Shown here in pieces: positions 1 to 64,000 of a stretch of DNA of 64,000 nt. The notes beneath the pieces were generated by a model. That model was given only the letters and a program-made list of their open reading frames with translations. It was not told the origin of the DNA and did not search any database. The stretch is from positions 83,514,482 through 83,578,481 of the forward strand of contig OZ038379.1 of the NCBI GenBank assembly GCA_964036045.1. Reading direction: 5' to 3'. Each line of letters starts with the position of its first letter. The first letter of the stretch is position 1. The translations under genes were made by a program, and so were the position numbers. Source of the DNA: Eutreptiella sp. 'Long Island Sound 2002'. Taxonomy: Eukaryota > Euglenozoa > Euglenophyceae > Eutreptiales > Eutreptiaceae.

Positions 1-633
1 CTCCAGATCGGGGAGGGTCCAGAGGTGGTTGCCTGCTTGGCTGAGGAGGGTGTCCTCGATTACCGGCAATGGGAACTCGTGGCCCTTGAGGCAGGAGTTC
101 AGATACCGGTAATCGATGACTAACCTCCACTTGTTCACCCCCGGTTTTGGCACTAAAAATCCACGAGCCACCCAATTTGAGTGGGACTCGCGGATCCAAC
201 CCTTATCCAAAAATTCCTGACATTTCTCCTTCAAAACCTGCTCCCTTATACCCACTACTCTAACGGCCTTGCACGCCCGCGGCTCACTGTTGGGCAACAA
301 TTCCAAACTTACACCAACCATGTGGTCCACGCTTGGACGCATTGGCTTCAATTTCAGCGTATGTATTGCCGTCCCGCCTGAACACTGAGGAACTGAACTC
401 CTGCAACAACCATTCCCTCCATTTCTGACACTCACGAATTTCCCCGTCGGCTTCAATGACTGACTGCACGCTTCGGTCTCGGGAATGGAACAGTTGTGAT
501 GGAGGGCCCTCAGACATTTGAAAGCGCTTCAGCTTTGTGGACTGAGTCACTGAGTCAATCCAGGCTGAAATTCGTCGACTGGAAGGCATATACGAACCCT
601 TGCAAGCCACTGTTGAGGAGGGAAGGGAAGGAG
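1..633 (-). pseudogene. Element B pol: reverse transcriptase N-terminal part, cut by window edge
   Basis: Read on the minus strand, this is the start of a Ty3/Gypsy reverse transcriptase. The frame at 1-381 shows the fingers region with GWIRES, then FLVPKPG, KWRLVIDYRYLN and FPLPVIEDTL, ending just before the first catalytic aspartate motif, which lies off the window. The pre-RT segment (WREWLLQEF, about 430-470) lies in another frame, so there is a frameshift near 375-385. At 633 the sequence is interrupted by element A; the minus-strand frame just upstream of the break continues at 11557, so this piece and the 11557-18565 piece were one element. Degraded and unlikely to be active. RT identity is secure; family placement beyond Gypsy is not. 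Confidence 0.85.
629..633. repeat. Target site duplication AGGAG (left copy)
   Basis: The five bases AGGAG next to the outer edge of the 3' LTR of element A are repeated at 11557-11561 next to its 5' LTR. Five-base duplications are usual for Gypsy integrases. Confidence 0.9.
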
Positions 634-1167
634 TGAAAGTGCTGCCCTAGGTCGTTGATGGTGCCGGAGGGCTCAGGGCCGGCAAGACCGGGGGGGCAGG
701 CACGCGAGGAGTCGACCTGAACGCTGCTGTTGGGGGCAGAACCGGATACACGGACACCAACGGAGGCGAGAGCGGCGACAACGGAGGCAAGATCCATGCT
801 GATTGTTATCCGGCAAAAAATCCCAGTCTATGAAGAAAATTGATGCGGATTATCCTAAGTACATCTGAGTGTCCATATCTATCTGAAAAGATTTATATAA
901 ATCCGATTGTGAAAAAATATTTGGCCGATCTGGCTCGCGCACGCGCGTCAGCAGCAAATGGCGATTCCGGGTAAATGATCAGAACGCGGCGGATTTACGA
1001 TGAATGGACCGCGGAATCAGATCCGGCACATCAGAAATATATAGGTCTGATCCTGAGACTGAGCTGCGGGGCGGCGATTCCGCCGAAGCAGAGAAAATGC
1101 CCAAAATGTACCCAATCTGGGGCAGATCTGCTAAAATCTGAGCAGATGGGGGTTAGCCGCACTCACA
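634..1167 (-). repeat. Element A 3' LTR
   Basis: A 534-bp direct repeat of 11023-11556, collinear without indels and with about eleven substitutions by eye. In element orientation it starts TG and ends CA. Positions about 892-901 carry the same TTTATATAAA TATA-like palindrome as the 5' copy. Confidence 0.95.
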
Positions 1168-1177
1168 CTCCCCCTCC
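1168..1177 (-). other. Element A polypurine tract
   Basis: On the minus strand this reads GGAGGGGGAG and ends exactly where the 3' LTR begins. That is the expected place for the primer of plus-strand DNA synthesis. Confidence 0.85.
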
Positions 1178-3022
1178 AAAAACACACTGGGGTGTGTCGC
1201 TACGTCAACGAAGAACGTAGTGCGGGTAAGTCCCAGAAAAAAATAGAAATGTAGCCTCGATGGGGCGAAATCTGCTTGATCTGACCTGATTTGGGCTGAA
1301 TTGGCACTGAATCAGGATGAATGAACCTGAAATGAGAAAGAATGAGGAGTGACGAACAGTCCTCCGTGCAGTAAAACATTAGGTTAAGGGCTAAAAAGCA
1401 TGCAAACGTATCGAGAATCGATACCAAACCATGCCCTGGTTGAGAATGAGGTAGACTATTGGTGGATTGAGTGGGAGAATCAAGAAATGGAGTGACATCT
1501 CGGCGCTCTGGCACAGTTTAGCTGTCGCGGGCACGCTACGGTGTCCTCCACGTACTCTACATCGTGTTACTCCCGCTTTTCTCGTTCTGAAAAGTGCAGC
1601 ATGTGCTTCAGATTTGGTGCATCTGGTGGATGATCACAAGATTCAGCAAGATTGAGAATCAATTTGAGCAGAGATGAAGGAGTCACAGAGAGGGAAAACA
1701 AATACAAATGTAGTCTGCAGGTCCTAAGTGAATAGAAAAACATCAGCGTCAACGAACTAACTTCGCCTAACTTGCCTAACTTCGTTGAATGAGAGGAGAT
1801 GACAAGGAAATCAACCTAAACTGTCCTAAAATCAGCAAATTCCCTAAGATGAAGGTGAAATGAAGCGGAATGTCTGGAACTGAAACTACTAACACTTTCG
1901 TTTAGACTAAAGTCAATATATATTGTCGTTTATTCAGCTCAGTTGTGCTTTCCGGCACGTTGGTTCGCGAGCATCCAACAGATTCCATGAAAATGTGGAT
2001 CATGTGATGATGCATCATGATGGGACATGATAGCCCTGGATCCTTGGCATGTACCGCGCCGAAGGTTCGCTGAAGGCGCTTTACTGACAGTATATAACTG
2101 AGAGACACCGAATAGTCGTTTATTTACAGTGGCGGCGGTGTCAATTGACTTGGACAAGGCCCATCTTTCGATTGAGTCCCACAAGACACTTGGATTCACC
2201 ATTTTCGACAGTTTCAGGTCGGATTGAGCTCACATTGGCGTGTGCCAAAAATACACGGAAGCTTACGGAAGCTCTGAGGTTGCTGTTAGAAGTCCCTAGA
2301 GCTCCTATATGAAGGTTGTCTGAACAATTGACGTCGGGGTTTTGCACTGTTGTGCAGAATGATGGACAAACCTGAGGAATTCAAGGTAAATTCAAGGAAT
2401 GTGGATCTGAATCTGGACTTTGGCCTCAGCATCACAGCAAATGAAGGTAAGATCTGAGTTCCTGGCGTCGCATCTAGTGCAGCCAGTACTACATGGGTGC
2501 CTGTAGGGGTGAATGTCGCCGGCCGGCGTTTTTACTATGTACATTTGCTTCCATCTGCACGAGTAGCCAAATTCCAAAAATGCACAGACCAACAGAGACA
2601 AGATTACCCCGAATCTGCCTGAATTAAGCCTGAGTTTGGTTTTTTCTGGACACGGCAGCACACTCCGTGGCTTTCGGCAGCGTATCTATACCTTGTCTGC
2701 CGAACGGAGACCAAAGAAAAGTTGATTGACGTCAAATTATCAAACATTCGCAGTTCTCCACATCATTTCGAAATCAGGAAGAATGAACAGTGGATTGAGC
2801 AGAATGTGGTTTATACGACATGCTGTGGTTTTTCAAGTCAGCAGAACACTCACATTGGAATAAGTGGTCGACGGGGCGAGGCTGGAGTTTATGTAGGAGT
2901 CGGACATGCAAGGGTTTCGAACCTACACCCTTGAGCCCTAGCAACGAGTGCCATGACGCCCTGGACTAGACGACTGTTACCCAGATTATGGCGTCAGCGA
3001 CTCAAGTCACGACAGGTCTCCC
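1178..3022 (-). other. Element A 3' untranslated region, about 1.8 kb
   Basis: Between the end of the chromodomain frame (TGA at 3023) and the polypurine tract there is no long frame and no recognised protein similarity on either strand. The short frames present have no domain. The only notable sub-feature is the tRNA-like box B segment near 2900-2990. Confidence 0.7.
2903..2984 (-). other. tRNA-like segment with box B match
   Basis: On the minus strand, 2913-2923 reads GGTTCGAAACC, which fits the pol III box B consensus GGTTCGANNCC. About 45 bases upstream, TCGTCTAGTCC resembles the D-arm/box A of eukaryotic Glu/Asp tRNAs. The flanking bases do not form a convincing acceptor stem and the T-stem pairs poorly, so this is not an intact tRNA. 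It may be a tRNA-derived relic in the 3' region of element A. Confidence 0.3.
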
Positions 3023-3832
3023 TCAATTCGGCCAAGCACGAATACATGTGACCACCAACCTGTCTGGTGGGGCCCTCGTACGGCTTGGGCGCTGCAAATC
3101 CGCGGCCGAACTCGAAGCTTGGTCCTCATTTGGCTCCTGGGCTGGCCTGACCGCAGGAGGGGGGATCGACGGATCAGCCCTGGAATGTGGCTGCTGAGGG
3201 CCGTAGGAGGCTGGATCTCGATTCACCACAGGTCTTTTTCTGTCGCTCTCCACCTGTCTGTCTGGTTTCGACAGACAGTCTGTCAGGAGTACGCCAATTT
3301 CGGGGTGCTTCTTGAGGAAGTCGATGAACCCCTTGGTGTACCCATGGACAAAAGAATGGGCTGGTTCCCAGTTGTTGTGACTGGAATCAAAGCCCCTCCA
3401 CTCACATAGAAATTCCCATTCGCCCTTTCCGTCACGTCTTGCTTCTAAACTCCTCTTGAGTTCGTACTTCCCCCCTTCGATGACCCGATCGGACAAAAGT
3501 TTCGAAGTCCAAAAAAGGGGTTTAACCCGATCCTTGGGGGAGGGGATCTCTCTCTTGAGGCGATCGCCCGAAACATCAATTTCCCTGCTGACATCCACAC
3601 GAATCCTCCACCTGTTCTCACCTAGACGCGCTGTAACAGCGAATGGCCCCTCCCACAAGGGAAGAAGCTTATCATCTCCGTCCAGGGTGGTTTCGGATTT
3701 TCGAACCCAAACTCGATCATCGACTTCAAAATTGTGGGGGTTTTTTCGGCCTTGATTCTGGACCCAAAGCCAGTCAGCTTGATGCTTATCGATTATCTGC
3801 TCGTTGGATTTCGTCCAAAAACAACGAAGCAT
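3023..3832 (-). pseudogene. Element A pol C-terminus: integrase tail and chromodomain
   Basis: The minus-strand frame ends at TGA 3023. It begins with the integrase C-terminal beta-barrel region (DDRVWVRKSE, then LWEGPFAV), followed by a chromodomain (YELKRSLEARR, FLCEWRGFDSSHNNWEP, then a helix ending FLKKHPEIG). The tail is Pro/Ser/Arg-rich. In chromoviruses this domain binds modified histones and steers integration. The frame differs from the integrase core (3786-5345) and overlaps it by about 45 bases, so a frameshift near 3786-3832 separates the integrase core from its tail. Either the copy is broken here or the shift is programmed; a simple indel is more likely. Confidence 0.85.
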
Positions 3833-5345
3833 CTTTACAAGGGCGAGGATTATTCAACGGCATGTTACACCAACACTTCTTTCGTCCAAAGACAATTTCA
3901 TTTGGAGAAAGGCCATGATACAAAGGCGTGTTGTGGTAACGGCGAAGCATGGCGAAAAGAATCTCAAGCCAATGGAAGTCCTTCTCACTGGCGAGTTCCT
4001 TACGGAGCATATTTATAAGTGAGCGGCTGGCTCTTTCGCCTGGCAGCGCTCGATGTGAGTGGATTTCACATCTGAGGTGATGGATTCCAAGGCGGGTACA
4101 TAATTCTCTCCACCATTCGGAGGTGTACTCCTTACCTGAGTCCGTAATCACCTCGGATGGGACGTCCCAACCTCCCATCCAGGTCTGCGCGCACCATTTG
4201 GCGGCAGCCTTGCCAGTCATCGACTCGATGTTACAAGGCAACACCTGAATGTAGCCGGAATGACGGCACTGAATAAGGAGCACTCCATTGACCTTTTTGT
4301 TGGTCCAATGGCACTCTTCGTCGTCGAGTTCACCAAGATAGAAAAAGTCACTGGTGACTCTGTTAAAGAGGCGCTCCGGAATAGGATGTGGCCTCAGATG
4401 GCCGTGCTTCTTCGCGCTGGGGGGCGTCGAGACAGCAGTATATAGCCTTGAGCCGAACAACCTATGTTTAATCATCGACCATAATCTACGGCCATGTGCG
4501 TGGGGGGACTCCCATTTGTGCCACCAGTTTAACACTCGGGGGGCCAGGGCGTCTGGTACGCACAAATTACCCTCAATCCACAGCTTCCCCCCATCCAACA
4601 AATATTCTGCATAAATTCCATCCTTGTGAGCATCTTTGGATTTGAGATTTTCAAAGACCTCTTTAAACATGGAATCATGCAGATAATCGTTCGTCCAGTC
4701 ACGGATGATAAGGGAATCTTTCGGCAGGGGTGGAGTTTTGGCCGGATCTCGACGCTTAATGCCCTGAATCAACCGAAATCCACTTACAGGTCGGGTATAC
4801 TCGAACCGTTTCACACTCCCTGAGGAGGGATCGGTGACTTTTTCCACGACTTTCAGTGATTTGGTGATGAATTCATGAGCATGCGCCGGATCTGAGAAGG
4901 CCGTGATGTCATGACACGGTAATGCATGCTGTTTAACAGCGCATTGCATGCATTCACGTCGGATGAGCTTTTTTTCTTCTTGATCCCACTCGATCACGAC
5001 GTGGCGGTCCTGCTCCGTACCATGGATGTTGGTACTTTGCAGCCCCTCTGAAGCGGGGTAAGCCCATCGGCTCAGAGCATCCGCTACCGTGTTGTGTTTT
5101 CCAGGCAAATACGACACATGGAGGTCAAACAGACTGAGAAATTCATGCCATCTGGCCCGTCGACCAGCTGGGCTCGCGACAGTATCAATGTGTTCGGTGG
5201 CCCAATACTCCAGAGATCGATGATCCGTCAGGACCTCGACTCGATTGGTGCCAACCCACGATTGGTACCTTTTCAGCGCACAGATTATGGCATATGTTTC
5301 TTGCTCACGCGGCGACCATTGCATCTGGCGTGGAGCTAGCTTCCG
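3786..5345 (-). pseudogene. Element A pol: RNase H C-part and integrase
   Basis: The frame is open from an in-frame TAG at 5346 to TAA at 3786. Counting from the methionine at 5324, it has RNase H motifs REQETYAI (residues 6-13), VLTDHRSLEYW (31-41) and KHNTVADALSRW (76-87), then integrase. The catalytic triad is visible as D326 (VTSDFF), D395 (VITDSGKEY) and E430 (LPGERASRS). The N-terminal zinc-binding half keeps histidines near 269-277, but the expected Cys-x2-Cys is absent (TAVSTPPSAKK), which is unusual for Gypsy integrase. Same frame as the upstream pol segments. Confidence 0.88.
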
Positions 5346-5867
5346 CTACCAAAATGCAAGAGGGTAATTATCACCTGTGGCTTCATCAACCTGTTCAAGA
5401 ACAGCTCCGATCGCGTACCTAGAAGGGTCGGTTCTTATGTAGAAGGGTCGGTCGAATTTCGGCACATGCAACGTGGCGACTTCGCAGAGGGCCGCCCTCA
5501 AGTGATGGAAGGCCTCCTCGCACTCGTGAGTCCACTTGACACGAACCTTTGAACCTGCCTTGCCCGCATCTCTCCCTACCTTCACTAGTTCAGTGAGGGG
5601 GGCAGCAAATTTGGCATAATTCGGCACAAAAGTGTGGTAAAAATTGCAACAACCCAGGAATCCTCTCAATTCCGTGATCATCTCAGGGCGCTTCCACTTC
5701 TGAATAGCGACGAGCTTCCCTGGACTGGGTCGTCGGGTGCCATTCTCAAGGAGAGAACCACAAAATTCGACTGATTTTAAAAATAATTTTCCCTTCTTTG
5801 GCCCACAAATCAGCTGATTGGCATCAAGAATGCACAAAACCTGGTTCAGCTGCTTTTCATGTAGGGC
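5346..5867 (-). pseudogene. Element A pol: RT thumb/connection and RNase H start
   Basis: This in-frame continuation of pol lies between two TAG codons (5868 and 5346). It contains the RT thumb (VEFCGSLLENGTRRP, ELRGFLGCCNFYHTFVPNYAKF) and the beginning of RNase H with its first acidic site (FYIRTDPSRYAIGAVLEQ). It stops at LAFW, where related Gypsy elements, including element C here, read AFWSRK, so the stop codon replaces a conserved serine position. No frameshift is needed on either side. Confidence 0.88.
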
Positions 5868-8153
5868 CTACAGCTCAGCTTCGGTCAGTCCCTCCCCCTC
5901 TGTCGCGATGATTATGTCATCAATGTACACACTCACGAAGGCACGAAGCTCAGGATGAGCTGTAAAAAGCACATCCTCCATCATTCTTTGAAAAACCGAA
6001 GGGGCGTTCTTCAGGCCCATGGGCATGACCGTCCACTGGACTGGGCCACATGGCGTGCACATACAGGTGAGAGGTCGGCTGTCCTTCCTCAACGGCATTT
6101 GGTGAAAGCCGTGACGGAGATCCAGCACAGAAAACAAACGACCTCTTGCCCTCTTGGCGATTTCCTCCTCAATGAGGGGCAGGGGGTGTGAATCCGCCTT
6201 GGTTTCGGCGTTGAGGTTGCGAAAATCAACAACCATTCGCCAACCATCAATAGTGTTCTGCTCTGCAGGCGGCGGCTTCGGGACTGTGAAGGGTGCACAG
6301 CACCACTCGCTGGTCATACAACCCTCAAGCCAACCAAATTCCCTGAGATTTCTCTCGATTATTTTTCTGAGTATCTCATGTTTCTGTCCATGGTTCTCAT
6401 AAGGACGCTGTTTCTTCGCCTTGTAACCTTCACGAAGCTCGATGAAGGCTTCACCAAACTGCCCACGGACAGGGGGGTCTTTGATCAACTTCTCCGAAAG
6501 AGTTGTGTCCTTCCGTTCCTCAAAAATCTTGTCTCTCTTTTTGGAACACAACTCAGTGTCCACCTGATCGCCAGGAATTACTGTCGAAAAAACTTTGGCG
6601 ATTTCTTCGGCCTTGGCAGGAAGAATCTTCTTACGGATGTCCCTAAAAAGGTCCGTATCAACTGCCTCTTGAAGATAGGTGGGTCGAGTGTCGACATTCC
6701 AGAGATTCTCTTCGTGATCCAGCTCCTCGAAAGGATCTATGAAAGCTTCCACACGGGGTTTTTCATAAAAAACTCTGAATTTGCGGCGCGAAGAAAATTT
6801 TTTTGTCGTCCGTGCACCGTAGATTCTTTTGGATGTAGATCGTATTGGGGAAGAGGGAGACGAGGCGGATCCATTTGACGTTGGATCACCTTGGGCATCT
6901 GACGGACAAAAATCAGAAAAAATAGATTCATCATCAGTACCACGCTCAACCTCAGATTCAGACCCAACACAGGAATCAGTGCTAGAATCAGCAGAATCAG
7001 AGTCAGAAAGCTTTCCATCCACCAGGAATGCAAGCAAACTCCAGGGCCGCTGTGGCAGGGGACCTGTGTCGTCTCTGGCATACAGCTTAATCTTCCTGGG
7101 AAGTTCGATGTAATCTACACAAATGTCTTGCAATTCCTGAAACCAAGGCTTGTCGTCCCACAAGGGCACAACTAAAATCGCCTGGGTTTTATCTTGCTTG
7201 ATTTTGTGGATGACCTGCTGGATTAAGTGAAACGGAGGATTAATCCATAACTTCTTGTCCCATTTATGAGTCCAAGCGTCGCGAAGGTGCTTGTCAAAGC
7301 GCTTGTTCTCGCGGTTAGCAAACGCATCATACTGTGGCCAAAAGGAATGGTGTTCATAAAAATATTCACAAATTGTATCGCGCCATTTGTCGACAACTCT
7401 GTAGGATGAAGAGTGCCAGCGCGAAGGGCGTCGTGGCTGGGAGTCCCTACGAAGACATTCTAACTCTCGGGAGTAATCAGCACTCCCATTCACCTCTGCA
7501 ATGGTGACATCTTCGCCAAATTTTGGTGTAACCTTTTGCTTCAAAAATTCTTCTGCACTTTTAAACCCTGCATGCAAGAAACGAAATTCAGGACGCTCCA
7601 AGGGACCTGACTCCAGCAAAAAACAACGCCGATGACCTACCGGCGCCACCCTGTTCTTGCGAAGCCAAGGATGGCCCAGGTAAAGGTCATACTTTATGTC
7701 GGCACGATAGAAGTAGTCATCCTTAAGGATAACTTCCTCCACATTGCCATCTTCCCAAAGGTCTTGAGCGACCAAATGAGTTGATATATAACAACCGCGT
7801 TGCCCACATGCGAGAGAATGTCCAGAAACTCCCTCGAGGGTAACAGGATGAGGCGAATCAAACACGCAGTCGTCAGGCAAGAAAGAATTGGATTGGAGAT
7901 TTACCTCCGATCCATTGTCACACAAACAAGTGGCGAGGTGGAAATTTCCCTTGCAATCAGAGACCCACAGCTTTGTGACAAACTGACGGGCCCTGTGCTT
8001 GGACTGTACGCCAACCTCGTCCACTATAACAGAAGGATCCGCTGCCGGATCCAGGGGAGAGGAGACAAGCGACCCTACATCATGTAGTGGTCGAGAAGGA
8101 ATCTGAGGATCATGCCTGAAATCGCCTGGGGAGGGGCGATTTTCGTGGCTCCC
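5868..8153 (-). pseudogene. Element A pol: protease, Dam-like methyltransferase domain, reverse transcriptase
   Basis: The frame is open from the TAG at 8154 (gag end) to a TAG at 5868; there is no ATG start, so expression would need read-through of gag. Counting from 8024, an aspartic protease has the active site written CDNGSEVNL (residues 35-43; DNG instead of the usual DTG/DSG). A second domain at about 207-337 has YDAFANREN, INPPF (261-265), AILVVPLW and KPWFQEL, resembling phage-type DNA N6-adenine methyltransferases also described in DIRS-like retrotransposons. An acidic Ser/Asp-rich linker follows (340-380). RT motifs then appear: VVDFRNLN, SVLDLRHGFHQMPL, MPMGLKNAPSVFQRMM and YIDD (700-703). 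The RT catalytic residues are intact. Confidence 0.9.
7230..7241 (-). other. NPPF catalytic-type motif of the methyltransferase-like domain (element A)
   Basis: The codons read Asn-Pro-Pro-Phe. In amino-methyltransferases the (D/N/S)PP(Y/F/W) motif holds the target amino group. The same position is HPLV in element B (12296-12307) and HGSL in element C (32268-32279). Confidence 0.75.
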
Positions 8154-10658
8154 CTAGGCGTTCTGACCTCCAGTGGCTGCGTTAACATTATGGACACACC
8201 CTGATTCGTCAACCCACTCATCTTGGAGCGGATCATCTGCTGGATTCAAGGCATTTTCAACGTAATCTCGGTCCGCATCGGACACCTGATCTGCACCTGA
8301 GACCTGATCCACACGATGGTTGCCCTTTCCACGTCCACGGCCACGGCCGCCGGATGATGGACCTCCACCGTCGCCACGCCCTCTGCCCTTACCAGAGGAA
8401 GGGGTTCCCGAAGGATTTCCCTTACCTTTACCCTGGAATCCTAGAGCATTTCCCTTGCTTGCACCGGATTGAGGGGTTACGCCTGGATTTCGATTTCCGC
8501 CTCCGGCGTTGCTATTGGGATTTTTCTGGCCGTTCGGCTGCCCACCGGAGCCGGATGGAGTCCGATTTCCTGTGCCTTGGGACCCGCCAGGGCCTCCAGG
8601 ATTTTTGTCTCCACCGGAGGGGGTCGGATTCCCTTTTCCAGCCTTCCCACCGTGCACCTGTCTGTCATTCCTGTCTGAATTCTGCGGATTACTGATATTT
8701 TCACCAATCACCTTGTGATCGTAAGGAGACCATCGGTGATTATCAGTAGAATGCGTCTTAGCTCGGTTCGTAGAACCTAAAAGAAGGCAGATGCTACAGT
8801 GCTGCTGAACATTCCGGGTGTCATTCACCTTTTTGTTGCCCTTCTGGGCCCCATTTTGGGTGTTTTGCTGGGTATTCTTGTTTCCCCCAAGACCCTCATG
8901 GAAATTCTGGTTGGCGGCGTCGGCGAGCCGCTCAACCTCCTCCCAGAGTTCTTTCCAGGTGTACGAAAACACCCAGTTTTTGGCCCTCAGGCGATGGCCA
9001 TGGAAACTGACTCCCCTGTTGAAGACTTGGACAAACAAGTCCCGATCCTCGTGTTCATGAAACTTGATTTTCCACGTGTTTTCAGTGAATTTCACCTTGG
9101 AAAACGACCTGGGGGAACACTTTTGAAGTGCTTCCCGTACTGAAAATTTATTGGCGGAGGCATCGAAGCCTTCCACGTCCGCCCACCAGGTCTTGACCTT
9201 TTCTTCGGACTGTTTGTTCCGAAGGGTGGCGGCAGTTTCTGAGGGGATCTTGTCAAAAATCAGACTTTCCAGCTCGGCACTAGAAGGTTTTTCGCCTGGA
9301 TGTTCAGCTTCTTCCACTAAATTCCAGAAGCGCTGTTTTTTGTCTTGCACTTCGTGCAAGATTAATCGCGAGAATGAAGGAAAATTCTTCAACGATTGGT
9401 GGTAATGGTCCTCTGGCAGCCGGGATCCACGTACCTCCAACTGTTCCCACACCTCATCAAAGGTAAGGGGGGAACTTGTATCCTCGCGATCACTCCAAGT
9501 CCTGAGCCAAGTGTTGGCCGGCGCTCCCTCAAGGCAATCCAAGAGGGCCATCAGGAACTGATCATCTTGGAGTTTTTGAGTCTTAACCCACAGTTTAAAT
9601 TCCCGTTGGAACTGAGGCCAACGTCGGGGGTTCCCATTATACTTCGGTTGCTTGGCAACCTGACGAGATCGCAAGGAAGTAGGATTAAGAAGCGAATCCA
9701 GCCCAACACCGGCCGTAATGGCAGACACCTTGGCGGCATCATTCGCCACACCAGCTCCGGCGAGGGTCTGGGCGAGCAACAGCTGGGCTAAGGTATTGGA
9801 ATCAGCAGCAGGAGGGGCAGTACGGGAGGCAGTTCGCTTGGCATTCTGAGCCTCAGTCCTAGCCTTCGCCGTCCTACTCTCAGAACGAGAGATTTTAACC
9901 CTTTCCTTTAGCTTGGTCCTGCTGATCCTTGCATCGGTGGTCCTGGAGTCCACCGAAGGAGCAATTGAAAAAATTTCTGTCGCCTCCTCCGATGGCTCTG
10001 TTGCTTGTTCCACCGATGAGGCGCCCTCAGACCGCATGTGCGTCTTGAAAAGATTTTTTATTCCCAGCGTTTGAATGATGAGGTGCATTTGATCTTTGAG
10101 CAATTGGAGCTCAGAATCTCGCTGGAATCTGCAGGAACAGTCGGCAGGACAGTACATGCCGTGTCCTGAAGGGCCTGAGCAGGCTGTCGGACCGCTGATC
10201 TCGGTGGTCCGCAGCCAGGAGTTCACTTGGGGAGCTCCTTCAGCCCTGATTTCCAGGCTTGCCTGCGTGGCCGCCTCTAAAATTCCTTCCTCAACCGCGG
10301 CGGCTAGATCGTCGCGGATGGAAACAGTGGGATGAGGGGTGGAGGGCCCGGGAACAGGTGCGCAGCCCTCCTCCTTCGGGAAGGGGCTTGCCTCCCAGAT
10401 CTGCAAAAAAATGGCAAAAGAGTCATCTTCTTGAGAACGCCACCACATCCTGGTATTAATTTCGTCCTGAAGGAGGAAAAAATATTCCGTTAAAAAATCA
10501 GAGGCGATTCTTTCTTGTTCGATCAACTTAGACGTGGCTAAGGGACAAAGGGCCTCAAGGGCCTCAAAGTTACGGGTCACTTCTGGGGACAAATGGTCGC
10601 CCCAGTGTGCCCAAGAGGCTGGTCGATTATAGCTAGGTACCTCACCTGGACCGCCCAT
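8154..10658 (-). CDS. Element A gag polyprotein
   Basis: An 834-residue frame from ATG at 10658 to TAG at 8154. The middle matches a retrotransposon capsid: KYNGNPRRWPQFQREFKLWV followed by helices (FLMALLDCLEGAPANTWL, TFDEVWEQLE). A Cys/His cluster (HCSICLLLGS, later THSTDNH) may be a divergent zinc-binding nucleocapsid, followed by a Gly/Asn/Pro-rich tail. Gag forms the particle that packages element RNA. The TAG that ends gag is in frame with pol, so a Gag-Pol product would need stop-codon read-through rather than a frameshift, unless the stop is a mutation. The frame is also continuous upstream with the ORF starting in the LTR. Confidence 0.85.
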   Translation of the reverse strand: MGGPGEVPSYNRPASWAHWGDHLSPEVTRNFEALEALCPLATSKLIEQERIASDFLTEYFFLLQDEINTRMWWRSQEDDSFAIFLQIWEASPFPKEEGCAPVPGPSTPHPTVSIRDDLAAAVEEGILEAATQASLEIRAEGAPQVNSWLRTTEISGPTACSGPSGHGMYCPADCSCRFQRDSELQLLKDQMHLIIQTLGIKNLFKTHMRSEGASSVEQATEPSEEATEIFSIAPSVDSRTTDARISRTKLKERVKISRSESRTAKARTEAQNAKRTASRTAPPAADSNTLAQLLLAQTLAGAGVANDAAKVSAITAGVGLDSLLNPTSLRSRQVAKQPKYNGNPRRWPQFQREFKLWVKTQKLQDDQFLMALLDCLEGAPANTWLRTWSDREDTSSPLTFDEVWEQLEVRGSRLPEDHYHQSLKNFPSFSRLILHEVQDKKQRFWNLVEEAEHPGEKPSSAELESLIFDKIPSETAATLRNKQSEEKVKTWWADVEGFDASANKFSVREALQKCSPRSFSKVKFTENTWKIKFHEHEDRDLFVQVFNRGVSFHGHRLRAKNWVFSYTWKELWEEVERLADAANQNFHEGLGGNKNTQQNTQNGAQKGNKKVNDTRNVQQHCSICLLLGSTNRAKTHSTDNHRWSPYDHKVIGENISNPQNSDRNDRQVHGGKAGKGNPTPSGGDKNPGGPGGSQGTGNRTPSGSGGQPNGQKNPNSNAGGGNRNPGVTPQSGASKGNALGFQGKGKGNPSGTPSSGKGRGRGDGGGPSSGGRGRGRGKGNHRVDQVSGADQVSDADRDYVENALNPADDPLQDEWVDESGCVHNVNAATGGQNA

Positions 10659-10703
10659 CTCAATGTCGTCCAGATCGGCGTCTGTGGTCTCAAATGTTGG
10701 ACA

Positions 10704-11186
10704 TTAGTAAGGAATGTTGGTACCTGCCAGCTCCGTAAGCTCCACCGGAGCGTTGCCATCGTCGTAGGCCGGCGGATTCCAGCTGCTCGATGGCCAGTTT
10801 CGACTGGGATTATGGTAATTTGGGTCCCCACAGCTGCTGATGTGCGCCCTTCTTGGGCAGCTTGGACTTGCGCAAGGCATTCCTCTCAAGGCCTCGTTCG
10901 CGCAGCACCAAGGCAGCATAATCGTTACTTCTCCAGAAGTGGCGGGGTCTACGGGGCCGTACTGGGGAGCGGGCTGTGGATAGGACGCCACTGAAGCAAC
11001 ATTCAGGTAGCCTCTGCTACCATGAAAGTGCTGCCCTAGGTCGTTGATGGTGACGGAGGGCTCAGGGCAGGCAAGACCGGGGGGGCAGGCACGCGAGGAG
11101 TCGACCTGAACGCTGCTGTTGGGGGCAGAACCGGATACACGGACACCAACGGAGGCAAGAGCGGCGACAACGGAGGCAAGATCCAT
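10704..11186 (-). CDS. Element A leader ORF starting inside the 5' LTR
   Basis: A 160-residue frame with ATG at 11186, about 95 bases downstream of a TATA-like sequence (11281-11290), so it is the first plausible start on an LTR transcript. It runs through the LTR end and the primer-binding site (read as HGSRG) and stops at TAA 10704. It is in the same frame as gag, with only that TAA between it and the gag ATG at 10658, so it may be an N-terminal extension of gag or a decayed remnant of one. No domain recognised; composition is Ala/Pro/Ser-rich. The 3' LTR copy preserves the first part (797 downward). Confidence 0.5.
   Translation of the reverse strand: MDLASVVAALASVGVRVSGSAPNSSVQVDSSRACPPGLACPEPSVTINDLGQHFHGSRGYLNVASVASYPQPAPQYGPVDPATSGEVTIMLPWCCANEALRGMPCASPSCPRRAHISSCGDPNYHNPSRNWPSSSWNPPAYDDGNAPVELTELAGTNIPY
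11011..11022 (-). other. Element A primer-binding site (initiator tRNA-Met)
   Basis: The minus strand reads TGGTAGCAGAGG directly after the 5' LTR. This is complementary to CCUCUGCUACCA, the 3' end of initiator tRNA-Met in animals and many other eukaryotes. Confidence 0.9.
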
Positions 11187-11556
11187 GCTGATTGTTATCC
11201 GGCAAAAAATCCCAGTCTATGAAGAAAATTGATGCGGATTATCCTAAGTACATCTGAGTGCCCATATCTATCTGAAAAGATTTATATAAATCCGATTGTG
11301 AAAAACTATTTGGCCGATCTGGCTTGCGCACGCGCGTCAGCGGCAAATGGCGATTCCGGGTAAATGATCGGAACGCGGCGGATTTACGATGAATGGACCG
11401 CGGAATCAGATCCGGCACATCAGAAATATATAGGTCTGATCCTGAGACTGAGCTGCGGGGCGGCGATTCCGCCGAAGCAGAGAAAATGCCCAAAATGTAC
11501 CCAATCACGGGCAGATCTGCTAAAATCTGAGCAGATGGGGGTTAGCCGCACTTACA
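11023..11556 (-). repeat. Element A 5' LTR
   Basis: A 534-bp copy of 634-1167, ending in CA immediately before the primer-binding site. It contains the promoter-like TATA palindrome at 11281-11290 and the start codon of the leader ORF at 11186. Confidence 0.95.
11281..11290 (-). promoter_or_regulatory. TATA-like box in element A LTR
   Basis: The palindrome TTTATATAAA lies about 95 bases upstream of the first ATG (11186). It is the best core-promoter candidate in the LTR and is conserved in both copies. Inferred from sequence and position only. Confidence 0.45.
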
Positions 11557-11561
11557 AGGAG
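11557..11561. repeat. Target site duplication AGGAG (right copy)
   Basis: Matches 629-633 and flanks the 5' LTR of element A, confirming that A inserted here into element B. Confidence 0.9.
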
Positions 11562-11660
11562 AAACAACTGCACTGTCATATACCGGCGTCTGATCGATAG
11601 TCGCCACGGTATTCGGAGGTCTGGCGTCGTCTTGAAGACACTCGTCAGCCAAAACTGTCA
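11557..11660 (-). pseudogene. Element B pol linker just upstream of the element A insertion
   Basis: The minus-strand frame with LADECLQDDARPP and PVYDSAVVS is open here. When element A and one copy of the duplication are ignored, it runs without a break into the frame at 284-633 that leads to RT. It is in a different frame from the methyltransferase-like ORF that ends at 11645, so a single indel lies around 11645-11660. Confidence 0.65.
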
Positions 11661-12487
11661 AGTGTAGAGGAAGGAAAACAATCAGAAGGGGTAACGTCAA
11701 CATGCATGTGAGAGGGTGAGTGCACAGGAATGCCTGACACATCACTGTGGGGAGAGGGAGAATGCACAGGAATGCCTGAGACATCACTGTGGGGAGGAGG
11801 AGAATGCACAGGAATGCCTGAGACATCACTGTGGGGAGAGGGAGAGGCAGAAAATGGCACAGGGCCTGAAAAGATTGCAGTTTCAAGCACATCATCACAA
11901 TCAGGCAAAGGGAGCTGTCCATCCCGTGCTAACTGAGCGACAGTGGCCTTCCAGACCTTCCTGGGCTGTCCCAGCGGTCGTTTGGGCCTCCCCACAATTA
12001 TCTTGGGGCTCCTTTTTTGCTGTACCTGTGGCGACATCCAATCAGTTGCATTCATGCCTTCCTGATGACGTCCCAGGGCATCAAACAACACCACACGTGT
12101 ATGAATGTTGTGTTCCTGGGTATGCTGTACACCCCATCGTTCTACCCATATTGACTCACCCCTTGGCAGGTCCCACCAGTCCACTGCTATTTCACCCAGA
12201 GCCCAGAACCACGGCTTCTTGCGTCGTACTGGTACTACTGCGACACCTCTACTCCCTTCCCAGTACACCTTCTCAATGGCCATCTGCATTTCATTGACAA
12301 GGGGATGCAGAAACAAAGTCTCATTCCCCCACGGTATATACAATCCTCTCTTTCCCCCTTTATCATCCCCACTATGCAACTGCAATCGGGTGGACTCATC
12401 CCACGGCTCACACGTGGGTACAACCTCAGATCCAGCCCAATTCAAAATGCAATGTCTCCAATCGGGGGTCAGCACATATTGGCCTGT
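11645..12487 (-). pseudogene. Element B pol: methyltransferase-like domain and Pro/Ser linker
   Basis: The frame runs from just after an in-frame TGA at 12488 to TGA 11645. Counting from 12475, LTPDWRHCI opens a domain collinear with the one in element A pol: a LHPLV segment at residues 56-60 where A has NPPF, then GVAVVPVRRKKPWFWAL (78-93) matching the VVP...KPWF core of A, then a WDLPRGE segment like the IELPRK of A. The methyltransferase catalytic motif is therefore lost. The C-terminal linker carries three copies of a 14-residue repeat (SDVSGIPVHS core). No RT motif is present; RT follows beyond element A. Confidence 0.7.
11721..11846 (-). repeat. Three 42-bp tandem repeats in element B pol linker
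   Basis: Three near-identical 42-bp units begin at 11721, 11763 and 11805. The length is a multiple of three, so the protein frame is preserved and encodes a Ser/Pro/His/Val-rich 14-residue unit three times. Confidence 0.9.
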
Positions 12488-12526
12488 TCAAAAACAATGA
12501 GATCTCAGTCCCATACGGGATTTAAT

Positions 12527-14422
12527 TTAGGCTATGGAAACGCCTCTTGTAGTGGCATCCTTCCTCGACCTATAAGCACGACGATGGTGCAACCTAACTG
12601 CATGATGTGACGTCATAGATAGACGTTCCTGATGTAAAGATCGAATCTTGGCTGCGAATGAAGATTGAATCTGAGATCTGTGCTGTATTCCGTCCGCTGG
12701 GTCCATTCCAGACCCAGAATCGGCTTTCGGCTTGGAGATCGTCTCCACACCTCGGGCAATGTCTGCTGCAGCAGCCACACCTGGCACAGGTGAGGGACCG
12801 CTGGTCTCCAGTGAGGTGGGCCCTGTCAGTATTTGGTCCACACTATCAACCTGTTGACCTATATGGTTCCTCCAGAAGCCAAAGCCACCCATAAATTCAG
12901 GTGGGGGCTCTTCATAACCCAAGGATCCCTCGTCCTCAGAAAATAGTTCCGATCCCCGGTTACTTTCAGCTTCCACTGTAGGGATTGGGTTGTGTGTCAC
13001 ACACTCATCACCTGCATCCCATTTATTCAGGAAATACTGGACATTCAGCATGAATGCCATACCCTCCGTAGGTGTCGGGGGAGACAATTCAGCATCATGG
13101 GAGTCAAGACAGGCAAACGACTCCCGCAAGGCCACCTCCGACTGTATATGTGCTATAATATCACCCATGGGTGGCTGCGGCCTAGCCGTGCCAACATGCA
13201 CAGGGGGGGTATGCTGGGGTGGAACGTCAGGTATCCTAATAGGTAATAGCATCAGCGCTGCTACAATATAGCAACAAGCAGCAGACCTAATGGTCTGGCT
13301 GGTCAGGGCCTCCTCAATACGGCCTATCACTGTCATATCCTGACACTTCTGTCTTCTTGGCAAACCGTCTGTCGACCTGGATGCCTGTGGGGGCACCTGA
13401 CAGTAATTCTGAGACCTGTATGTAAAGGCCAAGAAATAACTGATGAAAACCAGGGCCTGCACCAGGATATACATATCGTTGCGCAGGGCTTGTGCCCCAC
13501 CCAAAGGGGGCTGGTCCCCACTGTAAGATGACTGTAAAGGAGGCCACCCAAACAGGGCCAAACCTGTAGTCTGTATAGAATCCTCACAGGGGACTTCATA
13601 TACATTGCCAAGATCCACTCCTGTCTGTGGATTGAATATCACTACGTTCCCTACAATCTCAGACTGCTGTGCTGGAGTACCCTTCTGAGCACTCCGATCC
13701 ACAGAGTTGTCAGCATCCGGAAGGTCCAGAGCAAATGCATCATGCACATGTATGGGTATATGTGCTATTGGCATATCATAGATACCTTGATGTACAGAGC
13801 CGGTCGAGGTGCTGAACTCAGTCACTTCTCCACGGGCTTCTGTCATCGTATGGGTAGTCCACTTCAACTCTTCTTCAAAGGCCAATTGGCCCTGAGAAGG
13901 CAACAATGCCAGACCATATCGGGTTAAGAAAGGGTACCCCAGGATCACCCGGGGTCCCACAGAGGCAAGATGCAAAAATGCATTCACACACCGTGCCACT
14001 ACCACTCCTGCGCAGGTGTGTACAGGCAGCAAAAAAGTCACCCTGACCCCTAACTTATCTCCCTCCAACTCCATATTGCCTGCCCCCAACAAACGAAACT
14101 GCACATCAGCAGCCTCACAATATTTCTTATCTATCAGCTCCCAGCCAATGACACCGAGAATCTCACATCCCGTGTCAATCAATGACTGCAGCAGGTATGG
14201 GCCCGCCTCAGGATACTTATCCAGCTGGTATCCGGCCTGTAGTATGATGCCCCGCCGCGTCTTGCGACAAATCCCAGGACGGGGTTCCCTGAGGACCTCT
14301 ATCTCCTCAACCTGTAACTCAATATGCTGCACATATGCACTTTTCCACGTTGCCTCATAGTCCACCCGTATGGGTGGGCGTCTCTGTGACAGTGGACCGC
14401 CCAAAACACACTGTCCACGCCT
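12527..14422 (-). pseudogene. Element B pol: aspartic protease and membrane-like segment
   Basis: The frame is open from TAG 14423 to TAA 12527. Counting from 14404, the protease active site is SLIDTGCEILGV (residues 74-85) with a normal DTG, followed by the flap region and VILGYPFLTRYGLALL, typical of retroviral-type proteases. Further on are two hydrophobic stretches (YILVQALVFISYFLAFTY and AACCYIVAALMLLPI) resembling membrane segments, which are unusual in pol, then a Glu/Pro-rich region. The 12 codons between the TAA at 12527 and a TGA at 12488 stay in the same frame and lead into the methyltransferase-like domain. Confidence 0.78.
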
Positions 14423-14536
14423 CTACTTCTTAAAGCGGCGCTTATATTCCTCAGCCTTCTCAGGATAGGAAATAAAACAGTCTTCAGGCCTGTGATTTGT
14501 TTTACCACAACCTGGAGTAGGGCAAAGGGGGTAACG
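14423..14536 (-). pseudogene. Element B second zinc knuckle, isolated between two in-frame stops
   Basis: A 37-codon in-frame segment lies between the TAA that ends gag (14537) and a TAG (14423). It contains CPTPGCGKTNHRPEDC, a Cys-x4-Cys-x4-His-x4-Cys zinc knuckle, then a basic stretch. It follows the first knuckle in gag by about 45 residues. Keeping a complete knuckle between stops suggests a once-continuous Gag-Pol frame. Confidence 0.7.
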
Positions 14537-17500
14537 TTACTTGGGAGGGGGCTTACCCCTGTCCGCTGGAGACCTGTTGGGTCCTCCTCCTGTATCTTGA
14601 CGTGTAGGAGGAGTCCTGAGCTTCTCCAACAGCGTGTTGGGCACCCTTACACCCTTAGGAATGAGCGTAGGGTGTTTAACCCAGCAATCCTTGACCATGT
14701 GTCCAGTGCGGCCGCAATGATGACATGTGATGTCCTTTTTTTTATCCATCAGTGCAAGCACTTGGGCCTCATCAGGCTCAAACTCTGTGGGCAGTGAGGC
14801 AGCAGGAATACCTTCCCCTGACTCTGAACCCTGAATTTGTTGGACCCTGCCACGACCCTGGTGATTGCGCCGGCGCCAATGGTCCTGCTTGTTGTGTGCA
14901 GCATCACGGGCCATCAGTTCTGTCATAAGCACCAGGAAAATCTCCAAATAGTTATGCTCCTTACCTTTTCTTCTCTCTTCAAGGTAGAGCTTATAAATAA
15001 AGTTCTCCTGCCGTGGGCCCAGTGCATCCAGAAATTGGTCCCTAGCGCCCTGATGGGGTACACCACCTTTAACCTGGCTTCCATAGTAGAGCCAATCGTC
15101 CATAAAACCTGCAGCATCGAGTGCAGTGGGTTTGGCAGGCAGTTCAAGTGCTTTCCACTTGTCGGATATGACATCTGGGTTTGCACGCCTGTCAACCTCA
15201 TCGAAGACTAACTTCTCCAGCGCTGCATAGCCACGACGCCGCCCATCGATGCGCTTCCGAAAACTATTGGCTAGACCCTCCGGGATGGCTGCCCGCAGCA
15301 CCCGGCGCCTGACTGCATCTCCTAGGGCCCTGCCAACATCATTATCCCACACCGAATAGGACTCCTTCCACTCTACACCGGACTCCCCTCTTCCATCCCA
15401 ATGTGGCACAGTCATCAATGCCTCGGTCTCTGTGAGCGATTTAGGGTCCAAATACGGCGTGGCCAATGTGCCATACAAACCTGGACCAGGAATTCCTTGA
15501 TGAAATGAATCCTTAACATCAGTGGTTCCCTCATCCTCCTCACGAGGTCGTACCTCAGCAAATGCTGCCCCAAAAGAAGGAATCCCTGTGGGTTTCACTT
15601 TAGGTAGCTGGGTCTCATCCTTAAAGTCCAATGGCGAGAAGGGATTAAAAAATAAATCATCATCGAAAAATCGAACGTCCAATCCCTTACAATGACGCCA
15701 ATCACCCTGTGGATTAGCGTCGGGAGGAGAAGAACCGGTATGCGTTGCTGGATTGTTCACTTCCACACTTGACCGGCTGTGATAAGATTCCCCTTGTGGG
15801 CATGATCGCTTTGGATCCCGGTATGTGAAGGAAGGTTGGGCCTGATCCTGAATCTGTGTGGCATGCCATGGAGGTGCATATGGAGTGTGAACCTGAGCTG
15901 TCCCAGCGCTCTTGGAGGTAACTCCTCGTCGCTCATTTGAGACGAAATCCTTGCCATGCTGTACTTCTTGAGCACGAAGCTCGTTACATTGTAGATCTGG
16001 GGGACCAGATGGGATGTAAGCACAATTGGGTGACAAGGGGTTACCCTTCGCATCCACTCCAAACGTAACTGACCCTGATGGCTGTGATTCTCGCCGCGCA
16101 CGTGAAGAATGCATTGATGTCAAGTGTGCATCAAATTCCCCTTTGAGTGATCGATGATTCTCAATGGAATCCATTAATTCACCACGTAATGACGCACAAT
16201 CTTGTAAGCATCCCAACACATCAACCTGTGCCTTGGAAGATGTATCCTTAGCAACCCTACATAGGTTGTGCAATTTAGCTAAGTCAATCCTATCAATGGC
16301 CTCATCCGGTACTTTGGGAGATGGATTTGTACCCCGAGGACTCACCGAAGACTGCTTGGCACGCACATGTTGCAACAAGGATTCATTGGCCTCTGAATCT
16401 ATCCTAAGCTTGGCCAGGCTCAACTTGAGCTCACTGAATTCCGTCAAGTGTCCCTTAAAACTTATGGATAGTTGATTGAGTTGGGGTGCATGCTGTGTAT
16501 CATACGCAAGGAAACGTTCCTCCAATGCACTCAAAGACTGATGCACACTGTCAAAATGTACCTTCAGCACCTGAATCTCAGTCGCTAAAGATGTAACTTG
16601 AATCAAAACACCATCACCAAGTGATTTCATGGGAGAAGAACGTTGTACGCCACGCTTATTCTCCAATGTCTCAATGCGTGCAACAAGAGAAGAGATTTGT
16701 TGCTCGAAATGTTTTTTTTCACTTTCACGGGAGGTCTTCTCCATTGAGAGCTGTCGTCGCAAAGTGTGCACTTCATCAAGAAACTCGGCCCTGTCACTTT
16801 CCAATTGGTTGTCCATGTTTTGAAGAATCTCTTCCAGATTGGTGGCAATTTCCAATTGGAATTTGGAGAAGGCAGTTTTGAGTGGACCTACTTCACTTTC
16901 CATCATGTCTACGGTCAACCTGAGTTGATTAACCTCAACCTCAAAAGCATTTAATGCTTGTTTGAGGTTCCCAATTTCACCATTTAGTTCTTCACGCTCA
17001 TGGGCCATGGAATGTACTAACTCATTGGTCGACAAACACAATTGCTTGAGGGATAACAATTCATTCTCAAATGAGCATTGTACTTCCTTCTTACCCATGG
17101 ATGATAGCAAAGCATTTAGTCGATTGTCAATGTGTGAAAAATTCTCCTTGCACCAGCCCTCAACGCGCCCACTAAAATCATGTAGTCGTTGTCCTTGTTC
17201 ATCAACAATACCTCGTAGAGTTCGGCCTTCACCATAAACTCCGTCAACATGTTGTTGTACTTTTCCTCGAAGTCCATCCAAAGCCGTTTCGGCCTCACGA
17301 AAGGTTTTGGCAACTGCGCGATGTAGACCATCATGATCGTCGCGCAACATAGAAAGTGCCTTGGTGAGCTCGCTCACTTGGTCCAACGCCGTATCTTGTG
17401 TCGGCGCCCATTTGGCCACACGAATCCGTTCTTGTGGTTCCCCAAATTCGTTTACAAAACGGACACGTTCAAATGCACGAAAACCCCATCCGCCCGGAAG

Positions 17501-17875
17501 TTGTTGTGATTGAAATTCACTCATCACCAAATTTTGTTGTAGAGCGATATGATGGTGATGTTGTCCGTGAGTATGATGTTGAATTAATTGTTCTTGTTGA
17601 TTGGAACGTGCTTGTGAATACTCTTGTAGTTGATGTTTTTGTTCGTGAGCTTGTTGATGTAGCACCAATTGAAGAGTGTGGTTTTCATCATCATCACAAT
17701 TAATTTCCTCCACATGATCATGACTCTCCCTTGAGGAAGGACCATCTTGTTCATTATGATATTCAATCATGTTGATGTTTAATGAAAATTGTTCTTGTAG
17801 GTCTCCAAGGAGTTGTTCATCAAGGTCCTCAATGGATCGAATAGACACATAGTCGTCATCCTTCATTGTGTCCAT
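14537..17875 (-). CDS. Element B gag with long coiled coil
   Basis: A frame of about 1,110 residues; the first ATG is at 17875, 14 bases after the primer-binding site. After a Gln/His-rich N-terminus, residues about 170-510 are strongly heptad-like (for example LRDDHDGLHRAVAKTF, EEILQNMDNQLESDRAEFL, FEQQISSLVARIETLENK), predicting a coiled coil far longer than usual in retrotransposon Gag. A Ser/Pro-rich spacer is followed by a helical capsid-like region (MTVPHWDGRG, AIPEGLANSFRKRIDGRRRG, FIYKLYLEERRKGKEHNYLE) and a zinc knuckle, CHHCGRTGHMVKDC. It ends at TAA 14537. It would build the particle and bind RNA. Confidence 0.82.
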   Translation of the reverse strand: MDTMKDDDYVSIRSIEDLDEQLLGDLQEQFSLNINMIEYHNEQDGPSSRESHDHVEEINCDDDENHTLQLVLHQQAHEQKHQLQEYSQARSNQQEQLIQHHTHGQHHHHIALQQNLVMSEFQSQQLPGGWGFRAFERVRFVNEFGEPQERIRVAKWAPTQDTALDQVSELTKALSMLRDDHDGLHRAVAKTFREAETALDGLRGKVQQHVDGVYGEGRTLRGIVDEQGQRLHDFSGRVEGWCKENFSHIDNRLNALLSSMGKKEVQCSFENELLSLKQLCLSTNELVHSMAHEREELNGEIGNLKQALNAFEVEVNQLRLTVDMMESEVGPLKTAFSKFQLEIATNLEEILQNMDNQLESDRAEFLDEVHTLRRQLSMEKTSRESEKKHFEQQISSLVARIETLENKRGVQRSSPMKSLGDGVLIQVTSLATEIQVLKVHFDSVHQSLSALEERFLAYDTQHAPQLNQLSISFKGHLTEFSELKLSLAKLRIDSEANESLLQHVRAKQSSVSPRGTNPSPKVPDEAIDRIDLAKLHNLCRVAKDTSSKAQVDVLGCLQDCASLRGELMDSIENHRSLKGEFDAHLTSMHSSRARRESQPSGSVTFGVDAKGNPLSPNCAYIPSGPPDLQCNELRAQEVQHGKDFVSNERRGVTSKSAGTAQVHTPYAPPWHATQIQDQAQPSFTYRDPKRSCPQGESYHSRSSVEVNNPATHTGSSPPDANPQGDWRHCKGLDVRFFDDDLFFNPFSPLDFKDETQLPKVKPTGIPSFGAAFAEVRPREEDEGTTDVKDSFHQGIPGPGLYGTLATPYLDPKSLTETEALMTVPHWDGRGESGVEWKESYSVWDNDVGRALGDAVRRRVLRAAIPEGLANSFRKRIDGRRRGYAALEKLVFDEVDRRANPDVISDKWKALELPAKPTALDAAGFMDDWLYYGSQVKGGVPHQGARDQFLDALGPRQENFIYKLYLEERRKGKEHNYLEIFLVLMTELMARDAAHNKQDHWRRRNHQGRGRVQQIQGSESGEGIPAASLPTEFEPDEAQVLALMDKKKDITCHHCGRTGHMVKDCWVKHPTLIPKGVRVPNTLLEKLRTPPTRQDTGGGPNRSPADRGKPPPK

Positions 17876-17888
17876 GACCAATCACAAG

Positions 17889-17901
17889 CCTCTGCTTACC
17901 A
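17889..17901 (-). other. Element B primer-binding site, one-base insertion
   Basis: The minus strand reads TGGTAAGCAGAGG, the initiator tRNA-Met site found in A, C and D with one extra A. It lies 14 bases upstream of the gag ATG. Confidence 0.75.
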
Positions 17902-18565
17902 CAATTTAGGTTCGTTCTTGGTAACTATCCCAAAAATTCTCCGAGAACTTTGACTTCACAAATCCAAAAGACAATAGGAAAAGCAGAGTGCACAATGAGC
18001 AAGTAGAACACCAATACAATGCAAAATGAACAACAACTTCACAAGGAAATGTGGATGAAGTGACTCGACGAAATCCACTTTCAATAATTCTGATAAACCC
18101 CTTCTTGTCGCGATCAATTATGGAGAATGTAAGAAAACTTCATATTGAATCATCATAAATCCATCTCCCTGAGATCATACAAAGAGAATACAACAGGAAT
18201 TAATATACCAACATATATGCACTGCATGACATGACGAAAGTCCAACATAACACGATACAATAGCAAACAAAACATGCATTCTCATGACGATGCTACTCCT
18301 ACTGATGGGCGGCGCACATGTACTGCAATGTGCGACGGCTGTCAGTCCAGACACAATTTGAAAACTGTCCTCTCACTCCTGCATCAATGCACTGTATTAC
18401 TGTCTGCAGACAAAAACGAATAAAGCCACCTGGTTCACTCCGTAGCACAAAAAAACTATTAAAATCCTTCTCAGCTGTGCCAGCGTCTGCGACCCACGGT
18501 TCTGCGTCGCCTGTGATCTGCAGACACCATTCCAGATGATATATGTGCCCTACATGATTTTTACA
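17902..18565 (-). repeat. Element B 5' LTR (upper boundary approximate)
   Basis: AT-rich sequence between the primer-binding site and the abrupt start of GC/GT-rich DNA at about 18566, where the plus strand reads TTTTTACA then TGGCGG. TATA-like runs occur near 18205-18220. The partner LTR is outside the window, so the outer edge is set only by the terminal CA and the composition change. Confidence 0.65.
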
Positions 18566-19169
18566 TGGCGGCGGTGGCGTCGTTTTCAGGTGTCCATCCG
18601 TGTGGATTGTGGTCGAGGGGGTGGAGGGTGATGGTGTGGCGGTATTTCCAGCTGTGGAACGCTAGGAGGGCGTGGGGGCCATGCCTGGTGTCCCCGGGCG
18701 GGCGGAGGTAGGTTTCGGCTGCCGCTTCCAGGAAGGCGTCCTTGGTGCCTTCCAGGTGTCTTCCCAGAGAAGGTCTTCCTCCGTGCCCCACTCGTTGTTG
18801 TTCCTTTTCTCCTGCCTCCATCCCTGGGGGGTCGCGTGGTCCTCTGGGAGGTCTCGTTGGATGGACTAGTAGTACTGCTCGGCGTCCATTGGGGCTAGGG
18901 TGCTGGCCAGTGTGGCGTAGATGTCTTTTTTGGGGGGGGGCGGTGGGGGCGTGGCGGCGTGGTCGGGCTCGGGCTCCTCTCGCTGGTGCTCTGCGCTCTG
19001 GTCTGCGGTGGACGCGGGGGATATGGAGCGTGGTGGCATGGGGTGGTCGGGTTCCTGCGGTTCCGTGGGCTGCTGGTGGGCTTGTGGGCGCGGGGCCGTG
19101 GCTGCCAGTGGGTGTCGGATGGCCGGGAGGATGTCGCAGTCGTCGTCCCAGCAGTGGGCTGCAGCGCAC
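18566..19169 (-). pseudogene. Hypothetical ORF fragment truncated by element B
   Basis: A minus-strand frame of about 200 residues whose last 70 or so (FLEAAAETYLRPPGDTRHG, then AFHSWKYRHTITLHPLDHN) look less repetitive than the surrounding low-complexity DNA. It runs straight into the outer end of the element B LTR, where it meets a stop within a few bases, so its true end was probably cut off by the insertion. The upstream 130 residues are Pro/Arg/His-rich. No family recognised; it could be an old gene or element fragment or chance coding in GC-rich DNA. Confidence 0.25.
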
Positions 19170-22100
19170 GTCCTATCGGGGGAAGCGGGGGGGGCGTGTT
19201 GCGGAGCGGTGTACGATAGGGTGGGCTACGCGTGCGGGTGGTGGCGTGCTCGCTCTGCTGTTCCGTTCCCCGCGAGCCCTGACCCTTGGGTGGTGGTGGT
19301 GATGTTGGTGGTTAGGGTGGCGTGGGTGCTGGTGCGGATTATGGTGCTGCTGGTGGTGCTGTTGGCGAGGGTGGTATGGGTGTTAGTGTAGATGAGGTTT
19401 GTGCAGGGCTAGTTGATGGTGGTTAGTTGGTGTGTCAGCCGGTCACTGTTGTCGCTGTCGTTGTCGCTGGTGGTGTTGGTGCCTCTGATGTCTTCGACAC
19501 TGATGGTGGGGGTGATGGATGGTGAGCATGGCGAGGGTGACATATGGGGCGTATGTGGTGTTGCCGCTGGTGTCGATGGTAAGGGTGTTGTCTCTGGTCA
19601 TTGGGGGCATGACGTATGTGGGCCGGACGTGGTGCTGGTGGCGAGGGTGCTGTAGATGACGAGTGGTGTGGCCCCCGTCGGCCGGCGGTGTGTGGTAGGT
19701 GCTGTGGTGGTGAGGGCGATGTTGGTGACGGTGGTGTACCGGTTGTTGGTGGTGGAGCTGTTCTTGGTCTGTGGGTAGTCCCCGTCCGGTGGTGGTGGTG
19801 TTGGTGGTGTCGACGTTCGTCGAGGCCGTTGGCGATGTTAGGCTCCTGGCCTTGCGTGGGGTGGTGGTGGCGCTGGTGAGTGCAGGTGGTGCCTTGGGCG
19901 GCGGTCTCAACGACGGCCCGGCCGGGTGTTCTGGCAGTGATGCCGACGGCGTGGGTGCGGTGGCGGGAGTGTTGTGGTCGTTAGTTCATCGAGGCTGGTG
20001 TCTTCTCGGGTGTCGGTGACACTGATGGCGGGTCGGCGTAGGCGCTGCTTCTGGGTGTGGGTCCGGGTGCGGGAGGTCTTTGGGATGATGTGGGCGTTAA
20101 GGGCTGGCTTTCTTGCTGGTGCTGATCATCATCTTCTGGCGGAGAATGATGTCGCTTGTGGGCTGTCCGCTGGTGTTGCTGCAGGTTTCCGGTGTAGGTG
20201 TGGTGTAGGGTGCGTCGTTGGTGGTTGGCGCCGACGGTGGGTGGCGTGACTGGTGGTTATGGCGCTGGAGGCAGCGGTAGTGGGGGTGTAGGTTGTTGGT
20301 GAGGCTGCCGTCGTCGGTGATGGTGTTGCTGGTTTTGCAGATGGTGGGGTGGTGTGGGCGATGCCGTTGTTGCTCGTAGGGGGGGGATGGGAAGGGGGCC
20401 CCGTATCCAGGTGGTTGGTGAGGGTGATGTGGCTATCGGTCGACGGTGCTGCTTTCGGTGGTGTTGTGGAGGGCGGTGCGGGTGTTGGCCGGGAGTGTTG
20501 TCGAAGATGCTCTGGTTGTTACTGCCTGCGGTTCGCGGTAGCAGGTGGTCAACCGGGCTATGCCGCCGGTGGGGTTCATGCAGGTGGTGTCGGGGATTGT
20601 TCGGCTGAAGCCGTTAGTGCGGGTTGTGTGGTTGTTGTGTCAGGTGTTGGTGGCGTTGGTGACCGTGATGGTGGTGCGTTGGGGGTTGGTGCCGGTGGTG
20701 GCTCTCTGATAGTGAGGGTGTCGGGGACGCTGGGTGGCTCCACGTTGTTTGGTCTTCTCCTCGCCACTCCTGGCGGAGAGTGCCGCTGGTGCCGCTGCTG
20801 GTGAGGCTGGTGGATGTGTTGGTGTTGTTGCGGTTGGTTGTGCTGCCTGGGGTGGTTGTTGACGATGCTCCGGGTGTTGTCGATGCGGTGGGCGATGATG
20901 CGAATGGTGAGGGTGTTGTAGGTAGGCGGTTTGTCGCCCTGCGGTGCCGCTGGCGTTGGTGTTGGTGGGTGTACTGTGTGCTGTTGCTGTTGTTACCCCC
21001 GGTTGGGGGCCTGGTGGGTGGCGCTGCTGGTGTTTGTCCGCCAGCCCTGCTGGCGTCCTCTGTGACGCCGACGGTGACGGCACCCTGGCACGTCGTTGGT
21101 GGGGTTGGTGCCCTTCTGGATAGTGCCGTGGGTGTTGGCGACGCTGGTGTTGCCGACGTTGAGGGTGTCATAGGTGTTATTTGGTGGTTTGGCGGCGTGG
21201 GTGTTGTTGGTGTTGGTGCTGGGCGCGGCCTGCGTTTAGGTGGTCGGCGGTTCCGGCTGTGCCACCCGTGATTGGTGGTTGGTCCGCTTGTGGTCCTGGT
21301 GGTGCCGGTTGTCCCTGGTGTTGGGGTATTTCTTTCGGCTGTCCTTGCGTCTGTAGTGGCAGGTGTTGCATCGGTTGTGGTCGAGGGTGTCAATGCTGTG
21401 GGTGGGTGGCGGTGTTGCTGTGTTGCCGCTGTCGGTGGTGCTGGTGACGGTGTTGGTGAGGGCGCCGCCGGCGGAGCTCTGGGTGTTGGCGCCGCCGGTG
21501 ATGCCAAAGGCGAGGGCGTTGCAGGTGATACCCTTGTGGATGGTGGTTTTTGGACGGTGGGGGTGGGACCTCGCCACTCCTGGCGGAGGTTCCCTTTGGC
21601 GTTGCTGGCCGGTGTGTTGGCCCTGGCCCCCCTTGGTGTCGTTGATGCCGATGGTGTTGTACCGGGTGGTGTCGCCGTGGTGGCGTGGCTGTCGTTGACG
21701 CTCCGGGTTGCTATTGCTGAGGTCTCACTGTCAGTGGTGGTGTCGGTGACGCCGGTGGTGAGGTCGTTGCGGGCGTTGCTATGGTTTACAGCGTCCCTGA
21801 TGTTGCTGATGCTGCTGGTGGTTGGTGTGGGTCTGTGTTTGGGCGCTGGCTGGTTCCTGTGGCTCTGTCTGGGAGGGTGTGCAGTAGGTGGTGTGGGCTG
21901 CTGGTGTTGCCGTTGGTGAGGGTGGTGCAGGCGATGCTCCGGGTGGTGGTGGGTGCGGGTGCTGGTGGTGGCGCCGGTGGTGCTGGTGCCGCTGGTGAAT
22001 GCGTGGTGGATGGCACCCTGTGGTTGCTTTGGTTGCGAGGGTGTTGTTGTTGATGGTTCTGGGGGTGTGTCCTCGCCTCCTCTGGCCGGGGCCTGGTGGT

Positions 22101-22600
22101 TTGTTGGTTCACTGGTTGTGGTGGCGTTGGTTGCCTGCGGGGGCGGAGGTTGCCGGTGGCGACGCTGACGGTGGGGTGATGCTGGCGTTGGTGTTATTGA
22201 TGCCGTTGGCTTGGGTTTTGTAGGTGTTGTATCCGGTGCTGGTGTGCGTAGGTATCGTTGGCGTTGGTGAGGACGGCGGTGCCGCCGTCGATGGTGATGG
22301 TGAGGGTGTTGTGTTGGCTTGATTGTTGGTGGTTGGTGTTTCCGATGGTTCTGGGTGCGGGTCGGTCGGTGGCGCTCCTGCGGTCGTTGGTCAGTGTTGG
22401 GTGGCTTCTTGTGTTGGTTTGATGTTGGCGTGGGTGTCTTAGGTGTTGTGGTGGGTGCTGGGGTTGCTGGTGCTGCTGACGGTGTCTCTGTAGGTTCCGG
22501 GTGTTCCCGCTGGAGAGGGTGTTGTGGCGTTCGGTTTGGGTGTTGGTGGCGGTACTGGTGTGGATGTCGCAGTTACTGGTCCTGGGTTTGGGCATGGTTG
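19170..22600. repeat. GT-rich strand-asymmetric low-complexity region
   Basis: The plus strand is dominated by G and T in GGTGTTGGTGGT-like runs. Frames on both strands stay open because TA-containing stops are rare, so length alone is no evidence of genes. On the minus strand short phrases recur (NTLTITIDGGTAVLTNAND near 22290, NTLTIDTSGNTTY near 19580, ALTNTVTSTTDSGNT near 21440), separated by frame changes. This would fit a decayed array encoding Thr/Asn-rich repeat protein, or an imperfect satellite. Single hairpin-repeat copies lie at about 20759 and 21569. Confidence 0.5.
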
Positions 22601-23650
22601 GTCTACCCTCGTGTCCTAGCAGTGTTTCTGGTGGCCCTGCAGCTCCCCTGGCGGGGGGTTGCTGGGTTCTTGTTCTTTGGGTTTTTTGTGTGTTGTGTGT
22701 GTTTGTGATGCGGGCGGTGCTCGCGCTTTGGTGTGTGGTGTGCGTTTGTGGGGCGCCTGTTGGTGACAGCTTTGGTGGTGTGTGTTGTGTGCACGCGTGG
22801 GCGTGTGTGTGGTGTGGTGGTGGTGCCTTTGGGTGCCTGTCCTTGCCTTTCTGGCTTGGATTGGCGGCGCGGTGTGGGTACGGGTGCTGCGTGTCGTGGC
22901 CCCTCTCCTGCCCCGGCTGCGGGGTCCGGGTGTGGTTCCCCGCCTCGCCTGGTTGGGGTCTGTTGGTTGTGCTGTGTCCCCGCGTCGCCCCCTTTGCGTG
23001 CCCTCCCCCCCCTTTATCTTTGACGCGTCGCTTGGGGCGGTGTTCCCCTGGTGCTTCTTCCCGGCTGTGGGGGGGGTCCTTGACGCTGGCTCGGGTCCCC
23101 CCCCCTGGTGTTTCCCCTTGGGGGGGCCGGTGCTTGCACTCCCCGTCAGGGTGTAACTCTGTTGTACGGGCCGTCCATTTGTACCCGCTTGGTACAAATA
23201 GACCTGCTCCGTAGCCAGGTACGTCGGCCGTTCCCCACACCGGGGTCGGGTACACTGTGGGTCGCAGGGGAGTCCTTGCGGGGTAGGCGTGTCTCTTGCT
23301 TGCCCCGATGGACGGTGTGCCTTACTCGCAGCCCCTTGCTGGGCACGAACCCCAGTACGTGCTGTGGTGTGTGCTCTTGGTCAGGCCCATTGGTCACCCC
23401 CCCAGGCCGGTGCCACCGCGGGCTGCTGACCAACAGTCCCGGGCGTATCCCACCTTATTGCGTGTGCTCAGGTGGGGCCGATACGGTCACCTGGGGGGGG
23501 GCCCAAACCCCTGAGGTTGGGTCCCTCGCCTGCGTCCCCCATGGGCCCCTTGCGTCCCGCCCCCGCTTTCAGACTTTCTGTGTGGTTTGTGGTCGTGGGT
23601 TTCCTGTCTCTCCCGGGTGGGTCGGTGGTGGTGGGGGGGCGGCTCTTTGC
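22601..23650. other. GC-rich stretch without recognised genes
   Basis: GC-rich with C-runs and G-runs and open frames on both strands but no domain. From about 23150 to 23560 the composition is more mixed and includes a perfect hairpin. Nothing else could be identified. Confidence 0.5.
23176..23198. other. Perfect 9-bp hairpin
   Basis: ATTTGTACC, loop CGCTT, GGTACAAAT: a perfect inverted repeat in otherwise GC-rich DNA. Function unknown. Confidence 0.6.
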
Positions 23651-25533
23651 CTTTCCTGGCCGTGTTGCTTGCGTGCGTGTCCCCGCCTCCCCTGGTTGTG
23701 GTTCGCCGCCAGTGGCGGCGGGTGCCCCCCTACCCCTCCTGGCTGAGGGTCCTCTGGTGTTGGTGGCGGGTGGGCCTTCGCCACTCCTGGCTGAGGTCCG
23801 CCAGTTCGCGGGGCGTGGTCCCTCGCTTCCGGCAGTGGGTTCTGGGTAGGCGGGTTTTCCCTCACCACTCCTGGCTGAGAGCCCCGGATGCAGTCCCCCG
23901 TAATTCCTGGCTGGGAGCCCGCTGGTGTTGGTTGTGGGTGGCCCCTCGCCACTCCTGGCTGAGGGTGCTGGGGGCGGTTCCCCGCCACTCCTGGCTGGGG
24001 TCCTCTGGTGTTGGTGGTGGGTGGCCCCTCGCCACTCCTGGCTGCGGGTCCCTGGCGCGGTTCCCCGCCACTCCTGGCTGGGGTCCGGTGGTTCCGGTGG
24101 TGGCCGTTTCCGCGGGGTTCAGTGGGGGGTTTCCCCTGTTGCGTGTGTTTGTCGCGCGGCGCGTGCTGGTGTGTGTGCTGTGTGTTTGTGGCGGTGGTGT
24201 GGGTGTGGGTGTGTCTTCAGTGTGTGTTGGCACGTGTGTGGCGGCGTGTGGCGGTTTGTTTCCCTGGCTGGGGCTTGCCGCTGGTGTTTGTGTGGGTGGG
24301 GGTGTGGCTGGTGTGTGGTCGGTCCCTCGCCACTCCTGGCGGAGGTTCCTGCGTGTGTTTCCCCGCCACTCCTGGCTTGGTTGCGCCGCCGGTGGTGGTG
24401 GGTGCACCTCGCCACTCCTGGCTGAGGGCCCGGGGTGCGGCCCCTTGCCACTGCTGGCTGGGGTCCGCCGGCGGCGGTGGTGCGTGGTTGTTTGCCCCTC
24501 TGGGGTGTGGTCCTGTTTGCGGTTCCCCGCCACTCCTGGCTGGGGTCCGCAGGCCGCGGCGGTGGCCGTCTGTGTGGGGTGGGGTGGGGATTTCTCGTGG
24601 TGTGTGTGTTTGTGGCGCGGTGCGTGCGCGCGTGGTGTCTGTGCCGGTGTGTGTGTCGTGTGTTCGTGGTGACCTGGGTGTGGGTCTGTCTTCCGTGTGT
24701 GTTGGTGTGTGTTTGTGTGTGTGTGGGTGTGTGGCCGGGGCCACCTGGGGCTTGCCGCTGGTGTGGTGTGGGTGTGGTTGGTGTGTGCCGTGGTTGGTCC
24801 CTCACCACTCCTGGCGGAGGTTCCTGAGTGCGAGTTCCTGCCACTCCTGGCTGGGTTTCGCTGTCGGTCGTGGTGGGTGGTCCTCGCCACTCCTGGCTGA
24901 GGGCCCCGGGTGCGGTTCCCCGCCAGTCCTGGCTGAGGTCCGCTGGCGGCGGTGGTGGCCGTCTGTGTGGGGTGGGGTGGGGATTTCTCGTGGTGTGTGT
25001 GTTTGTGGCGCGGTGCGTGCACGTGTGGTGTCTGTGCTGGTGTGTGTGTAGTGTGTTCGTGGTGGCGTGGATGTGGGTGAGTCTTCCGTGTGTGTTGGTG
25101 TGTGTGTGTGTGTGTGGGTGTGTAGCTGGGGCCGGCTGGGCCTTGCCGCTGGTGTGGGTGTGGGTGTGGTTGCTGTGTGCCGTGGTTGGTGCCTCGCCAC
25201 TCCTGGCGGAGGTTCCTGAGTGCGAGTCTCCGCCACTCCTGGCTGGGTTTCGCTGTCGGTGGTGGTGGGTGGTCCTCGCCACTCCTGGCTGAGGGCCCCG
25301 GATGCGGTTCCCCGCCATTTCTGGCTGAGGTCCGCTGGCGGCGGTGGTGGCGGTCTGTGTGGGGTGGGGTGGGGGTTTCTCGTGGTGTGTGTGTTTGTGG
25401 CGCGGTGCGTGCACGTGTGGTGTCTGTGCTGGTGTGTGTGTCCTGTGTTCGTGGTGGCGTGGGTGTGGGTGTGTCTTCCGTGTGTGTTGTCGTGTGTGTG
25501 TGTGTGTGTGTGGGTGTGTAGCTGGGGCCGGCT
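23651..25533. repeat. Hairpin-repeat field with modules of about 390-400 bp
   Basis: More than twenty copies of a short motif, with core GCCACTCCTGGC, occur here in the plus orientation, often as pairs about 35 bases apart. The arms pair: CCTCGCCA with TGGCNGAGG, or CCCCGCCA with TGGCNGGGG, leaving one bulged base and a CTCC loop. Larger modules repeat with a spacing of 391 bases (the same GTGTGGGGTGGGG phrase at about 24569, 24960 and 25351). (TG)n runs lie within modules. Element C interrupts the third module at 25533; the array resumes at 38714. Confidence 0.85.
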
Positions 25534-27897
25534 TAAAGAAGGTCCCTACCAGGACCGGCCCCTGCTGTGCCCCTTCCGCCTGTAATCCCTGCTGATTTGC
25601 TCCTGATCAATGCTTGCATTTCTCAAAGTCCCGGGTCCAAAACCCAAAAATATAGAAAATCGAAAATACAATCCTCTTTCAACCCTGAGCAGCAATCAGA
25701 TCCCACAAATGCAGCAATAGACCCGATTCACAATCCAATCCACGATGCGGGCTTCCGTTCAGCACACCGGTCTTCCCACGGTGGCGGGCATGTACAAGAA
25801 TTGCACCAAGGAAGAAAGCCCTGAAATTGGCATATGAACACATATCAAGCAAAGTTGGGGAAAGATGGAAACGTACACAATCACAGCCATAGACCCCTCA
25901 TTCCCTGAACTCAAGACCTTCCCTTGACTCACCAACATGTTGCCCTGAACCCAGTCAAATAAGATGGCTAAATGCCATGTATCACAAGTCACTACATAAA
26001 CCCCAAAAATGTGTTCACTCCCAAGCCTATGTATCCTAGCCCAAAGAGGAGGGTGGCGTGTCATGGCCTAGGGTGGCACTCAGGACCATGCCCTACCCTG
26101 ACATAACCTTGGTTGGACTTGGAGTTGAATGGGCTTCGAGATATGCCCCATGAGTTTGAACTCATAACATGCCAAAAAACTGCCAATTCACACCATATTG
26201 GCCATATATCAAATATATGCTCAAAATTGAAGTTACCACTTTTCTGAAGGCTCAAAGCATGCATGGAATCGAAGTCTAGTATTCATGGAGGATAGAGATC
26301 AAAGGCCAATGCCCATGTACATCCCCACTTTACCCTCGAAACCCCTTCAGATATGGGCGCCACGCACTGCCCAAGTCAGCCCATGATCTTGAGACCAATT
26401 CTTGTGATCCTTCGTGCGCCAAGCCAAATGGAGTACGCAATCCGGCATATGGTGGTGTTCAAATCCAAAGCATATGCCAACATATGAACAACATACCATG
26501 GTTCGACTTACCATAGGCTTCTTGCTGTTTGCCGACCAGGTAAGTACACAAAACACAAAAATGAGCAAAGACTGAGGTCAAAAACATGAAAATATCACCA
26601 AATACAAAGTTGTCATGATAGTATATCTCTATGCTCACCCATGATATCCGCTCATGATTCAATACACAAATGATTGGAACCATTTGCGAACAATTCCTCA
26701 CTTGGATCCCCAATCGGGCGCATGGAGATACCTTCGCCGCTCATATCTACATGCCCCATGAAAATGGGAGTGCACTCATGGATCTCCCTGCCAAACATAC
26801 CATGAGCAATACATATGCGGTAGACTTAGTCTAGCTCTTTGGATTCCACAATTAGGACATGGGCAAGGCCCTTGTCACGTGTGGCTCCCCATCTCTTCGG
26901 CCACACTAAGATATATAACATGGGCGTGAGCATATCGAAGCACATACCATGCATACAACATAACCCTCAAGAAGTGGCTCCCACCATGGTATGTCATGCC
27001 CCTCCATGGACATAACTTCACGTTAAAAATACGTGGGAACCCAAGGAAAATATCCCTGCAACCCCAACACTCATGCGGTACACTCGAAGGTCGCAATACA
27101 ATATTCGGTTGCACAATCCAAGAGTTATATATCACTTTCTACCCACTTGACCCTTATCCCTTGCTCTAACGGGCATGTGTACACGACAAAGGCGTTTGAT
27201 GCTTGTTAAATTAACTTGAGACTAAGGCGCTTGCAACCCAACCTTTCTTTTTCTCTTTCCTCACACTCCCGCGTAGATATGGTCCTTCAAAGTGGTCCCA
27301 CGATTCATTTTTGTTCCCCTTATATCTCCAAGTCAGATGGGTGGCAAGTATAAGGGAAACCTGATTCGGACATAGGGAGAAGAGTATGACCACTCGAAGA
27401 AGACCAAATCAAGTGCGGCGATGTCGAAGTCGAAAATCCGATTTCGACATCGCGAAAAATTCAGATTAAAGTTTCGAGTGCATACTTAGAAAATTGCGGA
27501 AGCAACGAACCCTTTACTGATGAAATCTGACCCTTCATCGGGGTTTCCGCCAAAATATCTGGAAATAACAGTTAACCAATCGGTTAACGCAAAATCGCGA
27601 TCCAACTGACAGTCGCCGATACATTGACCATCAGAACGAAAGGCTGAAAAATTACGGAAACATTATGGTAGTAAAACCCTGTTGATTCCTGATATTCCGA
27701 TATATAAATCTCCGCTGGCGGCGCCTCGGTACTGAATATTGCCGCTCATAGCCGCAATGACCAAACCTATCACACTATAACATCAGGTTAGGTCAGGTGG
27801 ATGAGAAAGTATGATATCAGCCAATGGCGGCTTGCCGGCACATGGATACACACCCCAAGTGACCCCAAGATGGCCACGGGGGTCCGAACCGGCTTCA
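25534..27897 (-). repeat. Element C 3' LTR
   Basis: A 2364-bp direct repeat of 36350-38713, highly similar, with scattered substitutions and a few one-base indels that cancel in length. No coding potential beyond short chance frames. Confidence 0.95.
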
Positions 27898-27907
27898 CCC
27901 CCCTTTT
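27898..27907 (-). other. Element C polypurine tract
   Basis: The minus strand reads AAAAGGGGGG and abuts the start of the 3' LTR. Confidence 0.88.
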
Positions 27908-28289
27908 CAGAGCGTTGTTACCGCTCGGAAGTCATTGAAGAGAGGACGGGAGGACCCCAATAGGCTCCAACCCCCTCCCCATGTCCCAAGGACACATGGA
28001 GGCCCCACACACGTCGTAGGCGTCCCCCACGCCCCAAGGGAGGGGTGAGGACACTGATATCCAGCGCCCTACGCCATATCCGGTCTCCTCTTGATCTACA
28101 ACATGGACCAAGGGGATCAAAGATAGAAAAACGTGGTCGGTCGACTTCAATAAGTATACCACAATGAAATATATATGTGGAGCTCGAGTGAAGGGGGTAT
28201 ATGGCCAATCAAGGCCGAAAAGTCCCCGGATGAACGCCCTCACCCGTCTCCTCAATCACAGAAACAAACAAAATGCCAAGGGGGATCCA
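27908..28289 (-). other. Element C 3' untranslated region
   Basis: About 380 bases between the pol stop and the polypurine tract. No feature recognised. Confidence 0.7.
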
Positions 28290-29609
28290 TTACGGTGCTA
28301 CAGCAGCAACCAAATGGACCAACACGTCCTTGACATCCAAAGAAATATTCTTTTTCTTCAGGTAGTCCATCCAGACCGTGGTGTACCTCGGCACAAAACT
28401 GCTCGGAGGCTCCCACGAATCCCTGGATGCGGCGAATCCCTTCCAACGGACCTTATAAAGCCTACCCCCAGGCGTCCCCGGGTCCGGCTTGTCCGCCAGG
28501 ATCTTCTCAGCGGTGAGGTCGTCGTCCTCACCTTCGTCGTCCGAGTCCACATCGCCGGCCGTGAACTCGAAGGTGACGGGACGTCCGCTGGGGTCTGGTG
28601 CTCGGGGACGAAGCTGGGTATGGTCGCGGTCCAGGATCTTGTTATCCCCCACACGAACCGCATACACATCCTGCCCGACCTTCCGCACGATTACCCCCGG
28701 CACATACCAAGATGCCTGCCGATGCCTGGACAGGACATCCTTGTGGTGCCGCTCCACCCACACGGTGTCTTGGAGAGCATACTTCTGGACCTTTCCCTGC
28801 TTGAAGTACTTGGCCCTCTTGTCATGCTCGTCCTGAAGTGCCTTGCACACCTTGGCTGCCGTGTCGTCCGCCTCAGCCATCATGGCGTTCCCATCCCGGG
28901 CCACTCGATCCCGTAGGAACAGGATGTGATGGGGCGACAGTCCAGTGGGTCCCGGAAGGCCGTGATACGTTTGGAGTACCCTCCACAGCGAATTGTACCA
29001 ATTCCGGCCTGGTTCGTCGATGTGCAACTGGCGGAACCTTTCGAACATCTGCCGCCCGGCCACCTCAGCCCGGCCATTCGACCGGCTGTGGTATGCCACG
29101 GTTTTGGCGTGTCGAATGCCCATGTGCTTGCACATCGTCTTGAACCACGTCCCCACGAATTGACTGCCCCGATCGCTGCAGATGACAGCTGGGACATCAA
29201 AAATCGTCAGCCAATGCCTGATCGTGGCATTGGCGACGGTCTTGGCCTGCAGCCCCACTCCATGCTTGTCCTTCTTGTCCTTCTTTTTGGACTTCTTGCC
29301 AGGGACCGCCACGATATACCCACTGTGCCTATCCACCGCCAGGATGACACAGTCGTAGGACTCTCCTTCCACGGTGACCTCAGGCATGGCGAATACATCC
29401 ATGGCCACGGACCACATAGGGGCCTCCGGTATAGCCGTATACATCGGGTTGCCCGCTGTGGAGTGGTTGGGGCTCTTCGTGGCCCGACACACGGCACAGT
29501 CGCTGCAGTACCTACCGAGGATGGCGTAGTACCCCGGAGGGAACTTGAAACGCCACTCCAGGTCCTGCTGCATCTTGTCTCGGCCAGGGTGCATGAGCTG
29601 GGCGTTGTG
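28290..29609 (-). pseudogene. Element C pol: integrase and chromodomain
   Basis: The frame continues pol after an in-frame TGA at 29610. Counting from ATG 29594, zinc-binding cysteines appear in CSDCAVCRATK (residues 30-40), with the upstream His pair in HNAQLMHPGR. The integrase core has D66 (VAMDVF), D141 (CSDRGSQF) and E177 (NGRAEVAG), a D-D-35-E arrangement with all catalytic residues intact. A Lys-rich insert lies at about 100-110. The C-terminal chromodomain (RLYKVRWKGFAASRDSWEPP then MDYLKKKNI) ends the protein. The TGA lies at a position where element A has tryptophan (NWWHKW), suggesting a TGG to TGA change. Confidence 0.92.
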
Positions 29610-32600
29610 TCAGTGGTCAATGAGCTCCTCCACTCGGTTCTCGGGCACCAGCAGCTTGTCCTTGAGGAACAACTTGTCCCCATCCTTGGTCAAGCCCTCA
29701 GGCCATTCGTCGTCCGACGGGGCGCTCACGGCATTCCAGTACTTGCTCCAGTGATCGGATGCCGCGTAGTCATTCGACCAGTGCTCTGTGAGCACCGACC
29801 TGACTAGCTCTACAGGGGCGACCATCCATTGCTCGAGGGTTTCCTCTCGAATAGCTTGGACGCGGGCACCCCGGAACTTGGCCCGGTCCGTACGGTTTGC
29901 CATCACCACAAAGCACTTGACCCCCTCCTGCTCCATGGCCTTCTCCATCTCGATGATGCGCTTGGCCTCCTCGGTCTCCTCGGCGTCCCCATGGCTGGAT
30001 ATGTCCATCCAGGCCTTGTCCGCGGGGTAGGCCCAGCAACTGAGGCAATCTGCCGCAGTGTTGTCCTTCCCCGGGACGTACACGACGCTGAGGTCGAACT
30101 TGGGGAACGTCTCGTGCCATCGGGCCCTCCTAGCCGCTGGTCCTGAGGGGGTGTCGACATGCTCCTTGTGCCAGCTCTGTAGGGACTGGTGGTCCGTGCA
30201 AACCACCACCGGCTGCAGTCCGATGTGGCCAGACCACTTCCTGAGCGCACATACAATGGCGTATGTCTCCTTCTCCCTCGCGGTCCATGTTCGGCGTTGG
30301 CCCTCGGCCAGGATCCTGCTCCAAAACGCCACGGGTACGTGTGACCCGTCGTCCCGGATCTGCTCGAGGACTGCCCCCACAGCATAGTCCGAGGCGTCCG
30401 TCCGTAGCACGAATCCCTTGTCCGGGTCCACCAAGAATAGCCCCAGCTGCCCCAGGAGTCGCTCCTTCAGGCGGCTGAACGCATCTTCGGCCTCCGGGGT
30501 CCAGGCAAGCTTCTTCTTGCTCCCCTTCCGGCCATCGAACTTCCCGACCTGCAGCATCTTGTGCAACGGCCCCGAGAGTTCTGCATACATCTGGACATAG
30601 CCCAAATAGTAATTGCAGAATCCCATGAAGGACCGGAGTTCGCTGATGGTCTGGGGCTTCTCCCAGTGGTGTAGGGACGCCAGCTTCCCAGGCATGGGAC
30701 GGCGTTGCGCGTGACCAACCACGTGACCCGCGAACTCCACTTCCTTCACGAAGAGTGAGGCTTTGGTGGGCTTGCACACCATGTTGTGCTTGTCCAACTC
30801 GCTGAGCACTCGACGCAGATCCTTCTCATGCGCGTCGATGAGCTCGTCCTCAGTCATGTTCTCCGTGCCGGACCCGATGATGATGTCATCCACGAAGGGG
30901 TCGGCACAGTCCCGGACAGGACCGAGCAGGTCCTCCATCATGCGCTGGAAAGCGGCGTTGCCATTCTTGGCGCCCATAGGCACCACTTTCCACTGCATGG
31001 GCCCCAGCGGCGTCGACATCGCTGTGCAGGGCCTGGAGTCCAGGTGTAGCGGCATCTGGTGATAACCGTGTTTCAGGTCCAACACCGTGAAAATCCGCTT
31101 TTTCTGTTGCTTTTGGAGGATGGAGTCGATCAGGGGGAGCGAGTACGAGTCGTGCTCGGTCTGCTCGTTCAAACCTCTGGAATCAACCACCAACCTCCAC
31201 TCGCCCTTCTCCTTCTTGGGCACGATGAAGGCTGGGCTGGCCCACTCACTGTCGGAGGGTTCGATCCATCCCCGCTCAATGAACTCGGCCAACAGCTTCT
31301 TCATGGCCTCGGCCCGATCGCCCTGAAGTTGGTACTCCCGATGACGATAGATCTTGGGGTTTGGCTTCAGCTTGATCCTCGCTGTGCCAAACCTCCCACA
31401 ATCTGGAGGGTTCTTGTTGGCGACGCCACTGAATAGCCGCGGATAGGCACTGATCAGCCTCTCCTTCAGCTCGGCGACCTTCGGGTTCTCCTGAGCCTCT
31501 TCAGCCGCTTGCTTCGGTATCGATACCACCGATCGCACTGCGGTATAGGCCTCTTCTGGGTCCGATTCCGACTTCTCCTCGTCCGATATGTCGTCCTCAT
31601 CGTCGTGGGGAGCTCTTCCCACCGATAATTTTCGGAAATTTGCTGCCTCTGGCTGGTGACTGTCGCTATCGGCACCCATTCTTGGAAAATCCCATGTTGG
31701 TGCGTCGGACCCAACCCGACCATCGCATTGGTGCGCGATGTGATCCATGACCCTTGCCACGAACTCGTCCTTCTCGTACTTGCCGGTGACCAACATCTTG
31801 TCATCCCACCAATGCGGAGATGTGACCATGGCCCGCCTCTTCTTGGCTGCCACACGGTTGTGCATCCCCATTCGCATGTAGTTGACGACGTCGTCGATCT
31901 CGGAGTGGGACAGGATGTCAATGCCATCAATTGGCTGATCCGTCCCCTCCTTGGGCTCAAACATGACCTTCATGGGCACCGCCTCCACCCTACGGATGAA
32001 TGCTTCATCACCCGTGGGCTGGGCTTGCGCCCCATCCACCAGGAAAGTTTTGGTACCCCACGCTTGACCCGGGGAGGGCATTGATACACGCTTGGCGTCG
32101 ATGAACAACCCCTCCTCTGGCCCGAAAGACATCTCGTTCAGGGTGATGGAGTCCAGCGTCGACTTGAGATCCTCCAGCGGACATGGGGTGGATCCTATGC
32201 CGGTTATGACCAGGATCCCCTTCGCCCTATCCGCGACGATCTTCTCCACCGTACGTCTGGTGTTATCCAGGGAGCCATGCCAGTACATGGGCCCCCACTC
32301 CTTCAAACCCCAATGCCTGTGCCAGGCTGAGTCTCCTCGATGGCAATGCCTCCTACACTTCCGCAAAAGTGGGGCATCCCGGGAAGCGAAGACGTCCGTC
32401 TCGGGCGCTTCGGCTCCCAGCGTCTGGATCATCCTGGCATACACCTGCGGCGCCATTCCATACTCCGTGAGCTGAACTCCGCGGTCTCCTCTGAACTTGG
32501 CACCCACAGCTTGCACCGCTTGGACGATCCGATCATCTTCCTCAGCATTCCATCCGGAAGATCCGCATGCATAGTCCGTGGACAGCCATGTGAGGCATTC

Positions 32601-32948
32601 ATCATCCTCACGGACCAGCGTTGCACGATGCAGAAGGGCTCCAATGGCATTTGCCACCATGAAGTCATACCCCATGATCATATCCCAATCTGTAATGTCG
32701 GCCACATAGAAGTTCCCAGATAGAGTGCTTCTCTTCGCCTGATCAGGGCGGTTCAAGCGCTCATGCTCCCAGAATTCCATACTGATGGTGGCCTCGTGGG
32801 TGCCGCCACCCATAATCTCTCCGTTGGCGACCTTCAGGCGGACCGGTCTCCAGCTGGGCTGCAGGAGTTCCTCCTTGAACAACCCTCTCCGGACCAGGCT
32901 CACCTGGGCACCCGTATCCACTAACACATCCACCACCTTCTCCTCTCG
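29610..32948 (-). pseudogene. Element C pol: protease, methyltransferase-like domain, RT, RNase H
   Basis: The frame is open from TGA 32949 to TGA 29610. Counting from 32936, the protease active site is VLVDTGAQVSLV (DTG at 7-9). The methyltransferase-like domain (about 153-300) has DVFASRDAPLL (181-191), MYWHGSLDN (217-225; HGSL where element A has NPPF) and GILVITGIG. After an acidic linker, RT shows ERGWIEPSDSEWASP, LVVDSRGLN, TVLDLKHGYHQMPL, PMGAKNGNAAFQRMM and FVDD. RNase H shows RTDASDYAVG, REKETYAIV, CTDHQSL and DNTAADCLS. RT and RNase H catalytic residues look intact. Confidence 0.92.
32268..32279 (-). other. Degenerate methyltransferase motif (HGSL) in element C
   Basis: At the position aligned with NPPF of element A, the codons read His-Gly-Ser-Leu. 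The flanking sequence (DVFASRD upstream, a long helix and ILVI downstream) keeps the domain outline. Confidence 0.6.
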
Positions 32949-35900
32949 TCAACACCGTACTCGCACTTTCAAGTGCAACTGCCGCTCGTCGCCATGAGGT
33001 GTATGGACGACTCTCACGGCATGCAACTCTAGCACGTCCGGGTGCATCAGGACTTCAAGGGTATGGTCACGGATGGTGTGGATCTTGGGTTGGTCCTGCC
33101 CGTCCACGGGGCTCTCCGAGGTCGCTCCCTCCTTCTTGCCATGTCCCGTACCCACATGTACTTCCCTTGGCAGGGCGCTCCAGGGGTTGGGAGTGGCAAA
33201 ACTCAGTGGTTTTGGCTCGTCTGGAGCCTTCTTCGGCACCCGCTGTGCCTTCGCTTTCTCTGGGATTCCCCTGATTTTCGAGGAGAGACCTCCGAGGTCC
33301 CACTCCCGTGGGAACTCCTCTAGACTTGTCTTCCCGAAGCCCCTTTCCGGCTGTGATCCGCCAGGACTTTGTCCACCACGTTGCTGGGCTTTGAGTTCCT
33401 CCAGCGTCCTCAACATGTCCTCAGCAACCTCCTCGATCGACCTCACTCGTCGGTCCTGGCCAGGTCCACCACCATAGCCTCTTCCTCCGCCTTTTCCTTG
33501 GCCTTTGCCTTGGCCTTTTCCCCCGTCTCCGCCTTTCGCCTTCCAATCGGAAATCCGCTGCTCCTTGGGCTTCTTCTCGGGGTGGACGGCGAAGTAGGCC
33601 TTCTTGTCCGCCTCATACACCTTGCACTGACGGTGGTCATGTGCATGGTTGTTCCCCTTGCCATAACAGACCCAGCACCCGTCGTGCTGAGACCTGTACT
33701 CCCGGAACGAGAGCGGTGGGTTCCCGATCCTCCTTGGCGCTCTGCTCTTATTGGGTCCCACCTGGCTCCATCTGGACCGATCCTGCCCATGGTTCCTCAC
33801 GTTGTGCGCCACAAACGCGAAGAAGTGGGCATCCTCATGATCCTCCCGGGACCCGGTCCATTGGTCTTGGCCACTTCCACTACCATCCTCCGCGGAGTTG
33901 GCCGTGTCCTCCTGGATCTCCCGATGATGGCTGTCTTCTCGGTGTCCTCGTTGTCCATGACCATGTCGATGCTGCACGTGAGCCTCGTTCTTCGCATTGA
34001 GCCTCAACTCCGCCGTGATGTACTTCACGATCTCGTCCAGGCTCATGCGGGCGAAGATGACCTGCATCCTCAGTGGCTCCCGGCGCCTCCACTCCACGTT
34101 GTTGAGGCGCAGCAACCTTTGCCCCATGGAGTCTCCAAATACCCTCACGTACACGGCGTTCTTCAGTCCCAACATCCGGTTGGGCTCGCCCAGGTTCCTC
34201 CTGAAGAACTCCATGATACCCGCATGGGTATCCTCCGCCGCCATATACCTCACCGCCACCCGCTTCTTGGCGCGCTTCTTCTCCTCGTCCTCCACTCGTC
34301 TCTTCCAGTTGCCGGGGAGGACGTCCTTCAGGAGGTGGCGGATCTCGCTGGCCTCGTTCCAGTCCTCCACCAGCTTGAGGCATCTGCGGTACTTCCGCAG
34401 ATGGCGGTTCCACTCCCGGACCCGCAACTCACCGCGGTCCAGCGGCAGCGGAATGGACCACAGGTCCTCCAGCTTTTGGTTCGGAGCGTCCACCCGCTCC
34501 TCATCCTCCAACAACTGGAGGCAGGCCTGCTCCGTACGCATCAATCCTTCCTGGATCTGATCCCGCAGCTCCTCCTTCAGGTCCTGCGCCAGCCGGTGTG
34601 GGAATGTCCGGCATACCCACTTGTCCCGCGGCGCTCCCCGCATCTCGCCGACGACCTCCTCGGCGAAGTCCTCCCAGTCCAGGATGAAGTCATCCAGGTT
34701 GGAGGGGTTGCCATCGTAGTAGGGGATTTTGATTCCCCTGAGGTCGTCAATCCTGATGGCGTCTCCGACGTCCCCAGCCACCACTCCACCGAGACGGATA
34801 CCACCTGTGGCCGGGGGGTGTGAGTACACTCCCCGTACATCACTCTCCTCCATGGAGTGCGGTCCAGTTGGGCCTGAACCCATGGGGTTTGGAATGCGGG
34901 GAGGACTTGCTCCATCGGCCGTCCATATCCCCGTATTGGGGTCCTTCGCCCACAGGTTTCCGCCTGGATGACCTCGACCATGTCCGTCGGCGCTTCCCGT
35001 GGTTCGCCCCTGCATGGTCTGGCTCTGGATCTTCTCTTCCGCATAAACTACCATATTCGTCGTGATCGGTAGATTCTGGCCGGCATGGGACATCTGTACC
35101 GTCAGGCTCCTCGGGTCCGTGGTTACGTGCCCTTCCCGCATGGACCCAGCCGGTGCCGTGTGTTCCCCGAGCATTGTGGATTTGCTGAACATAGGAACAA
35201 ACGGCAGCGCACCCGGGTCAACACGCGGAGGCGCGTATGGTGCCTCTGCAGGGCCGCCCATGGGTTTATCCATGGCGCTCCTGAGAGTCTTAACCCGCTC
35301 CACCAGCTCTGCCGCGGCCGGCTGTGCCGGGAGCTCCGGACCCGAGGCGAGGGGCTGTAGCTCCTCTAACCTTTTCAGGCGTCCCGACATGTCCTCCACA
35401 AGGTGGAGGAGGCTGTCCACCACTCGCTGCTCCTTCTCCAGGGCCAGCTCCAGATTCTCCCGGTACCGGTCCCGTTCCGCTCGCAGCTCCTCCATGTCTT
35501 TCCCGGCGGCCGACTGGTCGTCCAGGATCCCCGCGACGTCCTCCTCTAGACCGTCCTTGGCGTTGTCCAGGCGGACAAGGCGATGCACGATGGCGTCCAT
35601 CCCCATCTTCGGGTACTTGCCCATGAGGAAGGACACGTGCTCGCAGTGGCACGCAGCGTGCTTACCGCCGGATTCAGCGCATCTTGCGGTTCCCGGCACC
35701 TCAGACTCATCGCCCATGGGCGTATCGCCTATGGCGTCCGTCTCTGGTCCCGTGTGCCGGGGCACAGGTGCCGTCCGGGCCCTGGCTGGCCTCTCCAAGC
35801 CCTCGGCGTCGTGCTCCAGGCTGGGTTCTGGGGCCGTGTTCGCCCTTGTGGGCGGTCTGGCCGTCTCCTCCGACTCCGAAGGTGGCTCATAGGCTGTCCG

Positions 35901-36176
35901 ATAGCCCAGCGGAGTGCCCCTCGGATTCCCACAGCCTGACCGGGCTAGGGTCCGTATCCATAGCCCCAGCGTCCCTTGCCGCGGATTTGGGTGACCCGCG
36001 CTTCCGGTAGCGCCAGGTCCGTCCTCCACTGCTGCCTGAATGGCAGGCCTCATCAGAGTCCTCCGCGGCGGAGCGGAGGTTGCATGCCTTTCGGCAGCGA
36101 CGCTCACACATGGAGACCAGGTCCTCCATGTCACGTCCTCCTCTTCCTGAATGTTGTACTTCTCTTCGGGGTTCAA
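32949..36176 (-). CDS. Element C gag polyprotein
   Basis: A frame of about 1,075 residues ending at TGA 32949; its outermost codon is TTG, and no in-frame ATG precedes it before a stop, so the true start is uncertain. The N-terminal third is Pro/Arg/Glu-rich, followed by a coiled-coil stretch (DMEELRAERDRYRENLELALEKEQRVVDSLLHLV). The capsid region starts IKIPYYDGNPSNLDDFILDWEDF and continues with helices (REWNRHLRKYRRCLKLVEDW, EFFRRNLGEPNRM). A Cys/His cluster, CWVCYGKGNNHAHDHRQC, serves as a divergent zinc knuckle. The last 30 residues already resemble the first strands of the protease, so the TGA falls inside the Gag-protease junction. Confidence 0.85.
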   Translation of the reverse strand: MNPEEKYNIQEEEDVTWRTWSPCVSVAAERHATSAPPRRTLMRPAIQAAVEDGPGATGSAGHPNPRQGTLGLWIRTLARSGCGNPRGTPLGYRTAYEPPSESEETARPPTRANTAPEPSLEHDAEGLERPARARTAPVPRHTGPETDAIGDTPMGDESEVPGTARCAESGGKHAACHCEHVSFLMGKYPKMGMDAIVHRLVRLDNAKDGLEEDVAGILDDQSAAGKDMEELRAERDRYRENLELALEKEQRVVDSLLHLVEDMSGRLKRLEELQPLASGPELPAQPAAAELVERVKTLRSAMDKPMGGPAEAPYAPPRVDPGALPFVPMFSKSTMLGEHTAPAGSMREGHVTTDPRSLTVQMSHAGQNLPITTNMVVYAEEKIQSQTMQGRTTGSADGHGRGHPGGNLWAKDPNTGIWTADGASPPRIPNPMGSGPTGPHSMEESDVRGVYSHPPATGGIRLGGVVAGDVGDAIRIDDLRGIKIPYYDGNPSNLDDFILDWEDFAEEVVGEMRGAPRDKWVCRTFPHRLAQDLKEELRDQIQEGLMRTEQACLQLLEDEERVDAPNQKLEDLWSIPLPLDRGELRVREWNRHLRKYRRCLKLVEDWNEASEIRHLLKDVLPGNWKRRVEDEEKKRAKKRVAVRYMAAEDTHAGIMEFFRRNLGEPNRMLGLKNAVYVRVFGDSMGQRLLRLNNVEWRRREPLRMQVIFARMSLDEIVKYITAELRLNAKNEAHVQHRHGHGQRGHREDSHHREIQEDTANSAEDGSGSGQDQWTGSREDHEDAHFFAFVAHNVRNHGQDRSRWSQVGPNKSRAPRRIGNPPLSFREYRSQHDGCWVCYGKGNNHAHDHRQCKVYEADKKAYFAVHPEKKPKEQRISDWKAKGGDGGKGQGKGQGKGGGRGYGGGPGQDRRVRSIEEVAEDMLRTLEELKAQQRGGQSPGGSQPERGFGKTSLEEFPREWDLGGLSSKIRGIPEKAKAQRVPKKAPDEPKPLSFATPNPWSALPREVHVGTGHGKKEGATSESPVDGQDQPKIHTIRDHTLEVLMHPDVLELHAVRVVHTPHGDERQLHLKVRVRC

Positions 36177-36337
36177 CTTCCGGAGTTCGCCAGGCTCTTG
36201 AACGTCTCGGTTCTTCTATGGCTCCAATCTCCGGCGTGGTCTCCACCGAGTCCACAATACGCACCCGGGGCGTACTTGGGCAGGGCTCATAGGGGCCCAA
36301 GTCCCCGGGTCGGCGGTAGGTAGGGGCAGCAGGTAAG

Positions 36338-36349
36338 CCTCTGCTACCA
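36338..36349 (-). other. Element C primer-binding site (initiator tRNA-Met)
   Basis: The minus strand reads TGGTAGCAGAGG immediately after the 5' LTR, identical to that of element A. Confidence 0.92.
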
Positions 36350-38713
36350 TAAAGAAGGTCCCTACCAGGACCGGCCCCCGCTGTGCCCCTTCCGCCTGTA
36401 ATCCCTGCTGATTTGCTCCTGATCAATGCTTGCATTTCTCAAAGTCCCGGGTCCAAAATCCAAAAATAAAGAAAATCGAAAATACAATCCTCCTTCAACC
36501 CTGAACAGCAATCAGATCCCACAAATGCAGCAATAACCTGATTCACAATCCAATCCACGATGCGGGCTTCCGTTCAGCACACCGGTCTTCCCACGGTGGC
36601 GGGCATGTACAAGAATTGCACCAAGGAAGAAAGCCCTGAAATTGGCATATGAACAAATATAAAGCAAAGTTGGGGAAAGATGGAAACGTACACAATCACA
36701 GCCATAGACCCCTCATTCCCTGGACTCAAGACCTTCCCTTGACTCACCAACATGTTGCCCTGAACCCAGTCAAATAAGATGGCTAAATGCGATGTATCAC
36801 AAGTCACTACATAAACCCCAAAAATGTGTTCACTCCGGAGCCGATGTATCCTAGCCCAATGAGGGAGGTGGCGTGTCATGGCCCAGAGTGGCACTCAGGA
36901 CCATGCCCTACCCTGACATAACCTTGGTTGGACTTGGGGTTGAATGGGCTTGGAGATATGCCCCATGAGTTTGAACTCATAACATGCCAAAAAACTGCCA
37001 ATTCACACCATATTGGCCATATATCAAATATATGCTCAAAATTGAAGTTACCACTTATCCGAAGGCTCAAAGCATGCATGGAATCGAAGTCTAGTATTCA
37101 TGGAGGATACAGACCAAAGGCCAATGCCCATGTACATCCCCACTTTACCCTCGAAACCCCTTCAGATATGGGCGCCACGCACTGCCAAAGTCAGCCCATG
37201 ATCTTGAGACCAATTCTTGTCATCCTTCGTGCGCCAAGCCAAATGGAGTACGCGATCCGGCATAAGGTGGTGTTCAAATCCAAAGCATATGCCAACATAT
37301 GAACAACATACAATGGTTCGACTCTCCATAGGCTTCTTGCTGTTTGCCGACCAGGTAAGTACACAAAACACAAAAATGAGCAAAAACTGAGGTCAAAAAC
37401 ATGAAAATATGACCAAATACAAAGTTGTCATGATAGTATATCTCTATGCTCACCCATGATATCCGCTCATGATTCAATACACAAATGATTAGAACCATTT
37501 GCGAACAATTCCCCCACTTGGATCCCCAATCAAGCGCATGGAGATACCTTCGCCACTCATATCTACATGCCCCATGAAAATGGGAGTGCACTCATGGATC
37601 TCCCTGCCAAACATACCATGAGCAATACATATGCGGTAGAATTAGTCTAGCGCTTTGAATTCCACAATTGGGACATGGGCAAAGCCTTTGTCACGTGTGG
37701 CTCCCCATCTCTTCGGCCACACGAAGATATATAACATGGGCGTGAGCATATCGAAGCACATACCATGCATACAACATAACACTCAAAAAGTGGCTCCCAC
37801 CATGGTATGTCATGCCCCTCCATGGACATAACTTCACGTTAAAAATACGTGGGAACCCAACGAAAATATCTATGCAACCCCAACACTCATGCAGTACACT
37901 TGAAAGTCGCAATAAAATATTCTGTTGCACGATCCAAGAGTTATATATCACTTTCTACCCTCTTGACCCTTATCCCTTGCTATAACTGGCATGTGTACAC
38001 GACAAAGGCGTTTGATGCTTCCTAAATGAACTTGAGACTAAGGCGCTTGCAACCCAACCTTTCTTATTCTCTTTCCTCACACTCGCGCGTAGATATGGTC
38101 CTCCAAAGTGGTCCCACAATTCATTTTTGTTTCCCTTATATCTCCAAGTCAGATGGGTGGCAAGTATAAGGAAAACCTGATTCGGACATAGGGAAAAGAG
38201 TATGACCACTCGAAGAAGACCAAATCAAGTGCGGCGATGTCGAAGTCGAAAATCCGATTTTGACATCGCAAAAAATTCAGGTTAAAATTTCGAGTGCATA
38301 TTTAGAAAATTGCGGATGCAACGAACCCTTTGCTGATGAAATCTGACCCTTCATCGGGGTTTCCGTCAAAATATCTGGAAATAACAGTTAACCAATCGGT
38401 TAACGCAAAATCGCGATCCAACTGACAGTCGCCGATACATTGACCATCAGAACGAAAGGCTGAAAAATTACGGAAACATTATGGTAATAAAACCCTGTTG
38501 ATTCCTGATATTCCGATATATAAATCTCCGCTGGCGGCGCCTCGGTACTGAATATTGCCGCTCATAGCCGCAATGACCAAACCTATCACACTATCACATC
38601 GGGTTAGGTCAGGTGGATGGGAGAGTATGATATCAGCCAATGGCGGCTTGCCGGCACATAGATACACACCCCAAGTGACCCCAAGATGGCCACGGGGGTC
38701 CGAACCGGCTTCA
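36350..38713 (-). repeat. Element C 5' LTR
   Basis: A 2364-bp copy of 25534-27897. It drives transcription toward lower coordinates. It ends at 38713, next to the target duplication GGCT (38714-38717). Confidence 0.95.
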
Positions 38714-39950
38714 GGCTGCGGCTTGCCGCTGGTGTGGGTGTGCGTGTGGTTTGTGTGTGCCGTGGTTGGTCTCTCGCCGGTTCTGGCGGAGGTTCCTGAG
38801 TGCGAGTTCCCGCCACTCCTGGCTGGGTTTCGCTGTCGGTTGTGGTGGGTGGTCCTCGCCACTCCTGGCTGAGGGCCCCGGGTGCGGTTCCCCGCCAATC
38901 CTGGCTCGGGTCCGCTGGCGGCGGTGGTGTGTGGCCGCTTGCCACTCCTGGCTGCGGGTCTGGGTCGTGGTTCCGCGCCACTCCTGGCTGGGGGGGTCTG
39001 CTGGTGGCGGTGTTGGGTGGGCCCCTGCCACTCCTGGCTGAGGGTCTCGGGGGCGGGTCCCCGCCACTCCTGGCTGGGGTCCGCCGGCCGCGGCGGTGGG
39101 TGTTTCCGCGGGTGGGGGTTTCCCGTGTTGTGTGTGCTTGTGGCGCGGAGTGTGCGTGTGGTGCTTGTGGTGGTGCGTGTGGTGTGTGTTCCTGGTGTCT
39201 GTTTTGGTGGTGGTGTGGGTGTGGGCGTGCCTTTCACGTGCGTTTGTGTGTGTGTGTGTGCGTGTGTGGTATGTTGGCGGTGTGTGCTGTGGTGCGGTGT
39301 GGTGTGTTGGTGGGAGCGTGGCCGGTGTGTGCTGTGGTTGGTCCCTTGCCACTCGTGGCGGAGGTTCCTGTGTGCGACTCCCCGCCACTCCTGGCTGGGT
39401 TTCGCTGCCAGTGGTGGTGGGCGTTCCTCGCCGCTCCTGGCTGAGGGCCCCGGGAGCGGTTTCCGGCCACTCCTGGCTGGGGTCCGCCGGCGGTGGTGGT
39501 GTGCGGCTCCCCGCCACTCCTGGCTGGGGCCTGCTGGTTGCGGTGGGGTGCTTCGCGGGTGGGGCTGTCCCTTGTTGTGTGTGTTTGTGGTGGTGGTTGG
39601 CCCCTTGCCACTCCTGTCTGTGGGGCCAGGTTGCGGGGCCCCGCCACCCCTGGCTGGGGCCTGCAGCCGGGTGCCGTGGTTGGTCGCTCGCCACTCCTGG
39701 CCGAGGACCGTGGGCGTGGTTTCCCTGCCACTCCTGGCTGGGGTCCACTGGTTGTGGTGGTGGGGGCCCTGGGTGCCCTTCTCCTTGGTCTTGGTGTGTG
39801 TGTGTGTTTGCTGCGTGGCGCTTCGTGTTGGTGTGGGTGGCGCGGGGGGGGTCGTGCGCGGTGTGGCTGGCGTCTGTGTGTGTGTGTGTGCGTGCGGTGT
39901 GTGGTTGGTGGGGTGTGTCATACCTTGGTTGGTTGTCGTCGTCGGTCGGC
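38714..39950. repeat. Hairpin-repeat field, continuation after element C
   Basis: The same motif field as 23651-25533, with about seventeen further hairpin copies (for example near 38808, 38856, 39058, 39427, 39507, 39722). It begins with the second half of the module that element C split. Long open frames on both strands reflect composition, not genes. Confidence 0.85.
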
Positions 39951-40290
39951 ATGTCCAAAAGCGGAAGAAGAAAAGCAAAGAAGAGGCCCTGTAGACGTGT
40001 AGCAGAAATGTGTGGTATGCGTAATGCGAATATACATACCTCTCCATTTGCCCGACCGCGCTTTTGTCCCCCTGTAGAGAGAGAGTGTGTGCAGGCCTTT
40101 GGGGGGTTGGTTGGTTGTTTTTGCGTGTTGTACCTTGTGTTTTCTTTTTCTTTCTCGTAGCGTCTTTGATAACATACCACTTTGCCTTGCGTTTTCCCTA
40201 TAGAGAGGGCGTGGAAGGCGCCTTTGTTTTTGTTTTTTCTTTTTTTCGCAACATACTTGCCATACCTTGTGTAGCTTCTCGTTGTCATCC
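39951..40290. other. Transition into the 210-bp array
   Basis: Mixed sequence with two diverged starts of the following tandem unit (CCCTGTAGAGAGAG near 40070 and CCCTATAGAGAGGG near 40195). No gene recognised. Confidence 0.5.
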
Positions 40291-40921
40291 CCTATACAGA
40301 GAGCGTGTGCATGTTTGTGGGTGGGGCGGGGGTGGGGTTTCATACCATGTTTCTCCTTGATCTTGCCTCCGTCTTCTTGTACGTTGTGGCCTTGTGTACT
40401 TTTGTGTATGCGTGCGCCGTCCGTCCCTTTGTCGCACTCCCTTGCATTCTTAACATACTTGATTGCCATACCATTGTTTCCCCGTGGTTCGTGGGCCGCC
40501 CCTATAGCGAGAGCGTGTGCGTGTTTGCGGGTGGGGCTGGGTGGGGTTTCATACCATGTTTCTTCTTGCTCTTGTCTCCGTCTTCTTGTACCTTACGGCC
40601 TTGTGTATGTTTGTGTTTGTGTGCATGGTCCGTCCCTTGGGCGCCCTCCCTCGCATTCTTAACAAACTTGCTCGCCATACCATTTTTTCCCCGTGGTTCG
40701 TGGTCATCCCCTATAGCGAGAGCGGGTGCACGTTGTGTGGGGGGGGCGGGGGTGGGGTTTCATACCCTGTTTCTCCTTGACCTTGTCTCCGTTTTTTTTC
40801 ACCATGCGCCCTTGTGTACGTTTGGGTATGCGTGGTGCGAGCACTTGGCGCCCTATGGAGGAATAATGGGGATATATGGTTGTGGTTCGTGTTTGTGCGC
40901 ATGCTTTATGACGTGCGTGTT
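40291..40921 (+). repeat. Tandem array, units of about 210 bp
   Basis: Three units starting with CCTATA at 40291, 40501 and 40709 (periods 210 and 208). Each has the GAGAGCG(T/G)GTGC phrase, a GGGGTTTCATACC block and a CCCCGTGGTTCGTGG end. The third unit is interrupted by transposon T; related sequence reappears after 45678. Confidence 0.85.
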
Positions 40922-40961
40922 CCCATGAGACCCACTGGGGGGGGTATTTTCTTCGAACGAA
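40922..40961 (+). repeat. Transposon T left terminal inverted repeat
   Basis: It matches the reverse complement of 45638-45677 except for one 3-base indel in each copy (CCA missing, three extra G). It is followed to about 41060 by dense TTCGAACGAAG motifs. Confidence 0.85.
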
Positions 40962-41060
40962 CTTCAGTCTTCGAACGAAGATTCGAATCTTCGAACGAAG
41001 ATTCGAATTCGAAGACTGTTTTTGCTTTAATCGCAATTCGATTAAATCTAATCGAATCCA
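40949..41060 (+). repeat. Left subterminal TTCGAACGAAG cluster
   Basis: Several direct and inverted copies of TTCGAACGAAG and TTCGAATC lie within about 110 bases, a usual arrangement for transposase-binding sites near the end of a DNA transposon. Confidence 0.7.
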
Positions 41061-41252
41061 AGCTGCTGGGGAGAATTGCCGCAAAAGCGCAGCAACAGCA
41101 GCGCGCGCACCAGATTGACAGGCGATTGCCGCAGATTTGTGCCAGAAAAACGCAGATTTGCGCCAGAGAGACGTAGATTTGTGCCAGGAGAAGGGGTTTT
41201 TTTGTTTTTTCAACTGATTTGTTGTATATTCAAGGCCGTCACTGTTTGACCA

Positions 41253-41954
41253 ATGGTGCAACTTGGAAATACGCTCAAAAACGCGGTAGGCACGACGAAT
41301 GCTTATAGCCAGGACGTTGAGGACGCGCTTGTGCAATTTTTCACCTTCTCCGGCCTGGGACGCCAGCTTTTACACTCAATCTACACACGAGTCAACCCAG
41401 GCACTGACAAGCAGAGATTGAATCAACTTCTACGGTGGCACAGCGATGCTCAATGCTCGCCTGAAGAAGCAGTCGCTTTGCTTCTCGATTTGGGAATCCC
41501 TAGACGCCGCCTTCGGGTTCTATCGCGCTTTATTTCCAAGCGTGCGGACGTATGGTACAAACAGACTGGCCTAAGGTTTGGGAAACCAATGCCAGGCCGC
41601 CGGAGAGTCAACTTGGCTTGGAAAAGGATGAAGGAGCCCCTGCACCTTGTTGGCCACATCGACAAGAAAACTGGCATCCGAAATGTCTCCTGGCCGTTTG
41701 ATCACTGGATCAACTACGTTTTCACACAGCCTTGCCTCTATGAAACTCTACAGCCCAGCAAAGATGGGTTGGTTTTCATTGTGAGTGGTGATGGTTATCC
41801 TGTAGCGGGTGTAAGCTGGACTCAGCTTACCATTCGCATCCGAAATCATGAGCATCTAGCCCGCAATGCAGCACACATTTGGGTTTTAGAGCTGGCATAC
41901 TGTGGTGACTCCAATCTGAAGGATTTGCGCCGGGTCTGGAAAAAGAATCTGAGG
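41253..41954 (+). CDS. Transposon T transposase, exon 1
   Basis: ATG at 41253; 234 codons to a GT donor at 41955. After a helical N-terminus with Arg-rich segments, residues 174-182 read VFIVSGDGY, with D180 proposed as the first catalytic aspartate. It ends KDLRRVWKKNLR. Joined to exon 2 in phase 0, the predicted protein has 563 residues. The SGDG followed by a GGD and a later E-x-x-N matches a family of large DDE-type transposases (established pattern; exact family name not asserted). The only transposase in the window. Confidence 0.72.
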
Positions 41955-42072
41955 GTGTGTTATTTCTTCGAATATTGCCTTCGTTCGAACCTTCGACCGT
42001 TCGAACGAAGCTTTTCCTTCGAACGAACGTGTTTTTCGAACAAAATTTTGATTGCGCTTTGCACGCTACTAG
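41955..42072 (+). other. Transposase intron 1 with TTCG palindrome cluster
   Basis: 118 bases from GTGTGT to CTACTAG. Splicing keeps the frame open (phase 0). Its body is a dense run of TTCGTTCGAA-type motifs like those at the transposon ends. Confidence 0.7.
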
Positions 42073-43062
42073 GTCCTGCAGCGGATCATAACTACGCGAT
42101 CCGTCGTCGTGAAGGGCGCACGCTGTGCGGCAAGTGTTATGCTGGGTGGGGATTTACCGGTTTTGAAGAAGTTTTTGGGACTTACTGAGCATTGGTATAT
42201 ACCGTCAGTTCACAACTTGGGCCTTTGGAACCCTCTCAAGAGGCGGTACCTGGGCTGTCACCGGCGCAGAACGCGCACCGGTGATGCGTCCCGACTTGGC
42301 AAGACCCCTATCTGCAAGGGAGCTCGTGGCTGCGCTTCAAAACCTTTGCTTCAAGTGCCACGACACCATGCCATTATTTGTGTTCTTCATATGCTTATGC
42401 GAATTGGTGCTTTGCTTGGGGAATACTTGGAAAGGCTATGCTTGTCCGCCAGCAGGGAAGCACGCAACGCTATCAATAACATGCTGAAGATTGCTCTGTG
42501 TGGTTGGCAGCTAGGTGGAACTTGTAGACCTGATGGACAAGAAACGAAGCGTTTGTTTTTTATATGGGATGGTATTGCTCATGTTTTGGGTTTGGCCGAC
42601 GAGCACTTGGGTAACCAGGCTGTCATGCGGTTGCAGGACGTGATGCAACGGCTCTATCGCACATATCAACGCATCGACATTGACCTCCCAGCGGACTGTC
42701 GGCAGGCGGCCTGGGAATTTCACGCACACTGTTTGCCTCATACCCGTTCTCATTATCTGATAATCTTGGAGTTCGATGTGCCCAGAATCCTAGAGGCGAT
42801 ATGGCCTTACGGGCTTGGGATGTACTGCCAGGACTTGGCTGAAACCACGAATGCCAAGCTAAAGGATTTCTACTTGCGCTTCACAAACAGAGGGGGCAGC
42901 ACCACAGATGACTACCAGCTCTCTGCTCTACTACAAACCATGGAGCATGCCTTCTTGTACACGCACTCCCATATTGTAGCTCACGGTACAACGCGCCCGA
43001 TCTCCTGCCCGAACGCTGCATTGTTCGAATCCTTAATAGACGATGCCGCTCAATGGTGCTGA
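42073..43062 (+). CDS. Transposon T transposase, exon 2
   Basis: Continues to TGA at 43060-43062. MLGGDLPVLKKFLGL supplies the second proposed catalytic aspartate (D261 of the spliced protein). VLHMLMRIG and a long helical insert follow; then HYLIILEFDVPRILEAIWPYG leads to DLAETTNAKLKDFY, where E491 is the likely catalytic glutamate. Between about 42240 and 42390 the alternative frame (RPLSARELVAALQNL) fits the family pattern better, hinting at two compensating indels. So the copy may be slightly damaged or have an unrecognised intron. The stop overlaps the proposed start of gene 2 by ten bases. Confidence 0.68.
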   Translation, partial: VLQRIITTRSVVVKGARCAASVMLGGDLPVLKKFLGLTEHWYIPSVHNLGLWNPLKRRYLGCHRRRTRTGDASRLGKTPICKGARGCASKPLLQVPRHHAIICVLHMLMRIGALLGEYLERLCLSASREARNAINNMLKIALCGWQLGGTCRPDGQETKRLFFIWDGIAHVLGLADEHLGNQAVMRLQDVMQRLYRTYQRIDIDLPADCRQAAWEFHAHCLPHTRSHYLIILEFDVPRILEAIWPYGLGMYCQDLAETTNAKLKDFYLRFTNRGGSTTDDYQLSALLQTMEHAFLYTHSHIVAHGTTRPISCPNAALFESLIDDAAQWC

Positions 43063-43100
43063 CAAAGGAAGACAAAGCCGATGTGGCAAGACTGGTGGCG
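43053..43100 (+). CDS. Transposon T gene 2, exon 1
   Basis: ATG at 43053; 16 codons (starting MVLTKEDKADVARL) up to a strong donor, GTATGT, at 43101, phase 0. It overlaps the end of the transposase frame by ten bases. Chosen because it joins in frame to the long open frame that follows the intron; transcript evidence is absent. Confidence 0.5.
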
Positions 43101-43268
43101 GTATGTGTTATTCTCCAAGCCCTGCAGGCATGCGTTGTAGTCCTTCGAATTTAGTCTTCGTTCGAATCTTCGAATCCTCGAACGAACTCTCGTTCGAAGA
43201 TTTTTCTTCGTTCGAATATTCGAATCTTCGATCGAAGATATTTTTGGAACCTTTCGCGCTGTGCTCAG
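43101..43268 (+). other. Gene 2 intron 1 with TTCG palindrome cluster
   Basis: GTATGT to GCTCAG, 168 bases; an alternative acceptor lies 12 bases later at 43280. The cluster of TTCGTTCGAA motifs spans about 43141-43250. Confidence 0.6.
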
Positions 43269-44105
43269 GAGTTGCTTCAGGCGCACCCAACTTCTGCCCC
43301 AGCGTCACGATCAGCGCCAGGAACACCTTCCCAGAGTAGTACACAACTGGCTCAGCACCCAGCGCCGCAGCGTTCAGCGGATTTGGAGCCGTCACAATCC
43401 CGTTCTCGCCGTTTGGATGACCCGCTAGATTTTGGATCCCAGGATTCAGAAGAATATGATCCGGATTACGTGGTGGTGAACGAAGTGTTCGATGTCAGCG
43501 CCGAGTTCGACACTTGCCGCCAGGTAATCGTTGAATCCGGAGTCACCCGCCCCTACCTTGACCTCATTCTAGGGAAATCCGTACCCAATCCGCATACGCC
43601 CATTTTCGGGGACCCAAAGTACGCTTGGCTTGCGCCACTGTCAACCTATGGGCGCTGTTTCGGAACGTGTGTATCAGCCGATTGCAAAGATGTGGCTGTG
43701 GAGAGGGACTTGCCTTGTGCACTGGTCGCCCGCGCCTTCCCCTTTGCAGTCCCGAACAAAAAAGGCACCCCAACCCCGATAGTGCGTATGCTTGCGCTTG
43801 TTTGGAGCGCCTACGGCGCAGTGGAGAGCTGGCGTGAAGACCGTACCGTGATGCTCAGATTCCCCTCCCCAGAGCCCCCAGGCCGGGGCAAATGTACATC
43901 AACGGGCCGCTTGAAAGGCGTCAAGGTCACCGCTCAGGCGCGGCGTGGTGGTCAGGCAGCCCAGACGGACGAAGGAGCACAGCAAGCCGGGGGAGTACAA
44001 CAATTGCAAAGCACAACACCGGCGAAGTGGCAGACGGTGCTCCAGGCAGCAGTCGCAGCAGGAGTGCAGCATGGCTACATGGGAGGGGACATTCCTGAAT
44101 GGGAG
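43269..44105 (+). CDS. Transposon T gene 2, exon 2
   Basis: 279 codons in phase 0 with both introns. Ser/Pro/Gln-rich at first, then an acidic stretch (FGSQDSEEYDPDYVVVNEVF), then a compact domain with PYLDLILGKSVPNPHTPIF, CVSADCKDVAVERDLPC and MLALVWSAYGAVESW, containing several conserved-looking cysteines. The end is Gln/Ala-rich. No family recognised. By position it is probably an accessory protein of the transposon, comparable in role (not sequence) to the second proteins of other multi-gene DNA transposons. Confidence 0.6.
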
Positions 44106-44268
44106 GTACCGCATTTACCTTGTAGCTGAGCGCCTTTGACCATGCATGCGTCCTGTACGTTATTCTTCGAAAAACATTCTTCGTTCGGAGAAAAAAACGT
44201 TCGTTCGAACAGTCGAATCTTCGAACGAAGATTGTATTCGAAGTCTTTTACCGCTCCACTGCCCACAG
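44106..44268 (+). other. Gene 2 intron 2 with TTCG palindrome cluster
   Basis: GTACCG to CCCACAG, 163 bases. Splicing here joins two open frames in phase 0, the best support for a real intron. The cluster is at about 44163-44245. Confidence 0.72.
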
Positions 44269-44427
44269 GTTGCAGCAACGCAAACCAGCGCCGTTGGCGT
44301 CAGGTGGAAGCTTCAGCTACCAAGTTGTGGAATTGAGACGACCGTGACTGCGGGCAGCCTGCTCAACGACCTCCTAACGAAGCCTGCGAGAGCACTGACG
44401 GTCCTCGGAGCACTCGGGAAACCATGA
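44269..44427 (+). CDS. Transposon T gene 2, exon 3
   Basis: 52 codons and TGA (starts VAATQTSAVGVRWKL, ends ALTVLGALGKP). The predicted gene 2 protein totals about 347 residues. No domain recognised. Confidence 0.6.
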   Translation, partial: VAATQTSAVGVRWKLQLPSCGIETTVTAGSLLNDLLTKPARALTVLGALGKP

Positions 44428-44452
44428 AGAAGGTCGCAGAAAGGTGAAGTCG

Positions 44453-45259
44453 ATGCCAACGTGGGTCAACCTGAGCCAGGGTGGTTCCATGTTGCATTCC
44501 CCTGAGGCAACCGAAAAAAAAGCGTCGACGACCAGAGCTGGTGTGCGGGGCAAAGATCCACAACCCGTTGTGTCCGGACGACGGGCAAAGAACCTTGCCG
44601 AGATTCTCTCGTCCTACAAGAAGACAAAGAAGCCGAAGAAGAGACCACGAGCGAAGCCAGCGGCTGGGGAACCTCCGAAGAAAAAGGCAAGGCTGCTGCC
44701 GGGTGAGAGTTCGGAGAGTGAGGAGTTCGAAGAGAGTGAAGAAGATGAGGAGGAGGAGCCACCTTCCGGAGATGAGGAGGAGGAGCCGCCTGCCCGAGAT
44801 GATGACGATGAAGACGAAACCCAGGAGACACAGATTCCAGACCGAGGGGCACTGCCGTGGGCATGGCTTCCCCTCCAACAAGAGGACCAGTGGGGCGCGT
44901 GGAGAGGAGTGCCGATTTCGAAGTGGCGCCCCTGGCGAACGGAGATACCCAGAGACATCCTGCAGCAGAAGACCAAACTGGGCCGTGCCGGTAAAATCTA
45001 TTTGGTCCCTGCAGACTACAACTCTGCCATGTGGCATTCTGTGGGGGAGTATTGTGCTGCGGCCCGAAGCTACGCAACGGAGGAGGAGTGCAAAAACGCG
45101 CCGGCAGTGGCGTCGGCAACCGGTGGCGTGCCAGCTCCAAGTGCCAGGAAGAAGAAAGTGAAGGCAAAGAGGCCAAAGAAGAAGAAGAAGACGCCAAGAA
45201 AGAGTGGTGGAAAGCAAGAAGAAGAAGATGCCGGAGAGGGAGACAAAGAGGATACTTAA
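44453..45259 (+). CDS. Transposon T gene 3: acidic/basic nuclear-type protein
   Basis: ATG 44453 to TAA 45257-45259, 268 residues. It contains strong nuclear-localisation-type stretches (KKTKKPKKRPRAKP, PPKKKARL), a long acidic region (SEEFEESEEDEEEEPP and repeats), a short Trp-rich segment (LPWAWLPLQQEDQWGAWRG, then ISKWRPWR) and a Lys-rich C-terminus. No enzyme motif seen. Composition suggests a DNA- or chromatin-associated protein acting in the nucleus, perhaps binding the TTCG palindromes, but that is inference. Its start lies 25 bases after the gene 2 stop. Confidence 0.65.
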   Translation: MPTWVNLSQGGSMLHSPEATEKKASTTRAGVRGKDPQPVVSGRRAKNLAEILSSYKKTKKPKKRPRAKPAAGEPPKKKARLLPGESSESEEFEESEEDEEEEPPSGDEEEEPPARDDDDEDETQETQIPDRGALPWAWLPLQQEDQWGAWRGVPISKWRPWRTEIPRDILQQKTKLGRAGKIYLVPADYNSAMWHSVGEYCAAARSYATEEECKNAPAVASATGGVPAPSARKKKVKAKRPKKKKKTPRKSGGKQEEEDAGEGDKEDT

Positions 45260-45367
45260 AAGAAAGACGAGGTTGCAGTACTAGTGTCAGGCAGTGAGTC
45301 GTGAGCAAGGACTCAGAGAGCTACATTGGACAGGGACATTGGTGGTACTGCGGTTCTGTTGTTGCCT

Positions 45368-45477
45368 GTATGTGCATTTGTAAACGCCGCGTCTTTTTCT
45401 TCGAAAAATATCTTCGTTCGAACATTCGAAGGTTCGTTCGAAGAAAAGTCCACCACATTTCGAAAACACATTTTCAG
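45368..45477 (+). other. Candidate intron downstream of gene 3 with TTCG cluster
   Basis: Donor GTATGT at 45368 and acceptor TTTTCAG at 45477, containing the fourth internal TTCGTTCGAA cluster (about 45395-45455). It would be in the 3' untranslated region or an unannotated exon pair. Confidence 0.4.
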
Positions 45478-45584
45478 GGCATTTAGGTGATTGCAGGCTG
45501 AATCTAAGGAACCAAACCCTCAAAAATACCTGTGTTGAGCATTTTATCGCAATGTTTGCAGCAAAATGGCCACAACAAAGGCGT

Positions 45585-45660
45585 TCGAACAGTTCAAAAC
45601 TTTTCTTCGTTCGAAGAAATAATCTTCGTTCGAAGGTTTCGTTCGAAGAAAATACCCCCA
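45585..45660 (+). repeat. Right subterminal TTCGTTCGAA cluster
   Basis: Five or so TTCGTTCGAA-type motifs in about 75 bases, mirroring the left end and running into the right terminal inverted repeat. Confidence 0.7.
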
Positions 45661-45677
45661 GTGGTGGGTCTCATGGG
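45638..45677 (-). repeat. Transposon T right terminal inverted repeat
   Basis: Ends TGGGTCTCATGGG; reverse-complement partner of 40922-40961. Confidence 0.85.
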
Positions 45678-46180
45678 TTGGCTCGTCGTTTCTTTTTTTT
45701 GCGTGCAGCGTTGTCCCTTAGGCACCCTCCTTCACAACATACTCGGCTTCCTCACCTACGCAAGTGTAGCGGGGGATATGTAGGATGCATGGGGTCGTAA
45801 CATACTTGTTTGTCATACCTTCGTTTTCCCGTGGTCCGTGGTCCTGGTTTCTTTGTTTTTGGTCTGGTGTCTCTCCTTTTGCTTTTTTCCCTCTTTTTGG
45901 GTTTTCTGCTTTCTGACGCGCACAAGTCGCCTGGTCCCTATGGCACGCACTTGGCTAGGTGGTTTGGAGCACGCAATGTTCAAATTCTTCGTCGCCGCGG
46001 CTCGCTTGTTCTTGGTGTTCTGTCTGTGTCCTAATTTTGATGACCTCGCCAAACAGCGGCGTAAAGTTTTTTAGGGGGTTTCTGAGGTCGGAAAAAACGA
46101 TTTCCCTGTTTATTTTTGTCGGCTGTGCGTCTTTTTCTTGGTTTTTTTTTCTCCGCTGCGATCGCGCGCGACACCACACT
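45678..46180. other. Remnant of the 210-bp array beyond transposon T
   Basis: Phrases such as GTCCCTTAGGCACCCTCC, AACATACTTG and CCCGTGGTCCGTGGTCC echo the tandem units at 40291-40921. No gene recognised. Confidence 0.5.
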
Positions 46181-46986
46181 TATCCTTCTCCTCTTCCTGC
46201 AGAAATTCTTGCCAACCCTCAGTTTTTGCCGGAATGGCCCCACATACTGGGCAAAATGTTGACATATGCATTGTAAAAGTTGCAGAATCGCAGAAACCCT
46301 CGGAGCGACGTGATAGTCTTCCTCAGTGGCCACTTCTCTGATGGCATCAGCTAGCCCCGCCGTGGTTCTCGCACGCCATGCCGTAACCGATGACCACAGA
46401 ACTCCACGGTCTCAACAAACAGAATCGTCTTGTCCAGGTCGTCGACTAGCTTAAACCCCTCCAATCTGGTAAAGATCCTACCGATATCCGCATCATGTTG
46501 CTGTATGAATTCTTCCCGTGTCATGCCTTCCTTCAGCTCTGTACCAATTATCAGATCGTGGATGTACGTGTCACAGATATCCCGCATGTCCCCAAGAAAC
46601 CACTCCATCATGTGCTGCCAGACATCTGGGGTGTTCTTCAGGACTTGTGGCATGCAATTGGGTCGTAGGACCCGAAGGGGCGTATATGTTGCTGCGAGAT
46701 CTGAGCTGTCCTTGTGCAATGGGATCTGGCTGAAAGCATCTTTCAAATCAATAATACTCCACAATTGCAGCCTCCCTTGACGCTCAAGGATGTCACTGAT
46801 AAGGGGCATGGGGTACGTGTCAACAAGAGGTTCCTCGGTAACCCCACGGTAATCACCGACACCTCTCCACTCTCCAGGGACTTTCTTTTGCACTGGAAAG
46901 GCCGTTGATGGCCACTCCGCTGCCCAACACAGTTCAAACTTGTTCTGTGTAACCCATTTCCTGGCTAATTCCGTCATCGCTTGATG
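46180..46986 (-). pseudogene. Element D reverse transcriptase, degenerate
   Basis: In frame after TGA 46987, RT motifs appear: AEWPSTAFPVQKK, WSIIDLKDAFSQIPLHKDS and HMMEWFLGDM, with the active-site box written TYIHDLIIG instead of YxDD, so the first aspartate of the pair is histidine. After a frameshift near 46340 the thumb continues (SLRGFLRFCNFYNAYV) to about 46190, then similarity ends. Inactive. Confidence 0.85.
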
Positions 46987-47861
46987 TCACTCACCACCAA
47001 ACTGCATAGGCTTGCAGTGACGTACCCGGTACCCCGGTCTCAGAGTAAGACGTGCTTCTCCAAATGGCCCCCTGGTTGGTTGTTCTGGCCATATTGTCCC
47101 CCGATAAGAAGTCTCTTTATAGCGGTCGTGGATGATCCTCCCCCGGTGAACAATCTCCTCCCCTTGCAGTCTGTCACTGACCTCTACCACCTGATGAACG
47201 GCACGAGCCCCACCGGTCGTTCCTGAAAAAAGACTCCAATCCGCACACTCCTCCGCATCGTCGCTGAAGGTATACCCCTTCAACAGCCGTGGGTAAAGGA
47301 TACGCCGGTCCAACTCATGATGCCAATCGGAATCATCCACGTGTACCCGTGAGACAACAACTGAAAATGAATGAATGTAGGATGGCATTGCGTCGGGTGA
47401 CAGGCAGTCAGGGCCATCGTACTGCAAATCCTGAAGCTCTCTGAGGAGCTTGTTGTGACCGCGCTCCATAAGGCACTGTCTCCTCGCATCAACCAACCAA
47501 GCTTCCTTGAAGAGGAATGGGAATCCCAGAATGGCAGTGCTGCTCATGTCTGCCTCGTAAAGCCCTGCCTCCCTCATCATAGAGAACTGACCCGTGGCCG
47601 TGAAACACATCTCAATCCTTGCACTCACCATACCACCAGACATTGCCCCTGCTGTAACAGTTGTCAGCGGATTGGCTTGGCTGCCGGTTCCCATTCCTGC
47701 TGTGGGAAAAGACCTGTACGCACCAGAGTCGCATGCACCCCCGTATCAATCAACACCCTCAATACCCGCACAGAATCACCCAGGTTCATGGAGAGTCGCA
47801 TTAGGAGCTGCAGCTCGTCCCCTTTGAGTGAGATCTTGTTGCATTGACATTCCTTGTACAA
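46987..47861 (-). pseudogene. Element D protease and pre-RT region
   Basis: An upper frame (47664-47861) holds the protease active site VLIDTGVHATLV. A lower frame (46987-47694) continues with AILGFPFLFKEAWL, typical of the protease C-terminus, and a spacer (GPFGEARLTLRPGYRVRHC). It ends in an in-frame TGA directly before RT. A frameshift separates the two frames. Confidence 0.75.
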
Positions 47862-48151
47862 GTCTGAGACATGCGGATAAAGATGTCGTTCAAGTAGAGT
47901 AACTTGGCAGTCTCGGCCCTGTGGCAGGTCCTCTTGGTGACACGTTGATTCGGCATCGCTAATACCCTATTCCTCATCACTGTCATTGGGTTATTGATAA
48001 CTCAAGGCTTCACTGAAATGAACCTTTGACGGTGCTCGCGACGGGGGTGATTCTGTGTTGCCAGCGCTGACTCCCCCATTGCCGCTTCGGCTCCCTCAAG
48101 GCGACGCACCTGCTTGTTCCTCAGGGTTGACCCAGGCTGGACTGGTGCCCT

Positions 48152-49440
48152 TCACTTCAGGTGTGCCCTTGCCTTTGCCCTTCCCCTTTCCTCCTTCTTC
48201 CTTGCCCTCTCCTGTGCCTCCTTTGCCTCCTCCTTTGCCATCCCTCCTAGGATGTGGGCTCCGGTTGAGTAGTGGCCCCTGTTACCACAGTTGAAGCAGG
48301 TGATCTGGCTTGTGTCTGTCCATTGTGCATTTGCATTGGCCGCATTGACACTGCAGTCTTCAGGTGGATTCATAGTGGGTAATCCTGGAGGTGGTGGAGA
48401 TCTGGAACATCATGAGTTGCAGGAGTCCCTTCCGTGACCTTCGCATCGTCGGCTGGGGTGTCCATAAATTCCCCTTCAAACTGCCGTGCCCATGTCGTCG
48501 GCTTCTTGGCTAACATATTACGATGCCCTGCCTGTGCTGGAGTGTATGCTGCGACGTTGGCCCCTACAAAATCCGGCACCTCGTCAACCGACATGTTGTA
48601 GGCCTTAACTGATAGTGATAATCGTAATTGAGTGCCCTGCAGGGTGGTCATAACTGCCCCATAGAGGGTTTTCATGTACTTATTGGACTTGTCTCGGTCT
48701 ACTCTCAACACGGTCGTAGCCCTCTCCTTCACAAGACTTCTGGATGTGGGTAATTCTGCATTCGTTAGCATCGCCACCAAGGAACCCGACGTGACCTCTT
48801 GGTTGACTGCTGACATCCCAAAAGTAGTCTTGTCACTTGAAATTTTGGCTTCCTTGCGATGCAACGCAGTGACATTCCTGTCTGGTAGAATGGCCATCAA
48901 CCTTTCATACCCCTGATCCTCGGTCACCGTGTGAAGCTTAGATTCGAGGCGCCTGAAGTACACCTCAAATGCGTCAAACTTATCGTGTGTCAAATCATTG
49001 CTTCCAGAACATGTCAGCAGATCCCAAGCTCTTGTGGGTGCCTGCAATCTCGGTATTACCATGCTTCCCTCCAGTCTAAGCCACTCCTCATTGAAGCTTA
49101 CCTCAATTCCCCTCTCACGCTTGTCACGGATCCTGGCGTGATTGGTAGGATCCAACGACCGTTCCAAGTATTGTAATCGTACAGCGTCTGACATGGCAGT
49201 TCCTGTGATGTTCTTAATATCCTGGAGAAACATTGTGATCCAAACGGCAAACACTGCCCAATGAAGCTCGCGATCAGTAATGGGCAGTTGTAGACATTCT
49301 GGTCCTTGCAAGAGTGAGTTGGCCATAGAATTCATACCTAAACGTCCGAGTCCTCCTCCCAAAGCAACTGGTGCAATCCTGACTGCCTCCACACTGTGAT
49401 CCACTGCTGGTGGGACACCGCCTCCTGCTGTAGATAGCAA
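48152..49440 (-). pseudogene. Element D gag: capsid and worn zinc knuckle
   Basis: 48370-49440 is a 356-residue frame with capsid-like helices (RELHWAVFAVWITMFLQDIKN, RLQYLERSLDPTNHARIRD, FEVYFRRLESKLHTV). A frameshift near 48372 leads to 48152-48373 with CFNCGNRGHYSTGAH, a Cys-Cys-His-Cys knuckle whose last cysteine is gone. A Lys/Glu/Arg-rich tail follows. Confidence 0.7.
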
Positions 49441-51236
49441 CAGTCGTAGTAGCCGGCTCTGGATTTGTTTGTAGATGACGTTGTCCTCGTTATGGCTGGC
49501 GTCAGGCTGTAGCCGGTTTGGACTGGCATTGCAGCCCCTGGTGCAGTGACCTCCGGTTTGGGTGGACTGGCCATAGGGGATTGAATCGCCTCCGTGTTCA
49601 CCCTAACAGGTAAGATTCCGGCTGGAGCCTGGACCTTGCTGTCATTGGGGTAGCGATAGGTGTCGCCGGGGCAACATTGAATGTAGGGGAGAGAGCACTC
49701 GATGAAATGGCAATATTGGTCGCATGCTGTGGTTCAACCGCTGCAGATAATGTGTCAGCTAAGTATACCTTATCCAGGAGCTTCCCCAACTTGTCAATCT
49801 TATCAGTAAGTCCTGGGTGCGTCAGGTCAATGGCAGCCTTGCCAACCTCCTTCCCCGTCTCTTTCACATCCTCTCCTTCCTTGTCCTCCGTAATCTGTTG
49901 TTTGACATCGGACAACACACTTTGAATCTTCTCTTGCAGTTGCTTGATTTCCTTCTTTACACCACCAACACGGCGTCATTCCTTGTCTGTGAGCTCCGCC
50001 ATACGTTTGAAAACTTCCTGTAGCTGTAGTTGTGATTCCTGCAACTCCATGCAGCTGCAACGCAAGGCTGTGACCTTGGTATGATTCTTATCCACTCTTC
50101 ATTTGACTTGACGCAGCGCTTCCTCGTTGTGAGTGAGCGAAGCTTCCAAGCGCCTCCAACCTGGGTTCCGTTCCTCGAGGAGGGCCACTACCTGTCCAGA
50201 TTTTGTGCCTTTTGCCAACAATGCCTTTTCCAAAGTCTGGTCTTGTGCATCAATCTTGCATTGACGATGGTCTGAATGTCCTTGTTCGTGTGTAATGCCC
50301 CTTGCAACTGATAGAACCTGCACTCAAGACCACGAGATTGTTGGCCAAGGAGGGCCCTGTCCTTAATTGTAATCCACTCTAAATTGCCTTGTTGAAATCA
50401 GATAAGAGACAGACGCCTTCAATCCTAATCGCAGCATTGGCACGCGCTTCAATCACCCCTTTATGCTCCTCCAACCTTTCTGCGAACTCTCTCTGAATAA
50501 TTGGTTTAATGTGATGTAGTTCTTGTGCCACGTTATCGATATTTCATTGTGAAGTTGTAACGCAGAACTGAGGAGGTTGATAACAACGTTAGGTATGTCT
50601 CTGGAGACCTTCGTTAGTTTGGGGTCCAACTCGGCATGAAGGCTTTGTGTATGCTCTTCCAACTCCGTCCACCTTCGTTTCACTGCCCCTGATATCACGT
50701 TGTTGACGTAAGTGTTGAAGCAATTCATATATCCCAAGATACTCTTTGGGCAACTCACTCAATACACTTCCCACCTAAACGATATACTCTCCTCCCAAAG
50801 AGTTTCAAAAAATTGACAAGGCCGGGATGAACCTGTCCCTGATCCCATGACTGGACGGTGAAACCCCTCCTTGCGTCGAGAATCTCAATGATGTGTTGAA
50901 CAACGACCCTTTCACGAAATGCTGTAGTCAGGGATTGAGCGTGTGACTCCAACCCAACACCCTGATCGTTTATAGGTGTGTGTATGTGATTGTTGCTCAA
51001 GGGATGGTCCCATTGAACAGCTTGACGAAGATGGCGAAGGTTGAATCAGATTCAGATCCGTAGCCTGCCTTTCACCTTGTTTTGCCTGACCCAAACCTTG
51101 GATTGGATCGCGGGTTTGGGTGGACGGAAAGTTAGGTTCCACCGAAGGTTGTGTTGGAACAGGCATTCCAGCGTCCATACCCCCCCTTTGAATGGTGTGG
51201 GAAGAGGTGTTACCTGAATGATCCGTATCCTCTACC
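49441..51236 (-). pseudogene. Element D gag middle region, many frameshifts
   Basis: Short minus-strand frames at 49338-49601, 49598-49918, 50099-50323, 50453-50758 and 50912-51448 succeed one another with changes of frame. They are Gln/Glu/Lys-rich and helical in character, as in gag spacers, with no diagnostic motif. Treated as one decayed gag stretch because it lies between the capsid and the N-terminal part. Confidence 0.5.
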
Positions 51237-52211
51237 CTAACACGGGGCAAAGAAAAAAAGCAAGGTTTGAATATTGACATCAGGCCCGGAATTTTCAACA
51301 CATGGGCGCTTCGGGTCTTCCTCGACGGACGGTGACTCATCCGACTGGTTAGTAGCTCTTTCATCATGTGTCCTAACTCTACTAGAACCACCCAACAACT
51401 CTCCGTCCTGGCTCTCCCTTGAATCATCGCTATCTGAATTATCGTCATTACCTTCGGGCAACACCATCAATGCCATGTTGGACCCTTGTGACCGCAAACA
51501 TCGTCCAACATCCTGATGTTCTTCCATACCTCCCAAGAGACGAAGAGGAACGCCCACTACTGGTGGAACACGAACACAAGAACGGCCCTTGAACATGTCT
51601 AAAGAATGAACTAACCTACCCTCGTGCACAAACTGCAACACAACCATGTCAATTCGCGTCATATGAAAAACTTGTTGGCGCAACTCATGCATCTCACCGC
51701 ACACATCGCTCACCTTGATCTTTATCCATGGCCTAGAGCCATCAGACAACTTAACTTGCAAATGGACATAAGGGTTCTTTTGTTTTGGAACACGTACAAA
51801 CAGGGTTGCACTTTTGCTCTTGATTTGGTGGGAAAGGGAGGGAGCACAGCGTAACACACGTGGGAGAGGACATGGTAATGGTCCACGGGCGTTAGCGCGT
51901 CGTGCGTAAAATACATGCAAGGGATTCCCATTGTAACCGAGTTGATGAAATGTTCTTGAGTGACGACGAGTGAGCAAACCAAAGTGATAGGGCCCAAGAC
52001 TTCCAAGGGAACCTCTCGGTGTTGGGATGGAATGTCGCCTACCCTTTCGAACAATTGAAAACGAACGAACAATGGAAGATAAACGAAAAATGGAGAAAAC
52101 AACCGAAAAACAAGAAAGGGCGTCGAAGAGATGAGTTCCAAGGCCAAAATGAACAGAATGAGAATGTAGAAGGCCATAGGCGCATTCACGAATCTCCCTA
52201 AATGGTGACAA
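51237..52211 (-). pseudogene. Element D gag N-terminal part with possible ubiquitin-like fold
   Basis: A 324-residue frame starting (non-ATG) just below the primer-binding site. Residues about 148-228 read like a ubiquitin-like fold: YVHLQVKLSDG, WIKIKVSD, a helix HELRQQVF, then VVLQFVHEGRLV and a closing PLRLLGG (LLGG at 225-228). This is a visual resemblance only. The C-terminal part is acidic and Ser-rich (EGNDDNSDSDDSRESQDGE). The start codon is unclear and may lie further inside. Confidence 0.45.
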
Positions 52212-52223
52212 TTAGTGGAACCT

Positions 52224-52235
52224 CCTCTGCTACCA
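52224..52235 (-). other. Element D primer-binding site (initiator tRNA-Met)
   Basis: The minus strand reads TGGTAGCAGAGG, as in A and C, directly after an LTR end in CA. Confidence 0.88.
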
Positions 52236-53600
52236 TGTAACGCATATGGGCTCATTGTTTCTACAAATCTTACAATTTTACCCCGGAGAAATCTTCTCAT
52301 CAACAAAATAGTGAAACAACTGATGATCCACATAGTGCTCTTTGTAATCTTTGAAACCATTTTCATCACGACCATCACCAAAACCTCCTTGTTGTACTCG
52401 ACTATGTTGACCCTTTTGTTCTTCAACCACCACGGACTCATGATTTTTTAAACGGGTAGGGAGTTGCTCTAGAACAAGTCCAATCACCAAGATCCATTCC
52501 ATGATATCATGTGTCACGATTGCATGCAAGACATTCTCACCACACCCAATCAAGGCCAAGGCACCACTATACAGTTGAATGCAGGTCACCAAAGAAAAGG
52601 GGTTCAACTCGTCCCACATCACTCGAATGTTCTTTCCAAGCATCATAGTCAATATGGACAAGAGGGCGAACAAGGCATAGAAGATAGGGATGGATCTCGC
52701 ACTCCTCCATGTCCCAGTGGCCAGGTCAGTGCCGGGCTGAGCCCAGCCACCTCCTGAACCACTACCATGGTTAAGCGGCCCTCTGTTATGGGTTTTGGAC
52801 ATCGTCATGCCAAGTCAAATCCTGTGCACGGAACAATATAAACTGCATAAAATAAAGCGTTATCTCAATTGACAATATATCATGGCGAATATGGAACACA
52901 AAAGGAAAACAACAAAAGGCGTCTTTCAATTTAAGTATTCGTCAGAAGGAACGGTGATGTGGCGGGAATTGGATGACTGCAGAACCGCCAGCACACCACC
53001 ACGTATGCCCCAGACAGTTCACTAACATGGACAAGCGCATGAATGGCGGAGACAATATTCATTTTTGCGATGTACACTCATGTGTCTACTACTCGTCATG
53101 CATGTACAGGTTTGTTCATAATTATCCACATCAGGAGACACACAACCGATTCGAATTGCCCTCATAATTCTGCACATCGTGAGACAAACAAGCGATTCGA
53201 ATTGTTCCTGGTGGTATACATAACCGCCTTATCTACTCATCAAAAATAACCAATAATGACGATCATGAAAGGAAAACTATTTAAATTCGTCCATGAACCA
53301 CATCCACATTGCTGTTATAGCCTGTCATGGAGTCAACAACATACATTCAATGCACCATAAGTTCAATCAAGCACACCCATCCAAGCTCCGAATTGAAAGT
53401 TCACGACATCGGCTGGGGCATTCTTTTTTCGATCCATTCAGTCTTCAAAGCGTTCTATTTAGCGCTCTTTCTGCAATCTGTCCCTCCCAATTGTTTCTGA
53501 ACTCTTCAATATGTGGACTGTTCAAGTCGCGCACAATGTCCAGCAGCCCAGGGCTGACTGATGACAGAAACCTCGGATCATTCACCAAAGAGGGTCAGAT
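52236..53600 (-). repeat. Element D 5' LTR and unresolved flank
   Basis: AT-rich DNA beginning TGTAACG on the plus strand at 52236, i.e. ending CA in element orientation. A TATA-like run (TTTATAT on minus, about 52836-52842) could be the promoter. Without the second LTR the outer boundary cannot be placed; the composition changes near 53600. Frames in this stretch show no domain. Confidence 0.5.
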
Positions 53601-53619
53601 GATGATGGACTGGTGTGAT

Positions 53620-56154
53620 CTATGACCTCACGAGAAGCAATGGCCGCCGCCGGTGGGACACCTTGCCCACAGGCCACCCAGCAACCACAGGCGGAGACGT
53701 ATGCAACTGGAGGACCAGGGGACGAGCGGGCGGTCAACAGCCCCCCGGTACCGACATATGAAGAACAGACTGAGGGACCTGCCTACGACACCGACCTGCG
53801 AGAGCCCACAGCCGTCGAGCAACGTGTCCACCTCGATACAACCATGGACACAGCGCACTGAGGGAGGCAGGACGACCGGCCTTCCCGGACCCAGGAGATG
53901 GGGGATGTCCTGGCGTTGACCTTCGACGACCCCAAGCCGGCAGCTGGCCAGGTGCAGCCAACAAATGGGCGCCTCCGCCACGATGAGTCCTTCAACTCCT
54001 CCATGGCGTTCTGCCGGGACGAGCCCCCCGCCGTAGGGCCGACGCCCGCCTCTCCGCCCAGACGTGCGGTGCCACACAGGGAACTCACCGCCCCCGCGCT
54101 GTATCCGCCCCAGAATTCTGCCCGGCGCACCCTGGCCGCAAATATGCTTCTCTGGGGCCGATGACCGCAAACCGCACAGCCACCGCGGTGGACGATCACG
54201 CCCGCGGAGAGCCCACAGAGAGAACAGGCTGAAATCCGAGCGTACAGGGCACACCAACCGGTGAGACCACCAGCATCATCAGCGCGCCAGCCGCCCAGCC
54301 ACGCCCATGAATGGCACCATCTTTGGGAGAGGAGAACCTGGACTATGCATAGTCTGAGGAGGACGCCCAACGCCCCAGCACGGAGGCGGAGCGCGCAGCC
54401 GCCCTGGACCTGGATCTGTGGCTCCCCTTGATCTCCACCACGGAGCAACTCCAATGCGGTGGCTGCGGAAAGATATCCAATACATCGTGAACGGCACCTG
54501 AAACATGGCGGGCATCTTTGACCACTGCAGGGGGCGGCATTCCACATCTCCAACCATGGAGCACCCGAACTAGTGGTGCTCTTTGGCCACACGCCTTATG
54601 GCGCACATCTGACCCTACATCCCAGCCGACCTGGACCGCCTACACCGCCGCTGACACCACAGGGCGGCCCTTCACATCCGAGGGGCCCTGATGAGGCACC
54701 ACATCTTGACAATCGAGACCTTCCATCCCCGAGGGCAAGCCGCCCCAAGCAGGGCGACGGGACACCAGCGCCAATGGTCGCCGACGACCGAGGGACCCCC
54801 GAGAACAATAGCACGTACCAGCCCCTCACAGAACGGAGGAGCCCAGCCCCCCGCTATTGGCCCCCCGATACGGTCCACAGCAGAGCCCCCTCCGCCCGTT
54901 CGCTCACCGTCCGCCGGACCATGACGATCAGCACGTCCCGGGAATGGAGACCCGACAACAATCCCCCCAGAAGCCGGTACAATGCCAGGGGACCAGGCGG
55001 ACAACAGGCGCACGAAGCCAAAAACGCACGCCGCTGCCTACGGCGCGACGAGTGATCTTTTGTGATGATGCAAGCAGCAGCAGCAGCAGACCCAGCGGGG
55101 GACAGCCCGGCCAATGTCACACACGGCCAAACCCCAACGGCCCAAAAGGCCCAGAAAGGAACAGATGCAAATCCCCAGCATTTTCCTGCCGACCGAACAG
55201 GCGCGCCTGGCGGAGCTTGACGTGCACATTGCACCAACGAAGAGCGCTCCATCCTGCTCATCTGCTGCCCCCTCCGCTGCGCGACCGGGCAGCACTATAC
55301 CGAGGCCGCACGACCCCCCGGGAACGCCATGCGGAGACGCGCCAGCGGCCCTGACAACAGAGCAGGCACCACGCACTCCCCCTTGCAGTGGCCCCACCGC
55401 GACCCAAGGACCCCGGGAAGAGGGCCCACAGGCACCACGGGCGACATCGGCGCACACAACCAGGAAAGCGCATGGCTACGAGATGGTGCCCGGGACACCT
55501 GGCGAGATTGGAGCCCCACCAACCATGAGCAGACTAGCGGCGGCGAATTCACCACGCTGGCCGCAATGCAAGCACGGTGCTACGAACACGGTGCAGCACC
55601 AAAAAAAGCATGACCGAAGGCGCGGAGCAAGGCACCGACGAAGCGATGATAGAAAACCTGGAATCTGGGGAGCCTGAGGCCGCCTTGCCTCCTGCCACCA
55701 GTCTGAGCCAGACGCCCCCACAGCCTTTGCCGGGATGAGACAACAACGCCCCAGGGGCGGCTCCCTCACCTGGCACCCTCGCGGCTCAGGACACGGAAGC
55801 CATGACCCCCCCGCCCCCCAGGCTGCCACAGTCGAGAGACCCCCTTGGCTTGGAGGAGCTACGGAGGGCATACAATGTCCATCACAGCACGCCCCCGCAA
55901 GACCTAGTAGACACCCTCCTGGCGCACTTCCAGGGCATCCACCCCGACTGGCGCTTTGCTGTGACCTTCCTGCCACGTGGAGCTACTAACATCTGCGTGT
56001 GACAGCTCGGTGCACTCCTCTGCCCCGGGCAGCACACCAGAGACGACATCATGGAAGTCTGGATCTGCGGGTTCATCCACCACGAGCCGGACCAGGAGCA
56101 AATATGGGCCCGACACCTTGCCTTGGCACACACACTCATCGGCTGCCAACCGAG
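53620..56154 (+). other. Region F (left part): GC-rich decayed sequence
   Basis: GC-rich (C-rich on plus) with numerous short frames on both strands and frequent frame changes. The most protein-like piece is 55802-56154, with LEELRRAYNVHHSTPPQDLVDTLL and DWRFAVTFLPRG, then a stop and MEVWICGFIHHEPDQEQIW. It is cut at 56154 by element E and continues at 60995. No family assigned. Confidence 0.45.
56150..56154. repeat. Target site duplication CCGAG (left copy)
   Basis: Repeated at 60990-60994 on the other side of element E. Confidence 0.88.
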
Positions 56155-56915
56155 TGCAATAGGGTTGGCTTTCCCCCTTTGGACTACCCCCCACGGCATC
56201 GGTCCCAAGACCGATCCAAGCCCCCCACACACACAACATACCCTTGGGGTGGGATGCAGTAGATCCTAGGGGTGCTGAGATACTCTTTTTCTGGCCTGGT
56301 GCACGCGCGTCATAAATCGCGATCGGGCGTGAGCCTAATGAGTTTTTGTTTTCCAATTCTGATTTCTGTTGGTCTGAATCTACGGGATCCTGGATTTCTG
56401 TGGTTTTAGACCCATACAGTTTGATTGGTGCTCTTGGTTTGGTGTGAGGGGCTGATTTTGCCGTTCACACATGTTAGAGGTCTGACACACACGAATCTTT
56501 GTCGACGTAGCGTTGCTCGTGTTGTAGAGTACTCAATTGTGTCGCTTTGGTATTGGTAAAAAACTGAGTGTGTATTTGTTGTGCTCTTGTTTGTATGATT
56601 ACTTATCTTTTTCATTGATAAGTATAAGATGACATTATGTAAGGTTCAATGTTCGAATGTTATGTGATACTCTATGTGAGAGAACTTCAACAAGGATCAA
56701 GACCAAGTGTGGAAAGTGTCTTTGCTCGCCTTTGTCATTGTGCATTTACTTGCATTTATTTTGATTGAGGTTTGTGGTGTCCATCCATGTACCATGCGAA
56801 AAAAAAGACTTCCTTGGTCATTAGCAAGTTGGAACCTATGTATTTTGAGTTCGAAAATTTCAAAATATCATTGGGAGAAAGTTACTTGACTTGACCAACA
56901 TGGGAGATCCTTACA
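56155..56915 (+). repeat. Element E 5' LTR
   Basis: A 761-bp repeat of 60239-60989; the 10-bp length difference is a short duplicated ATTTACTTGC-like stretch near 56750. It begins TGCAAT and ends TTACA. Confidence 0.9.
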
Positions 56916-57539
56916 ATCTTATACTTATCTTATGCTGGAGATGGATGGAATTGACTTCTTGCTCTTTGCCAAGACAACATTGGTTTGGTGAAGGTTATCA
57001 CTCCTTCTTGCACTTCCCCCAATCCTTTCTTGGCGAAATGTTTAATTCGACCAAATTCTTGAAGGTCATCCACACCCTATTTGAAGGTCGCTCCACTCGA
57101 ATTTACATGAGTTCGAATTCATTTCAACCTCTATGACGACGACTTCTTGCTCTTTACCAAGACTACATGGGTGTGGTGAAGGTTATCACTCCACTTGTTC
57201 ATTTCTTGCACTTCCCCCAATTCATGGTGGGCGAACTATTTAATGCGAAAAAAATGATTTCCTGAACCCACACCCTATTCCGAGGTCGCTCGACACATTA
57301 TGCATCTTCCCCCAAGTGCTACATATGAGGTTGTTGAGTTCGAAAGAGTCATTTTCTTACACTCACACCCTATTTTGAGGTCGCTCGACTTGAATTTGCA
57401 TGAGTTCAAATTTTTTCCGACCTCTTTCTCACAAATTTTGATGCTTTTTGTTGGCCTATTTTTGCCTTTTTGGCAAGTTTGCATGTGTGCACATTGTGTG
57501 TGTACCCCCAAGTCACACACCAAGGTGTGTAGGCTTTGA

Positions 57540-58340
57540 AGAATTATGAAGTGTGTACACCCACCCTATTTAAGAGTCACTCGACTCAAATATGTTTGAG
57601 TTTGAATTTTTTCAGAATTTTATCGCATACTTTTTTGGGCTTTGTTTTGGCCATTTCTGACATATTTGGCCATTTTTGACACCTCTTCATGTGTCACTTC
57701 CTCCAAATTGTTTTGGGCTGGGAAACTAAGCTCAAATGAAATCGAGAAAGGGGCACACACCCCATTTCGAATATGCCCCACTCAAAAATGCATGATTTTG
57801 AATTTATTTCGAACTCAATTGTACATATCTTTGGGATTTGTTTGGGCCATTTTGACATTTTTGGCCATTTTTAGCATTTCCTCACGTGTCACTCCCCCCA
57901 AATAATTTTGGGATGGGAAACTAAGCGCGAAAGAAAATTCGACAAAGGGGCATACACCCTATTTCAAATACGCGCCACTCGAATATGCATGATTTCGAAT
58001 TTATTTCGAACTCCATTGTACATATTTTGACGCTTTGTTTTGGCCACTTTTGACATTTTTGGCCAATATCAACTCCTATTGATATGCTACACCCCCCAAT
58101 CTTTTTTGGACCGGTGCATCAAGCCAAAAAAAATTCGAAAAGGGATCATGCACCCTATTTCGAATGTGCTTGACACAATTATGCACATGGTTCGAATCCA
58201 TATGAGTGCATTGACCCATTTTTCTAATGATTGTTTTGGTCACTTTGTGGCACTTTTTGATCAATATTTGGGCCATAGTGACCAAATTAACATATCAAGG
58301 TATCCATTGCCCCTATTTTGCAGATGCTCGTCGCGATGAG
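57540..58340 (+). repeat. Tandem repeats of about 195 bp inside element E
   Basis: The phrase GGAAACTAAG (or its variant) recurs at 57721, 57916 and about 58112, with surrounding sequence (a TTTTGGCCATTTTTGACAT block and a CACACCCTATTTCGAA block) repeated in step. Weaker related units precede it from about 56950, including a duplicated GACTTCTTGCTCTTT at 56953 and 57141. Confidence 0.8.
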
Positions 58341-58496
58341 AATAGTGGTGAGGCTTGAAGAGATGCGAATGACCTTTGAATTTTGATTTTGGTGTTAATC
58401 TCACATGCTTTCTCCTTGCCCAGCCTACTCGCCGCAGACACTCTTTGTGATTTTTTCCTCAACCTACTACATGCTCAAGGACAGGTTTTTTTTTAT

Positions 58497-58696
58497 NNNN
58501 NNNNNNNNNNNNNNNNNNNNNNNNNNNNNNNNNNNNNNNNNNNNNNNNNNNNNNNNNNNNNNNNNNNNNNNNNNNNNNNNNNNNNNNNNNNNNNNNNNNN
58601 NNNNNNNNNNNNNNNNNNNNNNNNNNNNNNNNNNNNNNNNNNNNNNNNNNNNNNNNNNNNNNNNNNNNNNNNNNNNNNNNNNNNNNNNNNNNNNNN
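58497..58696. other. Assembly gap (200 N)
   Basis: Exactly 200 unknown bases, probably a gap of arbitrary size, inside element E. Confidence 1.
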
Positions 58697-60228
58697 ACTC
58701 TACTCTCCCCTCAGCACACACACAGACACATACTCACATACACGTGTGTTTGCCCCTCCTGATCTTCTTGTGAGATGTCATTTAAGCTTGATGGCCCTCT
58801 TCCTCTTTGCCTTCTCTGCATATGTCCAGCACCTAGCACGGGGCTTGGTGACTGCACGGCGCGTCCGGGGAACGCCCACAAGCTCCATTCTTACGGGGAC
58901 CGGTGCTAGATGGACCATTCCTGGTGTCCCCCCGTTGAAGCCGATCTACGGGCACCTGACGTGCTGTATATGCCGGTTACAGGTGGTCATTCACCCCTCC
59001 TACACGTGAGTTGTCTGTAGAACAGGGTCAGGGGATCCGCTGCACCTCGGCCGTGATGTGATGTGGAGCCGCCGACACACAAACAAATCAAGTCTCGGGT
59101 GTGTATTGAGCTTGTCTGGTTTGGTGTTTTCCTTCCCCCCTAACCCCCCATGTGTCCTACGCTCTTCTGCTTGGTCACATCAACACCAACGTGTATGGCT
59201 GTAGTTCCATACCGGCCCGGAGAGAGCCATGGCCCATCCTCACGGCCATAAAACATATGAGGTTATGTGAGTTGTTGTCTTTTGGGTCCTAAGGGCCCGG
59301 GATGGCAGGTGCGGGCCACGTGAGCTGTCTGTAGGAGCTAGGGAGCCCACTGCACTTCGGGCGTGAGCTGTACCCCTCCCCCGATGACGAGCGGTCAATA
59401 TTTTTTCCCCTCACTGGGTACCGCTGCAGCAGGCCCCCGCCAAGACCGCCAACGCCACCGTCTTAGGCGCAAGGGGCTCGCCGGAATGTGCTGTGGTGAG
59501 ACCTATGGCGAGATGCAGCGTGTAGGTGAGCAAGACCCCCCCGCCCAAACCTTGCTTGGTGTGCCGTTGAGCCGAGAGTGAGTCTTTCGGCCGGACCCCC
59601 CCCCCCCCATGGTATGCAACTGAAGGTGGTACTGCTGTGTGAGCTCTGTTTTTTGCCACGTCCTTTTTGGTTGCCGACGGGTAGTCAAGTGCGGCTACGA
59701 GGGCGATGGAGGTAGGGTTGAGTTGGGCCCCCATGTGTGACCTGCGGCAGATATCCCGCCAGGAGAAGGCCACGTGGTGTTCAGGTTCTGCGGGCCCATA
59801 ACAGCCCATATGTTCAGGTGCAGTGGTCGCTAAAGCCGTGAAGGCGTACTTTGGGTTGCACTGGGAGGGTGTGTAAGGAGGGTACACCTGCGGGTTGTGT
59901 TGCTGATTCCTGATTCTTGGCTTTTCTGGTGTTTCTGGCGCCTGGAGTGCTGAATTTCCGTCACTCTGGACTCCTGGGGTCCTGAATTCTGTGACTGTTT
60001 GCTTTTGTGCTTGCCTGATGGCGAAATGCTTGTCTTTTTGTCTGAAATCCTGCCCTGTAGGGACCCAAGTGGTGCCGAGGCACTTGCAGTCTTGAACCCG
60101 CCCCACCACACCGACAACCACGCCCATAAAGGGACACAGAACCCCCACACATCACTTTTTGTGGTCAGCCAATCCTATATCGTTCTGGTTTCAGCTCAAG
60201 CTTAGGGTTGCGCCCTAAGTTCGCTCTT
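58697..60228. other. Element E interior after the gap
   Basis: About 1.5 kb without recognised coding sequence on the plus strand. A 245-codon minus-strand frame (59411-60148) is antisense to the inferred element orientation and has no domain. A C-homopolymer lies near 59595. Confidence 0.6.
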
Positions 60229-60238
60229 GGGAGCGGAG
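60229..60238 (+). other. Element E polypurine tract
   Basis: GGGAGCGGAG directly before the TG that opens the right LTR. Confidence 0.65.
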
Positions 60239-60989
60239 TGCAATTGGGTTGGTTTTCCTTCTTTGGACTACCCCCCACGGCATCGGTCCCAAGACCGATC
60301 AAAGCTCCCCACACACACAACATACCCTTGGGGTGGGATGCAGTAGATCCTAGGGGTGCTGAGATACTCCTTTTCTGGCCTGGTGCACGCGCGTCATAAA
60401 TCGCGATCGGGCGTGAGCCTACTGAGTTTTTATTTTCCAAGTCTGATTTCTGTGGGTCTGAATTTACGGGATCCTGGATTTCTGTGGTTTTAGACCCATA
60501 AAATTTAATTGGTGCTCTCGGTTTGGTGTGAGGGGCTGATTTTGCCGTTTACACATGTTAGAGGTCCGACACACACGAGTCTTTGTCGCCGTAGCGTTGC
60601 TCGTGGTGTAGAGTACTCAATTGTGTCGCTTTGGTATTGGTAAAAAACTGAGTGTGTATTTGTTGTGCTCTTGTTTGTATGTTTACTTATCTATTTCATA
60701 GATAAGTATAAGATGACATTATGTAAGGTTCAATGTTCGAATGTTATGTGATACTCTATGTGAGAGAACTTCAACAAGGATCAAGACCAAGTGTGGAAAG
60801 TGTCTTTGCTCGCCTTTGTCATTGTGCATTTACTTTGATTGAGGTTTGTGGTGTCCATCCATGTACCATGCTAAGGAATAGACATCCTTGGTCATTGGCA
60901 AGTTGGAAGGTTTGGATTTTGAGTTCAGAATTTTCAAAATATCATTGAGAGAAAGTTATTTGACTTCACCAACATGAAAGATCATTACA
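60239..60989 (+). repeat. Element E 3' LTR
   Basis: A 751-bp partner of 56155-56915, with scattered substitutions that cluster near the end. Confidence 0.9.
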
Positions 60990-60994
60990 CCGAG
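60990..60994. repeat. Target site duplication CCGAG (right copy)
   Basis: Matches 56150-56154. Confidence 0.88.
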
Positions 60995-62450
60995 CCCGGC
61001 CTGCACCGAGCCCCGGGGGTCGAGAACGAGCAGCGCCACATATGAACGCCGATGCCCTCAACATCGCCCCGTACAACAGCCTAGCAGCCTTGGAAAGCTG
61101 TACCTCCTCAAAGAGGGGGTGTAACCTCCGGGCAACGATACGCGCACACGGCGGGACCAGAGGCACACGCGGAGCCACCGAGGCTTGGCACCCCAAGTAC
61201 CGTCGCCATGGTGGTATGAAAGGACGGCCACTACTACCAGGTGAGGATCACGCCGCAGCCGCTGGCGCGCCATTGGGACCTGGAGGCCGTTACCTCCATG
61301 CTCTCCAGGGGCATGCTCCTGCCAGATGGCCCCACCCCTCTGTCCCAAGACAAGCCCCCAAACCCCCTGAAAACCATCGTGTCCGGCAGGGCCGGCAGTT
61401 GGCACCCGGGGCATGCCCTCTATTGCCTCTGGCGATGGGCCGAGCGATGATGGCAGCACACCAGGGAGTGGTCGGCAACATGGACATTGCACCTAGATGG
61501 CTGGCAACATGCGGAGGTTATCCCACCCAACGACCGGGTGCGCCCCCCCACCACAGCGAACTGGTGCCCCACCCTCGCAATTGACCAGATCCGGGCGTTG
61601 GCGGCGGGACAGTTGTCGTCCGCCATCCGCACAGAGAAGGAAGCACCATTAGCACATGCAGCCCTCTTGAATGGGATCTTTAACGCCCTCCGTACCGCCC
61701 TCATCCGGCACCCGGGTAGCCCCGCAAAGCCTTGACCGATGACACGCTACGACCCGGAACCTGCCTCCTGCATGACATGCGGGTCATCAAGACAGCCACC
61801 ATGCAGCACTAACCGCCACGCGGCCCCCGCACCGCACCAGCGGCACACCGACAACACCACTGACCGAGCTGCCCATAAGGATCAGGCAACCAATTGGCAC
61901 CATTGGGGCCGCCTCAGAAGACCCCACCCCCCGCCAAGCACTGGGACCTGGAACGTTATGGCACAGCACGTGCCGGTGAGGTAAAGGCAGCGACCGGTCC
62001 CACGTTATATGAGCGGTGGCGTCCAGAGAGGACCCGGGCCGCACCAAGCGCGCCGGAAGTGCCGTGAACACCATGCAGGGCTGCGCACACCAGGCAATGC
62101 GCACAGGCACAGACGGGCCCCACTAACACCGCCGCGACGTGGTGAGGGACCAGACTATCTCGCAGCCCCGTCCTCAGGTGCACATCGGTATGTCGGCCTC
62201 CGCCTCGCAGCGGCAGTAACATTCGGGCTTCCTGAACAGGAACGGTGCTGTTTTGACTGGCTGGTGGTCACAGAGTTACTCAATGGGGTTGGTGCCAAGG
62301 AGGCATGACTGAGAGGACAGCACGAGCTTCCAAGCAAGGAGTCCCTGAGCGCAGGTGCAGTACTTGCACCGTGCATGAATCCACATCCAGTTCCCGTGCC
62401 CACGGGGCAACAGACACCACTCATTGGTGGGGCAGTCATGCTTCAGAGCC
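60995..62450 (+). pseudogene. Region F (right part): interrupted plus-strand frame
   Basis: From about 61241 to 62308 one plus frame is broken only by TGA (61448-61450), TGA (61733-61735) and TAA (61982-61984). It contains VRITPQPLARHWDLEAVTSML, TWTLHLDGWQHAEVIPPND, LAIDQIRALAAGQL and ERCCFDWLVVTELLNGV. It looks like an eroded coding region, continuous with 53620-56154 before element E inserted. No family could be assigned. A faint resemblance of the left part to Ulp1-like cysteine protease openings is too weak to annotate. Confidence 0.4.
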
Positions 62451-62626
62451 ATCGCGATTCAAATCTGAATTATGATATGGGCAGTGAGATGACACGGCTG
62501 TGTTAAGCCCCTGCTGAGGGAATGGGGTAGCAACCCCCCTACATCACAAGCATCTGTGATGAGAATGATCTTGCCCTTAGGGCGAGGTACCCCCAGGCAG
62601 TTGGTAGATGAAGACGTCATCTCCAA

Positions 62627-63880
62627 CTACTGGAAACAGGCCTCCTCCTTGTTGCTCCACCCCCAACGGTTGGTCTCCTTTATGACGTCAATCAGGGGGG
62701 CTGATGAATAGGTCAAATTGTAAATATGGCGCCGGTAAACCTTACAAGCGCCAATGAATTTCGGAACGTTGTGTAGACCCTTCCTGGAGTGATCACGAGT
62801 CTGAATGTCGAGCAGGGGTTGCTTCTTCCATGTGGTTTGTTTCCACAAGCCATACCCGACGTCCAAACCTAGGTTTTCAATCTCCTCACGCATCCAGTCA
62901 CATTTCTGGGGTGTGATGGAGAGATGGGTTTCCTGTCAGAGAGTGAAAAAATCTTGTAGGAGGATTGTGTGAGCCTTTTTGGTATCAGTACGCAGGCTGA
63001 CATTGTCGAAGTGTGCCTGCATTCAAGCCAAGCAGGAAATTAGTTCATGCACAAGGAGTCTGCGCGTCAAGAGATATAGGAATATATTCATCAGGGACTG
63101 AAAACGTGTAGGGGCCTTTTGACACAGAAGGGCATACGCTTACAGCAGAAGTCACCGCCCTTAAGCGTGACAAAGGAGAGCAGTTCCTGGGCTGCTCAGG
63201 TTTGGTCCACTTGCCAGAAGCCACTACGCCTATCGATCTTGGTCTTGAATAGGCACTTGGCGATCCTCTCCAGGCTGTTCTCCATGTTGGGGATACCTCT
63301 TGAATGGTTTTGTGTCTTTATGTTGACCTCACCAGAGTCTACAACCAAGCGCATACCAGGGGAGCCAGGCCTGGCCACAAAGAAAGGAGGTCTACAATCT
63401 CGGGGCTAGTACCCGTGTTCATATTTTTCACACAGGGCCAGCATGTATACATTCCTTGATCTGGCTTTTGGTCTCGTCCACTTGGTTTTGTTGATAGGGT
63501 ATGGACGGCGTCTAACACTTGAAGTTCAAACCCAGGTTTGAGTTTGAGGTCCATGTTGACCAAGGTTTTGCAAGATAGGGTTTGGGCAATGCTGCAAGCT
63601 CCTGGTGGTATATCTTTATGAGCTTACCAGGACGAGGGTCAGGTTCAAGCTCTCAACAATGTGGGCAAATTTGTCATCCGCGTGGAATTTCATCTTCCCT
63701 TTTTCCTGCTTTTTCATCCGCCCCAGGGTTTCAGGGAGCAGCTCATCATCTATATCTTGGCGACCCTGCTGGCGATAGTGGGGTTAGCACACAAGGGGCG
63801 TCTCAGGCTCAGGGAGAGTGATCTCTTCATCATGATCCTCGGGCCAGATTCAGGTTTTCCATGTCCTCTTGAGGAGGTCT
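62627..63880 (-). pseudogene. Element G: decayed Gypsy reverse transcriptase fragment
   Basis: Minus-strand segments in several frames follow RT order. At 63340-63880 is a pre-RT/fingers-like stretch (LKLKPGFELQVLD). At 63196-63378 is RLVVDSGEVNIKTQNHSRG with KTKIDRRSGFWQVDQT. Near 63105-63190 is FVTLKGGDFCCKRMPF; near 63000 is AHFDNVSLRTDT, where the catalytic box has lost its second aspartate. At 62627-62893 is the thumb (GLHNVPKFIGACKVYRRHI) and the RNase H approach. Multiple stops and frameshifts; inactive. Related to common plant/protist Gypsy RT rather than to A, B or C. Confidence 0.75.
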
Positions 63881-64000
63881 AGGCGAATCCTTCGCTTGAT
63901 ACGCTCAGCATCAGGCCACAGGACCTATTGCAAGGTCTGCATATCGTGCTCAGAGACGGGCATTTTGTTGGGTGAGGGTTTATGGCAAGGAACCTTACCT

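Follow-up and report, generated by a model that had tools for sequence, protein, structure and literature searches.

Within a DNA transposon of Eutreptiella sp. 'Long Island Sound 2002', three of the four internal motif arrays have changed no more at the lineage level than amino-acid sites have, and two of these three lie in well-supported introns. The element, referred to here as T, lies in a window of 64,000 nucleotides, the whole stretch of DNA that was analysed. The new result is the constraint on its internal clusters 2-4. The introns may host docking arrays for a protein of the element, most likely as a self-limiting feedback, a reading to which we give a probability of roughly 0.4.

T (40922-45677) is a real and recently mobile DNA transposon with 40-bp terminal inverted repeats (TIRs). 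Four copies differ by only 0-2 substitutions, and target duplications of 2 bp in 15 of 18 copies (3 bp in one of the 18) set the element edge at CCCATGAG. The duplication of the window copy is TT/TT. An element with such nearly identical copies may still be able to move. The window copy is itself somewhat decayed, with 33 TTCGAA against 38 in copy L043; the two differ at five motif positions, and T carries the broken form at all five. The ends are organized as follows:

40922..40961, + strand: 5' terminal inverted repeat, 40 bp, 90% identical to the 3' one, beginning CCCATGAGACCCAC; edges set by the 2-bp duplications (15/18 copies)
40950..41015, + strand: 5' subterminal motif array, 6 TTCGAA
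45581..45650, + strand: 3' subterminal motif array, 4 TTCGAA
45638..45677, - strand: 3' terminal inverted repeat, pairing with the 5' end

The 64-kb window has 22 matches to the motif TTCGTTCGAA with one mismatch or none, all of them within 40952-45647. The expectation for the window is 2.79, and none of 100 shuffles reached 22, which rejects chance as the source of the arrays. The first-pass annotation had described the motif as a palindrome; this is true of its core, TTCGAA, while TTCGTTCGAA as a whole is not fully palindromic. T contains 33 TTCGAA and the remaining window 20. The first-pass annotation had also proposed that T's ends and four internal clusters share the dense motif, and in fact 30 of the 33 lie there: the ends have 10 (each within about 100 bp) and the predicted introns 1 to 4 have 5, 6, 4, and 5, or 20 together. 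The other 3 are exonic. Half-sites number 8.0-15.2 per 100 bp in the ends and introns, and 0-1.3 in the rest of T. TTCGTTCGAA is absent from the 131,543 non-T bases sampled (some counted twice), and a general genomic satellite is thereby rejected within the sampled sequence. A search of viral contigs with P0018 found no relative, and the motif matches there (L001, L002, L053) were set aside, with only 3, 4, and 4 TTCGAA in total.

Among 18 young copies compared, the clusters are never missing from undeleted stretches. Copies lacking the internal clusters had been named in advance as evidence against a role for them; such copies do exist, but all of those found are truncated or have internal deletions. 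In copies about 4-13% diverged the clusters persist, decayed to varying degrees, and intron length is little changed.

The interior of T contains two genes, arranged as follows:

41253..41954, + strand: exon 1 of gene A, the putative transposase gene; the one frame tested has dN/dS 0.10
41955..42072, + strand: intron 1 with motif cluster 1, from frame and selection; no lineage-level constraint detected
42073..43062, + strand: gene A exon 2, with the stop codon at 43060-43062; spliced-frame dN/dS 0.17, alternative frames 0.93 and 2.21
43053..43100, + strand: gene B exon 1, 16 codons long, with an ATG overlapping the last bases of gene A
43101..43268, + strand: intron 2, carrying motif cluster 2; subfamily majorities identical over all 168 nt
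43269..44105, + strand: gene B exon 2; dN/dS 0.20, others 1.59 and 3.04
44106..44268, + strand: intron 3 with motif cluster 3, from frame and selection
44269..45303, + strand: gene B exon 3; dN/dS 0.33, others 0.74 and 2.15; altered in the window copy
45368..45477, + strand: motif cluster 4 between GT and AG, 3' of the gene B stop; a 3'-UTR intron or a plain internal array

Splicing of introns 1-3 yields a gene A product of 563 aa and a gene B product of 639 aa, the latter open in 7 of 12 copies. Copies with an intact frame for both genes include L042, L043, L046, L047, L050, and L052. Gene B exon 1 holds the sole ATG of its open stretch, and reaches the downstream frame only with intron 2 removed. 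The dN/dS values of 0.10-0.33 in the spliced frames, against 0.74-3.04 in the six wrong frames, indicate purifying selection; a comparison of T with L043 alone has little power (p=0.0095 for gene A exon 2, no significance for gene B). Four GT-AG introns had been predicted. All of their limits hold as drawn, and introns 1-3 are well supported, at the DNA level, by reading frame and selection. The fourth lies 3' of the gene B stop (45303), and is therefore a 3'-UTR intron, if it is an intron at all.

Pfam-A gave no family for gene A, even with E allowed up to 10, and for gene B only matches below the cut-off. Since neither protein matches Pfam above cut-off, the transposase type of T may be undescribed. 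The exon 3 product of gene B has an acidic middle and a lysine-rich end. A single-sequence structure prediction (P0004) gave a pLDDT of 33 and no usable fold. Protein searches returned 17, 25, and 11 matches, each of 82-99% identity over the matched part (the 17 and 11 from the best 7989 candidates), which we take to be copies from this host or one closely related to it.

Selection on the clusters was assessed by counting shared and private changes in 23 copies, a shared change requiring data from two copies. The copies were chosen by similarity to gene B (L076-L089) or to intron 2 (L074, L075). Flanks were trimmed, and badly aligned 40-base windows were masked in 10 of the 23 sequences (39-137 bases each), which may conceal decayed motif stretches. 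Clusters 2-4 have a shared:private ratio of 27:267 against 119:396 at synonymous sites (p=4e-7, Fisher tests taking changes as independent). They differ likewise from gene A synonymous sites (p=0.0036), from other non-coding sites (p=0.0003) and from gene B synonymous sites beyond the zone used for picking copies (p=7e-5). The introns as a whole give 41:326 against the same 119:396 (p=5e-6). Elsewhere in T, the ratio is 160:1066 for non-synonymous and 32:114 for other non-coding changes. Taken singly, cluster 2 in intron 2 stands at 10:112 against the synonymous 119:396 (p=0.00014), cluster 3 in intron 3 at 12:89 (p=0.011) and cluster 4 at 5:66 against other non-coding 32:114 (p=0.0066). Cluster 1 has no lineage-level constraint by this measure (14:59 against gene A synonymous 32:138, p=1), nor do the ends of T, where binding would be most expected, depart significantly under thin sampling (6:33, p=0.32). 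By these counts, clusters 2-4 are under purifying selection indistinguishable from that on amino-acid changes, unlike the synonymous and other non-coding sites of T, which change freely.

Subfamily majorities were also compared, omitting L075 because it is near the young copies. The introns differ at 11 of 543 comparable positions, synonymous sites at 84 of 811, other non-coding sites at 22 of 346 and gene B exons at 112 of 1826; TTCGAA cores in the ends differ at 2 of 60. Within the introns, cores differ at 0 of 147 positions and non-core sequence at 11 of 396 (one-sided p=0.03), and the shared:private counts of core and non-core show no difference (11:96 against 30:230, p=0.86). The constraint is thus not clearly centred on the motif.

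The preferred explanation, that of docking arrays, would operate as follows. T would be a two-gene, cut-and-paste DNA transposon of unassigned transposase type, in which the TTCGAA-type palindromes are putative sites for a DNA-binding protein encoded by T. Gene B is the preferred candidate for this binder, gene A being the putative transposase. The terminal arrays would serve excision, as subterminal repeats do in other elements. Arrays of the same kind would have accumulated and been retained inside T where coding sequence imposes no constraint, in the introns and ahead of the 3' end. When occupied, the internal arrays would most likely slow RNA polymerase or splicing inside T, lowering the dose of T's own proteins as a negative feedback. 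The motif is identical and its density similar in ends and clusters, which supports this docking reading, and the earlier suggestion that introns double as internal binding sites is supported indirectly by the persistence of the clusters across copies and by the selection on clusters 2-4. Against docking speak the lack of detected constraint on cluster 1 and at the ends, and the similar shared:private counts of core and non-core intron positions. A precedent is given by Spm/En, whose TNPA binds subterminal repeats and, on defective elements, blocks RNA polymerase, producing truncated transcripts, as described in PMC2613891. A more far-reaching version holds that a transposon lineage with a new type of transposase has made its own introns into operator arrays. 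Introns bearing the terminal binding motif would be selected as strictly as T's proteins, and the element would sense its protein level and throttle itself at no coding cost. This version is possible, though somewhat doubtful.

A function at the RNA level is a rival that we consider fairly unlikely. The arrays would fold the introns into long pre-mRNA hairpins that bring splice sites together, regulate splicing or feed small-RNA production, and the ends would share the motif by descent, or since hairpins are useful there too. Each of the clusters 1-4 folds more stably than its dinucleotide shuffles (z -3.7, -3.6, -4.3, and -2.9), and non-core intron positions are constrained as much as cores. 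Palindromic arrays fold by construction, however, and the 5' end array folds as well (z -3.8; 3' array, z -1.7). Most of the changes that could bear on covariation lie in dead copies. Cluster 4 is constrained and need not be an intron; as neither protein requires its splicing, its constraint favours an array over splicing. An architectural role, with the arrays binding the same protein about 1.0-1.2 kb apart and compacting the 4.8-kb T into a synaptic complex, has a small chance of being right. Spacing is near-even along most of T, with starts at about 40950, 41962, 43141, 44163, and 45395, and the 3' array at about 45584. Against this, copies L036 and L048 have clean 2-bp duplications yet are without clusters 1-3, so these clusters may be unnecessary in cis for movement; deletion after insertion would look alike.

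Two explanations without benefit to T are, taken jointly, distinctly improbable: host proteins or chromatin marks may be drawn to the CpG-rich arrays, or replication slippage or gene conversion may have spread the motif among them. TTCGAA contains a CpG, and the CpG observed/expected ratio is 0.95 in T against 0.74 in the window, but the skew persists at non-CpG sites (introns 29:204 against synonymous 87:272, p=0.0004). Slippage or conversion should cut private and shared changes alike, rather than skew their ratio. The proposal that the introns arose introner fashion, as inserted terminal or miniature copies of T with the motif as a relic, fared worst and is very improbable indeed. It draws on the likeness of the intron arrays to the ends of T, and on some masked similarity of introns 1 and 3 to the 3' end (0 and 9 of 200 shuffles as good). 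These are the only exceptions: once the motif is masked, the remaining 14 of the 16 comparisons between introns and ends are not significant at the 5% level. None of six masked intron-to-intron comparisons is significant at 5% (smallest, 12 of 200). Relic arrays, moreover, are not expected to show constraint. Introners are intron-generating elements, many of them DNA transposons, scattered through host genes, whereas the 33 copies of intron 2 examined (among 40 scored matches, with 426 further unscored candidates) all lie inside one transposon family, T. A genome-wide search with cluster 4 gave 40 scored matches. First-look candidates across the genome number 976 for the 5' end, 466 for intron 2, and 417 for cluster 4. 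Unlike the expectation for introners, inspection found no TIR at the four intron edges, where small duplications overlapping the splice-site consensus cannot be judged. The resemblance of T's introns to introners lies in repeated, transposon-like sequence, as introners are characterized in PMC9860276.

Among known systems, T is like the CACTA element Spm/En of maize in having a transposase and a second protein, subterminal arrays of a short motif, a short target duplication, and introns. The motif arrays inside introns set T apart, none being known from Spm/En. The ends also differ, being CCCATGAGACCCAC in T and CACTA in Spm/En. CACTA (CMC) elements end in CACTA/CACTG and encode a transposase with a tnp2/Transposase_21-type domain in Pfam, and some lineages make 2-bp target duplications. 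T has subterminal repeat arrays, and its 2-bp duplication fits the 2 or 3 bp of CACTA. Its edge is CCCATGAG rather than CACTA/CACTG in 15 of 18 copies (CACTG lies 11 and 14 bp inward of the two ends), and gene A has no tnp2/Transposase_21-type match in Pfam-A at E up to 10. KDZ elements (Kyakuja/Dileera/Zisupton) have a Pfam transposase model and 8-bp duplications; T, with no Pfam match and 2 bp, is not placed among them. The duplication is 3 bp in the soybean CACTA element described in PMC2613891. The P element of Drosophila, as described in PMC7776569, has internal sites for its own protein near its ends, ORFs joined by splicing and target duplications of 8 bp, against the 2 bp of T. T shares with it the several ORFs joined by splicing. 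Retention of an intron yields a shorter protein in the P element (PMC7776569), whereas the intron-1 read-through frame of T, which stays open for 311 aa in 10 of 12 copies (L040, 279 aa; L049, 148 aa), has a dN/dS of 1.30 and no sign of selection; a retained-intron repressor of this style is therefore unsupported.

The introns of transposons are usually regarded as neutral or as splicing switches. The motif-packed, selected introns of T suggest internal control sites within a transposon whose transposase type is possibly undescribed. As clusters 2-4 are constrained against freely moving synonymous sites, self-limitation by internal arrays becomes a testable idea.

The dense motif clusters that the first-pass annotation claimed for T, the DNA transposon at 40922-45677, are real. 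Allowing at most one mismatch, 22 sites of the TTCGTTCGAA type occur in the window, where 2.79 are expected, and all of them (22/22) lie inside T. The palindromic core TTCGAA is found 33 times in T, 30 of these within the two ends (subterminal arrays near 40950-41015 and 45581-45650) and the four predicted introns (41955-42072, 43101-43268, 44106-44268 and 45368-45477), whose arrays are referred to as clusters 1 to 4. Across 131,543 non-T bases from the window and the flanks of other copies, with some loci overlapping, TTCGTTCGAA is absent from both strands, and no 110-bp stretch holds four TTCGAA. Other features of the window include the following.

3789-5345, minus strand: retroelement open reading frame with RNase H and an integrase-core match just below the cut-off
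23858-25533 and 38762-39102: two GC-rich tandem arrays of related sequence, with a unit of about 82 bp containing CCACTCCTGGCTG
29613-32948, minus strand: retroelement open reading frame with reverse transcriptase and RNase H
46354-46986, minus strand: retroelement open reading frame with reverse transcriptase

T belongs to a recently mobile family. In the 2.28 Gb assembly, its 5' end used as a query gave 976 first-look candidates, and the 40 that were scored all span the full query at 96-100%. Among 20 retrieved copies, 11 aligned over their whole length, seven carried one internal deletion each, L035 had no clean 3' end, and L037 was truncated, with a further piece of T behind it. The family edges read CCCATGAG..CTCATGGG. 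In 15 of 18 copies they are flanked by a 2-bp duplication, whose sequence varies between copies and is TT/TT at the window copy. Four copies (L039, L043, L046 and L047) are 0-2 substitutions apart, so the family moved very recently; the window copy is a slightly damaged member with an interrupted gene B. Two distant copies, L044 and L045, have one internal deletion in common (element about 3515-3906) and keep all four clusters; thus, a derivative with a damaged gene B has multiplied while retaining them. Three copies also lie within about 162 kb (G000:C4:163975971, 164042107 and 164138096), readable as local hopping or segmental duplication; the last, L067, the only one of the three that was read, no longer has the part carrying intron 1.

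With introns 1-3 removed, the 12 full copies include 8 with a 563-aa gene A, the putative transposase gene, and 7 with a 639-aa gene B, the second gene; in 6 both are open. The ATG of gene B at 43053 overlaps the gene A stop (43053-43062 reads ATGGTGCTGA). Such a layout is unusual in a eukaryote, and gene B probably depends on a separate promoter or on alternative splicing. To obtain dN/dS, two groups were compared by their majority states, seven young copies (T, L033, L034, L040, L043, L049, L050) and seven more diverged ones (L074, L076-L081). It is 0.10 in exon 1 and 0.17 in exon 2 of gene A, and 0.20 in exon 2 and 0.33 in exon 3 of gene B, its two long exons; in the six shifted frames tested it ranges from 0.74 to 3.04. 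The selected frame shifts across introns 1 and 3, and their removal is therefore required. Removing intron 2 takes out a stop and supplies an ATG, and cluster 4 lies past the gene B stop. Read-through of intron 1 is open in most copies, yet its frame is not selected (dN/dS 1.30).

Constraint on the clusters was examined with 16 diverged copies (L074-L089), about 4-13% from L043. L074 and L075 are fuller retrievals of L057 and L064, more diverged copies among the intron-2 matches; searching with the gene B DNA of L057 yielded L076-L081, and searching with that of L081 yielded L082-L089. With uncertain positions dropped (16/118 in intron 1), the subfamily majority states differ at 11/543 intron positions (3/102, 0/168, 5/163 and 3/110 for introns 1 to 4), 5/194 in the ends, 33/1708 in 41253-41954 plus 42073-43100, 112/1826 in the long gene B exons, 22/346 in other non-coding sequence and 84/811 at synonymous sites. 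TTCGAA cores differ at 0/147 positions in introns. Synonymous rates vary along T, from 0.037 (gene A exon 1) to 0.189 (gene B exon 2), and intron 1, sitting in the slow part, is thus not slower than its surroundings. At 43722-43921, 28/199 positions differ between subfamilies; given this and the two synonymous rates, T lineages may be mosaics.

Because of this unevenness, changes were counted instead on a tree joining the 7 young copies with the 16 more diverged ones (23 in all), as private (one copy, mostly post-insertion decay) or shared (at least two copies, mostly from active-lineage time). Shared:private counts are 11:96 for intron core, 30:230 for intron non-core, 119:396 for synonymous, 160:1066 for non-synonymous and 32:114 for other non-coding positions. 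Taking changes as independent, introns differ from synonymous (p=5e-6; p=0.0004 at non-CpG sites alone) and other non-coding positions (p=0.003) and show no difference from non-synonymous ones (p=0.37), nor do other non-coding and synonymous positions differ (p=0.82). Intron 2 (10:112, p=0.00014), intron 3 (12:89, p=0.011) and cluster 4 (5:66, p=0.001) each fall below synonymous sites; intron 1 does not (14:59, p=0.55), leaving cluster 1 without detected constraint. Gene B exon 2 was the route to most copies. Clusters 2-4 (27:267) were therefore also set against synonymous sites, those of gene B lying outside the search zone (p=7e-5) and those of gene A (p=0.0036), and against other non-coding sequence (p=0.0003), and they differ from each. 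The choice of L074 and L075 through intron 2 means fewer private changes there, a bias against the constraint result. The tree counts show no difference between core and non-core intron positions (p=0.86), so that selection on the motif itself is not proved; masking of badly aligned stretches may have hidden decayed motif parts. In some diverged copies a cluster is down to one or two TTCGAA, as expected of dead copies, and the introns fold well as RNA, as palindromic arrays must. In the ends, sampling is too thin to reveal constraint (6:33; 2/60 core positions differ between majority states).

An origin of the introns like that of introners, dispersed intron-generating elements, had also been suggested; it is not supported. 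Once the motif is masked, 14 of 16 intron-end pairings fall short of the 5% level for similarity; introns 1 (0/200 shuffles) and 3 (9/200) are closer to the 3' end than expected. Dispersal of intron 2 is not borne out: 13 of 40 scored matches lie at the correct distance from a known 5' end, and 20 of the remaining 27 were retrieved, every one flanked on both sides by T sequence (rearranged in two). Among those examined, intron 2 is therefore not introner-dispersed.

CACTA elements, like T, have terminal inverted repeats, subterminal arrays, two genes and introns; however, the ends of T differ and gene A has no Pfam match, so that T cannot be filed there. Within the available parts of the open-licence literature searched, no transposon with its own terminal motif arrays in introns was found. 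In Spm/En, according to PMC2613891, TNPA binds subterminal repeats and, when bound on defective elements, blocks RNA polymerase. Two copies, L036 and L048, are flanked by clean duplications though clusters 1-3 are missing from them, which agrees with a regulatory over a structural need, although post-insertion deletion would look alike. The simplest account would have a single element-encoded protein binding every array, the ends for movement and the internal arrays for control. The latter would block RNA polymerase on the element's own genes, as TNPA does on defective Spm/En elements.
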